DNA from: an uncultured Pseudomonadota bacterium
GTDB taxonomy: Bacteria > Pseudomonadota > Gammaproteobacteria > Methylococcales > Methylomonadaceae
Reading direction: 5' to 3'
Length of the DNA: 64,000 bases
NCBI GenBank assembly: GCA_903867225.1
Contig: CAIPQN010000040.1
Span: 1 to 64,000, forward strand
Shown: piece after piece, positions 1 through 64,000 of the stretch
Layout: every line of letters begins with the position of its first letter
Numbering within the stretch: position 1 is the stretch's first letter
Program-made: the position numbers and the translations under genes
The notes under the pieces: generated by a model
What the model was told of the DNA's origin: nothing
Database searches by the model: none
Seen by the model: only the letters and a program-made list of their open reading frames with translations

Positions 1-123
1 CGAGATTGTGTACATTTAACCAATCGTTTTGTCCGTAAAATACTCTCGCATACCTTTGCCGCCTTTTTAAATCGGTTCCTCGGACGAAAAACCCTAAATC
101 TCAGTACCTTGGTTGAATTTTAA
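1..123 (+). CDS. C-terminal fragment of a truncated ORF, possibly a transposase
   Basis: Frame 1 is open from the window edge to TAA at 121-123: RDCVHLTNRFVRKILSHTFAAFLNRFLGRKTLNLSTLVEF*. The ending resembles IS982-like transposase tails, from memory only. Confidence 0.4.
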   Translation, partial: RDCVHLTNRFVRKILSHTFAAFLNRFLGRKTLNLSTLVEF

Positions 124-177
124 AAGTCGAACATCGCGTAAACCAAGTTAATTACACTTTATTTTAAGCGCGAAACA

Positions 178-221
178 GGTTGATATGCCCTATTTTTTAA
201 TTAAAATTCGGCATATCAACC
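178..221. repeat. 12-bp perfect inverted repeat (GGTTGATATGCC ... GGCATATCAACC), hairpin or terminator-like
   Basis: Arms at 178-189 and 210-221 are exact reverse complements with a 20-nt AT-rich loop. Confidence 0.7.
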
Positions 222-432
222 ATTTGAGATTTTTTGTTTTTAGTTGAATAACAGGTAATGCCGCTGCTATTAGTTTTTTTATTATACTCGATAAATTATT
301 AAATAAATTGTGATGCAGTTCACAAAACCTTAAATAATATGCTGTTACACTTTTGAGACAATGTGTCGCGTGATAGAAAATGTGGTATCTTTTCATTATT
401 TAAACGCTATTAAAAAGGATTATTACCTACCC

Positions 433-1518
433 ATGCCTTCCATTACGCCTTTAGCCGAATTAAGAGAAAAAATTGATGCCGTTGACGCGCAAATTTTGCA
501 GCTCATCAATCAACGCGCTCGCTACGCCGAAGAAGTCGCCAAAACTAAAATGGCACAAGGTGAATCGGGTTCATTTTATCGCCCTGATCGTGAATCATTG
601 GTGTTACGGCGCATTCAAGATTTAAACTCGGGACCTTTATCGAATGAAACGGCGATGCGTTTTTTTCGTGAATTGATGTCAGCTTGTTTAGCATTGGAAA
701 AACCATTGGACGTGGCATTTTTAGGACCTGAAGGTACATTTTCACAACAAGCAACTTTTAAACACTTCGGTCATGCGGTGAAATCTGTTCCTGTCACCAG
801 TATTAACGCGGTATTTCATGCCGTCGAAAATGACAGTTGTGCATTTGGTGTGGTGCCGATTGAAAATTCTACCGAAGGCGTAATCAGTCAAACATTAGAT
901 TGTTTACTGAATTCGACACTGCAAATTTGTGGTGAAGTAGAAATTCGTGTACAGCAAAATCTGCTCACTCACGCTAAAGAGTTAAGTGAAATTACCGATA
1001 TTTATTCGCACACGCAATCATTAGCGCAATGCCGTCAATGGCTTGAAACGCATTTACCAAATGCTAGACAAACGCCTGTCAGTAGTAATGCTGAAGCCGC
1101 TCGATTAGTCACAAATAATCCCAACGCAGCCGCGATTGCGGGTATCATCGCAGCAGGAATTTACGAATTGCCCATTTTGGCGGCGAATATCGAAGATGAT
1201 GTTAACAACACCACACGCTTTATTATTATTGGGAAACAATTAGCGACACTCACAGGTCACGACAAAACGACGATTGTAGTTTCTACGAATAATCAAGCAG
1301 GGGCGTTATATCGAATGCTCGAACCGTTTGCAAAAGCAAACGTCGATATGTTAAGCATTGAATCCCGCCCATCGCGTCAAGGGCTTTGGGATTATGTATT
1401 TTTTATTGATATTGTCGGACACAGCGAAAATGAAAATGTAGCGCGAGCAATCAATGAATTGAAAACTCAAGTTTCAATGTTTAAACGTTTAGGTTCTTAT
1501 CCCCAAGCTGTTTTTTAA
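433..1518 (+). CDS. pheA: Bifunctional chorismate mutase / prephenate dehydratase
   Basis: N-terminal chorismate mutase (LAELREKIDAVDAQILQLINQRARYAEEVAKTK), prephenate dehydratase (VAFLGPEGTFSQQA) and ACT domain (ESRPSRQGLWDYVFFIDI). The ORF opens at 361; the start is more likely the ATG at 433. Confidence 0.95.
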   Translation: MPSITPLAELREKIDAVDAQILQLINQRARYAEEVAKTKMAQGESGSFYRPDRESLVLRRIQDLNSGPLSNETAMRFFRELMSACLALEKPLDVAFLGPEGTFSQQATFKHFGHAVKSVPVTSINAVFHAVENDSCAFGVVPIENSTEGVISQTLDCLLNSTLQICGEVEIRVQQNLLTHAKELSEITDIYSHTQSLAQCRQWLETHLPNARQTPVSSNAEAARLVTNNPNAAAIAGIIAAGIYELPILAANIEDDVNNTTRFIIIGKQLATLTGHDKTTIVVSTNNQAGALYRMLEPFAKANVDMLSIESRPSRQGLWDYVFFIDIVGHSENENVARAINELKTQVSMFKRLGSYPQAVF

Positions 1519-1572
1519 CCGAAAGACTTTTATTAAAAAATAGTTTAACAATCAATAGTTTTATAAATAAAA

Positions 1573-3327
1573 ATGACAATGGAAAATGGTTTAAGTTTTA
1601 AATTAAGCGTAGACGGCAATACATTATTGGCCGTGGTTGTGCCTTGTGTCGATAAAATTGAACTTACCTCCGAAATAATTAGGCAGCGTATTAAAATCAC
1701 CTCTTTTTCGGATTTGTTTCTCAATGCGTATTTGATTAGCGAATTAGTAGAGCGTTATAACAGCTCAACAACCGAAGAATTTGAATTTGAAATCGGTGAG
1801 CGTCGTGATGCAAGCTGCATTATTTCTATTTCTGAAGATGAAATGAAAGCACATTTTTCATTAACGCCTAATTTTGGTGGCTGTGCGATGACGTTCGCAG
1901 ATGTAGAAAAAGCATTGGAAAATAAAGGAATTACTTTTGGTATTGCGCCGATTAAAGAGATTCAAGAAGTATTGGCACAAGGAATCTGCACTGATTTTTT
2001 GATTGCAGAAGGAATTGAACCCGTTGCGGGCGTAGATGCAAAATTTTTGAGTTTAATTCCCAGCTCTCCAGCACGTCAACCGCTCATAAATGCTGAAGGC
2101 TCAGTAGATTATCGTGAATTGGGCGATATTCTTATTGTTCACAAAGGCGACGTGTTAATGCAACGTATTCCTCCGATAGAGGGCGAAGCGGGACGAAATA
2201 TCTTAGGTGAAACAGTGCCACCAGATGGCGGTTTAGATATTCCATTTTCCGATGATAAACGTGGCATTTATGTGAATCCAGAAGATAATAATCAATTACT
2301 TTCAGCCATTACAGGGCAGCCGATTGTTATTCCAAACGGCATCGTGGTATCGCCTGTTCTCACATTGAAAAATGTCGATTTATCCACTGGACATATTCGT
2401 TTTGATGGCTCAGTCGTTGTACAAGGTAATGTTGAAGCGGGTATGAAAATCTACGCACTCGAAGATGTTACTGTTGATGGTGATATTACAAATGCCCAAA
2501 TTGAATGCAACGGCAGTTTAGTTATCGATGGCAGTGTCATTGGTAATAGTGAATTAGTTGGGTGGGAAAGCGTTGCTGTTAAAGGTGGCGTTAAAGGTTA
2601 CAAAGATAAAGTTGAGGGTGGCGTATATACAGGCGAAGAAAAAAGACAACGAGTCGTTTCAGTTGCGCCTAAAACTGAAAGACGAGTGAGATATCCAACA
2701 AGAATTGCATCACGAGGTTCGGTTTGCGTGAATTTTGCCGAACATTTTAATATTGAAGCGGGCATTGACATCGTTATCAATCAATACTCAATGAATAATA
2801 ATTTGATGGCGGCAAATAAAATTGTCGTTGGTAGCAAAGGAAAAGGTGCTGGAAAAAAATCATCTATTGCGGGTGGAATCACATGGGCAATGATGTACAT
2901 TAAAGCAATAACGATTGGTTCAAAATCGGGCATTAAAACAAGTGTTCAAGCGGGTTCAAATCCTTATATTCAAAGACGAATCACCGAAATAAAGAATATA
3001 TTGGCTCAATATAAAGACGAACAAGTTAATATCTACAAAATTTTAGCATGGCTGACAAATCACCCAGAAAAAACCGAACCTGAAATGTTGGCTAGATTGC
3101 ATCACACGTTGAGCAAACTGATTATTGATACAGAAATGTATCAAGCGGAATTACAAGAATTAATTAGTAATGTGACGGACATCGACAATGCAAAAATTAT
3201 TGCTGAACGTAATGTATATACAGGTGCTGAACTTAAAATTAACAAGGCGATTTGGAAAGCAGATGAAAATCGAGGCAAAAGTGTCTTTACCGCTTTGCGC
3301 CGTAAAATGTCTGTCACTACCCGCTAA
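1573..3327 (+). CDS. FapA/DUF342 family protein, copy 1
   Basis: Typical FapA-like beta-helix sequence (GDVLMQRIPPIEGEAGRNILGE, HIRFDGSVVVQGNVEAGMKIYALEDVTVDGDI). Confidence 0.85.
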   Translation: MTMENGLSFKLSVDGNTLLAVVVPCVDKIELTSEIIRQRIKITSFSDLFLNAYLISELVERYNSSTTEEFEFEIGERRDASCIISISEDEMKAHFSLTPNFGGCAMTFADVEKALENKGITFGIAPIKEIQEVLAQGICTDFLIAEGIEPVAGVDAKFLSLIPSSPARQPLINAEGSVDYRELGDILIVHKGDVLMQRIPPIEGEAGRNILGETVPPDGGLDIPFSDDKRGIYVNPEDNNQLLSAITGQPIVIPNGIVVSPVLTLKNVDLSTGHIRFDGSVVVQGNVEAGMKIYALEDVTVDGDITNAQIECNGSLVIDGSVIGNSELVGWESVAVKGGVKGYKDKVEGGVYTGEEKRQRVVSVAPKTERRVRYPTRIASRGSVCVNFAEHFNIEAGIDIVINQYSMNNNLMAANKIVVGSKGKGAGKKSSIAGGITWAMMYIKAITIGSKSGIKTSVQAGSNPYIQRRITEIKNILAQYKDEQVNIYKILAWLTNHPEKTEPEMLARLHHTLSKLIIDTEMYQAELQELISNVTDIDNAKIIAERNVYTGAELKINKAIWKADENRGKSVFTALRRKMSVTTR

Positions 3328-3354
3328 AATTACACAATATCGAGGTGAATCGTC

Positions 3355-5067
3355 ATGAGTGATGAAGTAAAAACAGAAAATGGATTGAGTTTTAAACTAG
3401 ATTTACGAAGCCACAAATTATTAGCAGTTGTCCAGCCTAGCGCGAGTGAAGATAGAGTTGAACTCGATGCCGAAATAGTGAAACAGCGTTTAGTCGCCGC
3501 AGAACTCGCCAATTTTTTTGTCAATGACCATCTAATTTTTGATTTAGTGCATCGCTATAATCACGCAAACGATGAGTCATTTGAACTAGAAATTGGTGAG
3601 CAGCGTGATGCAACGTTCGATGTCATCGTGTCAGAAAACAAAATGAAAGTCCGTTTGACGTTAACGCAGAATTTTGGCGGTAAAGCCATTCAGTTAGAAG
3701 AAGTGCAAAAAATACTACAAGAAAAAAAGATTACTTGGGGCGTAATGCCACCTGAAGACATTGAAGCGATTTTAGTAAAGGGGAATTCTGCAGATTTTAT
3801 CGTGGCTCAAGGGTTAGAACCTGTCGCAGGGATTGATGCAAAATTTGAAAGTTTAATTCCCCTTGAAAAACATGACCGCAAACCATTAGTAAATGAAGAT
3901 GGATCAGTCGATTATCGTGAATTGGGCGATATTCTCATTGTGCATAAAGATGATTTGCTAATGCAGCGCACGCCTCCTATTAAAGGTAAAGCGGGATACA
4001 ATGTTTTAGGTGAAATTGTTAATCCAACAGGAGGCGCAGATACGCCATTTTCGGGTGATAAAAAAGGCGTTTGTGTTAGTCCTGAAGACAGCAATCAATT
4101 AATTTCGACAGTCACGGGGCAGCCAATTTTGGTACCGAATGGCATCATTGTCACGCCAGTATTAACAGTAAAAAATGTCGATTTTAAATCGGGCAACATC
4201 CGTTTTGATGGCTCTGTGATTGTGCAGGGTGATGTCGAAGAGGGTATGCACATTTATGCGCTTGAAGATATTACGATTGATGGCAGTGTCACTGATGCAA
4301 AAATCGAATGTATGGGCAATTTAGTTATAAAAGGTGGTGTCACAGGTGACAGCGAATTACTGGCAAATGGCAATATCGAAATTAAAGGTGGCGCACAAGG
4401 CTACCAAGAAACAGAAGAATCTGATGACCCAGATGCAAAAGTTGCCAAAATTGTCGCGCATGGTTCAGTGATTGTTGGTTTTGCTGAAAATTTCAGAATT
4501 GAAGCAGGAGTAGATATTGTTGTTGAAAAATACTCGATGAATAATCAGTTAATGGCTGAAAATAAAATTGTCGCGGGTGCTAAAAATAGTGGTAAAAAAT
4601 CTTCCATTATGGGTGGCGTGACATGGGCAATGATGCTTGTTAAAGGCACAATTATGGGGTCTACTTCGGGGATTAAAACTCACGTTGAAGTGGGTTCAAA
4701 TCCGTATCTGCATCGCCGACTTGCTGAATTAAGAGATAAATTAGTTCCCAATGAAAAAGAACAAAAAGATATTAAGAAAATTTTAGAATTTATTAGTATC
4801 CACCCTGAAAAAAGTAATCCTGAAATGATTGAAAAACTGCATCACACGCTGAGTAAATTAGTGATTGAGGCAGATTTATGTCACGCAGAACAAAAAGAAT
4901 TAGCGGCAAATATGTCGATTATTGATGATGCTAAAATCATTGCCGAACGCGGTGTTTATGCAGGTACTGAAATTAAAATTAACAGCGTATTATTGAAAGT
5001 ACAAGAAAATCGCGGCAAAAGTGTTTTTAGAGTTGAACGTCGTGAAATGACTATTAACTCACGTTAA
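3355..5067 (+). CDS. FapA/DUF342 family protein, copy 2
   Basis: Collinear with the preceding ORF and highly similar (SVDYRELGDILIVHK, GNIRFDGSVIVQGDVEEGMHIYALEDITIDGSV). Confidence 0.85.
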   Translation: MSDEVKTENGLSFKLDLRSHKLLAVVQPSASEDRVELDAEIVKQRLVAAELANFFVNDHLIFDLVHRYNHANDESFELEIGEQRDATFDVIVSENKMKVRLTLTQNFGGKAIQLEEVQKILQEKKITWGVMPPEDIEAILVKGNSADFIVAQGLEPVAGIDAKFESLIPLEKHDRKPLVNEDGSVDYRELGDILIVHKDDLLMQRTPPIKGKAGYNVLGEIVNPTGGADTPFSGDKKGVCVSPEDSNQLISTVTGQPILVPNGIIVTPVLTVKNVDFKSGNIRFDGSVIVQGDVEEGMHIYALEDITIDGSVTDAKIECMGNLVIKGGVTGDSELLANGNIEIKGGAQGYQETEESDDPDAKVAKIVAHGSVIVGFAENFRIEAGVDIVVEKYSMNNQLMAENKIVAGAKNSGKKSSIMGGVTWAMMLVKGTIMGSTSGIKTHVEVGSNPYLHRRLAELRDKLVPNEKEQKDIKKILEFISIHPEKSNPEMIEKLHHTLSKLVIEADLCHAEQKELAANMSIIDDAKIIAERGVYAGTEIKINSVLLKVQENRGKSVFRVERREMTINSR

Positions 5068-5122
5068 ATCAAACGATAATGTGCCATCTTTAAATCATTA
5101 AATAAAATCGAGAAATAAAATT

Positions 5123-5665
5123 ATGAGTAATGTTTTTTCATTTACTGGAACAGTCGGAAGCGATGCTGTTGTTCGTTTTTTACCTTCGGGGCAGGCGGTA
5201 TTAAATGTTTCAGTGGCAAATAACGTTGGTTTCGGGGACAAGCAACAAACCTTATGGATTCGTGTAGTTGTTTGGGGGAAAAAAGCGGAAGGAACGTTAA
5301 AAGATTATTTAAAAAAAGGGCAACAAGTTTTTGTTTCTGGTGAATTAACTATGAGCGAATACAAAGCTAACGATGGCACAATGAAAACCAGTTTAGAATT
5401 GAATTCAACTATTTTAGATTTGGTCGGTAAACGTGCAGAAGCAGGAGCGACCAGTGATTACAATGCACCTGCATCTCCAGGAAATTATGTGCCGCAATAT
5501 CAACAGCAGCCACCCGCTTATCCACAACCAGCAGCTCAAAATTATGCGCCACAACCCGCGCAAAATTATGCTCCGCCGCCAGCTCCGAATTACGCGCAGC
5601 CACAACAACCTAGACAAAGTGCGCCAGTTGTTGATGCACCTTATGACGATGATATTCCGTTTTAA
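5123..5665 (+). CDS. ssb: Single-stranded DNA-binding protein
   Basis: OB-fold N-terminus (LWIRVVVWGKKAEGTLKDYLKKGQQVFVSGELTMSEYK), Q/P/A-rich linker and acidic C-terminal tip DDDIPF. Confidence 0.95.
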   Translation: MSNVFSFTGTVGSDAVVRFLPSGQAVLNVSVANNVGFGDKQQTLWIRVVVWGKKAEGTLKDYLKKGQQVFVSGELTMSEYKANDGTMKTSLELNSTILDLVGKRAEAGATSDYNAPASPGNYVPQYQQQPPAYPQPAAQNYAPQPAQNYAPPPAPNYAQPQQPRQSAPVVDAPYDDDIPF

Positions 5666-5683
5666 TTTAGTCATCGCATAAAA

Positions 5684-5721
5684 AAAGCCCCACTGAATTC
5701 AACCAGCGGGGCTTTTTTTTG
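5684..5721. terminator. Intrinsic terminator between convergent ssb and argJ
   Basis: AAAAAAGCCCC ... GGGGCTTTTTTTT hairpin with A/T tracts on both sides. Confidence 0.8.
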
Positions 5722-5731
5722 CGTCAGCAAT

Positions 5732-6946
5732 TTAGGTTCGATATTCGGCGTTAATTTTCACATAATCGTATGAAAAATCGCAGGTTAGGACAGTTTGAAC
5801 CGCTTCACCACGTCCGAGTTTTACACCAATCATAATTTCAGCTTGATTCATAACGGCTTGCCCTGCTTCTTCGGTGTAATCATTTGCCCGCCCACCGTCT
5901 CGCACAATACAAACGTTATCCAAATAAATACGGATTTTTTCAAGTTCCATTGCTTCAACACCCGCACGTCCAACTGCTGCCAAAATACGACCCCAATTCG
6001 GGTCACTAGCAAAAAATGCGGTTTTCACTAAAGGAGAATGGGCAATAGTTTTTGCGACTTGAACCGCTTCGGCATCGTTGGCTGCTTCAGAAACGACAAT
6101 TCGCATTAACTTCGTTGCGCCTTCGCCGTCACGGACAATTAATTCAGCGAGCGTTTTACTAACCTCTAAAATTGCTGCTGCAAAAATTTGATAATTTTCA
6201 GAATCTGCCACAATTTCAGGTGCAAGCGTACAACCACTTGCCACTAACACACACGCATCATTCGTAGACGTATCGCCATCAACCGTGATGCGATTAAACG
6301 ACAATTCCGCCGCCATCGCTAAACATTGTTGCAATAACGGTTGGCTAATTTTGGCATCGGTGGCGATAAAACTGAGCATCGTCGCCATATTCGGTTGAAT
6401 CATGCCTGCGCCTTTGGAAATGCCGTTAATTGTGACGCTTTCGCCATTTAACGTAATAACTTTCGATACACCTTTCGGAAAAGTGTCTGTCGTCATAATG
6501 GCATTGGCAGCTTGCACCCAATTATTTTCATCTAAATTCGCGAGCGCATGGGGTAGAGCAGATGTGATTTTTTCGACGGGCAATGGTTGACCAATAACGC
6601 CCGTTGAAAATGGCAATACTTGCTGCATTTGTCCGCCAGTGATTTGCGCTAAATCTTGGCAAGTTTGACGCGCGTCAATCATGCCTTGCTCACCTGTTCC
6701 AGCATTCGCGTTACCCGAATTAATCAGTAACCAGCGCGGGAAATGCGCTAAATGGGCTTTAGCAATATGAACAGGCGCAGCGCAAAACGCATTTTGCGTA
6801 AACACTGCAGCACACGTCGCCGTTTCAGAAAATTGAAAAACCAACAAATCATCACGCACGGTTTGTTTGATGCCTGCGTTTGTAGTGCCGATTTGCACGC
6901 CAGAAATTGGCGGCATCATTGGAAATATGTTTTGTCCAACAGCCAT
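5732..6946 (-). CDS. argJ: Bifunctional glutamate N-acetyltransferase / ornithine acetyltransferase
   Basis: Autocleavage region KGAGMIQPNMATMLSF; the length matches ArgJ. Confidence 0.95.
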   Translation of the reverse strand: MAVGQNIFPMMPPISGVQIGTTNAGIKQTVRDDLLVFQFSETATCAAVFTQNAFCAAPVHIAKAHLAHFPRWLLINSGNANAGTGEQGMIDARQTCQDLAQITGGQMQQVLPFSTGVIGQPLPVEKITSALPHALANLDENNWVQAANAIMTTDTFPKGVSKVITLNGESVTINGISKGAGMIQPNMATMLSFIATDAKISQPLLQQCLAMAAELSFNRITVDGDTSTNDACVLVASGCTLAPEIVADSENYQIFAAAILEVSKTLAELIVRDGEGATKLMRIVVSEAANDAEAVQVAKTIAHSPLVKTAFFASDPNWGRILAAVGRAGVEAMELEKIRIYLDNVCIVRDGGRANDYTEEAGQAVMNQAEIMIGVKLGRGEAVQTVLTCDFSYDYVKINAEYRT

Positions 6947-6983
6947 ATTTATTTACCTTAAATTTGGGTTTGATGATTGAATA

Positions 6984-7799
6984 CTAACGCTGACATTGTG
7001 AGCAAAAAACGGTACTGCGATTAGCGAGCCGAATTTCTTGTAATGGTTGAGAGCATTGCGTACAAGGGAGTTTATCGCGACCATAAACGTGTAATTGTTG
7101 TTGAAAATATCCCGATTTACCGTCGGCATTGACGAAATCGCGTAATGTTGTGCCACCATTTTCAATAGCTCGTGCCAACACTTCTCGAATACAACTTACT
7201 AATTTTTCACAGTCGATTAATGACAAATCACCCGCGTGTCGTGTGGGTAAAATTCTCGCCATAAATAACGCTTCATTCGCGTAAATGTTACCAACGCCCA
7301 CGACAATTTTTCCATTCATTAAAAACGTTTTTACTGGCACACGTCGTCGCCGCGATAATTGAAATAATTGCTGTGCAGTAAAATCATCGGACAATGGCTC
7401 AACACCTAAATCTCGTAATAACGGATGTTTCATGACATCACTATTTGCTAAAAGCAATGAGCCAAATCGTCGTTGATCGTTGAAACGTAATATCGTATTT
7501 TCGTCAAAAATAAAATCGACGTGATCATGTCTATCAACGGGTGTGTCGTTATTCACGATGCGTAAATACCCCGACATTCCCAAATGCGCGATTAACGTAT
7601 TGTTTTGAGTTTTGATAAGCAGATATTTCGCACGACGCTGCACATTTTCAATTGTTGCACCCACTAAATTTCTTTCAAAATCGGGTGGAATTAACCAACG
7701 TAATTGTCTTTCACGCACAATCACTTTTTCGATAGTTCTACCTACAATATGCGGTGCAATACCGCGTTTTGTGGTTTCAACTTCAGGCAATTCAGGCAT
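6984..7799 (-). CDS. mutM: Formamidopyrimidine-DNA glycosylase
   Basis: MPELPEVETTKRGI N-terminus and C-terminal zinc finger CTQC...FCSQCQR. Confidence 0.97.
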   Translation of the reverse strand: MPELPEVETTKRGIAPHIVGRTIEKVIVRERQLRWLIPPDFERNLVGATIENVQRRAKYLLIKTQNNTLIAHLGMSGYLRIVNNDTPVDRHDHVDFIFDENTILRFNDQRRFGSLLLANSDVMKHPLLRDLGVEPLSDDFTAQQLFQLSRRRRVPVKTFLMNGKIVVGVGNIYANEALFMARILPTRHAGDLSLIDCEKLVSCIREVLARAIENGGTTLRDFVNADGKSGYFQQQLHVYGRDKLPCTQCSQPLQEIRLANRSTVFCSQCQR

Positions 7800-7801
7800 G
7801 A

Positions 7802-8206
7802 TTAATGTTCAGCAGGTGCGTGTTCGCCAACAGCTTCGGCACCGTGTTGACTTGGATGTTCGCCACCACCGTGTGCGCTACCTTCATGATGTGCGCCTGC
7901 TTCATGTCCGCCGTGACTGCCGAAAAAAAAGTGTCCCAAACCAAACAAGTCCACCATCAAAATAACCACCATCAAATTTTGGGTCATTGCGTTGAGGCGT
8001 TCTAGCTGTGTTTTTTTGTTTTCATATTTAGCAAATAACGAAGGTAAAAGATGTTGCGTAAATTCGTATTGAAAAAATCGCTTAGGCAGCGAAGTAATCA
8101 TAATTGTGAATGGAATAAAAAAAATTGTAGTGACTAATAAATAAGGTTCTGAAAATTCGATGATTTCAAATAAAATCTCAAATATCTCTGTAAACAAATG
8201 TCCCAT
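7802..8206 (-). CDS. Small membrane protein with a His/Gly-rich C-terminal tail, function unknown
   Basis: Two hydrophobic segments, then GHFFFGSHGGHEAGAHHEGSAHGGGEHPSQHGAEAVGEHAPAEH. Ends 2 nt upstream of the mutM ATG. Confidence 0.65.
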   Translation of the reverse strand: MGHLFTEIFEILFEIIEFSEPYLLVTTIFFIPFTIMITSLPKRFFQYEFTQHLLPSLFAKYENKKTQLERLNAMTQNLMVVILMVDLFGLGHFFFGSHGGHEAGAHHEGSAHGGGEHPSQHGAEAVGEHAPAEH

Positions 8207-8248
8207 AATGCGGTCTCGATGAGCTTAGAGTTTAAAAATAATTCCGAA

Positions 8249-8986
8249 TTAATTTATAAGATCCGTTTTATCTACACCTTCGCCATCATTCACTAAATAA
8301 TCACGTTGTTGATAATAGGAATTTTTTAAGAATTCATAACGATCAGCGGCTGCCTCATTGAGAACTTTTTCTGCACCTAAATGATCTGCTCGAACATCTA
8401 ATGTTTTTAACGCATTTGTTCCACCGCTAATCGCGCTTGAAACAATGCCTGATGTTCCCAAACTAACGTAATTTACGGGATTCATCGCGGCATCACCAAA
8501 ACGCCCAACAATTCCGCGTGGTGAACTTGAACCAAAAAATGGCAACACGATATAAGGTTCAGCTGGAATTCCCCAAACCCCTAATGTTTGATCAAAATCT
8601 TCTTTATGTTTTGGTAAATCAATCATATCGGCAACATCAATTAAACCGCCTACACCTGCGACTGAATTTACAATAAAACGTGAACCATCTAAACCTGCTT
8701 GCGCTAATTTGAATTGCAACGCGTCATTAATTGTCACGCCAAGGTCATTTATGTTGTCAAATACATTGCTCACACCTTCATCTGCAAAAGACGGCATAAC
8801 AAAGCGATAACCTTGCGCCACAGGTTTCATCACATATTCATCAGCACCTTCGTTAAAAGAATGAACATCACGATTCCAATTTTCTAATGGATCGCGATTG
8901 TCTTTCACCGTACCAGTACAGCCAGCTAAAGAACCAAGTAAAGTTATACCAATCAAGCGAGTGAATAATTTTTGCTGCTGTGTCAT
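8249..8986 (-). CDS. mlaA: MlaA (VacJ) family lipoprotein
   Basis: Lipobox-like LLGSLAGC; DPLENWNRDVHSFNEGADEYVMKPVAQGY and FGSSSPRGIVGRFGDAAMNP are typical of VacJ/MlaA. An internal Met start is preferred over the 9070 start. Confidence 0.9.
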   Translation of the reverse strand: MTQQQKLFTRLIGITLLGSLAGCTGTVKDNRDPLENWNRDVHSFNEGADEYVMKPVAQGYRFVMPSFADEGVSNVFDNINDLGVTINDALQFKLAQAGLDGSRFIVNSVAGVGGLIDVADMIDLPKHKEDFDQTLGVWGIPAEPYIVLPFFGSSSPRGIVGRFGDAAMNPVNYVSLGTSGIVSSAISGGTNALKTLDVRADHLGAEKVLNEAAADRYEFLKNSYYQQRDYLVNDGEGVDKTDLIN

Positions 8987-9106
8987 AAAATCTCCGTCAT
9001 TACTATTATTTTTTATTCTAAGGGTTTTTCGCGTAACATAGCACAGATAGTGGCTTGCATCGAGTGGCAAGCTTTTTTTATTTCATGACTACGAGATTTT
9101 TAATCG

Positions 9107-9760
9107 ATGGAAACGTCCATAATTCCTTTAGAAAAACGCTTTCGCGGTTATCTCCCAGTCGTAATTGATGTTGAAACAGCGGGCTTTAATCCCAAAAAAA
9201 ATGCCTTATTAGAAATTGCTGCCGTAATTGTTGAATTAAATAGCGACGGAAATTTAGTGGCAACTGAACGTTATTCTGCCCATATAATTCCATTCAAAAA
9301 TTCAGAGCTAGATGCGGCGGCATTGAAATTTACAGGCATTGATCCATTTCACCCGTTTCGTATGGCGATTGAAGAAAAAGCTGCGTTAGAGCTAATTTTC
9401 AAACCGATTAAAGAAGCTATTAAACGAAATAAATGTACTAAAGCCATTTTAGTCGGACACAATCCAGCATTTGATATTTCTTTTGTGAATGCCGCCGCGC
9501 ATCGCTCACAACTCAAAAAAAATCCATTTCACCCATTCAGCACTTTCGACACGGCAACTTTAGGCGGATTAGCTTATAAGCAAACGGTTTTAGCGAAAGC
9601 AGCAAAAGCCGCAGGATTACATTGGGAAAGTGATAAAGCACATTCGGCTTTGTACGATGCAGAGAAAACAGCTGAATTATTTTGTATGATTATCAATCGT
9701 TGGAAACATTTAGAATCTTTAGATTCACCTAAAACTGAACTTAATACGGAGGAATTATGA
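9107..9760 (+). CDS. rnt: Ribonuclease T
   Basis: DEDD exonuclease motifs (PVVIDVETAGFNPKKNALLEIAA; GHNPAFDISFVNAA; HSALYDAEKTAELF). Confidence 0.92.
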   Translation: METSIIPLEKRFRGYLPVVIDVETAGFNPKKNALLEIAAVIVELNSDGNLVATERYSAHIIPFKNSELDAAALKFTGIDPFHPFRMAIEEKAALELIFKPIKEAIKRNKCTKAILVGHNPAFDISFVNAAAHRSQLKKNPFHPFSTFDTATLGGLAYKQTVLAKAAKAAGLHWESDKAHSALYDAEKTAELFCMIINRWKHLESLDSPKTELNTEEL

Positions 9761-10134
9761 CTATTAAAAAAGTGCCTTTAAACAAAGATAAACTCAATCA
9801 AATCGTCACTGATGCACGCAAAAACCAAACAGAACGTGAGCAATCATATCGCGGGCAAGCATTAAAAATGTATCCGTGGATTTGTGGACGATGCACCCGA
9901 GAATTTACGAATGCGAATTTAACAGAATTGACGGTGCATCATCGCAATCATAATCATGATGATAATCCAGCAGACGGTAGTAATTGGGAATTGTTGTGTG
10001 TGTATTGTCACGATAATGAACATCAACGTTTTGAAGAAACTCGTTTTAGTTCAAGTGCTGCCAGTTCAGATAATGCGCCATTAGGAGCGCACAATCCTTT
10101 TGCTAATTTGAAAGATTTAATGTCGAAGAAGTAA
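9757..10134 (+). CDS. yajD: YajD family HNH nuclease
   Basis: YPWICGRCTREF...LTVHHRNHNHDDNPADGSNWELLCVYCHDNEH matches YajD. Overlaps rnt by 4 nt. Confidence 0.88.
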   Translation: MTIKKVPLNKDKLNQIVTDARKNQTEREQSYRGQALKMYPWICGRCTREFTNANLTELTVHHRNHNHDDNPADGSNWELLCVYCHDNEHQRFEETRFSSSAASSDNAPLGAHNPFANLKDLMSKK

Positions 10135-10140
10135 CAAAAA

Positions 10141-10172
10141 TCGCAGAACGTTCGTGCTGAACGCTCTGCGAT
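10141..10172. terminator. Terminator-like hairpin between convergent yajD and thrC
   Basis: TCGCAGAACGTTC GTGCT GAACGCTCTGCGA imperfect inverted repeat. Confidence 0.6.
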
Positions 10173-10179
10173 AAAGCGA

Positions 10180-11250
10180 TTACAAACTGTCTAAAATTGC
10201 TTTTTTCACTGCGTTCAAACTTGCATCAATCGTGACAGGTTTCGCGTCAGCACATTGCATCATTGCAGTATCTGGGTCTTTAATTCCATTGCCCGTCAAC
10301 GTACAAACAATTGTGCTTCCGTCAGGAATTTTACCTGTGCTGATGTCATGTAATGCGCCTGCTAATGAAGTTGCCGAAGCAGGTTCACAGAAAATTCCTT
10401 CAAATTGCGACAACATTTTTTGCGCCGCTAAAATTTGTTCGTCAGTGAATTTATCAAACCAACCACCTGATTCTTTTTGCGCTGTCCACGCTAAATCCCA
10501 AGATTGTGGATGTCCAATGCGAATTGCCGTGGCAATTGTTTCAGGATTATCAACCATTGCACCTTCAACAAATGGAGCAGCACCAGCCGCTTGATAACCA
10601 CACATCACAGGTGTATTTCGGCAAACTCTGTCGGTAAAGTATTCTTTGTAACCTTTCCAATATGCCGTGATATTTCCTGCGTTACCGACGGGTAAACAAT
10701 GATAATCAGGTGCAAAACCTAGTTCATCAACAATTTCAAATGCAGCGGTTTTTTGTCCTTCAATACGGAATGGATTGATGGAATTTACAATCGTAACGGG
10801 GGCGTGGTCAGCAACTTCTTTTACTAACGCCATGCCACGGTCAAAGTTGCCGTTGATTTGAATGATTTTTGCGCCGTACATTAACGTTTGCGCTAATTTT
10901 CCGAGGGCAATTTTACCTTCTGGAATTAACACGAACGCCTGAATTCCCGCACGAACTGCATAAGCAGCGGCGGCTGCCGATGTGTTTCCTGTTGACGCAC
11001 AAATAATTGCTTGGCTTCCCGCTTCAACGGCTTTGGTGACTGCCATTGTCATGCCGCGATCTTTGAATGAACCCGTTGGATTTAAACCTTCAAATTTGAC
11101 ATAAATTTTTACGTCTTTCCCGATTAAACGCGGAATGTTTTGAAGTTCGATTAACGGCGTGTTGCCTTCGCCTAAACTGATAATGCGCGTCGATTCACTG
11201 ACGGGTAAACGTGAACGGTAATTTTCGATTAAGCCTGTGTAGCGTTTCAT
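10180..11250 (-). CDS. thrC: Threonine synthase
   Basis: PLP-fold motifs [44 protein letters not shown]. Confidence 0.93.
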
Positions 11251-11370
11251 CTTGTTTCCTATGTTTAAGTAAAATAAATTTTTTGACGAGATATTTTAAC
11301 TGTTTTATCCGTTATCGCTAAACGAAACGGCGTTATTTGACAATCAGAAACGCTACACATTGCCAAAAAA

Positions 11371-14052
11371 CTACTGGCGCAAATCTTTAATCGCCCGCAC
11401 TACATCATCTTTGCCTGCAATCAATTCGACACTGAAACCGAGTTTTTTTAACATTTCGAGCGTAGGTTCGTTATCTTTTAAAACTTCCGCTTCAAACGAC
11501 AGCATACCTTTAGCTTTCGCAGTTTCCATCAGCGTTTTCATGAGTTTTGAACCAATTCCTAAACGTTGACAATCATCAGCTACCACAATCGCAAATTCGA
11601 CTGAATGTCCGTCTGGATTGACCGAATAACGTCCAACGCCTAATTCATCTGGCATTGTTGAATCGTCAGTGACGGCAACAAATGCCATTTCGCGATCGTA
11701 ATCAATTTGAGTAAAGCGCACCAACATTTCTGGCGTTAATTCTTGTAATGCTTGGTGATAACGGAAGTATTTTGTTTTTTCCGATAAACGTGCCACAAAA
11801 TCTTTTTCCATTTTCGCATCTTCAGGACGAATCGGACGAATCGTCACATTTGTGCCGTTCGCCGTTAAATAACGTTGCGTCAATTCATGCGGATATGGAT
11901 GAATCGCCATGTGCGAGTAACGACTTAATTGGTGCGATGTTTCCGCTTTAATCCGCGCATCAACAGCAATCGCGCCATGTGCATCAACAATCAACGGATT
12001 GATGTCGAGTTCTAAAATTTCAGGTAATTCACTCACCATTTCTGAAATGTTCAACAACACATCAACTAACGCTTGTTGATTCGCGGCAGGCATATTTCGG
12101 AATGCTTTGAGATATTTTGCGGCTTTGGTTTTGGCTATCATTTGCTCAACCATGTAAGCATTGAGCGGTGGCAAAGCAACGGCGTTATCTTTCAACACTT
12201 CAACCATCGTGCCACCTAAACCGAAGCTAATCGCAGGACCAAACACAGGGTCACGCACCACGCCAATCATCAATTCGCGTCCGCTGTCGGATTTAAACAT
12301 CGCTTCGACAGTCATGCCGACTTCTTTGATTTCAGGATATTTGCTTTTAATCGCATGTTCCATTTCTGTGAAATTTCGCGCAATGTCTTCGACGCTACCG
12401 ATGTTCAAACGCACGCCGCCGATGTCGGATTTGTGGCTAAATTCAGGCATATTTATTTTTAAAACTACTGGAAAACGCAACGTTTCGGCGGCAATCATCG
12501 CGTCTTTTGCGCTGGTGACTTTAACGGTTTGATTCACGGGAATATGAAACGCGGCGAGAATCGCTTTTGATTCTTGTGCGGTTAAAACGTCACGTCCTTC
12601 TGCTAAAACCCGTTCAATAATCAATCGTGCGCCTTTGGCATCTGGCGCGACACGTTCATCAGAAGGTGATGGAATTTGTTTTAAAAGAATTTGGTTTTGT
12701 GCGTAATTCGCTAAAAATCCAAACGCATCAACGGCAACTTCTGGCGTGTTGAAATGCGCGACGTTGCTGTTGGCAAATAAAGCGCGTCCTTCTTCGACTT
12801 TCGCGCCGCCTGTCCAAGCGGCTAAAACAGGTTTTTTGCTGTGTTTCGCACCTTCAATAATAAATTCAGCCACTTCGGTTGGGTTTGTCATCGCTTGCGG
12901 CGTTAAAATCACCAATACGCCGTCGATATTTTCATCTTTCAAACACACATCAAGCGATTGTTTATAACGTTCTGACGTGGCATCACCCAAAATATCAACA
13001 GGATTTGCGTGTGACCAATGCGTTGGTAAAACCTCATTTAAGGCGTGCAAACTTGATTCGCTTAGTTCCGCCATTTTGATTCCGACATCTTCTGCACGAT
13101 CGGTACTCATCACACCAGGTCCGCCTGCGTTGGTAATAATGGCTAAACGGTCTTGCGTGACTTCGTAATTATTCGCCAACACGCGTGTCGCGGAAAATAA
13201 TTCAGAAATGCTATAAACACGCACCACACCAGCGCGTTCAATTGCTGCATCAAAAACGCTATCGCCGCCAACCATCGCGCCTGTGTGTGACATCGCGGCT
13301 TTAATGCCCGCTTCGTGACGACCTGATTTAATTAACACCACAGGTTTCAAACGTGCCGCCGCTTTTAAACCACTTAAAAAACGACGCGCATCGCGTATGC
13401 CTTCGACATACATCAAAATACCAGTGGTTTTGGTGTCGGTTGCCAAATAATCTAATACTTCACCGAAATCAATATCTGCTGCGCCGCCCATTGAAACAAC
13501 GGTTGAGAAACCAATATCTTCCGATTTCGCCCAATCTAAAATCGCGGTGCAAACTGCGCCAGATTGTGAAAGCAGAGCTAAATTTCCATCTTGAATGATG
13601 CCGTCACCAAACGTCGCGTTTAAAAATCCACTTGGACGTGCCACACCTAAACAGTTTGGTCCAATTAAACGAATGTTGTAACGGTGTGCAATGTCCAACA
13701 CTTCTTGTTGCAAACGATGTCCTTCTTCGCCTAATTCACCAAATCCAGCCGTAATAATAATTACCGAATTTACGCCTTTTTCACCGCATTGACGCATAAC
13801 CGCTGGCACAGTCGGGGCAGGCGTTGAAATGACCACTAAATCTAAATCTTCAGGAACAGAATTTAAATCTGGGTAGGCTTTCAGTCCTAAAATGTATTCG
13901 CGTTTATTGTTGACGGGATACAAGCCACCTTTGAATTCAGCTTCTTGCATATTGAGTAGCAACCGATAGCCCACGCTTTCAGGGCGTTCTGACGCGCCAA
14001 CGATTGCAACAGATTTTGGGGTAAAAAAACGATTTAAATAATGCGGTCCCAT
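11371..14052 (-). CDS. Acyl-CoA synthetase (NDP-forming) fused to a GNAT domain (Pat/PatZ-type protein acyltransferase)
   Basis: CoA-binding domain (FFTPKSVAIVGASERPESVGYRLLLN), ligase domain (LLSQSGAVCTAILDWA), ATP-grasp (PVVLKINMPEFSHKSDIGGVRLNI) and C-terminal GNAT (VVADDCQRLGIGSKLMKTLMETA). Confidence 0.9.
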   Translation of the reverse strand: MGPHYLNRFFTPKSVAIVGASERPESVGYRLLLNMQEAEFKGGLYPVNNKREYILGLKAYPDLNSVPEDLDLVVISTPAPTVPAVMRQCGEKGVNSVIIITAGFGELGEEGHRLQQEVLDIAHRYNIRLIGPNCLGVARPSGFLNATFGDGIIQDGNLALLSQSGAVCTAILDWAKSEDIGFSTVVSMGGAADIDFGEVLDYLATDTKTTGILMYVEGIRDARRFLSGLKAAARLKPVVLIKSGRHEAGIKAAMSHTGAMVGGDSVFDAAIERAGVVRVYSISELFSATRVLANNYEVTQDRLAIITNAGGPGVMSTDRAEDVGIKMAELSESSLHALNEVLPTHWSHANPVDILGDATSERYKQSLDVCLKDENIDGVLVILTPQAMTNPTEVAEFIIEGAKHSKKPVLAAWTGGAKVEEGRALFANSNVAHFNTPEVAVDAFGFLANYAQNQILLKQIPSPSDERVAPDAKGARLIIERVLAEGRDVLTAQESKAILAAFHIPVNQTVKVTSAKDAMIAAETLRFPVVLKINMPEFSHKSDIGGVRLNIGSVEDIARNFTEMEHAIKSKYPEIKEVGMTVEAMFKSDSGRELMIGVVRDPVFGPAISFGLGGTMVEVLKDNAVALPPLNAYMVEQMIAKTKAAKYLKAFRNMPAANQQALVDVLLNISEMVSELPEILELDINPLIVDAHGAIAVDARIKAETSHQLSRYSHMAIHPYPHELTQRYLTANGTNVTIRPIRPEDAKMEKDFVARLSEKTKYFRYHQALQELTPEMLVRFTQIDYDREMAFVAVTDDSTMPDELGVGRYSVNPDGHSVEFAIVVADDCQRLGIGSKLMKTLMETAKAKGMLSFEAEVLKDNEPTLEMLKKLGFSVELIAGKDDVVRAIKDLRQ

Positions 14053-14238
14053 AACAACTCCGAAAAAGTAAGATTAAGAAAATGATGACGAAAGTTTAGC
14101 GGTTTTCTGTGTCAATTAAATTAAAAGTCGATTATCTCGATTAGTTTCATTCTATATTTTTATCCAGTATTTTGAAATTAAACTGTAATCCATTATGCTT
14201 TGTCTGGTCACTTTTTCATCAACTAAGGATTCAATGCT

Positions 14239-14709
14239 GTGAACAAAATTTTTTCATTTTTTAAAATACTTTTTTTAGGATTAACAATGGCATCATCTGC
14301 AAATGCAGGCACAGCGGAAGAAAACAAAATCGCTGGTGCAACTTTTCTCGCTGAAAATGCAAAAAAACCAAACATCAAAACCACTGCAAGTGGTTTGCAA
14401 TATGAAGTATTAACCGCTGGTACAGGCACAAAACATCCTGTTGCATCGGATTTTGTCACCGTGCATTACGCAGGTACGACGTTGGAAGGAAAAGAATTTG
14501 ATAGTTCATACAAACGTGGCGAACCTGCTGGATTTCCATTGAAAGGCGTGATTGCAGGTTGGACAGAAGGTGTGCAATTGATGACAGAAGGTGCAAAATA
14601 TCGCTTTTATATTCCATCTGATTTAGCTTATGGCTCACGCGGTATTGGACGCGATATTCAACCTAATGCCGCGTTAATTTTTGACGTAGAATTATTAAAG
14701 ATTAAATAG
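14239..14709 (+). CDS. FKBP-type peptidyl-prolyl cis-trans isomerase, exported
   Basis: GTG start and signal peptide, then VTVHYAGTTLEGKEFDSSYKRGEPAGFPL...AYGSRGIGRDIQPNAALIFDVELLKI. Confidence 0.9.
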   Translation: MNKIFSFFKILFLGLTMASSANAGTAEENKIAGATFLAENAKKPNIKTTASGLQYEVLTAGTGTKHPVASDFVTVHYAGTTLEGKEFDSSYKRGEPAGFPLKGVIAGWTEGVQLMTEGAKYRFYIPSDLAYGSRGIGRDIQPNAALIFDVELLKIK

Positions 14710-14716
14710 CATTTTT

Positions 14717-14743
14717 GCCGACGTTCAATCGTTGAATGTCGGC
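14717..14743. terminator. Bidirectional terminator between the FKBP gene and cysM
   Basis: TTTTTGCCGACGTTCAA TCG TTGAATGTCGGCATTTTTA hairpin. Confidence 0.75.
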
Positions 14744-14753
14744 ATTTTTATAT

Positions 14754-15671
14754 TTACACATTCACTTCGTTAAACAATCCTGTTGATAAATAGCGATCAC
14801 CGCGATCACAAATAATTGTCACAATCACCGCATTTTCGACTTCATTTGCTAATTTTAGTGCCGCAAAAACAGCTCCGCCTGATGAAACACCTGCAAAAAC
14901 GCCTTCTTCTTTCGCTAATCGTCGCGTCATATTTTCAGCAGATAATTGGTCAACTTCAATAATTTGATTTACACGAGTTGGGTCATAAATTTTCGGCAAA
15001 TACTCAGGTGTCCAACGACGAATCCCAGCAATTTTTGAATCACCTTGCGGTTGTACGCCGACGATTTGAATGTTTGAATTTTGTTCAGTAAGGTATTTCG
15101 ACGTTCCCATAATTGTTCCTGTCGTTCCCATAGCACTCACAAAATGTGTAATGGTTCCTTTTGTATCGCGCCAAATTTCAACGCCTGTCGTTTCGTAATG
15201 CGCTCGCGGATTATCGGGATTTGAAAATTGGTCGAGAATTTTGCCTTTGCCTGCCAATTCCATTTCACGCGCCAAATCAATCGCTGCCTCCATGCTTCCT
15301 GATGCTGGCGTTAAAATAATTTCTGCACCATACGCTTGCATTGCAGCAACCCGTTCAGCCGTCATATTGTCAGGCATGATTAGCGTCATTTTATAGCCTT
15401 TAATCGCCGCTGCCATCGCTAACGCAATTCCAGTATTTCCGCTGGTTGCTTCAATTAAACGGTCGCCTGATTTGATTTCGCCACGTTCTTCCGCACGAGT
15501 AATCATGCTTAATGCAGGTCTATCTTTGACCGAACCCGCTGGATTATTGCCTTCGAGTTTGAGTAAAACGATGTTACTCGAATGATGAGGTAATCGTTGC
15601 AAACGCACTAACGGCGTATTGCCAACAAAATTTTCAAGGGTTGGATAACTATTCATTTGATTAAATTCCAT
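14754..15671 (-). CDS. cysM: Cysteine synthase B
   Basis: VGNTPLVRLQRL...LEGNNPAGSVKDRPAL, EATSGNTGIALAMAAAIKGYKMTLIMPDNM. Confidence 0.93.
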   Translation of the reverse strand: MEFNQMNSYPTLENFVGNTPLVRLQRLPHHSSNIVLLKLEGNNPAGSVKDRPALSMITRAEERGEIKSGDRLIEATSGNTGIALAMAAAIKGYKMTLIMPDNMTAERVAAMQAYGAEIILTPASGSMEAAIDLAREMELAGKGKILDQFSNPDNPRAHYETTGVEIWRDTKGTITHFVSAMGTTGTIMGTSKYLTEQNSNIQIVGVQPQGDSKIAGIRRWTPEYLPKIYDPTRVNQIIEVDQLSAENMTRRLAKEEGVFAGVSSGGAVFAALKLANEVENAVIVTIICDRGDRYLSTGLFNEVNV

Positions 15672-15727
15672 GTTTTAATTGATTTGTCGGTTCATTTTAA
15701 CTATATGCGCGTCTGACCCATAAAAAA

Positions 15728-15757
15728 ACCACGCGAAAATTTTTTTCTGCGTGGTTT
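15728..15757 (-). terminator. Terminator downstream of xfp
   Basis: ACCACGC ... GCGTGGT hairpin with a T-tract on the minus strand. Confidence 0.7.
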
Positions 15758-15780
15758 TCAATTTTTGAAACAGTTAAAAA

Positions 15781-18174
15781 TTATCCTGTCGGATTTGACC
15801 ACTTCCAGTTTTGAATTTCTGGCATATCTTCACCAAATTGTGAAATATAACGTTTGTGATCAATCAATTTGTTACGCAACGCTTGTTTCAAATATACCGC
15901 TTGATCTTTCAAACGTGGCACGCGATCAATGGCATCCATCGCTAAATGGAAACGATCGACTTCATTCATCACAACCATATCGAATGGCGTTGAAGTTGTA
16001 CCTTCTTCTTTATAACCGCGAACGTGCATATTTGCATGATTACTGCGGCGATACGTCAAACGATGAATCAACCAAGGATAACCGTGATACGCAAATACAA
16101 CAGGTTTATCGTGCGTGAATAATTCAGTGAAATCTGAATCAGACAAGCCATTTGGATGCTCTGTTTCAGGTTGCAATTTCATTAAATTCACCACGTTAAT
16201 CACGCGGATTTTTAAGTCTGGCACTTCACGACGCAAAATATCAACCGCCGCTAAACATTCTAACGTTGGAACATCGCCAGCACACGCCATTACAACATCA
16301 GGTGATGTACCGTGATCATTACTTGCCCATTCCCAAACGCTCACACCAGATTCACAATGTTTCGCCGCTGCATCCATTGATAACCATTGTGGTGCAGGTT
16401 GTTTGCCCGCCACGATAACGTTCACATAATTACGACTACGCAAAACGTGATCAGTCACAGATAAAAGCGTATTCGCATCAGGTGGTAAATAAACGCGAAT
16501 AACCTCCGCTTTTTTGTTTACAACGTGATCAATAAAACCTGGATCTTGGTGTGAAAAACCGTTGTGATCTTGTCGCCAAACGTGTGAGGTCAACAAATAG
16601 TTTAACGAGGCAATCGGTCTGCGCCATGGAATACGATTCGTGGTTTTGAGCCATTTCGCGTGTTGGTTGAACATCGAATCGATAAGGTGAATAAACGCTT
16701 CGTAGCACGAGAAGAAACCGTGACGACCTGTCAACAAATAGCCTTCGAGCCAACCTTGACAAGTGTGTTCACTCAAAATTTCCATCACTCGACCATCTTG
16801 TGACAAATCGGTATCTTCAGGCAGTCTTTTTTCCATCCAAACCCGTGACGTTTCTTCAAATACGTCATCCCAACGATTCGATGAAGTTTCGTCTGGACCA
16901 AAAATGCGGAAGTTTTTCTGCGCTTTGTTATTTTTCATCACGTCACGCAAGAACGAACCCATCACACGAGTTGCTTCGGCATCGACTGAACCTGGTGTTG
17001 GAACTTCAACTGCGTAATCACGGAAATTCGGCATACGCAAATCGTGCAACAAAACACCGCCATTTGCGTGTGGATTGTCACCGATACGACGTTGACCTTT
17101 CGGCGCAAGGTCTTTTAATTCTTGTAATGGCGAACCATTCGCGTCGAATAATTCTTCTGGTTTATAGCTTTTTAACCATGATTCTAAAATCGCAACATGT
17201 TCAGGATTATTCGCTAAACCCGATAATGGCACTTGATGTGAACGCCAAAAATCTTCGGTTTTTTTATCATCAACACTTTCAGGACCCGTCCAACCTTTTG
17301 GAGTCCGCATAATAATCATTGGCCAACGTGGACGTTTTAAATCTTTCGTATCGGCTGCAGTGCGCCATTCTTTTTGAATCGCTTTAATGTCAGCAATACA
17401 CGCTTCTAAAACGGCTGCCATTTTTGGATGCACGATTTCAGGGTCTTTGCCTTCGACAAAATGCACGTCGTAGCCATAACCTTCAAATAATTTGGTTAAT
17501 TCTTCTTCGCTGATACGACTTAACAATGTTGGATTTGCGATTTTATAACCGTTCAAATGCAAAATTGGTAACACCGCGCCATCACGCGCCGGATTTAAAA
17601 ATTTGTTTGAATGCCAAGAAGCCGCCATTGGACCTGTTTCAGCTTCGCCGTCACCAATGACGCAGCAAGCAATCAAATCAGGATTATCAAATACGTTACC
17701 GTAAGCATGTGAAACTGCGTAACCTAATTCGCCACCTTCATGGATTGAGCCTGGTGTTTCAGGTGCAACGTGACTTGGAATACCGCCTGGAAAAGAGAAT
17801 TGATGAAATAGGTTTTTCATGCCTTCTTTATCAAGCGAAATGTTTGGATAAAACTCGCTGTAAGTGCCTTCTAACCAGCAATTCGCAACCATTGCAGGTC
17901 CACCGTGACCAGGACCACAGATGAAAATCATGTTTAAATCGTGTTCTTTAATCAACCGATTGACGTGAACATGAATAAAATTCAAGCCTGGAGTCGTTCC
18001 CCAATGTCCCAACAAACGCGGTTTAATATGCGAAATGTTTAACGGTTCAGTTAAAAGCGGATTGCCTAGCAAATAAATTTGACCGACAGACAAATAATTT
18101 GCCGCTCTCCAATAAGCGTTCATTTTGGTTTGTAACGCAGAATCTAGTTTAAAGTCGTATATTCTTTCTTGCAT
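15781..18174 (-). CDS. xfp: Xylulose-5-phosphate/fructose-6-phosphate phosphoketolase
   Basis: [60 protein letters not shown], and [25 protein letters not shown]. Confidence 0.96.
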
Positions 18175-18188
18175 AAAATATCTCAAGG

Positions 18189-19373
18189 TTAATTTAAAAA
18201 AGTTTGAATCTGTTGCGCGATTTCGCGTTCTTCTTCAGCGTGGATAACTAAAATACGCGAACGACTGGAAGCGTCGCTGGTGTCGATATTACTACTAAAT
18301 GGCTGATGATTTAACCCCGAATCCAGTAAAAACCCCAAACCATTCAAGTTATTTAAAATGTGTTGCCGAATGACGGGGGCATTTTCACCAATTCCACCCG
18401 TGAAAATCAGTGCATCAACGTGACCATTTAGCACTGCAAAATAAGCACCAACGTATTTCTGTACACGATAGCAGAACAAGTTTAAAGCTATGTGACAAGA
18501 TTCATCACCGTGTTCCGCTTTGTTCAAAATTGTTCGCATATCGGTTTCACCGCACACGCCTAGCAAGCCACTTTGTTTGTTAAATAAGCGGTTAATTTCG
18601 TCGAGCGTTTTGCCTTCACGTTGCAACGTAATCGCAATCATCGGGTCAATATCACCGCAACGACTCGCCATCATTAAACCTTCTGTCGGTGAAAATCCCA
18701 TTGATGTATCGACGCTCACGCCATTTTTGACCACCGTCGCACTTGCACCACCGCCTAAATGCAAAATAATGATGTTCAGATTTTCGGGCGATTTATTTAA
18801 TAACTTCGCGGCCGCATTGACGCTGTGTTGGCAAGAAATGCCGTGAAAACCGTAACGGTAAAAATCCACATTCACGGATAAATTTTCAGGAATGGCATAA
18901 CGTCCAGCATAGCTGGGAATTTGACGATGAAACGCTGTATCGAAAACCGCGAATTGTGGCACATTGGCAAATAATTCTTGCGCCATTTCAATTCCCAAGC
19001 GATTTGGTGGATTGTGAAGTGGCGCATAATTATCGAGTTGAGCAATTTGATTTAAAACGTCAGGTGTAATCAGAGTGATGTTTGTAAAAGTTGCGCCACC
19101 ATGAACGACACGATGTCCAATCGCAGAAAGGCTTAAATCATTTTCAGCCAGCCAGTTTTGCCATTGACGATAAAGAAATGCGAGGGTGTTTTTTGCATCG
19201 TGAATGCTTGCGTCGTGGTGAGAAAATTTTTCACCTTGTACATTCACGCCGTTAATTGATAAGCCATCGGTTGCACCGTAATCGGCATTTAACGTGGCTT
19301 TGACGTTTAAATTGTTATCGAATAATTGTGTTTTGACGGACGTGCTACCAACATTAACAATGAGTTTTGCCAT
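18189..19373 (-). CDS. ackA: Acetate kinase
   Basis: [72 protein letters not shown]. Directly upstream of xfp. Confidence 0.95.
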
Positions 19374-19410
19374 AAAGTTTTTAGTTGTGTTGGAAAGGAG
19401 TTGAAAGCAA

Positions 19411-19443
19411 AAAGGCTTTAATCCGAAAAGATTAAAGCCTTTT
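19411..19443 (-). terminator. Terminator downstream of fabI
   Basis: AAAAGGCTTTAATC CGAAAA GATTAAAGCCTTTT hairpin. Confidence 0.75.
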
Positions 19444-19450
19444 AAATGAC

Positions 19451-20233
19451 TTAAACTGCTGCTAAACCCATGATGTTATAACCGCAATCAACATACGTTA
19501 ATTCACCAGTTATGCCCGATGCTAAATCGGAACATAAAAATGCGGCGGCATTGCCGACTTCTTCAATGGTGACATTCTTCTTCAGTGGTGACGCATCGGC
19601 TGCTTTGCCCAACATCGCTTTGAAATCGTTAATACCTGAAGCTGCCAATGTTCTAATTGGACCCGCTGAAATAGCATTAACCCGCGTACCTTCTGCGCCT
19701 AACGCTGCCGCCATATAACGAACATTCGCTTCTAAACTCGCTTTCGCAACGCCCATGACGTTGTAATTTGGAATCGCACGTTCTGCGCCTAAATAACTCA
19801 ATGTCAACAACGAACCGTTACGACCTTGCATCATTGAACGTCCCGCTTTTGCTAACGCAGTGAAGCTGTAAGAACTAATGTCATGCGCGATACGGAAATT
19901 ATCCCGCGTTGTCGCTTCAACATAATCGCCGTCTAATGCTTCACGCGGTGCAAAGGCGACTGAATGCACGATGCAATCTAAACCGTCCCACTGTTTACCG
20001 AGTTCGACAAAAACAGCATCGATTTGTTCGTCGCTACTCACGTCGCATTCAATGGCAATAGATGAACCGCATTCTTCAGCCATTTTTGTAACGCGTTCTT
20101 GCAACTTTTCATTTTGATAAGTGAACGCGAGTTCTGCACCTTCACGACGCATTGCTTGGGCAATTCCCCATGCAATGGAGCGATTACTAATTAAGCCAAC
20201 AATCAAAACTCGTTTGCCTTGCATAAAAGCCAT
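19451..20233 (-). CDS. fabI: Enoyl-[acyl-carrier-protein] reductase (NADH)
   Basis: [73 protein letters not shown]. Confidence 0.96.
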
Positions 20234-20260
20234 AAACGTTACTCCTAAAAATCGAAACGA

Positions 20261-20743
20261 TTAGTGGTGATGTCCGCCAGCACCGTGAATGTGACCGTGT
20301 TCAATTTCTTCTTCAGTCGCAGGGCGTACTTCAATGACTTCGATGTCAAAATTTAATGGCATTCCCGCTAAAGGATGATTACCATCAATCGTAATGTTGT
20401 CACCATCAACCGCGATAACAGTCACAATGCCAGGACCTTCGCTAACGTCAGCGTGAAATTGCATTCCAACTTCGATGTTATCAATACCGTCAAACATTTC
20501 GCGTGAAATTACTTGAATGCGGTCTTCAAAAATTAGTCCATAAGCATCTGATGCTGGAATGTTTGCTGTAAATGTATCGCCAACACTTTTACCACTCAAT
20601 GCTTTTTCTAAGCCCGAAATGATGCTGCCTGTGCCGTGTAAATAAGAAAGCGGTTCGTGATCAATTGAACTGTCGATAACTTCACCGTCATCTTTGGTAA
20701 GTGTGTAATGAATAGAAACGGCGGTGTTGTTGCTAACTTGCAT
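20261..20743 (-). CDS. slyD: SlyD-type FKBP peptidyl-prolyl isomerase with a His-rich tail
   Basis: YTLTKDDGEVIDSSIDHEPLSYLHGTGSIISGLEKALSGKSVGD, IDGNHPLAGMPLNFDIEV; C-terminus HGHIHGAGGHHH. Confidence 0.9.
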   Translation of the reverse strand: MQVSNNTAVSIHYTLTKDDGEVIDSSIDHEPLSYLHGTGSIISGLEKALSGKSVGDTFTANIPASDAYGLIFEDRIQVISREMFDGIDNIEVGMQFHADVSEGPGIVTVIAVDGDNITIDGNHPLAGMPLNFDIEVIEVRPATEEEIEHGHIHGAGGHHH

Positions 20744-20842
20744 AAAGGAACCTTTAAAAATATATTAAAAAAATGAACTGATATGATAAAGGCTAAAGTA
20801 GGTTTTGTGTGAAAAATGTCAGCAAAAATCAGAATTCGATAT

Positions 20843-21037
20843 TTATGCCAACCCATAAGCGTGTTCATCAAAACCATAATCTGCCGCGCTCATTAGACGC
20901 GGTAAAACACGTTTTGTTTGCCGACGTTCCGAATTTAGCAAATCGATAATTTCAGGACAAAAAGACGGTGTTAAACTTGCACAAATTTCCTCATCAGTGA
21001 TGGGATTAAATACGTTCAATAAAGTTTCAAAAGTCAT
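20843..21037 (-). CDS. Small hypothetical protein (64 aa)
   Basis: Intact small ORF in an otherwise empty gap upstream of slyD. No recognised family. Confidence 0.4.
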   Translation of the reverse strand: MTFETLLNVFNPITDEEICASLTPSFCPEIIDLLNSERRQTKRVLPRLMSAADYGFDEHAYGLA

Positions 21038-21179
21038 GACGGCATTCCTTAAAAATTAAAATTAAATAACATTTGGTTTATCGGCAGGTTGTGACAGAAA
21101 TAAACAATGCGTTCAGCTTAATACGGCTATGTGAAATTTTAATGACTGACTCGAAATTTAAATCAATCAAGAGGACTTA

Positions 21180-23168
21180 ATGAAGCTAAAAATACTCACT
21201 GTTTGCATCGCGTTTTTATCCGCGTGCGACTCGCAATTAAATAATCCATATTCCGATAACAGCACGACGCAATCGGTTTTATACGAATCTTTCAGTGAAC
21301 GCCCAAAACATTTAGATCCTGTTGCGGCTTACAGTTCAAATGAATACGCAATTATCGGGCAAATTTACGAACCACCGTTGCAATATCATTATTTGAAACG
21401 TCCTTATGAATTAACACCTTTGGCAGCGACAAAAATGCCGACAGTGCGTTATTTGAATGCGAAAGGCGACGTTTTAAATCAACCTAAAGACAGCGAAATT
21501 GCTTTTAGTGATTACATTATCGACATTAAACAAAATATAAATTTTCAGCCGCATCCCGCCTTTGCAAAAGATGCGACGGGGAATTTTATTTATCATGCGC
21601 TAACTTCTGCTCAAATTGACGCAGTAAAAACATTGGCGGATTTTAAGCAAACTGGCACACGAGAATTAACTGCCGATGATTACGTTTATCAAATTAAACG
21701 GCTTGCGAATCCAAAATTACAATCGCCGATTGCAGAAATGATGAAAAATTACATCGTGAATTTCGACCAATTTAACGAATCGGATTTTGGCGCGAAAGTT
21801 ATCAATCGTTATCAATATAAAATTCGGATTAAAGGTAAATCGCCACAATTCATTTTTTGGTTAGCGATGCCATTTTTTGCGCCAATGCCGTGGGAAGCCG
21901 ATGCGTTTTATGGACAAGCAGGTTTGCGCGATAAAAATATCACGCTCGATTGGTTTCCGATTGGTACTGGCGCGTATTTTTTAGCCGAAAATAATCCAAA
22001 TCGGCGCATGATTTTGTTGAAAAACCCGAATTTTCATGGTGAAACGTATCCGACAGAAGGTGAATCCGAAGACTCGAAAAATGGGTTGTTAATCGACGCA
22101 GGAAAAGCATTGCCGTTTATTGATAAAGTCGTTTTTATGCTCGAAAAAGAAACGATTCCGTATTGGACGAAGTTTTTACAGGGTTATTACGATTTGTCGG
22201 GAATTTCATCGGACAGTTTTGACCAAGCGGTGCAATTTACGGGAAGTGGTGGCGTTGCGTTGACTCCCTCGATGACAGAAAAAGGCATTCAATTACAAAC
22301 ATCCGTGACACTTTCAGATTATTACTTAGGCTTTAATATGCTCGATTCAATAGTTGGTGGCACAACTGAACCCGCGCGAAAATTACGCCAAGCGATTGCG
22401 ATTGCAGTGGATTATGAAGAATATATTTCGATTTTTATGAATGGTCGCGGTGTTCCAGCGCAAGGTGTATTGCCCGAAGGTATTTATGGTTATGCTGAAG
22501 GTGAATCGGGAATAAATACCGAAGTTTATGATTGGAATGGAAAGCCACAACGCAAAAACATCACAGTTGCACAAAAATTACTTGCCGAAGCGGGTTATGT
22601 AAACGGCATTGATCCAAAAACGAAAGAAGCGTTAATTTTATATTTTGATACAACTTCGACGAGTACAGACGACCGACCACGCATGAATTGGTATCGAAAA
22701 CAGTTTGAAAAATTGGGTATCAAATTGATTGTTCGCGCCACGGATTACAACCGCTTTCAAGAAAAAATTCGGACTGGTAACGCGCAACTTTTCTTTTTGG
22801 GTTGGAATGCGGATTATCCTGATCCCGAAAACTTCTTTTTTCTGCTTTATGGCGCACATTCAAAAGTGAAATTCGGGGGTGAAAATGCTAGCAATTATGA
22901 AAATCCTGAATTTGATCGATTGTTTGAACAAATGCGAAACATGGATAACAGTTCAGAACGTTACGAAATAATTCAAAAAATGCAGCATATTTTGCAACAC
23001 GATGCACCGTGGGTTTTAGGTTTTAATCCCAAAAATTTCGCGCTTTATCATCAATGGTATCAAAATCTTAAACCGAATTTAATGGCAAATAATCAGCTTA
23101 AATACGCCCGACTTGATGTGCAAACTCGTGAAAAAATGCGTGAAAAATGGAATCGTCCGTTTAATTAG
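21180..23168 (+). CDS. ABC transporter substrate-binding lipoprotein, family 5 (peptide/oligopeptide type)
   Basis: Lipobox FLSACDS; SBP_bac_5 features (YSSNEYAIIGQIYEPPLQYHY, TADDYVYQIKRLANPKLQSP, LFFLGWNADYPDPENFFFLLYG). Confidence 0.88.
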   Translation: MKLKILTVCIAFLSACDSQLNNPYSDNSTTQSVLYESFSERPKHLDPVAAYSSNEYAIIGQIYEPPLQYHYLKRPYELTPLAATKMPTVRYLNAKGDVLNQPKDSEIAFSDYIIDIKQNINFQPHPAFAKDATGNFIYHALTSAQIDAVKTLADFKQTGTRELTADDYVYQIKRLANPKLQSPIAEMMKNYIVNFDQFNESDFGAKVINRYQYKIRIKGKSPQFIFWLAMPFFAPMPWEADAFYGQAGLRDKNITLDWFPIGTGAYFLAENNPNRRMILLKNPNFHGETYPTEGESEDSKNGLLIDAGKALPFIDKVVFMLEKETIPYWTKFLQGYYDLSGISSDSFDQAVQFTGSGGVALTPSMTEKGIQLQTSVTLSDYYLGFNMLDSIVGGTTEPARKLRQAIAIAVDYEEYISIFMNGRGVPAQGVLPEGIYGYAEGESGINTEVYDWNGKPQRKNITVAQKLLAEAGYVNGIDPKTKEALILYFDTTSTSTDDRPRMNWYRKQFEKLGIKLIVRATDYNRFQEKIRTGNAQLFFLGWNADYPDPENFFFLLYGAHSKVKFGGENASNYENPEFDRLFEQMRNMDNSSERYEIIQKMQHILQHDAPWVLGFNPKNFALYHQWYQNLKPNLMANNQLKYARLDVQTREKMREKWNRPFN

Positions 23169-23296
23169 CCGTAAATTTTTATCGCGTGAACTCAGATAAA
23201 AAAACTTTTAGAATCTGCGATGCGTTATTATCACGCGAGTGCAAAGCGATTAACCGCACCACTTAAACCTAAATTTTAAACATGGAGAAAATTCAA

Positions 23297-23950
23297 ATGA
23301 CACAAGACGAATTAAAACGCAAAGTCGCTGAAGCAGCGTTACCGTATATCAAAGGCGTTGGTATTATCGGCGTTGGCACAGGTTCAACCGTGAATCACTT
23401 TATTGATTTATTGGCAGATTTTAAAAACGATATTGAAGGCGCGGTTTCCAGTTCTGAAGCCAGTACCAAACGTTTAAAAGATTTAGGAATTCCCGTTTTA
23501 GATTTAAACGACGTAGGAACTTTAGACATTTATGTTGATGGTGCAGACGAAGTGAATCCGCATAAACAATTGATTAAAGGCGGAGGTGCGGCATTAACTC
23601 GTGAAAAAATTATCGCAGCAGCAAGTCGTCAATTTGTATGTATTGCGGATGAATCAAAATTGGTTGATGTGTTGGGTAAATTTCCATTACCTGTTGAAGT
23701 TGTGCCGATGGCGCGGAGTTATGTGGCGCGTGAATTGGTGAAATTAGGAGGTCAACCGATTTACCGCGAAAACTGCATCACTGATAATCACAACGTGATT
23801 TTAGACGTGCATAACTTGAGCATTATCGACCCGACGAAATTGGAAAATTTAATTAACAACATCACAGGCGTTGTGATGGTGGGTATTTTCTCAGCGCGTC
23901 CAGCAGATGTAGTTTTGGTGAGCAAAGGCGATCAAATTATTACAATGTAA
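23297..23950 (+). CDS. rpiA: Ribose-5-phosphate isomerase A
   Basis: [56 protein letters not shown]. The ORF also opens at 23282. Confidence 0.96.
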
Positions 23951-24015
23951 TTTCTCCTCTTTTCGGAGTTCAGCATTTGAACTCCGAAATTCTTTTATTT
24001 CAGAAATCAAAATTC

Positions 24016-26328
24016 ATGACACTCCATTTTTTCGCAACAACGCCCAAAGCCCTCGAAGGCATTTTAACCGACGAATTACGCGCTTTAGGTATCACAGAAT
24101 TTAAAGCTACCACCGCTGGCGTTGCCTTTTCGGGCGATTTAGAAATGGCATATCGCGTGTGTTTATGGTCGCGTGTCGCCAATCGGGTTTTGCTGGTTTT
24201 AAGTTCATTTGAAATCCACTGCCAAGATGATTTATATCGCGCCATTCAACAAATCAATTGGTTTGAACATTTCAATGCCGAAGATAGTTTTGCGGTGTCG
24301 TTTAGTTCAAAAAATTCAACGGTAATTACTAACAGTCATTTTGGTGCGTTAAAAGTTAAAGATGCCATTGTTGATCAAATGCGAGCAAAGTTTGGTGTGC
24401 GTCCGAGCATTAACATTGAACGCCCCAACATTCGTATTAACGTGCATTTGAACGGTGAAAAAGCCGAATTGAGTTTGGATTTATCGGGCGAAAGTTTGCA
24501 CAAACGCGGTTATCGTGATGTCAGTATCGAAGCTCCGATGAAAGAAAATTTAGCGGCGGCGATGTTATTGCGTTGCGGTTGGAGCGTTGTAGCAGCAGAA
24601 GGAAAATCACTTTTAGATCCAATGTGTGGTTCGGGAACGCTTTTGTTAGAAGGCGCGATGATTGCGGCGGATGTTGCACCCGCGTTGGGACGTGAGTATT
24701 TTGGCTTTTTAGGTTGGAAAAAACACGACGCGGAATGTTGGCAAAATCTGCGACGTGATGCTGAATGGCGCAAAATTGTCGGTATTAAAAAATTGCCGAT
24801 GATTGTGGGTTTCGATAAAAATAAAAACACAGTAAATACGGCGTTAAAACACGTTGCGAATGCAGGTTTAGAAGGCAAAATTCACATTGAACGCCGCGAT
24901 ATTTCAGACGCAAAACCGCCCGAAAGCTGGGAAAAAGGGCTGGTCGTTTGTAATCCGCCTTATGGTGAACGATTAGGCGATGAAGCTGAAACGGCAATTT
25001 TGTACGAACAATTTGGACAAACCTTAAAAACTAATTTTGTCGGTTGGCAAGCCGCGTTAATTATCAGCAATCCCGAATTAGGTTTTCGTTTGGGAATTCG
25101 TTCCCATAAACCGATTACGTTGTTTAACGGCGCGTTGGAATGTCGATTGTTGCGTTTGTCGATTGAAGAAAAAGCGTTTTTTATTCCGAAAGAAAAACTT
25201 TTTGAGCCGCGAATTGAGCAACCTGTTGCAGAACCGATTAAGCCACAAGAAAAACTTTTTGAGCCGCGAATTGAGCAACCTGTTGCAGAACCGATTAAGC
25301 CACGAATCGAAAAAATTATTGAAATCGCGCAAGCTGAAATTGTTGATGAAAATACCGAAAAATTCGACGCGCCAATGTTTGCAAATCGATTGCAAAAAAA
25401 TCTGAAAAAATTATCCAAATGGGCAAAGCAAAATCAGGTGTTTGCTTATCGAATTTACGATGCAGATTTGCCCGAATATGCAGCCGCCGTTGATGTTTAT
25501 CATTGCGAAAAAACATGGGTAAACGTTCAAGAATATCAGTCGCCAAAAAGCATTGATCAAGAAAAAGCCGATGCGCGTTTGGCGGGGTTGTTGGCTGAAA
25601 TTCCAAGCGTATTGAACGTTCCGAAATCGCAAGTTTTATTAAAAATTCGCCGCAAACAACGTAATACAGACCAATATGAAAAACAGGCGGAATCTGAAAT
25701 TTTTCATGAAATCATTGAAGGTGGTTGTAAATTATTGGTGAATTTTGAAAATTATTTAGACACAGGTTTATTTTTAGATCACCGTCCGATTCGTTTGAAA
25801 ATTCAAAAAGAAGCCAAAGGAAAACGCTTTTTAAATTTGTTCGCCTACACGGGAAGTGCCACGGTTCATGCCGCTGTTGGTGGCGCGACAATTACAACCA
25901 CTGTTGATATGTCGAACACTTATTTGCAATGGGCAAAAAATAATTTGGCATTGAATATAACAACAGGGCGACATGAGTTTATTCAAGCGGATTGTGTGGA
26001 ATGGTTGGAAAAAGAAGCTAAAACAGCAGCGCGTCAATACGATTTGATTTTCTTAGACCCACCGACTTTTTCAAATTCTAAAAAAATGGATGATGTTTTT
26101 GATGTCCAGCGCGATTATATTCAATTGATTCAAAATTCGACAAAGCTACTCACAAAAGACGGGATTCTGTATTTTTCAACAAACTTTAGAAAATTTAAGT
26201 TTGATGTGAGCGAATTTAAAAATCTAAATATCACTGAAATAACCGTACAAACTATCGCTGAAGATTTTGCCCGCGATATGAAAATTCATTATTGCTGGAA
26301 AATCACCAAGATGTCACACGATTTTTAG
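24016..26328 (+). CDS. rlmKL: Fused 23S rRNA m2G2445 / m7G2069 methyltransferase
   Basis: THUMP and RlmL domain (LLDPMCGSGTLLLEGAMIA, GLVVCNPPYGERLGDE) then RlmK domain (GLFLDHRPIRLKI, FLNLFAYTGSATVHAAVGGA, LIFLDPPTFSNSKKM). ORF opens at 23977; start probably the ATG at 24016. Confidence 0.93.
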   Translation: MTLHFFATTPKALEGILTDELRALGITEFKATTAGVAFSGDLEMAYRVCLWSRVANRVLLVLSSFEIHCQDDLYRAIQQINWFEHFNAEDSFAVSFSSKNSTVITNSHFGALKVKDAIVDQMRAKFGVRPSINIERPNIRINVHLNGEKAELSLDLSGESLHKRGYRDVSIEAPMKENLAAAMLLRCGWSVVAAEGKSLLDPMCGSGTLLLEGAMIAADVAPALGREYFGFLGWKKHDAECWQNLRRDAEWRKIVGIKKLPMIVGFDKNKNTVNTALKHVANAGLEGKIHIERRDISDAKPPESWEKGLVVCNPPYGERLGDEAETAILYEQFGQTLKTNFVGWQAALIISNPELGFRLGIRSHKPITLFNGALECRLLRLSIEEKAFFIPKEKLFEPRIEQPVAEPIKPQEKLFEPRIEQPVAEPIKPRIEKIIEIAQAEIVDENTEKFDAPMFANRLQKNLKKLSKWAKQNQVFAYRIYDADLPEYAAAVDVYHCEKTWVNVQEYQSPKSIDQEKADARLAGLLAEIPSVLNVPKSQVLLKIRRKQRNTDQYEKQAESEIFHEIIEGGCKLLVNFENYLDTGLFLDHRPIRLKIQKEAKGKRFLNLFAYTGSATVHAAVGGATITTTVDMSNTYLQWAKNNLALNITTGRHEFIQADCVEWLEKEAKTAARQYDLIFLDPPTFSNSKKMDDVFDVQRDYIQLIQNSTKLLTKDGILYFSTNFRKFKFDVSEFKNLNITEITVQTIAEDFARDMKIHYCWKITKMSHDF
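25192..25305 (+). repeat. 57-bp direct tandem repeat, 2 copies, in the rlmKL interdomain linker
   Basis: 25192-25248 and 25249-25305 differ at one position; each encodes EKLFEPRIEQPVAEPIKP(Q/R). Confidence 0.95.
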
Positions 26329-26382
26329 TACGCTAATGTGCTACAATTCAACACTTTATAATTCACAAGAGAAAATCACATA

Positions 26383-26601
26383 ATGGCAAAAGAAGATCAA
26401 ATTGAAATGGAAGGCAAAGTTATCGACACCTTACCGAATACCATGTTTCGCGTTCAACTCGAAAATGGTCACATTGTTACCGCACATATTTCTGGAAAAA
26501 TGCGTAAGCATTACATTCGTATTTTGACGGGCGACAGCGTTAAAGTTGAAATGACTCCTTACGATTTAACCAAAGGTCGTATCACTTTCCGCGTGCGTTA
26601 G
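26383..26601 (+). CDS. infA: Translation initiation factor IF-1
   Basis: [70 protein letters not shown]. Confidence 0.98.
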
Positions 26602-26632
26602 TTTTTACTAACGCACACTCATTATCGACTTG

Positions 26633-28894
26633 TTAATCTGTCAAAAGCATTTCATCAGCACTTTCGATGGTAAATGCTAATTCGTTATTTTTTACACTGA
26701 TTTTGACATGTCCCCCGTGCGCGAGTTCTCCAAAAAGCAAATCATTAGCCAACGGTTTTTTAATGCTTTCTTGAATCAATCGCGCCATTGGACGTGCGCC
26801 CATTTTTGCATCGCAACCATTTTCAGCTAACCACAAACGGGCTTTCGGTGTGAGGTGCAATGTCACATTTTTATCTGCTAACAACGACTCTAATTCAAAA
26901 ATAAACTTATCCACCACATGGCAAACGATGCTTATATCCAGTGGTTTAAATTGAATAATCGCATCTAAACGATTTCGGAATTCAGGTGAAAATCCTTTTT
27001 CCACCATTTTCAAACTGTCACTTGCGTGATTCTGTTGTGTAAAACCCATCGACGCACGACTGCCTTCTTCAGCTCCCGCGTTTGTCGTCATCACTAAAAT
27101 GATATTTCTGAAATCGGCTTTACGTCCGTTATTATCGGTCAACGTGCCGTGATCCATGACTTGCAACAACAAATTGAACACGTCGGGATGCGCTTTTTCC
27201 AATTCATCCAGCAACAAAACCGCGTGCGGATGTTTATTCACTTGTTCGGTCAACAAACCGCCTTGATCAAAACCGACATAACCAGGTGGCGCACCAATTA
27301 AACGTGAAACTGTGTGCCGTTCCATGTATTCCGACATATCAAAACGAATTAGCTCAATGCCTAACACTTTCGCTAATTGGCGGGTGACTTCCGTTTTTCC
27401 AACACCTGTTGGACCTGCAAATAGGAATGAACCAATCGTTTTTTGTGAATCTCGCAAACCCGCACGCGATAATTTAATCGCTGACGCTAAAACTGAAATC
27501 GCATCGTCTTGACCAAAAACCAACATTTTTAGATTTTTCTCTAAATTCGCCAGTTTATCAATGTCATTACTCGAAACGGATTTAGCAGGAATTCGGGCTA
27601 TTTTTGCCACGATTTCTTCAATTTCAAAGGCTTCAATAAGTTCTTTTTTATCTTCCGTATTTGTCATGCGTTGTTTCGCGCCCGCTTCATCAATGACATC
27701 AATTGCTTTGTCGGGCAAATGGCGGTCGGTAATATAACGATTCGATAATTCTGCCGCTAAACGTAAAGATTCTGGCGAATAACGCACGCCATGATGTTCT
27801 TCAAAACGTGATTTTAAGCCTTTCAAAATCAAAACCGTTTCATCTACCGATGGCTCTAAAATATCGACTTTTTGAAAACGTCGCGCCAATGAATGATCTT
27901 TTTCAAAAATGCCACGATATTCTTGATATGTCGTCGAACCAATGCAACGCAATTGTCCTGCTGCCAACATCGGTTTAATTAAATTTGCCGCATCCATCAC
28001 ACCGCCAGATGCCGAACCTGCGCCAATAATCGTATGAATTTCATCAATAAATAAAATAGCGTGTGGTTCTTTTTTCATTTGATTCAATAGCGATTTCAAA
28101 CGTTTTTCAAAATCACCACGGTATTTTGTACCAGCCACCAACGCGCCTAAATCAAGTGAATAAATCACGCAATCGAGTAAAACATCAGGGACATCTTCTT
28201 CAACGATACGTTTCGCCAAACCTTCGGCAATTGCAGTTTTACCAACGCCCGCTTCGCCCACCAATAACGGATTATTTTTACGACGACGACAAAGTGTTTG
28301 AATGGTTCGTTCAATTTCTGCTGATCGTCCAATTAACGGATCAATTCGTCCACGCGCCGCTTCATCATTTAGATTCGTGGCATATTTTTCAAGCGGTTTG
28401 CTGGTGTCATTTTCGGAATTTTTACGTCCACTTTCTGATTCACGTTCTTCGTAAGGGTCATCAAATTTGGAAATTCCGTGAGCGATAAAATTCACTACAT
28501 CGAGACGCGAAATATCTTGTTTACTTAACAAATATACGGCGTGCGATTCAGATTCACTAAAGAGAGCAACTAATAAATTCGCGCCTGTTACTTCGACTTT
28601 GTCTGACGCTTGAACATTGTGGACAGAGCGTTGCAATACTCGCTGAAAACCTAGTGTTGGCTGTGTATCGCGGTTTGTATTTTCAGGCAAATACGAAATC
28701 GTATCGTCAATAAATCGCGCTAATTGTCCGCGCAACCATTTAATATCAGCATCACAAGCGTTCATGACAGGAAGAACATCGGGATTTTCAAGTAATCCAA
28801 ACAATAAATGTTCAACAGTGATAAATTCGTGTCGCCGTTCACGCGCCGATTTGAACGCGGTATTTAATGTGGCTTCTAAGGCTTTACCTAGCAT
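26633..28894 (-). CDS. clpA: ATP-dependent Clp protease ATP-binding subunit ClpA
   Basis: Two AAA+ modules ([30 protein letters not shown]), Clp N-domain, adjacent to clpS. Confidence 0.97.
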
Positions 28895-28903
28895 AATAAT
28901 TCC

Positions 28904-29239
28904 TCACAATTCTTCCATCGTGCATTTCAATGGATGGTTATTTTCAAACGCATGGGAATTGACGAGATACACTTTGGTTTCGGCAACATCTTTTGAATAA
29001 GTTCCGCAAATACCCACGCCGCGTGTATGAACTTGCAACATAATGGCTGTTGCTTGCTCTTCGGACATTCCAAAAAAGCTAACCAAAATTTCAATGACAA
29101 AATCCATCGGTGTAAAATCGTCATTAAGCAAAATCACTCGATATAACGGCGGTTTCTTTAACTTTGGTTGAGCATCTAGGACGGATAAATCATCGTCATA
29201 ATCGTGATGAAAAAAGGGATGAAAGTCAGACATAACCAA
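28904..29239 (-). CDS. clpS: ATP-dependent Clp protease adaptor ClpS
   Basis: PPLYRVILLNDDFTPMDFVIEILVSFFGMSEEQATAIMLQVHTRGVGICGTYSKDVAETKV. Confidence 0.96.
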   Translation of the reverse strand: MVMSDFHPFFHHDYDDDLSVLDAQPKLKKPPLYRVILLNDDFTPMDFVIEILVSFFGMSEEQATAIMLQVHTRGVGICGTYSKDVAETKVYLVNSHAFENNHPLKCTMEEL

Positions 29240-29287
29240 TAATTTTTCTTAGCAAAATGGAGTAACAATAAAAAGTTTGTGCGGTTT

Positions 29288-29614
29288 TTAATCCTGCACT
29301 TTGAAGCAATGTACCCACGCAGAAGCCTCGTCGTTCCATTCCATGCCGCCGTGCATTTTCAAAATTAAATCACGATACATTTCTAAACTCGGATACCCTT
29401 CTGCTTGTGCATCAGCATCGGTCATTTCACCTAATTTTTGTTGATATAAATCAGTGATAACAAACGTTTTATTTTCTAGTTCAAAGGTTTCATTTGGATA
29501 ACCATAAACACCATTGCGGCGTTGTTGGGTTTTACGTCCCGCAATGGTCGCGGCAACTAATTTTTCGTGGGTAACTAAACGGTCAATAGAACAGGTTTTT
29601 TCAGGATAATCCAT
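29288..29614 (-). CDS. ASCH domain-containing protein
   Basis: LVAATIAGRKTQQRRNGVYGYPNETFELENKTFVITDLYQQKLGEMTDADAQAEGYPSLEMYRDLI is ASCH-like. The internal ATG start is preferred; the long form overlaps the CDF gene. Confidence 0.7.
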   Translation of the reverse strand: MDYPEKTCSIDRLVTHEKLVAATIAGRKTQQRRNGVYGYPNETFELENKTFVITDLYQQKLGEMTDADAQAEGYPSLEMYRDLILKMHGGMEWNDEASAWVHCFKVQD

Positions 29615-29700
29615 GATTTCAAACTCAACATTGGTGAAAAAAATAACATTGTGACTGAAAATGGTCTTAAACAAAAGCCGACACGCGATGAAAATTGTGA

Positions 29701-30660
29701 TTACTGTCCCGCTGTTTTCAAATGCCGCCACGAAGCATCGTCTTCAATCGGTTCAAGATGTGTGTCAATATCGATGTTATTAAAAATAGCCATAATTTCT
29801 TGTTCAATCAATTCCACCAAATCATGACCTTGTTGTACCGTCCAATTACCTTGAACCAAAATATGCACCGACATAAAACGCCGCGCACCCGAATAACGAG
29901 TTCTTAATGCGTGATAAGCAATGTTGTCTGAACTCACGAATTTATCTAACACTTCGATAATTTTAATTTGTTCATCGTTGGATAATGCCGCATCTAATAA
30001 CCCAGAAACGGTGCGACGAATTAACTGTAATCCTGCCCACACAATGTTAATCGCCACCAAAATTGCAATAATCGGATCAAGAATCGCCCAATCGTTTAAA
30101 CCTAATTGCTTCGCTATTGCCAAACTACTTTCAAAATAATTAGCGACAAAAATAACGCCGATGCCCACTAAAATTCCAGCGGTTGTCCAAACATCTGTCA
30201 TTAAATGTTTACCATCTGATTCTAATGTAATCGAACGTTGCTGCTTACCGACTTTAATGAGAATTCTTGCCACCACTAAATTTATAAGTGATGCAAGTAT
30301 CGAAATCGCAATCCCAATATCCAACTGTTGCAACGTGTGTGGATTCAACAATCTCTCCCACGCAGTCATGCCAATGCCAATTGCCGCTAATAAAATCATG
30401 ACTCCTTCGGCACCACTTGAAAAGTATTCGACTTTTTCATGCCCATAAGGATGCCCTTCATCAGGCGGTAACGCAGCAATGTGTAAAACAATGAGCATAA
30501 TGACTGCTGCTACTAAATTGATGACTGATTCCAACGCATCGGACAATAATCCAACGGAATCAGTCAGCAAGTAAGCGTAAGTTTTTAAAACAATGGTTGA
30601 AATAGCAGCAGCAATCGACAACCAACCGTAAAAAGTAAGAGATTTTTGTTCTGTATTCAT
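29701..30660 (-). CDS. Cation diffusion facilitator family transporter
   Basis: DSVGLLSDALESVINLVAAVIMLI...PPDEGHPYGHEKVEYFSSGAEG...LTLESDGKHLMTDVWTTAGILVG. Confidence 0.92.
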   Translation of the reverse strand: MNTEQKSLTFYGWLSIAAAISTIVLKTYAYLLTDSVGLLSDALESVINLVAAVIMLIVLHIAALPPDEGHPYGHEKVEYFSSGAEGVMILLAAIGIGMTAWERLLNPHTLQQLDIGIAISILASLINLVVARILIKVGKQQRSITLESDGKHLMTDVWTTAGILVGIGVIFVANYFESSLAIAKQLGLNDWAILDPIIAILVAINIVWAGLQLIRRTVSGLLDAALSNDEQIKIIEVLDKFVSSDNIAYHALRTRYSGARRFMSVHILVQGNWTVQQGHDLVELIEQEIMAIFNNIDIDTHLEPIEDDASWRHLKTAGQ

Positions 30661-30739
30661 ATTTGGATATATGTGGTTGTGTTTTTTAATTTTTACCCAT
30701 TAGCCCGTAAAGCCCCGTAACTTCAGGTCGGGGTGGATG

Positions 30740-31591
30740 TCAAAAGATGATGGCATAGTTAAAAAATAAGCCTATAAAAACAACTAATCCAAACCAATTG
30801 TTATTTAAAAATGCTCTAAAGCACGCGCTTTTTTCACGATGAAAAATAAGTTTTTGCTGATAAATCGAAAAAAGTGCAGCGAACGTTAAACCCAAATAAT
30901 AAATTTCGCCCAACGCTTTCATTTGCCCAACTAAAATGAGTAATGCCAAAATTACAATTTGTAATCCGCCCATAATATGGCGATCGTAATCACCAAATAA
31001 AATCGCGGTCGATTTTACGCCAATTTTTAAATCATCATCTTTATCAACCATCGCGTACATCGTGTCATAAACCAACGCCCATAAAATTACTGCTAAATAT
31101 AATACCCATGCTACAGCAGGAATTTCGTTTAATTGCGCTGCAAATGCCATCGGAACTGCCCAACCAAAAGCCACGCCTAAATAGGCTTGAGGTAAATGGG
31201 TGTAGCGTTTCATAAATGGGTAACTTGCGGCTAAAAATGCACCGACAAATGATAATAAAATCGTAAATGTATTTAGTAGTAAAACTAAACCAAAGGCTAA
31301 TAAACATAAAGCGGTGAAAAAAATTAGCGCAGCTTTGGGCGTGACATTTCCAGCGGCAATGGGGCGTTTTTTTGTGCGTTCGACGTGCGGATCAAAATTG
31401 CGGTCGGCGTAATCGTTAATCACACAGCCCGCTGCTCGCATAATTATTACACCTAATGAAATTACCGTTAGAACGAGTAAATTAGGTTTTCCATTACTGG
31501 CAATCCACAATGCCCAAAGTGCGGGATACAAAAGAATTAAAGTACCGATTGGTTTGTCGAAACGTGCCAGAAGCCAATAGTGTTTAAACAT
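30740..31591 (-). CDS. ubiA: 4-hydroxybenzoate polyprenyltransferase
   Basis: [78 protein letters not shown]. Confidence 0.95.
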
Positions 31592-31651
31592 GTAATTTAT
31601 GTAGAAAAGAATAAAAAATGAACATTATACAGATTAAAAACAAATTACTAC

Positions 31652-31681
31652 TTGTTGAGGAAACGTTATTACGGCTATAAT
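31652..31681 (+). promoter_or_regulatory. Putative sigma-70 promoter for tRNA-Leu
   Basis: TTGTTG (31652-31657) - 18 nt - TATAAT (31676-31681), about 18 nt before the tRNA. Confidence 0.5.
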
Positions 31682-31698
31682 CTTAACCTCATTAACGT

Positions 31699-31783
31699 GC
31701 GAATGTGGCGAAATTGGTATACGCGCTGGATTTAGGTTCCTGTGGGTCACCCCGTGAGAGTTCGAGTCTCTCCATTCGCACCA
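31699..31783 (+). tRNA. tRNA-Leu (anticodon UAG), CCA encoded
   Basis: GCGAATG...CATTCGC acceptor pairing, anticodon loop GGATTTAGGTTCC, T-arm GAGAGTTCGAGTCTCTC, class II variable arm, CCA. Confidence 0.95.
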
Positions 31784-31889
31784 CTAATATCCGAATAAAA
31801 GTTGTTTCAAACTTTCAAATCATTGAGTCAAATCGGCGCTCAAAAAATCTAACTTCAATCTTTAACTAAAAAACGGGTGGGGAAAATAA

Positions 31890-33182
31890 ATGCAAGTTTC
31901 TGTTGAGCAGACATCAGAATTAGGTCGTAAAATGACCGTTACTTTGCCAGAATCGGCAGTCCAAGCGCAAATAATTCCTCGCTTACAAAAAATAGCCAAA
32001 GAAGCGCGTATTGATGGTTTCCGTCGTGGAAAAGTTCCATCTTCAGTGGTTGCTAAAATGTATGGCACACAAGTTCGTGAAGAAATCACATCTGATTTAA
32101 TTCAATCAAGTTACTTTGACGCATTGAAAGAACAAGGTCTGAATCCTGCTGGTTATCCGCACATTGACGGTCTTAATAACACTGACGGTTTTAGTTATAT
32201 CGCGAATTTTGAAATTTATCCTGTCGTTTCTTTAGGGGGTATTGATTCGTTAGCGGTAACACAACAATCTTCATCCGTTCATGAAAGTGATGTTGACGAC
32301 ATGATTGCTAAATTACGCGAACAACGTAAAACATGGGAAGTAGTTGAAAATGCCGTTGAAGAAAAAAATCGCGTCACGATTGATTTTTTAGGTAATGTGG
32401 GAGGCGAAAGCATTACTAACGACAAAGTGTCTGATTACGTTGTTGAATTAGGTGAAAACCAAATGATTCCAGGTTTTGAAGAAAATTTAATTGGCTTGAA
32501 AGCAGGCGACACAAAAAACTTCAGTATCACCTTCCCAGAAGATTATCCCAACGAAAAATTGGCAAGCAAAATCGCTGATTTTGAAGTTGAAGTGAAACTT
32601 GTTGAAGCGGGCGTTTTACCTGAAATCGACGAAGAATTTGTGCAAGCCTACGGCACAGCAAGCGGGACAGTTGAAGGATTCCGTAACGATGTGAAAGAAA
32701 ACATGGATCGCGAATTAGCTAATAAATTGAAAGCCAATTTGAAAAATTCTGTGTTAACCGCTGTTTATGAAAAAATCGAATTGACCGTGCCGAATGCTTT
32801 AATCGATGAAGAAGTTGAAGAGCTTTTGAAGCCCTACAAAGAAATGGCGAAGAAAAACAAAGTCGATTTGAGTGCATTGCAATTGCCGCGTGAACCGTTT
32901 GAAATCGAAGCAAAAAAACGTATTGCGTTGGGCTTAATTATTGGCGAAATCATTCATCAAAATGAATTGAAAGTAGACGAAGACAAAGTTCGCACTCGCA
33001 TCGAAGATATGGCGAAAAGCTACGAAAATCCAACGCAAGTTGTCGAATGGTATTACAAAGATGAAAATCGTTTGAAAGATGTGCGTCAAATGACAATGGA
33101 AGAACAAGTCACCGAATTTTTACTTGCGAAAGCGACTGTGACGACTGAAAATGCCGATTTCAATACTGTTATGAACGCTTAA
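31890..33182 (+). CDS. tig: Trigger factor
   Basis: MQVSVEQTSELGRKMTVTLPESAV, IDGFRRGKVPSSVVAKMYG, FKBP-like central domain; precedes clpP-clpX. Confidence 0.96.
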   Translation: MQVSVEQTSELGRKMTVTLPESAVQAQIIPRLQKIAKEARIDGFRRGKVPSSVVAKMYGTQVREEITSDLIQSSYFDALKEQGLNPAGYPHIDGLNNTDGFSYIANFEIYPVVSLGGIDSLAVTQQSSSVHESDVDDMIAKLREQRKTWEVVENAVEEKNRVTIDFLGNVGGESITNDKVSDYVVELGENQMIPGFEENLIGLKAGDTKNFSITFPEDYPNEKLASKIADFEVEVKLVEAGVLPEIDEEFVQAYGTASGTVEGFRNDVKENMDRELANKLKANLKNSVLTAVYEKIELTVPNALIDEEVEELLKPYKEMAKKNKVDLSALQLPREPFEIEAKKRIALGLIIGEIIHQNELKVDEDKVRTRIEDMAKSYENPTQVVEWYYKDENRLKDVRQMTMEEQVTEFLLAKATVTTENADFNTVMNA

Positions 33183-33199
33183 TCTAGCTGGATATAAAA

Positions 33200-33853
33200 A
33201 TGTACTCACAACAACTCGCACAAATGATGGCAACGCAAGCGGCTGGCGGTTTAGTACCGATGGTTGTCGAACAAACGGCTCGTGGCGAACGCGCATTCGA
33301 TATTTATTCACGTTTACTCAAAGAGCGCGTGATTTTTTTGGTGGGACAAGTCGAAGATTACATGGCGAATCTTGTCGTGGCGCAGTTGTTGTTTTTGGAA
33401 TCTGAAAATCCAGACAAAGATATCCATTTGTATATCAATTCGCCAGGCGGTTCGGTGACAGCAGGTATGTCGATTTACGACACAATGCAATTTATTAAAC
33501 CTGATGTTAGTACCATGTGTATCGGTCAAGCAGCAAGTATGGGTGCAATTTTATTAACTGGTGGCGCAAAAGGTAAACGTTATTGTTTACCACATTCGCG
33601 CATGATGATTCACCAACCATTGGGTGGTTTTTCGGGACAGGCATCGGATTTCGATATTCATGCGAAAGAAATTTTATTGATCCGTGAAAAATTAAACAAA
33701 GTATTAGCACATCACACAGGGCAAACTTTGAAAAAGGTTCAAGCCGACACTGATCGTGATAATTTTTTAAGTGCGAATGACGCAGTGACTTACGGATTGA
33801 TTGATCAGGTATTAACTGATCGTGCGACTGCGGTTGATAAAGCAGAAAAATAA
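33200..33853 (+). CDS. clpP: ATP-dependent Clp protease proteolytic subunit
   Basis: [62 protein letters not shown]. Confidence 0.98.
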
Positions 33854-33880
33854 TCGACGACTTAGGCGAAAAAGACAGTT

Positions 33881-35179
33881 ATGAGCAGCAAAGACAAAAA
33901 TAAAGACGATGAAAAACTAGCTTATTGTTCGTTTTGCAACAAAAGTCAGCATGAAATACGAAAAATGATCGCTGGTCCGTCAGTGTATATCTGCGACGAA
34001 TGTGTTGAGCTTTGTGATGATATTTTATTAGAAGAATTGAGTGAGTTAACACCACTGAACGAAGGCAAACTGCCAAAACCCAAAGAAATAAAAGAAGAAT
34101 TAGACGGTTATGTCATTGGTCAGGAACGTGCTAAAAAAATTCTAGCTGTTGCCGTTTATAATCATTACAAGCGTTTACGCAATAAAAATAACAAGTCTAA
34201 AAAAAATCAAATTGAACTCGCTAAAAGTAACATTCTACTTATTGGACCAACAGGTTCAGGTAAAACATTACTAGCGGAAACATTAGCACGTTTATTAGAT
34301 GTACCTTTTGCTATCGCTGACGCAACCACACTAACCGAATCAGGTTATGTGGGGGAAGACGTGGAAAACATCATTCAAAAGATTCTACAGAAATGTGAAT
34401 TCGATGTTGAAAAAGCTGAATCAGCGATTGTTTATATTGATGAAATCGATAAAATTTCCAAAAAATCAGAAAACACTTCGCTAACTCGAGACGTATCTGG
34501 TGAAGGCGTTCAACAGGCATTATTAAAATTGATTGAAGGCACCGTTGCTTCGATTGCTCCGCAAGGTGGACGCAAACATCCGAATCAAGAGTTTATTCAA
34601 GTAAACACAAAGAATATGTTATTCATTGTTGGTGGAGCTTTTGCTGGTTTGGATAAAGTAATTCAAGCGCGTTCGGAAACAGGTGGTATTGGTTTTTCAG
34701 CAGAAGTAAAAACTAAAGATCAAAGTAAAAATATCGGGCAATTATTCGCTGAAGTTGAAGCCGAAGATTTAATTAAATATGGCTTAATTCCAGAGTTTGT
34801 CGGACGTTTACCTGTTGTCGCAACATTAGAAGAATTGGACGAATCTGCATTAATTCAAATTCTAACCGAGCCAAAAAATGCTTTAATCAAGCAATATAAG
34901 CATTTGTTTGAAATGGAAGGTGCGGAACTCGAATTTAGCGATGAATCATTATCTGCGATTGCTAAAAAATCAATGGAGCGAAAAACAGGCGCACGCGGAC
35001 TTCGTACAATTGTTGAAAATGTATTGTTAAATACCATGTATGAACTTCCTTCAGCCGATAACATTTGTAAGGTGACTGTTGATAAAGATGTTATTTTAGG
35101 TAGTGCAGAACCGACGTTAATCTACAAAAACGAAAAACTCGAACGCAAAATGACTAAAAAAGTCGCAGCAGAAAGTTAG
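33881..35179 (+). CDS. clpX: ATP-dependent Clp protease ATP-binding subunit ClpX
   Basis: Zinc-binding N-domain ([31 protein letters not shown]) and AAA+ ([18 protein letters not shown]). Confidence 0.98.
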
Positions 35180-35200
35180 TTTTTAGCTGCTATTTGTGTT

Positions 35201-35237
35201 AAAAAAGGGATGCCTGATTGCAAGCATCCCTTTTTTT
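35201..35237 (+). terminator. Terminator after clpX
   Basis: AAAAAAGGGATGC CTGATTGCAA GCATCCCTTTTTTT. Confidence 0.85.
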
Positions 35238-35318
35238 GTAGAAAATTTAGATACCTTGTTTTTTAACGCAATCACCCCATAACTCAAACATCTTCACTTC
35301 ACTTTCCATTGAAAAATT

Positions 35319-37736
35319 ATGACTGAAATCATGCCTGATTACACACTCATTCCAGTGTTACCCCTCCGCGATGTTGTGGTTTATCCCAACATGGTGATTC
35401 CTTTGTTTGTCGGACGCGATAAATCGATTGACGCGCTTAACAATGCGATTAAAGAAAATCATCAAGTTTTATTAGTCGCCCAAAAAGAAGCTGAAATTGA
35501 TTCGCCCGAAATCAGTGATTTGTACGAATTCGGCACGCTTGCGAATGTGTTACAAATGTTGAAGTTACCAGACGGTACGGTAAAAGTTCTCATGGAAGGC
35601 GAACAACGTTGTCTAGTGTCGAAATATCAAAAGCAAGACGGTTTTTTATGTGCGCGAATCGAAGAGGTTGAAGAAACCTATGACGCGCCTGACCAAGAAA
35701 AAGAAATTTTAGAACGTACATCGTTTAGTTCTTTTGAAAATTACGTCAAACTGAATAATAAAATTCCACCAGAAGTGCTAAATGCACTTATTGAAATTGA
35801 TGATGCTAGTCGGCTTGCGGATACGATGGCAGCACACATGAATTTGAAAGTATCTGATAAACAACGGATTTTAGAAACGTTAGATATTGGCAAACGTTTA
35901 GAAGCGTTGATGGCTTTCATGGAAGGCGAAGTCGATTTGCTTGAAACTGAAAAGCGCATTCGAGTTCGCGTTAAAGAACAAATGGAAAAAAATCAACGTG
36001 AATACTATTTGAATGAACAAATCAAAGCCATTCACAAAGAATTAGGTGAAATGGATGAAGCAGCGACTGAAATTGATTTGTTAACCAAAAAAATCGACGA
36101 AGCCGAATTGCCTGAAGAAGCAAAAACGAAGGCATTGGATGAGTTGAAGAAATTAAAACAGATGTCGCCAATGTCAGCAGAATCGGCAGTTGTTCGTAAT
36201 TATATTGAATGGCTGGTTAATGTACCGTGGAATAAAAAAACGGATGTTCAAAAAGAATTAGCGGCAGCTGAGGCTATTTTAAACGAAGAGCATTATGGTT
36301 TAGAGAAAGTAAAAGAACGCATTTTGGAATATCTAGCAGTTCAACAACGAGTTGATAAATTAAAAGGGCCAATTTTGTGTTTGGTTGGACCTCCAGGTGT
36401 TGGAAAAACATCGTTAGGCGAATCGATTGCGCGTGCCACGAATCGAACTTATGTTCGCATGGCGTTAGGTGGCGTGAGGGATGAAGCAGAAATTCGTGGG
36501 CATCGCCGCACTTACATTGGTGCTATGCCAGGCAAAATCATTCAAAATTTGTCGAAAGTGAAAGTCAGAAACCCACTATTTTTACTCGATGAAATTGACA
36601 AAATGGCAACTGATTTGCGCGGCGATCCCGCTTCAGCATTGTTGGAAGTATTAGATCCTGAACAAAACAATGCGTTTGTTGATCATTATTTAGATGTTGA
36701 TTTTGATTTGTCTGACGTGATGTTTGTAGCGACGGCAAATAGCATGAATATCCCACCTGCGTTGTTGGATAGAATGGAAGTCATTCGCTTGGCGGGTTAT
36801 ACCGAAGACGAAAAAATCAACATTGCGTTGCGTTATTTGATCCCAAAACAAATCAAGGAAAACGGTTTAAAAGCCAAAGAAATCGATATTGCCGATGATA
36901 CTGTACGCGACATGATTCGCTATTATTCACGAGAAGCAGGCGTACGAAATTTGGAACGCGATATTTCTAAAATTTGCCGTAAAGTTGTAAAAGATTTGTT
37001 ACTAAAACCGCGTAAAACGAAAGTGAAAATCACCACTAAAAACTTGAACGATTATTTAGGGGTACAGCGTTATAGCTACGGTTCCGCTGAAGAAAAAGAT
37101 CAAATTGGCTGTGTGACAGGCTTGGCGTGGACTTCGGTAGGTGGTGAGTTATTAACGATTGAAACTGCGGTCATTAACGGCAAAGGCAAGTCTTCAACGA
37201 CGGGAACTTTGGGGGATGTGATGAAGGAATCGATTGCAGCTGCAATGACTGTCGTGCGTAGTCGCGCGGAAACATTGGGTATTCCAGATGACGTGTTTCA
37301 GACTCGTGATATTCATATTCATGTTCCTGAAGGCGCAACGCCTAAAGATGGTCCAAGTGCGGGCATTGGAATGTGTACAGCGATTATTTCCGCATTGACT
37401 AAAATTCCAGTGCGAGCAAATGTAGCCATGACAGGTGAAATTACATTACGCGGTGAAGTATTACCAATTGGAGGCTTAAAAGAGAAGCTACTCGCGGCGC
37501 ATCGTGGAGGTATTACAACAGTGATTATCCCGAAAGAAAATGAAAAAGATTTGGTTGAAATACCCGACAACATTAAGCAAAATCTTATAATTAAACCTGT
37601 GCGATGGATTGATGAAGTTTTGGAAATTGCGTTGCAATATCAACCCGTTCCACGCGAGCCGATTGTAATTGATTTGCCAGACGCGACTAAAATTGAATCG
37701 GTGAAAAAAAATCCGTCGCGCATAACGGCACATTAA
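35319..37736 (+). CDS. lon: ATP-dependent protease Lon
   Basis: Walker [19 protein letters not shown], catalytic Ser region [15 protein letters not shown]. Confidence 0.98.
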
Positions 37737-37782
37737 AAAGCTGTGTAAGCCACAGAATTCAAAGTCTGTAACGGTTTATTGC

Positions 37783-37811
37783 TTGACACTGTAGAAGTGC
37801 ATTGATATAAA
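37783..37811 (+). promoter_or_regulatory. Sigma-70 promoter for hupB
   Basis: TTGACA (37783-37788) - 17 nt - TATAAA (37806-37811). Confidence 0.8.
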
Positions 37812-37907
37812 TATAGGTGTTTCTTGGCTTACCGCGCCATGTGTGTGAATGAGCGAACAGCATTTTGTTAGACCATAATCTTAAAATAACTTTCTCAGGG
37901 GAAAATA

Positions 37908-38180
37908 ATGAATAAATCGGAATTGATCAGTGCAATGGCGGAATCAGCTAATTTGACTAAAGCAGATGCAGGTAGAGCATTAGATGGTTTTATCGCGGCG
38001 GTTACAAAAGCATTAAGCGCAGGTGATGCGGTTGCATTAGTTGGCTTTGGTACCTATTCTGTAAAAGAAAGAGCAGAGCGTAAGGGACGTAATCCGCAGT
38101 CTGGCGAAGAAATTACAATTAAAGCTGCAAAAACTCCTACATTTAAAGCTGGTAAATCGTTAAAAGATGCTGTAAACTAA
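37908..38180 (+). CDS. hupB: DNA-binding protein HU
   Basis: [69 protein letters not shown]. Confidence 0.97.
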
Positions 38181-38192
38181 TCAAATCAAGTC

Positions 38193-38268
38193 GGGTGCTT
38201 AGCTCAGCTGGTAGAGCATCGCCCTTACAAGGCGAGGGTCGGGGGTTCGAACCCCTCAGCACCCACCA
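38193..38268 (+). tRNA. tRNA-Val (anticodon UAC), CCA encoded
   Basis: GGGTGCTTAGCTCAGCTGGTAGAGCATCGCCCTTACAAGGCGAGGGTCGGGGGTTCGAACCCCTCAGCACCCACCA folds as a cloverleaf. Confidence 0.96.
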
Positions 38269-38275
38269 CGACTTT

Positions 38276-38352
38276 GGAGCGGTAGTTCAGTTGGTTAGAA
38301 TACCGGCCTGTCACGCCGGTGGTCGCGGGTTCGAGTCCCGTCCGCTCCGCCA
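38276..38352 (+). tRNA. tRNA-Asp (anticodon GUC), CCA encoded
   Basis: GGAGCGGTAGTTCAGTTGGTTAGAATACCGGCCTGTCACGCCGGTGGTCGCGGGTTCGAGTCCCGTCCGCTCCGCCA. Confidence 0.96.
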
Positions 38353-38361
38353 ATTTTTAAA

Positions 38362-38394
38362 AACCTCGAACCTTTGGGTTCGGGGTTTTTTTTT
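38362..38394 (+). terminator. Terminator after tRNA-Asp
   Basis: AACCTCGAACC TTT GGGTTCGGGGTTTTTTTTT. Confidence 0.8.
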
Positions 38395-38426
38395 GCTTAT
38401 TACAATGATTTCTTGAGGTGCTGTGT

Positions 38427-40304
38427 ATGCTGACAAAAATTAGAGAAAAATCCCAAGGTGCTTTTGCAGGTGTCATTCTCACTGTCATTTGCGTCCCATT
38501 TGTTTTATGGGGAATCAATAACTATATTAATGATGGACAAGAAGCTCCTATTGCTTCGGTTGGTAAAAAAGATTTTTATCAACGTGATATAAATAAAGCT
38601 TACGAAAAATACCAACAAAGCTTAGGTGGACTTGCAGTTGATGAGAACAATATCAAAGCCCAAGCTCTGAGCAAACTCATTAAAGACGAAGTGCTTTTAC
38701 AATACGTTCATCAAAAAGGTTTGACGATTACCGATGATACTATTCGGGATTTTGTTTATAGCCTACCTTATTTTCAAACTGATGGTAAATTCGACGAAGC
38801 CAAATACAAACAACTTTTATCGTCGCAACGTATGATTTCAACTGAATTTGTGGCGCAAATCAAAAATGCGCTAGTCATGGAACAATTTCAACAAAGTGTT
38901 TTAAATAGTAGTTTTGCTACGCCTTACGATATTGAACGCGTTTTAAAAATCCAAAATCAACAGCGCGATGTTGAATACGTCACAATTCCTGTCATCACTT
39001 CATCTGAAATACCTAGTGACGACAAAATTAACGTTTATTATCAGGCGCATCAAACGCAATATCAGCTTCCAGAACAAATGTCAGTGGAATATATTGAATT
39101 AACATTGGAAGATTTGGCGAAAACCATTGAAGTCACCGATGAAAAAGTGAAAGCTTTTTATGAGGAACAACAAGCCCAATACAGCACGCCAGAACGTCGT
39201 AAAATTAGCCATATTCTTTTTGAAATCAATGATAAACAAGACGAGAAAACCGCTTTAGAAAAAGCTAATAAAGCTAAAGTCGATTTATCGAGCAAAGATT
39301 TCACCGTATTAGCCAAAGAATTATCAGACGACAAATTAACAGGCAAAGAAGGCGGTGATTTAGGTTTATTTAGCGCGGGTGTGATGGAAAAAGATTTTGA
39401 TGCAGCGGCTACGTCTTTAAAGCAGGGCGAAATTTCTACGCCTGTTAAATCTCAGTTTGGCTATCATTTAATTAAAGTCACGGAATTAACACCTGCTGAA
39501 ACGAAACCTTTTGCTAGCGTCAAAACAGAAATCACAAAGGCTTATCAAAAAGCACAAGCAGAAGATTTGTTTTATCAACAAGGTGAATCTTTGACAGAAA
39601 TTAGCTATCAAAATTCCGACAATTTGCAAGTTGCCGCAAATCAGCTTCATTTAACAATTAAAAAAACAGGTTTGTTCACCAAAATGCAAGGCGATGGCAT
39701 TGCAGCGGATGAGAAAATTCGCGGTATCGCATTTACCGATGAAGTATTGCAAGGTGCAAACAGTACGCCGATTGAAGTAAGTAATGATCGTTTAATTGTG
39801 TTGCGTTTGTTGGAACATAAAGCAGCTGAAAATAAACCATTAGCTGATGTTAAAACTGACGTAATTAAAGCCGTTCAAACTGAGCAAGCACAACAAAAAG
39901 TGATTGAAACTGCGACAACAATGAAAGCGAAATTGTTAACGGGTGAAAATTTAGCGAAAATCGCGGCTGATTATAAATTGCCCGTACAAAAAGTTGCGGG
40001 TTTAACTCGTATGCAAAAAGACTTCAATGTGATGTTAAATGAAGCAATTTTTAAAGCATCAAAACCCATTGCAGATAAAGCTACGATTTTTACAGTCGCT
40101 TTACCGTCACATGAACAAGTGGTTGTGAGTTTGTCTAAAGTTCATGACGGTGCAGCGACAGATGAAGATAAAAAACGTATGGAATTGGCGAAGAAAAACA
40201 TAGCAAAAGCCATTGGTGACAGCGAATTTAATGCGTTGATTAATACGTTGGAAAGCAAAGCGGATGTTGAAATCAATATGCCGCCGACAACTCAATCACA
40301 GTAA
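38427..40304 (+). CDS. ppiD: Periplasmic SurA-N / PPIC-type peptidyl-prolyl isomerase (PpiD)
   Basis: MLTKIREKSQGAFAGVILTVICVPFVLWGINNY TM anchor; parvulin domain (RRKISHILFEIND...GEISTPVKSQFGYHLIKVTE); located after hupB and tRNAs. Confidence 0.92.
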   Translation: MLTKIREKSQGAFAGVILTVICVPFVLWGINNYINDGQEAPIASVGKKDFYQRDINKAYEKYQQSLGGLAVDENNIKAQALSKLIKDEVLLQYVHQKGLTITDDTIRDFVYSLPYFQTDGKFDEAKYKQLLSSQRMISTEFVAQIKNALVMEQFQQSVLNSSFATPYDIERVLKIQNQQRDVEYVTIPVITSSEIPSDDKINVYYQAHQTQYQLPEQMSVEYIELTLEDLAKTIEVTDEKVKAFYEEQQAQYSTPERRKISHILFEINDKQDEKTALEKANKAKVDLSSKDFTVLAKELSDDKLTGKEGGDLGLFSAGVMEKDFDAAATSLKQGEISTPVKSQFGYHLIKVTELTPAETKPFASVKTEITKAYQKAQAEDLFYQQGESLTEISYQNSDNLQVAANQLHLTIKKTGLFTKMQGDGIAADEKIRGIAFTDEVLQGANSTPIEVSNDRLIVLRLLEHKAAENKPLADVKTDVIKAVQTEQAQQKVIETATTMKAKLLTGENLAKIAADYKLPVQKVAGLTRMQKDFNVMLNEAIFKASKPIADKATIFTVALPSHEQVVVSLSKVHDGAATDEDKKRMELAKKNIAKAIGDSEFNALINTLESKADVEINMPPTTQSQ

Positions 40305-41027
40305 TTATTGAGATACGATTGCCAGCCCTTGTAACACTAAGTTTGTTTCAAGGGTTAACGATTGCCGTAATTGCGTAGCAATCAATTCCGCATCCCCCCC
40401 CGTTAAAAATAATGCTGAATTTTTAGGTAAATCTTGCATTACTCGTTCAATCAATCCGCAAACCGCAAATAGCGTTCCGTTATAAATTGCTGCTTCTGTT
40501 TCAACTGAAAGTCCAATATGATGAGACGAATCTGTTAATGGCAAATCAGCGGTATTAAAGGCGAGGGCAGTTTTCATTAACGTTAATCCCGCACAAATAA
40601 ATCCACCCTGATGTTTTCCTTCTGCATTTAAAACATCTATCGTTATTGCGGTGCCGCAATCGACTACACAAACGGGCAAGTTCGTTTTTTGTCGCACTGC
40701 AATCAACGCTAACCAACGATCCACGCCTAATTTTTCAGGCTGTAAATAACCATTTGTGACACCAAATGCTTGTGTTTGTGTCATTGCAAAATCAATTGGA
40801 ATATCACGCCATAATTCTCGCGCCAACGTCGTTATTATGTTCAATAATGCTGCTTTTCCAACAGATGAAACCGAGATTTTTGTAGGGAGAAAATCTTGCC
40901 ACAATGTGCGTAAGATAGACGACGTAATTTCAGAATGAACTAACGTTTGCCCAATGATGCGTAATTCGATATTTTCAGCACACGCCCATTTCAAACGACT
41001 ATTGCCTAAATCTAGCAATAAATTCAT
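40305..41027 (-). CDS. coaX: Type III pantothenate kinase
   Basis: MNLLLDLGNSRLKWA, LGVDRWLALIAV, VVDCGTAITIDVLNAEGKHQGGFICAGL. Confidence 0.93.
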   Translation of the reverse strand: MNLLLDLGNSRLKWACAENIELRIIGQTLVHSEITSSILRTLWQDFLPTKISVSSVGKAALLNIITTLARELWRDIPIDFAMTQTQAFGVTNGYLQPEKLGVDRWLALIAVRQKTNLPVCVVDCGTAITIDVLNAEGKHQGGFICAGLTLMKTALAFNTADLPLTDSSHHIGLSVETEAAIYNGTLFAVCGLIERVMQDLPKNSALFLTGGDAELIATQLRQSLTLETNLVLQGLAIVSQ

Positions 41028-41812
41028 GCACTAAAACTCACTTCACCTGATGAGAATGTTTGAATTACGCCGTCATCACGTTCTAATTTCAATAAACCGT
41101 TTTTATCAATACCTTGTACGATTCCTGCGTGTTTCTGTGAACCGACAAAAAAATTGACCTGCTTTCCGAATAAGCAATCGTAGCTGCGCCATTCATCTAA
41201 ATACGCCGTCAAGGCTTTATCTTCAAATGTGGCGGCAATAGGTAATAATTCGTTGAGTAATTGTGCGATTATAAAATTGCGCTCTAAAACCATATCTGGC
41301 GAGACTTCATTTAAATTCGTATAGGCTTGCGTAATACTGTCAATGTTTGATGGTAAATTTAAATTTAGCCCTAAACCAATAACTGCATTTGCGCTGCCAT
41401 CGTGGTGTGACGTGACTTCAATAAGAATGCCGCCCAATTTTTTTCCATTACTGTAAATATCGTTGGGCCATTTTAATCCAACATTCATAATGCCATTTTG
41501 CCGCAAGACACGAATCACGCCCACGCCAATTGCTAAACTCAAACCACTCAAATTCGTGACATTGTTAAATCGCCACAAAAATGAACCGTAAATGTTTTGT
41601 CCTTGCGGTGAAATCCATTGTCGTCCATGTCTTCCTTTGCCAGCAGTTTGTTCTTCGGAAAAGCAGACGCTGCCTGACAATACATCGTTTTGAGCGCGAC
41701 CCATTAAATAACTATTGGTCGAATCAATACTCGAAAAAATTTCTAAATCGCAAATTAACGACTGAGCAATTTCAGTTAAATGCGTTTTGATTTCATTGCT
41801 ATTGAGCAGCAT
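41024..41812 (-). CDS. birA: Biotin--[acetyl-CoA-carboxylase] ligase
   Basis: IDSTNSYLMGRA, EQTAGKGRHGRQWISPQGQNIYGSFLWRF, LKWPNDIYSNGKKLGGILIE. Start chosen at the internal ATG 41812. Confidence 0.9.
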   Translation of the reverse strand: MLLNSNEIKTHLTEIAQSLICDLEIFSSIDSTNSYLMGRAQNDVLSGSVCFSEEQTAGKGRHGRQWISPQGQNIYGSFLWRFNNVTNLSGLSLAIGVGVIRVLRQNGIMNVGLKWPNDIYSNGKKLGGILIEVTSHHDGSANAVIGLGLNLNLPSNIDSITQAYTNLNEVSPDMVLERNFIIAQLLNELLPIAATFEDKALTAYLDEWRSYDCLFGKQVNFFVGSQKHAGIVQGIDKNGLLKLERDDGVIQTFSSGEVSFSA

Positions 41813-42416
41813 TATCTTGCATTTCTTTTTGTTGACGAATTTGTTGCAATTGTTTTTTCGCAACATGCTCACTCAATAAATCGCGGTCTATTTCTTTTAC
41901 ATTTATATAATTTACACCGACAAAATAGTCGAAACCTTCATCATTTATATTTTCATGTTTAAAACAATGAATCACTTTTGCGTATGTCACAATGACAACC
42001 GCACTAAGGACTAATAACATTTTAATTTCTAAATACTGTCCAACTTCTAGCTTTTCTTCACAATCAAAACCAAGCCCTGACACACTGATATTTGCATTCC
42101 GCGTTTTATTTTCAGTGATTTCATCACCACTTAAACCGATGACTGTTTGTGCAATTAAATTGATTTTAATATCGAGTAATTTCAAATAATCCGCAAAATC
42201 AGAATGAATTCGTTCTAATTTTTCATGGATTATGGCGGATTCTTCATTAATCAATTCTAATGCCGAAGCCAATGAACAATTATCGAGTAAACTGGCTTTG
42301 GTTTGAATAGGCTTTTGGATTTGTTGCTCATCAATTAAACGATACGATAAATTGATTTCATCGTTAACTCGAAAGAAATATCGTTTTTCTTCCCCGAAAT
42401 TTTTTCTGTGTTTCAT
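41799..42416 (-). CDS. PilZ domain-containing protein
   Basis: RxxxR-type motif (EKRYFFRVND) and a PilZ-like NISVSGLGF motif. Confidence 0.75.
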   Translation of the reverse strand: MKHRKNFGEEKRYFFRVNDEINLSYRLIDEQQIQKPIQTKASLLDNCSLASALELINEESAIIHEKLERIHSDFADYLKLLDIKINLIAQTVIGLSGDEITENKTRNANISVSGLGFDCEEKLEVGQYLEIKMLLVLSAVVIVTYAKVIHCFKHENINDEGFDYFVGVNYINVKEIDRDLLSEHVAKKQLQQIRQQKEMQDNAAQ

Positions 42417-42446
42417 GGCTTATTTTCCTGTTAAAAAGTGTTCGTT

Positions 42447-43568
42447 TTAAACCGCATCTGGTAAACCAAAGCGAATAATTTTTGCAAAGTCAGCAGCATT
42501 TAAACTTGCACCACCTACTAATGCACCATCAACCCCCGCTAATTGCATTATGGCGGCGATATTGTCTGGTTTCACGTTGCCACCGTATAAAATTCGGACT
42601 CGTGCCGCAATTTGCTCGCCGTATAAATCCATCAATAAATTGCGAATAAAATCGTGAACTTCGGCGATTTGTTCTAATGGCGCGGGTTGTGCGCCTTCGC
42701 CAATCGCCCAAATGGGTTCATAAGCAATAATAACTTCTGACATTGTGTGTCGCGCTACGCCATCTAATCCGATGCGAATTTGTCGTTCCAATAAATTAAA
42801 TGTTTCGTGAGCGCGTCGTGCTTCTTTGTTTTCACCACAACAAAAAATAACTTGCACGCCATTCGCTAACGCAGCTTGCACTTTACGTTGAATGGCATCG
42901 TCACTTTCGCCAGCGCGTTCATTTAATTCGGTTTCCAAAAAGGTTGCTAAACCCGCTAACACATCGCTATTTTGCTCATCTAACAAGTGTTCAATCGCGG
43001 CAAAAACTTGCGGATGGAGTTGTTGTTCACGCGATTTTAATTGTGTGAACGTGTGAGTTAAAAAATTTTTCGACAAACGCCGCGCTACACTCGAACTAAA
43101 ACCAAAGTATTTTCCCAAATTCGCACGGCGATCTGAATGTCCAACAATGACACGATCTACGCCAATCGCTGCCAACATATCGGCTGAAATTTCGCCCGTA
43201 AATGCGCCTTTTGATTCAAAAAAAGTATCTTGTGCCAGCAAAAAAACATTGCGTCCAATTCCGTATTCACGCCGCAAAAAATCAGGTTCAATATAATCGG
43301 CTAATGTTGATAAACCCGTAAATGGCGGGGCAAAGCCCATATCAACGTCTTTAACATCACGGCATAAATCAAAAAGCCGCGCCGCTAATGCCACACCCGC
43401 ACGCGGAATTAAATTCATTTTCCAGTTGCCCGCTAAAAACGGACGAATTGCACTCGGATCGCCACGTTCAGCAGGAATTTTGCGCCACTGATTCGCGGTA
43501 CGTTGGCGGTAATAATTTCGATAAGGTGGTGCGATAATTTTGGACGCGCTCATTTTAGAAACTCCCAC
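42447..43568 (-). CDS. tpiA: Triosephosphate isomerase, atypical (N-terminal extension plus internal insertion)
   Basis: Catalytic motifs AGNWKMN, VIVGHSDRR, AYEPIWAIGEG and YGGNVKPDN all present, but the ORF is 373 aa against about 250 aa typical. Confidence 0.88.
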   Translation of the reverse strand: MGVSKMSASKIIAPPYRNYYRQRTANQWRKIPAERGDPSAIRPFLAGNWKMNLIPRAGVALAARLFDLCRDVKDVDMGFAPPFTGLSTLADYIEPDFLRREYGIGRNVFLLAQDTFFESKGAFTGEISADMLAAIGVDRVIVGHSDRRANLGKYFGFSSSVARRLSKNFLTHTFTQLKSREQQLHPQVFAAIEHLLDEQNSDVLAGLATFLETELNERAGESDDAIQRKVQAALANGVQVIFCCGENKEARRAHETFNLLERQIRIGLDGVARHTMSEVIIAYEPIWAIGEGAQPAPLEQIAEVHDFIRNLLMDLYGEQIAARVRILYGGNVKPDNIAAIMQLAGVDGALVGGASLNAADFAKIIRFGLPDAV

Positions 43569-43581
43569 AATTCAAAGTTGG

Positions 43582-44493
43582 CTATAACTCAATTTCTAGT
43601 CCATCGTAAGCGACTTCAATGCCAGCCGTATCAAGTATTTTTCGTTCAGGTGAATCATTATCTAAAATTGGATTGGTATTATTGATGTGAATCAAAATTT
43701 TTCGGGCTTTGCTTACGTTATTTAAAACTTCAATCATGCCGCCTGCACCTGATTGTGGTAAATGCCCAATTTCACGCGCGTGTTTATGACTAATACCTTG
43801 TGTGACCATTTCATCGTCAGTCCAAAACGTACCATCAACCAACAAACAATCGACACTTTGTAGCGCGTCCATAACGTGCGGTTCGATTTCGCCCAAACCT
43901 GGTGAATAAAATACTTTTTTGCCTGTTGAAATTTGCTCAATAATTACGCCGATATTATCGCCATCGTGTGGGTCGTGACGGTGAGGAGAATAGGGCGGAG
44001 CTTTGCTTTTCAAGGCTTGCGTATAGAAACGTAAATCGGCAATTTGTGGAATTTCAAAACTACTGCCATCAACGGGAATGTCGTGATGATTCACGGTGCA
44101 ATAATCTTTCAACATGGTGAATAATGGAAAACCAGTTGTTAAATCTTGTTTCACCATTTCAGTACAATAAATATCCAGCGGTTTCCCTTCGCGTAACATC
44201 AATAAACCTGTGGTGTGGTCAATTTGGCTATCAATCAACATAATCGCTTTGATGCCTGTATCACGAATGCCATTTTGCGGTTGAATCGCGGGGAAGGCTT
44301 CAAGTTGAGCGCGAATATCAGGCGACGCATTAAACAATAACCAATTTTTATCATCTGTACTGATGGCGATTGATGATTGTGTACGCGCTGTACCATTCAT
44401 TTCGCCGCGTCGAATACGATGGCAATTGTGACAATTACAATTCCATTGTGGAAAACCGCCCCCCGCACCTGAACCTAAAACTCTAATTTTCAT
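43582..44493 (-). CDS. pqqB: Pyrroloquinoline quinone biosynthesis protein PqqB
   Basis: [25 protein letters not shown]-terminus typical of PqqB. Internal ATG start preferred. Confidence 0.97.
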
Positions 44494-44520
44494 TGTGTAA
44501 TCTCGTAAAAATAAAACCCG

Positions 44521-44550
44521 AAAAAAAAGGGGCAATCAGCCCCTTTTTTT
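44521..44550 (-). terminator. Hairpin/attenuator between pqqA and pqqB
   Basis: AAAAAAAAGGGGC AATCA GCCCCTTTTTTT; on the minus strand a GC stem followed by a T-run. Confidence 0.75.
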
Positions 44551-44571
44551 CATTCAAAAATCGATAAAAAA

Positions 44572-44646
44572 TTAACGATTGTAAATGTACATTGTAACTT
44601 CAAAACCGAAACGTAAATCGGTATAACGTGGTGTTTCCCATTTCAT
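44572..44646 (-). CDS. pqqA: PQQ precursor peptide PqqA (24 aa)
   Basis: Minus-strand ATG at 44646 to TAA at 44572: MKWETPRYTDLRFGFEVTMYIYNR, with the conserved E-x3-Y (EVTMY). Not in the supplied ORF track. Confidence 0.95.
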   Translation of the reverse strand: MKWETPRYTDLRFGFEVTMYIYNR

Positions 44647-44746
44647 AATCGTGACCCCTGAAAGTTTTTATAATATGTTTCAGCTTGCTAAATCTAAGCT
44701 GCGGCGAAGTATAAAAGGATTCGTTTTTTTACGCAACATTTGCAAA

Positions 44747-47179
44747 TTAGTCATCTTGGCTGTAAGAGCTGTAATGACTAGGATTGGCGCAATTTTGAAA
44801 ACGTGAATATGCACCTTGGAACATTAACCTGACCGTACCAAGTGGACCATTTCTTTGTTTGCCAATAATCAATTCTGCGGTGCCTTTATCGGGACTATTT
44901 TCGTTATAAACTTCGTCGCGGTAAATGAACAAAATCAAATCTGCGTCTTGCTCAATCGCGCCAGAATCACGCAAATCAGACATTACTGGACGTTTGTTTG
45001 GACGTTGTTCTAAATTTCGATTAAGTTGCGATAACGCAATTACGGGTACATTTAATTCTTTTGCCAACGCTTTCAAACCACGCGAAATATCTGAAATTTG
45101 CTGTACTCGACTTTCACCGCTGGTGGGTGAATTCATCAACTGCAAATAATCGACGACAATCAAGCCTAATTGTCCGTGTTCACGCGCTAAACGTCGCGCT
45201 CTTGCCCGAATTTCACTCGGCGTAAGCGCAGCACTATCATCAATGAAAATCTTGGTACTATTTAGCATCGTCAATGCCATCGTTAAACGAGGCCAATCGT
45301 TATCATCCAAATCACCTGAACGTACACGTTGTTGCTCAATGCCGCCAAGCGACGACATCATTCGCATAACAATAGCATCGCCTGGCATTTCCATACTGAA
45401 TACCGCGACGGGTTTTTCATTTTTAATCGCAAAGTTTTCAGCGATATTCATCGCCACTGTCGTGTTATGAACAACCGTCATATCTTCGAGAAGAAATAAT
45501 TTATTGCCGTCAATTTCAAAACCGAAATACTCATCTTCGCAGTCAATCTCAACACTAATACCAGTTTGATTCCATGAGCGATTGCAAGTCCATGGTTTAG
45601 CTTTTTTGCGTTCAATTTTTACTGGAATTTCATCAACATTGCCAAAGAAACGCACGCGATAAACCGTTGTTTCAAAATTGATTTCAGCAATCGTTGCTTG
45701 TTTTTCAATCAACGAGGTGCGATAACCTAAACTGTCGCACAAAAATTTAATTTGTGTCGCCAATGCTAAACTATTTTGCGTAATTTCATACCCGCCACAG
45801 GCTTTATCATAATGCCCGTCGCTATCCATCAGCCCTGCTAATAATTCCAAACGATTGGCGCGTGAATTGATAATAAATGCTTCTGGAATATGCTTGTTGC
45901 CGATTAAATTGAGATCATTTAATACACTGGTCAACGAATACCGTTTTTTGTAATCACCACCTTGAATACCAGAGGTAACACCGTACATTGGGCATTTACC
46001 TTGAGCTATTTGTGAGGTTAATTGCAAACCAAGCTCTTCAGCATATTGTGATAAAAATTGCTCAATTTCTAAATCTTGTGAACTAATGCGAACATCTTGT
46101 GTATTGCCATCGCCCAACCATAAACCCAAAAAATATGGATTTATTGGCAACGCTTGTTCTGCAAAATCGACGGTAACTTTATAGCCTTTGTAATTCGATT
46201 TAAATTTTTCAGAAGCGTTCAAATACTCCAATAAAGGTAAATTTAAAACATCGCCATTTTGATGTTTGCCATCGCTACGACTGCGTTTCAAAGATAAAAT
46301 ATGTGATTCATTGACACGATAATCAATCGCTTTATTTTGGCGAATCCAATACATCGTTTCACGTCCACGCGCCAACGATAAAACATGGCGGGGTGTTGAA
46401 TCGTCGCCCATTAAACAATCACCAACTTCAATATCTTCGACATTTTTAATTTCACCCGAATAGAGCAAAATCTTTGTACCTTTACCAAAGCATTTACCCA
46501 TCGACGGTCTACCTGCAACAATAATCAAATCGGCAGGTTGCAAACCAGAAGTCAGTGTATCTAAATCATCGAAACCCGTTGATGCCCCTGTCATTGAACC
46601 ATCGAGTTCTGCGAGTAATTCAATTTTTTCAATCGTTTTTTTTGCCAATGCCCGAATACCAACAAAACCACCTTCATCAGATTTCTGCGTTTGTTCGGCA
46701 ATTTTAAAAACTAATTTTTCTGCATTTTCGAGTAGCTCTTGTGTCGATTGTCCTTCAGTTTGATAAACCGAATTTGCAATCGTCGTTCCCGCGCTAATCA
46801 ATTGGCGTAACACCGATTTGTCACGCACGATATTAGCGTAAGCAGCAACATTTGTGGCGCACGGCGTATCTTTTGACAACACAATTAAATAAGACAAACC
46901 ACCAACCGCGTCTAAATGTCCTAACGATTTCAATGATTCTGACAGCGTAATAATATCAAACGGAATTTGTTGTTCGGCTAATTGGGCGATGGTACGAAAA
47001 ATAAGTTTGTGCGAACGCAGGTAAAAATCGACTTCCGAAATTTTATCGGCAACTGTATCCCATGCGCCATTTTCAATAATTAACGACCCCAAAACAGACT
47101 GTTCAGCATGTATAGAATTCGGTGGGGATTTTAGAGAATCGAGGGTGTGATCTCGTTCAAGTAAATAGCTTTCTGACAT
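44747..47179 (-). CDS. dnaB: Replicative DNA helicase DnaB, intein-containing precursor
   Basis: DnaB N-domain and RecA-like domain (GRPSMGK / TTVAMNIAENFA, VFSMEMPGDAIVMRMMSSLG, IVVDYLQLM) interrupted after GK by a 343-aa intein. Confidence 0.97.
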   Translation of the reverse strand: MSESYLLERDHTLDSLKSPPNSIHAEQSVLGSLIIENGAWDTVADKISEVDFYLRSHKLIFRTIAQLAEQQIPFDIITLSESLKSLGHLDAVGGLSYLIVLSKDTPCATNVAAYANIVRDKSVLRQLISAGTTIANSVYQTEGQSTQELLENAEKLVFKIAEQTQKSDEGGFVGIRALAKKTIEKIELLAELDGSMTGASTGFDDLDTLTSGLQPADLIIVAGRPSMGKCFGKGTKILLYSGEIKNVEDIEVGDCLMGDDSTPRHVLSLARGRETMYWIRQNKAIDYRVNESHILSLKRSRSDGKHQNGDVLNLPLLEYLNASEKFKSNYKGYKVTVDFAEQALPINPYFLGLWLGDGNTQDVRISSQDLEIEQFLSQYAEELGLQLTSQIAQGKCPMYGVTSGIQGGDYKKRYSLTSVLNDLNLIGNKHIPEAFIINSRANRLELLAGLMDSDGHYDKACGGYEITQNSLALATQIKFLCDSLGYRTSLIEKQATIAEINFETTVYRVRFFGNVDEIPVKIERKKAKPWTCNRSWNQTGISVEIDCEDEYFGFEIDGNKLFLLEDMTVVHNTTVAMNIAENFAIKNEKPVAVFSMEMPGDAIVMRMMSSLGGIEQQRVRSGDLDDNDWPRLTMALTMLNSTKIFIDDSAALTPSEIRARARRLAREHGQLGLIVVDYLQLMNSPTSGESRVQQISDISRGLKALAKELNVPVIALSQLNRNLEQRPNKRPVMSDLRDSGAIEQDADLILFIYRDEVYNENSPDKGTAELIIGKQRNGPLGTVRLMFQGAYSRFQNCANPSHYSSYSQDD
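45464..46492 (-). mobile_element. DnaB intein (343 aa) with LAGLIDADG-type homing endonuclease domain
   Basis: Starts CFGKGTKILLYSGEIKNVEDIEVGDCLMG, ends EDMTVVHN, then T(+1). Dodecapeptide-like FLGLWLGDG and LLAGLMDSDG. Boundaries checked against the nucleotides. Confidence 0.95.
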
Positions 47180-47450
47180 GGTTGCTCTGGATAATGAATC
47201 AAATCAATACGGCGAAAAAAAGCGCGGTTTCTTCGTTAAACCACGCTTTGTTAATCTTTCAATTTTTTTATTTCTCTGTGAATTCGAGCAGAAGTTTAGC
47301 AGAAAAGTCATTGCTAAACTACGTTGACAGATGGCAAAAAATCGTCATTACACAGTAAAAAATGCACCTTGTTTTTAAACTTATTACCCACATAATAAGG
47401 ACGACGCAACTGCGTTTTCTTTTATAAACAACAATCTCGGAGAATACAAA

Positions 47451-48026
47451 ATGGCAGTTTCATTAAGCAAAGGCGGCAACGTTAATTTAAGTAAAGAAGC
47501 CCCAAATTTGAACAAAATCGTGGTGGGTTTAGGTTGGGCAGAGCGTTCAACAGACGGCGCGGCATTCGATTTAGACGCAAACGCTTTTTTATTAAAAGCA
47601 GACGGTAAAGTGCGTAACGATGGCGATTTTTGTTTTTATAACAATAAAATTGTCGCTGACGGTGCGGTTCAACACGCTGGTGATAATAAAACTGGAGCGG
47701 GTGAGGGCGATGACGAAACAGTTAAAGTTGAATTATCAAAAGTGCCAGCGGATGTAGACAGAATCACGTTTTGCGTCACGATTCACGAAGGCGAAACGCG
47801 TCACCAAAATTTTGGACAAGTTAGAAACGCTTACATTCGCGTGATTAACGAAGACGGCGGCGTGGAATTAGCACGTTATGACTTGAGCGAAGATGCGTCA
47901 GTTGAAACGGCAATGATTTTCGGTGAATTGTATCGCAACGCAGGCGATTGGAAATTTCGTGCGGTAGGACAAGGTTTTGCAGGCGGATTAGCTCCTTTAG
48001 CAACTTCATTTGGTGTAAGTGTTTAG
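47451..48026 (+). CDS. TerD family protein, copy 1
   Basis: [76 protein letters not shown]. Confidence 0.93.
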
Positions 48027-48034
48027 GATTAAAA

Positions 48035-48634
48035 ATGGCAATTAATTTAGAAAAAGGGCAGAAAATTTCGCTCGAAAAAGAATCTGGTAAAACGCTCACG
48101 AAAGTTGTGATGGGTTTAGGCTGGGACGCAAAATCGTCGGGCGAGAAAAAAAGTTTATTGGGCGGCTTATTTGGTGGCGGTGCAAACGAAAGTGCTATTG
48201 ATTTAGATGCGTCTTGCATTATGTTTGCAGGCAATAAACCAGTTGATGCGGTTTTTTTCGGACAACTAAAGAGCAAAGACGGAAGCGTTTCTCACAGTGG
48301 TGATAATCGTACAGGCAAAGGCGATGGCGACGACGAGCAAATTGTCGTGGATTTAAGTCGCGTACCTGAATCTGTGACGGCATTAGTGTTCACAGTAAAT
48401 TCATTTACTGGGCAAACATTTGACTTGGTTGAAAATGCGTATTGTCGTTTGCTCGATGGTGGCAATCAGAATGAAGTTGCACGTTACACATTAACTTCAC
48501 AAGGCGCACATACCGCGCAAATTATGGCGAAACTGTATCGACATAATGGTGAATGGAAAATGCACGCGATTGGTGAAAATGCGACAGGTCGCACGATTAA
48601 CGATTTGTTCCAACCGATTAGTTTGTTGTTATGA
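48035..48634 (+). CDS. TerD family protein, copy 2
   Basis: [81 protein letters not shown]. Confidence 0.93.
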
Positions 48635-49098
48635 AACGTTCAATGAAAATTTTAGCGGCTGGTTTGTTGGCGACATTTGCATTTTCCGCCGTCGCTGATG
48701 AAATTGGCGAAGTTTCGACGACGTTTAATCTCCTTAGTCCAAACAGTAAAATTGTGATTGAAGCCTTCGACGATCCCGAAGTGGCTGGTGTAACGTGTCA
48801 TGTTTCAAAAGCAAAAACAGGTGGTGTCAAAGGTGCTGTTGGTTTGGCGGAAGACCCGTCAGAAGCTTCGATTGCCTGTCGGCAAATCGGTGCGATTGAT
48901 GTTAGTAAACTAGGAAATTTGAAAAATGGCGATGTCGTTTTTAAAGAAAATCGCTCGTTGATTTTCAAAACCTTGCAAGTAGTGCGTTTCTTAGATAAAA
49001 AACGAAATGTGCTGATTTACTTGGTTTACAGCGATAAATTGATTGACGGTTCACCGAAAAATTCGATTTCTTCGGTACCGATTATGAAGTGGAATTAA
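48631..49098 (+). CDS. CreA family protein, secreted
   Basis: Signal peptide then [64 protein letters not shown]. Overlaps terD2 by ATGA. Confidence 0.9.
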
Positions 49099-49111
49099 AC
49101 CGCTTTAAAAC

Positions 49112-49146
49112 AAAAAGGCTCAAAGCATTACGCTTTGAGCCTTTTT
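49112..49146. terminator. Bidirectional terminator between creA-like gene and aminotransferase
   Basis: AAAAAGGCTCAAAGC ATTAC GCTTTGAGCCTTTTT. Confidence 0.85.
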
Positions 49147-49168
49147 CATTTAGCGATTTTAAAAAAAC

Positions 49169-50338
49169 TTACTTCGCTGCTGTCGAACGATAATACTCAA
49201 TCGCCGCACCAACACCGCTACCTGCTCTGATGTTAAATCCACAATCTAACATTGCCATTTCAGCCCCAGCAATTGCGCCCAACATCGAAACGTCATTCAT
49301 GTCGCCCATGTGACCGATACGGAACACTTTGCCCATCACTTCTGATAAGCCGCCGCCGAGTGAAATGTTGTAACGATTAAACGCGGTGCCAATCACTTCA
49401 CGCGCATCTTTATCCGCAGGCACAACCACAGCTGTGACAGTATTTGAATGGAAACCGTCTTGAGCGCAAGTTGTTAACCCCCACGCTGCAACAGCGCGAC
49501 GCACACCTTCGCCTAAACGGAAATGACGTGCATAAACATTGTCCAAACCTTCGGCAAATAATAAATCTAATGATTTACGCAAGCCGTACAAAATCGGTAA
49601 ATTTGGTGTGTAAGGCGTGTAACCTGTGGCGTTGTTGGTAATTTGATCTTTCAAATCTAAGAAACAACGTGGGAAAGTGGATGTTTCTGCGGCTTTCAAG
49701 GCTTTCGCGCTGAATCCTAAAAATGCACCGCCAGCTGGCAACATGAAACCTTTTTGTGAGCCGCTGATAATCGCGTCAACGCCCCATTCGTCCATTTTGA
49801 ACTCAATGCTGGCAACCGAACTCACGCCGTCAACAAACATGAAAGCTGGATGATTTGCTGCGTCCATTGCTTTACGAACGCCAGCAATATCAGACGTAAC
49901 ACCTGTTGAAGTTTCGTTATGCGTAATTAAAACAGCTTTGATTTCGTGCGCCGTATCTTCTTTTAAACGCGCTTCTAATTTGTCGAGTGGAACGCCTGTT
50001 CCCCAAGGTTCTTCGTGCAATTCCACTTGAAAACCTAAACGAGTTGCCATATTCGCCCACAAATGCGCGAATTGTCCAAAACGGTAAATTAAAACTTTAT
50101 CGCCTTGATTTAAAACGTTAGTGAAGGCAACTTCCCAACCCGCTGTCCCTGTTGCAGGAAAAATGAATGCTTGTCCTGTGGTTGTACCGAAAACTTTTTT
50201 CAAATCTTCTAACAATGGCGCAAACAATTTTGGAAACACAGGTGAACGGTGATCTTCCATTGGAACGTGCATTGCGTTTAAAACTTCGTTCGGCACATTG
50301 GTTGGACCTGGGATATAGAGGTGGTTACGACCAGCCAT
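49169..50338 (-). CDS. Alanine/serine--glyoxylate aminotransferase family protein
   Basis: LYIPGPTNVPNEVLNAMHVPMEDHRSPVFPKLF, VDGVSSVASIEFKMDEWGVDAIISGSQKGFMLPAG. Confidence 0.9.
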   Translation of the reverse strand: MAGRNHLYIPGPTNVPNEVLNAMHVPMEDHRSPVFPKLFAPLLEDLKKVFGTTTGQAFIFPATGTAGWEVAFTNVLNQGDKVLIYRFGQFAHLWANMATRLGFQVELHEEPWGTGVPLDKLEARLKEDTAHEIKAVLITHNETSTGVTSDIAGVRKAMDAANHPAFMFVDGVSSVASIEFKMDEWGVDAIISGSQKGFMLPAGGAFLGFSAKALKAAETSTFPRCFLDLKDQITNNATGYTPYTPNLPILYGLRKSLDLLFAEGLDNVYARHFRLGEGVRRAVAAWGLTTCAQDGFHSNTVTAVVVPADKDAREVIGTAFNRYNISLGGGLSEVMGKVFRIGHMGDMNDVSMLGAIAGAEMAMLDCGFNIRAGSGVGAAIEYYRSTAAK

Positions 50339-50463
50339 GATTTTCTCTCTTATAGTTTGATGGTTGAAAAACGCGCAATCATGACATAGCGACCTTTAAT
50401 CAGCAAGATTAGCGACATATTGATTTTTCTATCAGCTTTCGTGTGGTTGGTGACTTATTTGCG

Positions 50464-50979
50464 TTACGCTGATTCGCTCAACAACGATTTAGCGTAAATG
50501 ATAGATAATAATTGAGCGCAATCTTCATGTAAATCTGCCCATGCTGTATTTAGAGTTAAACGCACCAATGCCGCAGTTGGCAAAAGTTTTTTTGTATCGG
50601 GTAATGCAGAAATCCCGACCAAATGAATCAATAAATTTTCCAATTCTGGATTATGCCCTACCAATAAAACACGTTGCGTTGTTTCGGGGCAGCTCGCTAA
50701 AACCATTTTTAATTGTTCAATGCCTGTTGCGTATAAGCGCGAATCTTCTTGAATCACCAAGCCCGCAACATTTAATTCTTGATAAATAATTCGTACTGTT
50801 TCAATCGCCCGTTTTGCGGGGGAACTAAGTAATGCGTCTGGAATTAAATGTTGTGTTTTTAGCCACGCGCCCATATTTTTTGCATCACGTTTGCCACGTT
50901 TTTTAAGCGGGCGATCAATATCGCTAACATCAATTTTTCGGTTTGATTTTGCGTGTCGAAGTAACCATAACTCTTTCAT
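50464..50979 (-). CDS. SixA-like histidine phosphatase
   Basis: LWLLRHAKSNRKIDVSDIDRPLKKRGKRDAKNMGAWL, LLVGHNPELENLLIHL. Confidence 0.85.
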   Translation of the reverse strand: MKELWLLRHAKSNRKIDVSDIDRPLKKRGKRDAKNMGAWLKTQHLIPDALLSSPAKRAIETVRIIYQELNVAGLVIQEDSRLYATGIEQLKMVLASCPETTQRVLLVGHNPELENLLIHLVGISALPDTKKLLPTAALVRLTLNTAWADLHEDCAQLLSIIYAKSLLSESA

Positions 50980-50989
50980 AAACTTTTCC

Positions 50990-52522
50990 TTAACGCCATT
51001 CTAATCGGTATAAATCTTCACGGCGTTTGGCTAAATTTTGTGCCGCACCGCGTGTTCTTGCTTGTTTTAATAAATCTAAATTCACATCTGCAATTAACGT
51101 CATTTCAGTATTTGGTGTTGCTTCTGCCAAAATCGCATCGTGTGGAAATGAGAAATCACTTGGACTAAAAATCGCTGCTTGTGCATATTGAATATCCATA
51201 TTTTCAGCGTGCGGTAAATTTCCCACACTACCTGTAATGGCTACGAAACATTCATTTTCAATGGCTCGGGCTTGAGAACAATAACGAACGCGCAAATACG
51301 CATTTTTCGTGTCTGTCCAAAAAGGGACAAAAAGAATTTGTGCGCCTTGCAATGTCGCCAATCGCGCCAATTCTGGAAATTCAGAATCGAAACAGACCAA
51401 CACCGCAATTTTGCCGCAATCTGTGTCAAATACTTTGAGCGCGTCGCCACCTTGTACGCCCCAGCAACTGACTTCGTCTGTCGTCACATGAATTTTATAT
51501 TGCGCTTCAAACGTACCATCTCGACGCAATAACCACGAAACATTGTAAAGCTCGTGATTACTGTATTCTGGCAATGAACCCGCAATAATGTTGATATTGT
51601 AAGACATCGCCATTTCAAGTAAGCCATTACGAATTTCACTACTAAAACCTGCCAATGCCCGAATCGCATCGGGTGGATGTTTGTCGTTAAATAATCCCAT
51701 CAACGGCGCACTCATGTATTCAGGGAATAACACAAAATCAGCGTGATAACCTGCCACAGCATCAATAAAAAATTCCGCATGTTTTAGTAATTCTTCAACG
51801 CTGGTTAACGTTCGCATTTGCCATTGCACGACACCCAATCGAATTACACTTTTTTTAGACGCGCCAACAGTCGGTTCTGTGTCGTTATAATCTAAATTTA
51901 CCCATTCCAGTAATGTCGCAAACCCAAACGATTCTTTGTCGATAGGTAAATAATTCGTTAATAATTTACGAACATGAAAACCGTTAGCTAATTGAAACGA
52001 TAAAACAGGGTCGAAAATTTCACGATTTTTAACTTCTTCAATGTAACGCACAGGCGTTAAATTTTCGGCGTATTTGGAATAACCAGGAATGCGTCCACCC
52101 GCGATAAATCGGCGTAAATTTAAATTACGACACAATTCTTTTCGGGCATCGTAAAGTCGCCTGCCTAAGCGCAAGCCACGATATTTTGGGTGAACAAAAA
52201 TATCCACACCGTAAAGCGTATCACCATCAGGATTATGATGGGTTAAATAGCCATCACCCGTAATTTGCGCGTAAGTGTGAGCGTCACCAAATTGGTAATA
52301 ATCCACTACCATACTTAATGCAGCCGCAACTAAAACGCCGTTATCTTCAATAACGATTTGCCCTTGAGCAAAGCGTGTAATTTGGGAAATGTATTGGTCT
52401 TTTTTCCATGCACCACCCAAATTATCGTAAACGTGTTCCATTAAAACCGCTAAATTATCGTAATCATCTAGCGTTAAATTGCGGAGTAAAAGTTTATGTT
52501 TTTTATGTTTAGTTTTTTTCAT
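50990..52522 (-). CDS. GNAT acetyltransferase fused to a carbon-nitrogen hydrolase (nitrilase superfamily)
   Basis: N-terminal GNAT (YGVDIFVHPKYRGLRLGRRLYDARKELC); C-terminal CN-hydrolase with Glu-Lys-Cys (LFPEYMS; YKIHVTTDE; IAVLVCFDSEFPELARL). Confidence 0.88.
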   Translation of the reverse strand: MKKTKHKKHKLLLRNLTLDDYDNLAVLMEHVYDNLGGAWKKDQYISQITRFAQGQIVIEDNGVLVAAALSMVVDYYQFGDAHTYAQITGDGYLTHHNPDGDTLYGVDIFVHPKYRGLRLGRRLYDARKELCRNLNLRRFIAGGRIPGYSKYAENLTPVRYIEEVKNREIFDPVLSFQLANGFHVRKLLTNYLPIDKESFGFATLLEWVNLDYNDTEPTVGASKKSVIRLGVVQWQMRTLTSVEELLKHAEFFIDAVAGYHADFVLFPEYMSAPLMGLFNDKHPPDAIRALAGFSSEIRNGLLEMAMSYNINIIAGSLPEYSNHELYNVSWLLRRDGTFEAQYKIHVTTDEVSCWGVQGGDALKVFDTDCGKIAVLVCFDSEFPELARLATLQGAQILFVPFWTDTKNAYLRVRYCSQARAIENECFVAITGSVGNLPHAENMDIQYAQAAIFSPSDFSFPHDAILAEATPNTEMTLIADVNLDLLKQARTRGAAQNLAKRREDLYRLEWR

Positions 52523-52627
52523 AGTCTTTAGATTGTAATATTCATTTTTGACAATGAAATGACATCAATTATTTTTGCCAAATATAGCACGATTTATTTC
52601 AATCAAATCCTTTAAAAATCAAAACGA

Positions 52628-52645
52628 TATTTGATTTATCAAATA
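52628..52645. promoter_or_regulatory. Perfect palindrome, possible operator
   Basis: TATTTGAT-TT-ATCAAATA in the divergent intergenic region. Confidence 0.4.
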
Positions 52646-52746
52646 AATAACATGAGCTTGACGCTGTATCGTAATCGAATCGACACGCAACTGAAATAGA
52701 ACCTAGTTAATCTTTTATCTAGTTTTAAATTTATATGGGACATTAG

Positions 52747-53205
52747 ATGCCACATTTTGCAAGTTTCAATAATATATCTGCTCAATTCGATTCGTTAATC
52801 CATGATAATCGCCAGCATTCGGAAATACATATTCCTGTTTCCAGCAAACATTATATTTCTGCGTCAATTAGTCGCATTGGTTTGTTTAAAACGGGAGGAA
52901 TTAACGTTGAGTTAGTGAGCATCAATAAATCTGGGGCGTTATTTAGCACACCACATCATTCGCTGATTAAATCACTAGAAAAAGATATAACGATTGAATT
53001 GCAGTTGAGCGGACAGCATTTTGAATACGAAGCGCACGTTGTTCGTCAAGACTCAATCAACAATTTGTACGGCATTAAATTTACCGAATCCATTGAAGCG
53101 GTGGATAAGTATTTGGTATCGCTTAATGTTCATCCGCAACACGAATTAAATATGCTCCCCGACAACAGTTCCGTGTGGTTGGATTTAGTACCAGTGCCAG
53201 CGTAA
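52747..53205 (+). CDS. PilZ-like protein, degenerate
   Basis: VELVSINKSGALFSTPHHSLIKSLEKDITIELQLSGQHFEYEAHVVRQDSINNLYGIKFTES resembles a PilZ barrel, but canonical Arg motifs are not clear. Confidence 0.5.
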   Translation: MPHFASFNNISAQFDSLIHDNRQHSEIHIPVSSKHYISASISRIGLFKTGGINVELVSINKSGALFSTPHHSLIKSLEKDITIELQLSGQHFEYEAHVVRQDSINNLYGIKFTESIEAVDKYLVSLNVHPQHELNMLPDNSSVWLDLVPVPA

Positions 53206-53212
53206 AAATGGT

Positions 53213-53255
53213 CACACAAAAAAAAGCGCGAATTTTTCGTGCTTTTTTTGTGTGC
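53213..53255. terminator. Bidirectional terminator hairpin
   Basis: CACACAAAAAAAAGCGCGAA TTTTT CGTGCTTTTTTTGTGTG. Confidence 0.75.
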
Positions 53256-53340
53256 GTTAGTGCGTCAATGAAAATTTCAAATCAAATAGTTGTATCTTTT
53301 AGATGTATCAAACAACAATTTAAAAAACTCACTCAGCAAA

Positions 53341-55182
53341 TCACACAGTTTCATTAAGCATTGAACGCATATCTGTTGAATATGCTGATTTTATGGGTTG
53401 AAAATCATTGTGTGCGCTCATCAACCCTGTAATCAATCCAACGTGTTGTAATTGCTGTTTCAAATTCACAAGATGCTGGCTAATTAACGTTGTAGTTTGG
53501 GGCTGTTGATTTTTAAAATAAGTATTCACCACGCCATTTTGAGAAGAAATGACACAATTCACTTCACCTAAATTTGGTGGTGTGAGCGTTAAATTTACTG
53601 ACCAATTCTTTGCTTGTTCATTTGCTGAAGATTGATTTGTTTTATCGCGTTGAATTTCCATTTTTAACGTTTCTGCCTGATTTCCCATCAAAAAAGGTAA
53701 TTCAAATGCCCACACTTGTTTACCATCTTCTTTTGGTAACGAGTGCAACTGATCAATCACTACTTTTGCCAAGGCATTTTCAGTTTTAGTATGTAATTGT
53801 TGCAAACCATTCACTTGCGTTTCACTCAACGATAATTCAGTTTTTTGTGCGATGCCTTGTTTAAGGGTGTCCATCAATTTGAACAAATCATTTTTGAAAT
53901 CGGTAGCAACAGGCTCATCGAGAAGTGGTGCGAGAATAATTTCTGACGAAGATGCCATCATTTTTGCATCATTGTTGGCTTTCAAATTAGGCAAAATTTC
54001 AACTGCAAGTGTTTTTAATGACTGCGGAATGTTTTCAGAATGTGAAAGTAACAATAATTGTGTGTGCAATTCGCCTTCATTTTGCTCAACTAATTTTGCG
54101 ATTTCAGGATTCGGAGCAGATTCTTGCTTCAACAAATTTTGCAATAAGGTTGAAGTAAGTTGTTTTAATTCATTGGTCGCGCTGGTGTGTTGCAATAAAT
54201 TAAGTAACGGCATTTTCAAATCAGCAGGTGGTTTGGGCGTTTGAACAGGTGTTGGAATTGTTGTCGGTGCTTTTGACGTATTATTTGCCACTGTTTTTGC
54301 ATCAAAGAAAAGCCCTGAAGAATAAATTAAATGCTTCAATTTCAACGGATTAAAAAGCTGTTCATTGGGTTGCAAATGTTCAAATAACGCAGCCGCATTT
54401 TGTTTTAACGTCGTCGCCAAAGAATCATTTTTTATTTCAAGTTGTGGTAAATCGCTGCGAAGTTGATTTAACAAAACAGCAGGCGATTCATGGCGCGGCA
54501 AAAGTTGACGCATAAATGCAGCAATTTTTTCTTCTTGAATTTGAGCGGGTAATACGGTTGATGGCAATTGTTTAAATTCTGGCACAGCACCAATTTTTGT
54601 CATTGCCAATGTTAATGCTTGACCTACTTTTAATGATTCACCTGGTAACAGCTGCAATTGAGCATGATCGACGGTAATAAGCATTTTTTTACTACTTGCA
54701 CTATTTTGTGAATCGGCAATCACTAATTCTAGCTGAATTTTATGACCCACAAGACCAACGACGTTAGCCTCAATCGGCTGCTGATTTTGAGCGTGTTGCA
54801 CAAAACTTTTCAATGATTCATCAATTCGATTTACCAATGGCGCGGTTGCCAATGTTAATCGCATTGCATTCATTTTTTCAGCACTTGGCGGCGTACTCGC
54901 ATAACGCTGTGTATCAAGCGCAACCAATTTGAATTCTAATTCTGGCGTGAGTTTGGTGACTTGAAGCGTTACATTTTGACCAAGATACGGCGTAAAAGTG
55001 GCGCGTTGATTTTGATTTTCAACGGTGAGCGTTTGCCCACCCCATTTGAGTGTAATTCCAGTCGGATTGATCGCGGTTACAGTCACAGCAATTTTTTGTC
55101 CAACGATTAAATTCAAATTATTTTCAACCAAAGTCTTCATGGCTTGCAAAATTTGACTGTTGAACGAGGTTTGAATATCCAT
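53341..55182 (-). CDS. Flagellar hook-length control protein FliK-like
   Basis: C-terminal Flg_hook-like domain (VNLTLTPPNLGEVNCVISSQNGVVNTYFKNQQPQTTTLISQHLVNLKQQLQHVGL) after a low-complexity Q/P/L-rich N-terminus. Confidence 0.65.
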   Translation of the reverse strand: MDIQTSFNSQILQAMKTLVENNLNLIVGQKIAVTVTAINPTGITLKWGGQTLTVENQNQRATFTPYLGQNVTLQVTKLTPELEFKLVALDTQRYASTPPSAEKMNAMRLTLATAPLVNRIDESLKSFVQHAQNQQPIEANVVGLVGHKIQLELVIADSQNSASSKKMLITVDHAQLQLLPGESLKVGQALTLAMTKIGAVPEFKQLPSTVLPAQIQEEKIAAFMRQLLPRHESPAVLLNQLRSDLPQLEIKNDSLATTLKQNAAALFEHLQPNEQLFNPLKLKHLIYSSGLFFDAKTVANNTSKAPTTIPTPVQTPKPPADLKMPLLNLLQHTSATNELKQLTSTLLQNLLKQESAPNPEIAKLVEQNEGELHTQLLLLSHSENIPQSLKTLAVEILPNLKANNDAKMMASSSEIILAPLLDEPVATDFKNDLFKLMDTLKQGIAQKTELSLSETQVNGLQQLHTKTENALAKVVIDQLHSLPKEDGKQVWAFELPFLMGNQAETLKMEIQRDKTNQSSANEQAKNWSVNLTLTPPNLGEVNCVISSQNGVVNTYFKNQQPQTTTLISQHLVNLKQQLQHVGLITGLMSAHNDFQPIKSAYSTDMRSMLNETV

Positions 55183-55260
55183 AAAATCCGATGCTTGAAA
55201 GAAAATAATAATGGCACTGTATCGTGAGTTTCGCGTAAAACTAAAGTCGCGAGTTTGAAA

Positions 55261-56274
55261 TTAGCTGTGACGCTGCATAAAATCTTGAACTGAAATTACC
55301 GCTTGTTGCCATGCGCTGTTCGCTTGTAATTGTTCACGATTTAACGAAAATTTACCGCGCATTTTTTGCAAACGACGTTCACGTTCTGAGTTATTTTCAA
55401 TCGGTAATGCGTTTAAAACTTCAATCGCGGCAGTTGGATTATTACAAATCAAAACCATGTCACAACCCGCTTTTAATGCGACTTTGGCGCGTTCTGAAAA
55501 ACTCCCCACACTCGCTGCGCCTTCCATACTTAAATCGTCACTAAATACCACGCCATCAAAAGCCAACTCTTCACGCAGAATTTTTTGAATCCAAAATTTT
55601 GAAAATCCTGCGGGTTGCGCGTCAATCTGCGAATACAAAACGTGTGCAGGCATGATGCCTTCCAAACCTTCGGAAATCAGTTGGCGAAACGGTTGTAAAT
55701 CACTGTTACGAAGCGCGTCCAATTCACGGTCATCAATCGGCAAAGTCAAATGCGAATCTAACTCCACCGCGCCATGACCTGGAAAATGTTTGCCTGTTGC
55801 CGCCATACCCGCCCGAACCATTCCGTGTCGAAATTCACTTGCCAATTGCGTGACCTTTTCAGCATTTTGCGAAAACGCCCGATTTCCAATAATCGTACTC
55901 ACGCCACAATCGACATCTAAAACTGGCGCAAAACTGAAATCGACACCAACTGCTAATAATTCCACCGCCATTAACCAGCCAGCAACTTCGGCGATTTTGG
56001 GTTCATTTTCGTACAAAGCCGCAGGTGATAAACGTGTAAAACCATTTTGAAAACGTTGTACGCGCCCACCTTCTTGATCAACTGCAATAAGGATTTCACC
56101 GTTTCTAGCTGCCCGAATTTCTTTGATTAAATCGGTGACTTGTTCAGGGCTTTCATAATTTCGTGCAAACAAAATCACCGCGCCTGTGTTTGGATGATTG
56201 ATTATTTCGCGCTCTGAATTTGCTAATGATGTACTAGCAATATCGAGCATAACTGCGCCAAAATTTTGAATCAT
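55261..56274 (-). CDS. nagZ: Beta-N-acetylhexosaminidase
   Basis: VILFARNYESPEQVTDLIKEIR, IAVDQEGGRVQRFQNGFTRLSPA, ATGKHFPGHGAVELDSHLTLP, VVFSDDLSMEGA. Confidence 0.96.
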   Translation of the reverse strand: MIQNFGAVMLDIASTSLANSEREIINHPNTGAVILFARNYESPEQVTDLIKEIRAARNGEILIAVDQEGGRVQRFQNGFTRLSPAALYENEPKIAEVAGWLMAVELLAVGVDFSFAPVLDVDCGVSTIIGNRAFSQNAEKVTQLASEFRHGMVRAGMAATGKHFPGHGAVELDSHLTLPIDDRELDALRNSDLQPFRQLISEGLEGIMPAHVLYSQIDAQPAGFSKFWIQKILREELAFDGVVFSDDLSMEGAASVGSFSERAKVALKAGCDMVLICNNPTAAIEVLNALPIENNSERERRLQKMRGKFSLNREQLQANSAWQQAVISVQDFMQRHS

Positions 56275-56816
56275 TACAACCCCGCACACGCATAAATGCC
56301 ATCGGCATTTCGCCAATAACCTTTGTAATCCATGCCGTAACCAAAAACATAACGGTCAACCACTTTCAAACCGACAAAATCAGCGGTCAATGGCTTATCT
56401 TGTGGTAAATCTTTATCTAACAAAACTGCGGTGTAAACTGAACTCGCACCTTGCTCAACACAATAATCGTAAATCGCTGCCAACGTAATGCCCGCGTCCA
56501 AAATATCATCGACCAACAAAACGGTACGATTTTTCAAAGAGGTGCGCGGTTTTGTAATCCACTCCACATCCTCGCCGACCGTTTTATTGTGATAACGACT
56601 GGCGTTAATGGTGTCAATCGTCAGCGGCATCGTTAAACGTGTCAGTAATTGTCCCGCAACAACTAAACCGCCATTCATTACACACAAAACCAACGGATTT
56701 CGGTCAGCGAGTAATTGATTAATTTGTTGTGCCATCGAATCTAAAGCAGTTTCGACTTCGGCTTTACTGTGTAGTAATTCTGCTGCAGCGCGGACAGATT
56801 CAATTTCATTTTTCAT
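56274..56816 (-). CDS. Hypoxanthine-guanine phosphoribosyltransferase
   Basis: LVLCVMNGGLVVAGQLLTRL, RTVLLVDDILDAGITLAAIYDYC PRPP-binding motif. Internal ATG start preferred. Confidence 0.9.
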   Translation of the reverse strand: MKNEIESVRAAAELLHSKAEVETALDSMAQQINQLLADRNPLVLCVMNGGLVVAGQLLTRLTMPLTIDTINASRYHNKTVGEDVEWITKPRTSLKNRTVLLVDDILDAGITLAAIYDYCVEQGASSVYTAVLLDKDLPQDKPLTADFVGLKVVDRYVFGYGMDYKGYWRNADGIYACAGL

Positions 56817-56830
56817 AAAAATCTCAACGT

Positions 56831-57394
56831 TTAAAAGGTTCGGTGTGTCGGCAAATCCCATTGTGTCCAATCACTTGAAAGTTGCCATTGTGGGTTTGCA
56901 ATCATTTGAGTTTGCAGCGGTAATGGTAATTCTTCATCTTCAAAAAACACTTTTATTGCTACTAAATAACGTGCGTTAGGTAATAAATCCTCCTTTAAGG
57001 TCAAAGGAAAATCACGCAATGTAGCCATAACATTTAACGCAGCCGTCAAAGTTGAAAAATTACGAGTTTCTCCCGTGTTTTCATTTTTAACACGATACAT
57101 ATTTAACAGCGCATGATATTGCAATCGATAACGTAACACGGATGTTGAAAACGTTTTGTTAAACCAAACATCATGCTGTTGTTGCAACTTGATTTTAATT
57201 TGCCAAAACAACGGTACGCCATTTTGCAAGGCTTCATTTGCTTGTGGGCTGAGGTGATATTCAAAATCCGCTACTAAAATATATTTGCCTTGTTGCAAAG
57301 AAGTTTCTGCGTGTTTCACTTCGGCAGCGTATTTACTGGCATTTGCGGTATTGAATAAAATGACTAAAACTACAAACAAAACATTACGCCACAT
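56831..57394 (-). CDS. DUF4390-like protein with signal peptide
   Basis: Signal peptide, then AVLVADFEYHLSPQANEALQNGVPLFWQIKIKLQ-type sequence reminiscent of DUF4390; sits between ilvA and hpt. Confidence 0.65.
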   Translation of the reverse strand: MWRNVLFVVLVILFNTANASKYAAEVKHAETSLQQGKYILVADFEYHLSPQANEALQNGVPLFWQIKIKLQQQHDVWFNKTFSTSVLRYRLQYHALLNMYRVKNENTGETRNFSTLTAALNVMATLRDFPLTLKEDLLPNARYLVAIKVFFEDEELPLPLQTQMIANPQWQLSSDWTQWDLPTHRTF

Positions 57395-58920
57395 TATTTT
57401 GTTTTTCCACCTGAAAATAATTGATATGCAGGATTGTTTGTTTCTTCGTAATAGCTAAAACCTAACGAATTTAAACAAGCGTGGAAATTTACTTGTTGCG
57501 CGGACTCAATTTGCAAACCCATTAACACTTTGCCAAATGCTGCACCGTGATTACGATAATGAAACAAACTGATATTCCAACGTCCACCCAATTCAGTTAA
57601 AAAATTCAATAACGCACTTGGTCGTTCGGGGAATTCCACGCTGTAAATTACTTCATTTAACTCGCAAGGTGCGTGTCCGCCAACCATGTAACGAATATGT
57701 TCTTTCGCTAAATCATTTGCTGTCATATCAACTACGTTAAAGCCTTGTGTTTGTAAATCGCCAATAATTGCAGCACGGTCTTTGATTTCACCGCTGCTGG
57801 AAATACCAACAAACACTTGTGCGTTTGACGAATCAAAATAACGATAATTGAATTCGGTGATATTTCGCCCGTTCAATAATTGGCAAAAACGTAAAAAACT
57901 GCCAGCGATTTCAGGAATCGTCACGGCTAATAAAATTTCTCGATGTTCGCCAACTTGAGCGCGTTCAGCGACATAGCGCAAACGGTCAAAATTGATATTT
58001 GCGCCGCTATCAATTGCTACCAACGTTTGATTTTTTACATTTTCACGTTCGACATATTTTTTCAAACCAGCAGTTGCCAATGCGCCAGCGGGTTCAGCAA
58101 TCGAGCGAGTGTCGTCGAAAATATCTTTAATTGCCGCACAAATTTCATCGGTTGAAACAATGATAATCTCATCAACATATTTTTGAGCGAGAGCAAATGG
58201 TTCAGCACCAATTTGTTTTACTGCCACGCCGTCAGCAAATAAACCGACTTGTTCTAAAACAACCCGTTCACCCGCTTTCAAAGCCTGATTTAGACAGTCA
58301 GAATCTTCAGGTTCAACGCCAATAATTTTAATATCGGGACGGACAAATTTTGCATAAACCGCCACACCAGCAATCAATCCACCGCCACCTACAGGCACAA
58401 AAATCGCGTCTAGTTTTCCTGTTTGTTGACGCAAAATCTCCATTGCAACCGTTCCCTGTCCTGCAATCACATCTTCGTCGTCATAAGGATGCACAAAAAC
58501 ACGCCCCGATTTTTTCGCTAATTCGTAAGCATGTTCATAAGATTCGCTGTAAGAATCACCAAATAAAACAATTTCTGCGCCCATTGATTTTACTGATTGG
58601 CTTTTGATTTCTGGTGTGGTGGTTGGCATCACGATTAACGCGTTAATTCCCAAACGTTGCGCCGATAATGCAACGCCTTGCGCGTGATTTCCTGCTGATG
58701 CCGCAATGACACCGCATTTTTTCTCGGTGTCGCTGAGTAATGCCATTTTGTTGTATGCGCCACGCAATTTAAACGAAAAAACCGATTGTAAATCTTCGCG
58801 TTTCAAAAAAATTTGGTTTTGGGTTCGCTGGGAAAGTGTTTTGGCAAAATCTAAAGGTGTTTCGATGGCAACGTCATAAACGCTGGCGCGTAAAATTTTT
58901 TCGATATAGCGTAAAGGCAT
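57394..58920 (-). CDS. ilvA: Threonine ammonia-lyase, biosynthetic
   Basis: LKREDLQSVFSFKLRGAYNKMALL, AASAGNHAQGVALSAQRLG, VPVGGGGLIAGVA, ACT-like C-terminal repeats. Internal ATG at 58920. Confidence 0.95.
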   Translation of the reverse strand: MPLRYIEKILRASVYDVAIETPLDFAKTLSQRTQNQIFLKREDLQSVFSFKLRGAYNKMALLSDTEKKCGVIAASAGNHAQGVALSAQRLGINALIVMPTTTPEIKSQSVKSMGAEIVLFGDSYSESYEHAYELAKKSGRVFVHPYDDEDVIAGQGTVAMEILRQQTGKLDAIFVPVGGGGLIAGVAVYAKFVRPDIKIIGVEPEDSDCLNQALKAGERVVLEQVGLFADGVAVKQIGAEPFALAQKYVDEIIIVSTDEICAAIKDIFDDTRSIAEPAGALATAGLKKYVERENVKNQTLVAIDSGANINFDRLRYVAERAQVGEHREILLAVTIPEIAGSFLRFCQLLNGRNITEFNYRYFDSSNAQVFVGISSSGEIKDRAAIIGDLQTQGFNVVDMTANDLAKEHIRYMVGGHAPCELNEVIYSVEFPERPSALLNFLTELGGRWNISLFHYRNHGAAFGKVLMGLQIESAQQVNFHACLNSLGFSYYEETNNPAYQLFSGGKTK

Positions 58921-58975
58921 GAGTATTTCATGGTTAATAAAAAATAATGATGCTCTATTATCGCGTAAAGCATAC

Positions 58976-59006
58976 AAAAACGCCCCATTTCTGGGGCGTT
59001 TTTTTA
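58976..59006 (-). terminator. Terminator downstream of glnA
   Basis: AAAAACGCCCCA TTTC TGGGGCGTTTTTTT. Confidence 0.85.
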
Positions 59007-59029
59007 CATAAACTTACAAACGAAAGTTT

Positions 59030-60439
59030 TTACAAGCTGTAATACATATCGTATTCAACAGGATGTGTACTCATACGCAAGCGTGTGACTTCTTCCATTT
59101 TCAATTTAATGTAAGCGTCAATCACGTCGTTAGTAAATACGCCACCTTTAGTCAAAAATTCGCGATCTGCGTCCAAAGAATCTAAGGCTTGGTCGAAAGA
59201 ATGACAAACTTGCGGGATATTTTTTTCTTCTTCTGGTGGCAAGTCGTACAAATCTTTGTCCATCGCTTCACCTGGATGGATTTTGTTTTGAATACCGTCT
59301 AAGCCCGCCATCAACATCGCAGAAAACGCCAAGTATGGGTTTGCGGTTGAATCAGGGAAACGCACTTCGATACGACGACCTTTTGGGTTACGAACGAAAG
59401 GAATACGAATTGACGCAGAACGGTTACGCGCTGAGTAAGCCAACATAACAGGAGCTTCAAAACCTGGTACTAAACGTTTATAGCTGTTGGTTGAAGCGTT
59501 TGTGAACGCGTTTAAGGCTTTCGCGTGTTTGATGATACCGCCGATGTAATAAAGCGCAGTTTCAGACAAACCACCGTACAAATCACCTGTGAACAAGTTC
59601 ACGCCGTCTTTTGCTAACGATTGGTGAACGTGCATACCGCTACCGTTGTCGCCTACCATTGGTTTTGGCATGAACGTCGCTGTTTTGCCATAAGCGTGAG
59701 CGATGTTTGCGATGACGTATTTTAATTCTAAAACTTCATCCGCTTTTTTCACTAAGGTATTGAAACGCACGCCGATTTCACATTGACCCGCAGTTGCAAC
59801 TTCGTGATGATGAACTTCAGTGACTTGACCCATTGATTCCAATGTTTGGCACATTGATGAACGCATATCTTGGAATGAATCAACGGGTGGCACAGGGAAA
59901 TAACCCCCTTTTACACTTGGACGATGCCCTGTATTGCCATCGGCATAAACTTTTTCAGCATTCCAACCTGCTTCTTCAGAATCAATTTTGAAGAAAGTGC
60001 CGCTCATATCTGCACCCCAACGAACATCATCAAAAATGAAAAACTCATTTTCTGGACCAAAGAATGCGGTGTCCGCGATACCTGTTGATTTCAAATAGGC
60101 TTCAGCACGTTTTGCCAAAGAACGTGGGTCACGTTCGTAACCTTGCATATCTTTAGGTTCGACGATGTCACAACGAATAATTAATGTGTTGTCATCAAAG
60201 AAAGGATCCATTACTGCTGTGCTTGGATCTGGCATTAAAACCATGTCAGATTCGTTGATGTGTTTCCAACCAGCAATCGACGAACCGTCAAACATATTGC
60301 CGTCTTCAAAAGTATCTTCATCAATAGTGTGTGCGGGGAAAGTAACGTGTTGTTCTTTGCCGCGAGTATCGCAAAAACGGAAATCAACGAATTTTACGTC
60401 GTTGTCTTTAATCAATTTGAGTACGTTTGCTACAGACAT
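59030..60439 (-). CDS. glnA: Type I glutamine synthetase
   Basis: [57 protein letters not shown], adenylylation region [38 protein letters not shown]. Confidence 0.98.
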
Positions 60440-60603
60440 TTAATGCCTCTCCTAATAATTTTTATTGAAAAAACGGTGCGTTTATTCACAACCGCGATAA
60501 CGATACCATTTTTTTTAAATGTAGCCACTAAAAAAAATATCGTTAGAAAAGACGTGTTTTTTGTCAGGCTTGCACTGAAATAAAACATAAAACATTCACT
60601 TTT

Positions 60604-60618
60604 GCGTCATTGTGGTGC
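60604..60618 (+). promoter_or_regulatory. NtrC-like binding site
   Basis: GCGT-N7-GTGC (GCGTCATTGTGGTGC) against the GCAC-N7-GTGC dyad, about 65 nt upstream of the sigma-54 site. Confidence 0.4.
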
Positions 60619-60680
60619 GAACATCCGCCTAAATTGAACATCGGTAATTTTAACCAATTGTTTTTATTGTTTTTTATTAC

Positions 60681-60695
60681 TGGCACAATATCTGC
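60681..60695 (+). promoter_or_regulatory. Sigma-54 (RpoN) promoter for porin-amtB-glnK
   Basis: TGGCAC-AATAT-CTGC, a one-mismatch match to TGGCAC-N5-TTGC with exact GG-N10-GC spacing. Confidence 0.75.
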
Positions 60696-60736
60696 GTATT
60701 CAAATTTATATATTTAAACAAAAGAGGATTTTTACT

Positions 60737-62074
60737 ATGAAAACAAGAAAAAAAGCGCATAAATTCCGCATGAATCGAGCATTGGCGGGTGGTTTATTAG
60801 TAGCGGGTTTAATTACTAATGTTCACGCTGGCGCGATTGCAGATTTAACAGGTTACGATGCTAACGAAACTTCATTATTCAAAAAAAATGGCATCACAGT
60901 AGGTGGTTGGGCAAATGCAGGTATTACTTACAATGCCTCAAATCCAGCAAATGGTTTTAATGGACCAGTCACATTTGGCGACCGTGATAGCGAAGTGCAA
61001 CTGAATCAATTAAATCTTTTCATTCAACGCGCTGTCGCAACGGAAGGTACAGGTTGGGATTTTGGTGGGCGTTTTGATGTGATGTTTGGAACGGATTCGA
61101 TTTTCACACAAGCCTACGGAGTGCCTGCATTTGACATAAATAGCGCATCTCCAATGAATCGTAATCATTGGGATTTAGGAATGCTCAATGGCGGCAACAA
61201 TAATCGTTTTTACGATTTAGCATTGCCACAAGCCTATGCTGAAGCCTATGTTCCAATCGGCAATGGTTTAAATATCAAAGCGGGTCATTTTTATACGCCA
61301 ATCGGTTATGAAACTGTTCCTGCACCAGACAATTTTTTCTACACACACGCTTACACCATGCAATATGGCGAACCATTTACACATACAGGTGTAATGGGAA
61401 ATTATGCAGTGAATTCCAACTGGTCAGTAATGGGTGGCGCGACAACAGGCAGTGCAACAGGTGGTTGGGATGGTGGTTTTGATAAACAACTTGGAAATTG
61501 GGGTGGTTTAGCTGGTGTAACTTGGACAAGTACGGACAAAGGTACTTCTGCAAACATAAGCGGTACTTACGCTGGCGCATCGGAAAAAAACAATTCCACA
61601 TTTGCACTTTACAGCATCGTTTTAAAACACAACATTACAGACAAAACACACTTAATGTTGCAACATGATCATGGTTTTGCAAACAACACCTACGATTGGA
61701 CGAATGGCGTTGCAAATGCCATTGATGCTGAATGGTATGGTATTAACACGCATTTAACTTATGACGTAACTGATAAAGTAACCGCTGGTATTCGTGGTGA
61801 ATGGTTCAGAGATCAAAATGGTTTCCGTGTTTGTTCACCAGGTCGTGTTGGTGCAGCCACTGACAACACAGGTGTTAGTTACGCAGCAAACTTTGCAGCA
61901 AGCTGTGTTGCTTCAACGTATTACGCTGTGACAGCTGGTGTCACTTATAAACCGACAGTTTGGTTGAATTTACGTCCGAATATTCGTTATGACGTAGCGG
62001 ATGGTTCACGTCCATTTGGTAATGCAAAACAAGACCAATTTTTATTCTCGACCGATTTCTCAATCACTTTCTAA
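60737..62074 (+). CDS. Outer-membrane beta-barrel porin (OmpL-like/BBP2 type)
   Basis: Signal peptide, aromatic-rich beta strands, WAGNAGITYN-like start of barrel, terminal FLFSTDFSITF. Confidence 0.8.
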   Translation: MKTRKKAHKFRMNRALAGGLLVAGLITNVHAGAIADLTGYDANETSLFKKNGITVGGWANAGITYNASNPANGFNGPVTFGDRDSEVQLNQLNLFIQRAVATEGTGWDFGGRFDVMFGTDSIFTQAYGVPAFDINSASPMNRNHWDLGMLNGGNNNRFYDLALPQAYAEAYVPIGNGLNIKAGHFYTPIGYETVPAPDNFFYTHAYTMQYGEPFTHTGVMGNYAVNSNWSVMGGATTGSATGGWDGGFDKQLGNWGGLAGVTWTSTDKGTSANISGTYAGASEKNNSTFALYSIVLKHNITDKTHLMLQHDHGFANNTYDWTNGVANAIDAEWYGINTHLTYDVTDKVTAGIRGEWFRDQNGFRVCSPGRVGAATDNTGVSYAANFAASCVASTYYAVTAGVTYKPTVWLNLRPNIRYDVADGSRPFGNAKQDQFLFSTDFSITF

Positions 62075-62091
62075 TTTACGAAGGCGGAAAT

Positions 62092-63483
62092 ATGAAAACA
62101 TTTTTGCGTAGTTTCATTTCATTATCATTACTTAGCACAAGTGCATTGAGTTTTGCCGACGAAGTTGTCGCACCGACTGTAAATAAAGGTGACACCGCCT
62201 GGGTCATGATTTCGACGATTTTAGTTATTTTGATGATTATTCCTGGATTAGCATTGTTTTACGGCGGCATGGTTCGCGCCAAAAATATGTTGTCGATTCT
62301 GATGCAAGTGTTTGTCATTTTTTCAATGATTGCGATTTTGTGGGCAATTTACGGTTACAGCATTGCATTCACCGAAGGCAATCCGTTTTTTGGTGGTTTC
62401 AGCAAAATATTCTTGAAAGGCATTACGCCCGATTCGTTAGCAGCAACTTTCAGCAAAGGAGTAGCGATTCCTGAATTTGCTTATGTGGCATTTCAATTAA
62501 CATTTGCCGCGATTACACCAGCGATTATCATTGGTTCATTTGCCGAACGCATTAAATTTTCAGCGGTTTTATTATTTACCGCGATTTGGTTTACGTTTTC
62601 ATATTTACCACTCGCACACATGGTTTGGTATTGGGCTGGTCCTGATGCTTACAGTAGCAGAGAAGCTGAAAAGATAGCAGTTGCCACAGCGGGTTTCTTA
62701 TTTCAAAAAGGTGCATTAGATTTTGCAGGCGGCTCAGTTGTTCATATTAACGCAGGTGTTGCGGGTTTGATTGGTAGTTTGTTAATTGGCAAACGAATGG
62801 GTTATGGACGTGAATCACTCGCGCCACATAGCGTAACCATGACCATGATTGGCGCGTCACTGGCTTGGGTTGGTTGGTTTGGTTTTAACGTTGGTTCAAA
62901 TTTAGAAGCCAATGGTTTAGCCACATTAGTTTTCGTTAATACATTGCTTGCAGCTTCAGCAGCAACTTTATCGTGGATGGGCGCAGAATGGTTAATGCGT
63001 GGTAAACCCAGTATGTTGGGTGCAGCTTCAGGCGCAATCGCAGGTTTAGTTGTCATAACACCTGCTTGTGGTTGGTCTGGTGTAATGGGCGCGATTTTCT
63101 TAGGTTTAGCGTCGGGTGGTGTCTGTTTCTGGGCAGTTACGATGCTAAAAACTAAATTGAAATACGATGATTCGCTCGACGCATTTGGTGTTCACGGTGT
63201 CGGTGGAATTTTAGGTGCATTGGGAACCGCCGTTGTTGCAAATCCTGCATTGGGTGGCACAGGCGTTTGGGATTATGTCGCAAATGGTGTAGCGGAATAT
63301 AATTTCAGCACACAATTTATTAGCCAATTTTGGGGTGTAGCGGTTGCCGTCATTTGGTCAGCTGTGGTTTCTTATGCCGCTTATAAAATCGTAGACATGA
63401 TTGTTGGTTTGCGTGTTAGCGAAGAATATGAACGCCAAGGTTTGGATGTTTCAGAACACGGTGAAACTGCTTATCACCTATAA
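62092..63483 (+). CDS. amtB: Ammonium transporter
   Basis: Signal peptide, PGLALFYGGMVRAKNMLSILMQVF, DFAGGSVVHINAGVAGL, DDSLDAFGVHGVGGILGALGTA. Confidence 0.97.
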   Translation: MKTFLRSFISLSLLSTSALSFADEVVAPTVNKGDTAWVMISTILVILMIIPGLALFYGGMVRAKNMLSILMQVFVIFSMIAILWAIYGYSIAFTEGNPFFGGFSKIFLKGITPDSLAATFSKGVAIPEFAYVAFQLTFAAITPAIIIGSFAERIKFSAVLLFTAIWFTFSYLPLAHMVWYWAGPDAYSSREAEKIAVATAGFLFQKGALDFAGGSVVHINAGVAGLIGSLLIGKRMGYGRESLAPHSVTMTMIGASLAWVGWFGFNVGSNLEANGLATLVFVNTLLAASAATLSWMGAEWLMRGKPSMLGAASGAIAGLVVITPACGWSGVMGAIFLGLASGGVCFWAVTMLKTKLKYDDSLDAFGVHGVGGILGALGTAVVANPALGGTGVWDYVANGVAEYNFSTQFISQFWGVAVAVIWSAVVSYAAYKIVDMIVGLRVSEEYERQGLDVSEHGETAYHL

Positions 63484-63492
63484 TTTTTGTGT

Positions 63493-63532
63493 AGAAGTGG
63501 TTATGATTGCCACGCAGTTTTTAATCACTTCT
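63493..63532 (+). terminator. Hairpin with T-tract between amtB and glnK
   Basis: AGAAGTGGTTA (63493-63503) pairs with TAATCACTTCT (63522-63532), one G-U pair, followed by TTTTACTTTTTT. Confidence 0.55.
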
Positions 63533-63546
63533 TTTTACTTTTTTAA

Positions 63547-63897
<351 letters not shown>

Positions 63898-63901
63898 GAA
63901 A

Positions 63902-64000
63902 ATGATGCACTCAAAAGTTAATTTTTGGACGTGGCTCTGTGCCGCGTCTTTTTTTATTCTGCCGCAAAGCGTTTTTGCCGCAGAGTTAAATCAGGCGAAC
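63902..64000 (+). CDS. Start of an exported protein, truncated by the window edge
   Basis: MMHSKVNFWTWLCAASFFILPQSVFAAELNQAN signal peptide, open to the window end, directly after glnK. Confidence 0.65.
   Translation, partial: MMHSKVNFWTWLCAASFFILPQSVFAAELNQAN

Follow-up and report, generated by a model that had tools for sequence, protein, structure and literature searches.

A class-1-type intein with a PI-SceI-type endonuclease domain in the Walker A motif of a Methylococcales DnaB helicase

Among proteins of solved structure, the closest relative of the intein described here is PI-SceI, the Sce VMA intein of yeast VMA1, which comprises 454 amino acids and has a Cys at position +1. PI-SceI also interrupts an ATPase P-loop, its insertion falling a few residues earlier in the motif than the present one, which follows GK. 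That P-loops are a hotspot for inteins is already known: about 70% of inteins are found in ATP-binding proteins, and the position between Lys and Thr is regarded as the "classic" insertion (PMC5050341). The mycobacteriophage TerL1-a intein, by its description, lies at this point, between the invariant Lys and Thr of Walker A, in a terminase (PMC5050341). Insertion sites have likewise been defined in DnaB, where the P-loop site is referred to as site b in Mycobacterium (PMC6195587). The Mycobacterium smegmatis intein at this site, DnaBi1, is a class 3 mini-intein that lacks an endonuclease, and the Ser/Thr of the P-loop doubles as a splicing residue (PMC6195587).

The window, by which we mean the whole 64,000-nt stretch of DNA that was analyzed, belongs to a metagenome-assembled genome (MAG) of 2.64 Mb in 110 contigs; the host is a lake bacterium of the order Methylococcales, presumably a methanotroph. 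One ORF on its minus strand was identified as the replicative helicase DnaB by matches to the NCBIfam DnaB equivalogs and to Pfam DnaB_N and DnaB_C. The translation reads ...IIVAGRPSMGK / CFGKGTKILL...LLEDMTVVHN / TTVAMNIAE..., and removal of the middle segment leaves a DnaB of 467 amino acids (810 minus 343) with the junction restored to GRPSMGKTT. The initial annotation had proposed an intein here, and translation bore out its coordinates and lengths, the Cys, penultimate His, C-terminal Asn and Thr+1 that it named, and its location in the DnaB P-loop. The insertion separates the Walker A Lys from the Thr (GRPSMGK/TT), as in site b alleles. The C-extein runs on without interruption, RDSGAIEQDADL included, and site a, in the DNA-binding loop of motif H4, is thus unoccupied. 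The features are listed in Table 1.

Table 1. Features of the dnaB locus, with positions in the window
Feature	Position	Strand	Basis
dnaB precursor ORF, 810 aa (N-extein, intein and C-extein)	44747-47179	-	Translation, Pfam, single match in own genome
DnaB N-extein, 229 aa, ends with Walker A ...AGRPSMGK	46493-47179	-	Pfam DnaB N-terminal domain, 2.6e-31
Intein, 343 aa (1029 nt); C1, N61xxH64, H342 N343	45464-46492	-	Hom_end_hint 4.2e-23, AlphaFold, Foldseek
Splicing (Hint) domain, N-terminal part, ~aa 1-107 (block A C1; block B NESH, H64)	46172-46492	-	Aligned to PI-SceI 1-54 and to the G143 143-aa mini-intein; boundary approximate
LAGLIDADG homing endonuclease domain, ~aa 112-299; putative catalytic D128, K200, D225, K297	45596-46159	-	LAGLIDADG_3, Hom_end, PI-SceI alignment; boundary approximate
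Splicing (Hint) domain, C-terminal part, ~aa 305-343, ends VVHN	45464-45580	-	Aligned to PI-SceI C-terminus; kept in mini-intein
DnaB C-extein, starts TTVAMNIAE; T+1 is also the Walker A Thr	44747-45463	-	Pfam DnaB_C, 2e-101

A search of the window genome showed dnaB to be single-copy and returned no second dnaB and no second intein of the Hom_end_hint family. No interruption was found in the other P-loop genes of the window (e.g., lon and clpA). The neighbors of dnaB (pqqB, tpi, terD and creA) are chromosomal and occur in collinear order in congeners. Two of these neighbors have features of their own. The triosephosphate isomerase gene (42447-43568, minus strand) encodes about 70 extra residues (~150-220) directly after the GHSDRRA active-site loop, which do not align to the best-matching solved enzyme but are conserved in the congeners G011 and G003. 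A gene with a TerD domain and a similar ORF next to it (47451-48634, plus strand) are transcribed divergently from dnaB.

As the sequence comes from a MAG in 110 contigs, the insert might be an assembly chimera or an annotation artefact. However, a single frame is open across all 810 codons, and the same 343-aa insert, 99% identical, is found in the same dnaB of an independently assembled second MAG (G011; CAINDC010000177.1; 99.4% over the intein). The site and frame are also identical in isolate genomes, such as that of Methylovulum psychrotolerans. The probability of an artefact is negligible; the insert is confirmed to be real, and chance is excluded.

The intein begins with CFGKGT and finishes with TVVHN. 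When searched against the Hint and LAGLIDADG models, it matched Pfam Hom_end_hint (4.2e-23), LAGLIDADG_3 (2.6e-9) and Hom_end (6.6e-8), all confined to the insert, and both dodecapeptide motifs named in the initial annotation, FLGLWLGDG and LLAGLMDSDG, were found. PI-SceI was the best PDB sequence match (2.3e-20). In the alignment, D128, K200, D225 and K297, all intact, correspond to D218, K301, D326 and K403, the active-site residues of PI-SceI, giving two LAGLIDADG motifs with aligned acids and basic partners, as in a PI-SceI-type endonuclease. N61ESH64 aligns with the block B NxxH motif of PI-SceI and is conserved across relatives. C1, H64, D128, K200, D225, H342 and N343 were invariant in 52 relatives.

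The AlphaFold model of the intein was of high confidence (pLDDT 94.8, pTM 0.92), and Foldseek placed PI-SceI structures at ranks 1-11 (E 2.7e-26, TMq 0.71-0.81), the top TMq being that of the DNA-bound form, 1lwt. The splicing part of the model was matched by Prp8 mini-inteins (TMt 0.90), and the Hint fold is thus seen both in the Hom_end_hint match and in the model. Sequence identity to PI-SceI over the structural alignment is only ~22%, and the two differ in that the window intein is shorter between the N-terminal part of the Hint domain and the endonuclease, has Thr rather than Cys at +1, and resides in a bacterial DnaB. They nevertheless share the Hom_end_hint and Hom_end families and the aligned catalytic and splicing residues. 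C1, N61ESH64, H342-N343, Thr+1 and the in-frame insertion in a conserved protein are the sequence features of class 1 inteins, whereas class 3 inteins, such as M. smegmatis DnaBi1, lack the N-terminal nucleophile that is present and invariant here. The conserved residues, the model and the PI-SceI fold matches together indicate an intein of class 1 type whose endonuclease is full and appears intact. We are highly confident that the locus represents a full-length, bifunctional, PI-SceI-type intein of this class in the Walker A motif of a chromosomal, single-copy Methylococcales dnaB.

From these features, we infer how the window intein would splice, cleave and home. C1 would start an N-S shift at Lys/Cys, the thioester would then be transferred to Thr+1, and cyclization of Asn343, with His342 assisting, would release the intein and allow the exteins to be ligated as GRPSMGKTT in the 467-aa DnaB. 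The unspliced precursor would be expected to have no ATPase activity, because its P-loop is broken. The LAGLIDADG domain should cleave dnaB alleles that lack the intein, at GGTAAA^ACG, after which the intein would be copied into the cut gene by repair.

Since P-loop insertion makes the precursor inactive in principle, the intein might instead serve as a conditional switch, in which splicing delayed by stress gates the activation of DnaB and thereby replication. Such conditional splicing is known for the P-loop DnaB intein of M. smegmatis, in response to oxidative stress (PMC6195587) and to zinc (PMC7360933). However, that intein is of class 3 and has no endonuclease, whereas the window intein has C1 and a full LAGLIDADG domain. 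Moreover, the intein is absent from 12 congeners, and any switch would therefore be dispensable. We consider such a regulatory role highly improbable.

These 12 congeneric genomes have exact empty sites, with an insert of 0 aa at the same codon junction, and thus provide the intein-less cognate alleles that the initial annotation had proposed looking for in sister strains. The 60-nt flanks of the empty sites share 48-57 nt with the window. In a tree of dnaB DNA, the window and G011 adjoin the empty G003 (support 95/92), while another carrier, G009, adjoins the empty G010 (99/100). Carriers therefore occur at two places in the tree, and a minimum of two gains or losses is needed. This pattern does not demonstrate that homing took place recently within the genus, because the G009 and window inteins have diverged about as much as their exteins; repeated loss or allele replacement within the genus fits as well.

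A recent homing event with co-conversion, involving the window genome and G011, was also considered. Identity between the two is 96-99% across 40.5-49 kb, compared to ~92-93% beside it. This explanation was rejected, since nothing ties the high-identity patch to the intein in particular: terD matches its G011 counterpart at 99.65%, and another stretch of ~9 kb does so at 97%. As a separate observation, the rise in identity at window positions 40500-49000 suggests mosaic recombination between the window species and the G011 species.

Relatives in the same order show the intein in various states of decay. In G025, it is full length, but WLGEG and LIDSVG replace the catalytic acids. The inteins of G009 (290 aa) and G021 (297 aa) have endonuclease deletions, and G143 has a 143-aa mini-intein (L217) at the same dnaB site, with the endonuclease gone and the linker changed. 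The latter is a natural minimal splicing domain for comparison. The family thus covers most of the homing cycle, from empty sites through intact, acid-mutated and partly deleted inteins to the mini form. Two dnaB ORFs, L218 (G021) and L219 (G041), encode 1185 and 1378 aa and have an apparent second insert besides that in the P-loop, near residue 738 of the window DnaB and close to RDSG/AIEQ, which is perhaps another intein, at a different one of the known sites.

The decayed relatives, with both acidic motifs altered in one, ~50 aa lost in two and only a mini-intein in another, raise the alternative that the window intein still splices while its endonuclease no longer cuts, making it a fixed or declining passenger that persists because its exact removal from an essential P-loop would be difficult. 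The presence pattern within the genus is compatible with losses. However, the window copy is full length and has kept D128, D225, K200 and K297, and between intact copies the dN/dS of the endonuclease is low (0.05, G148-G026), showing constraint as in the splicing part. We therefore consider a non-cutting passenger unlikely, if not to the same degree as a switch. The G000-G009 comparison gave dN/dS values of 0.04 for the Hint domain, 0.06 for the endonuclease and 0.05 for the extein. The earlier suggestion that the endonuclease may be active is strengthened by the four intact residues that align with PI-SceI, to which the decayed relatives provide a contrast.

Scanning GTDB genomes yielded 80 loci in Methylococcales, Thiomargarita, Campylobacterota and Bacteroidota, with the intein at the same DnaB site. 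The DnaB P-loop inteins of Methylovulum, Crenothrix, Sulfurospirillum, Aliarcobacter and Hymenobacter (L048-L126) share the site, architecture and motifs of the window intein, are 336-349 aa long and are 57-68% identical to it, but represent other hosts and alleles, some of those in the order being decayed. No paper was found in the literature that treats these inteins together. The phage records contained 676 matches, with identities up to 44%. Plasmid carriage was rejected, as plasmids gave only weak, mostly partial matches. The initial suggestion that the allele and host could be new was thus half right: the host and allele are different, but the P-loop site in DnaB is known (PMC6195587), and the intein is one member of a very large family that is spread across Methylococcales, Campylobacterota, Bacteroidota and phages.

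Vertical inheritance from an ancestor shared by these phyla was rejected, as the inteins were more alike than the DnaB exteins in all 889 of 889 cross-phylum pairs (means of 61-64% vs. 36-41%). Within Methylococcales, average identity was lower for the inteins (77%) than for the exteins (82%). In the extein tree, each cellular phylum occupied one side of a branch (that of Bacteroidota lacking support of its own), whereas neither Methylococcales nor Campylobacterota did so in the intein tree. Two DnaB inteins from viral contigs (L127 and L128) nested inside the gammaproteobacterial intein clade (100/99). A single Methylococcales intein clade, and with it a single entry into the order, was rejected (p-AU 7e-5); a single Campylobacterota clade was not (p 0.09). 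The window lineage and the main Methylococcales lineage therefore represent separate entries or phage-mediated exchange. Overall, these comparisons show that the intein has been transferred across phyla and phages.

Beyond the known P-loop hotspot, the present data show a single intein family, the window's own, at the same junction of NTPases that are not related to one another. Of the 67 distinct viral-contig relatives, picked by intein similarity only, 61 were located at GK/[ST] or G/[ST](x)GK, and at least two of the remaining six were in terminases with degenerate P-loops (L176 and L193). By Pfam and PHROGs, the viral host proteins were DnaB, SF2 helicases, another helicase (phrog_2488), several terminase families, PhoH, dNMP kinase, SbcC, AAA ATPases and an ABC-like protein. 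On the intein tree, whose deep forks are weak, host families require 26 changes, compared to a minimum possible of 9, or 18 changes when hosts of unknown family are left out. Supported clades mixed SF2 helicase with terminase (100/94), SbcC with DnaB (97/88), and DnaB with terminases (99/90). One host, L188, was labelled a terminase solely because it matched phrog_5902, which is found alongside terminase families. A further intein was observed in a Methylococcales MAG (L038, G292, 1501-2523); it is 35% identical and lies in a protein whose junction, GHS/TGKT, looks like a terminase P-loop, perhaps of a prophage.

Directly before the intein, each of the four Gly codons and each of the two Lys codons is used, in phages and cells alike; there is therefore no conservation at the wobble positions, and this variety led us to reject a nucleotide-level target signature. 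It is possible, though we would stop short of calling it probable, that a single lineage tracks the Walker A coding sequence. Its endonuclease would recognize P-loop codons while tolerating changes at wobble positions, and could thereby colonize non-homologous P-loop NTPases (DnaB, SF2 helicases, terminases, PhoH, dNMP kinase, SbcC and AAA ATPases) and pass between phages and the cellular replicative helicases of different phyla.

On its own, the window intein simply lengthens the list of DnaB P-loop inteins. The set of relatives, with phage DnaB inteins among gammaproteobacterial ones, makes it testable how inteins cross phyla, and also why they cluster in P-loops, whether through motif-directed homing or through tolerance and regulation. 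In natural genomes of one bacterial family, this single site is seen empty as well as occupied by intact, acid-mutated, partly deleted or mini inteins.
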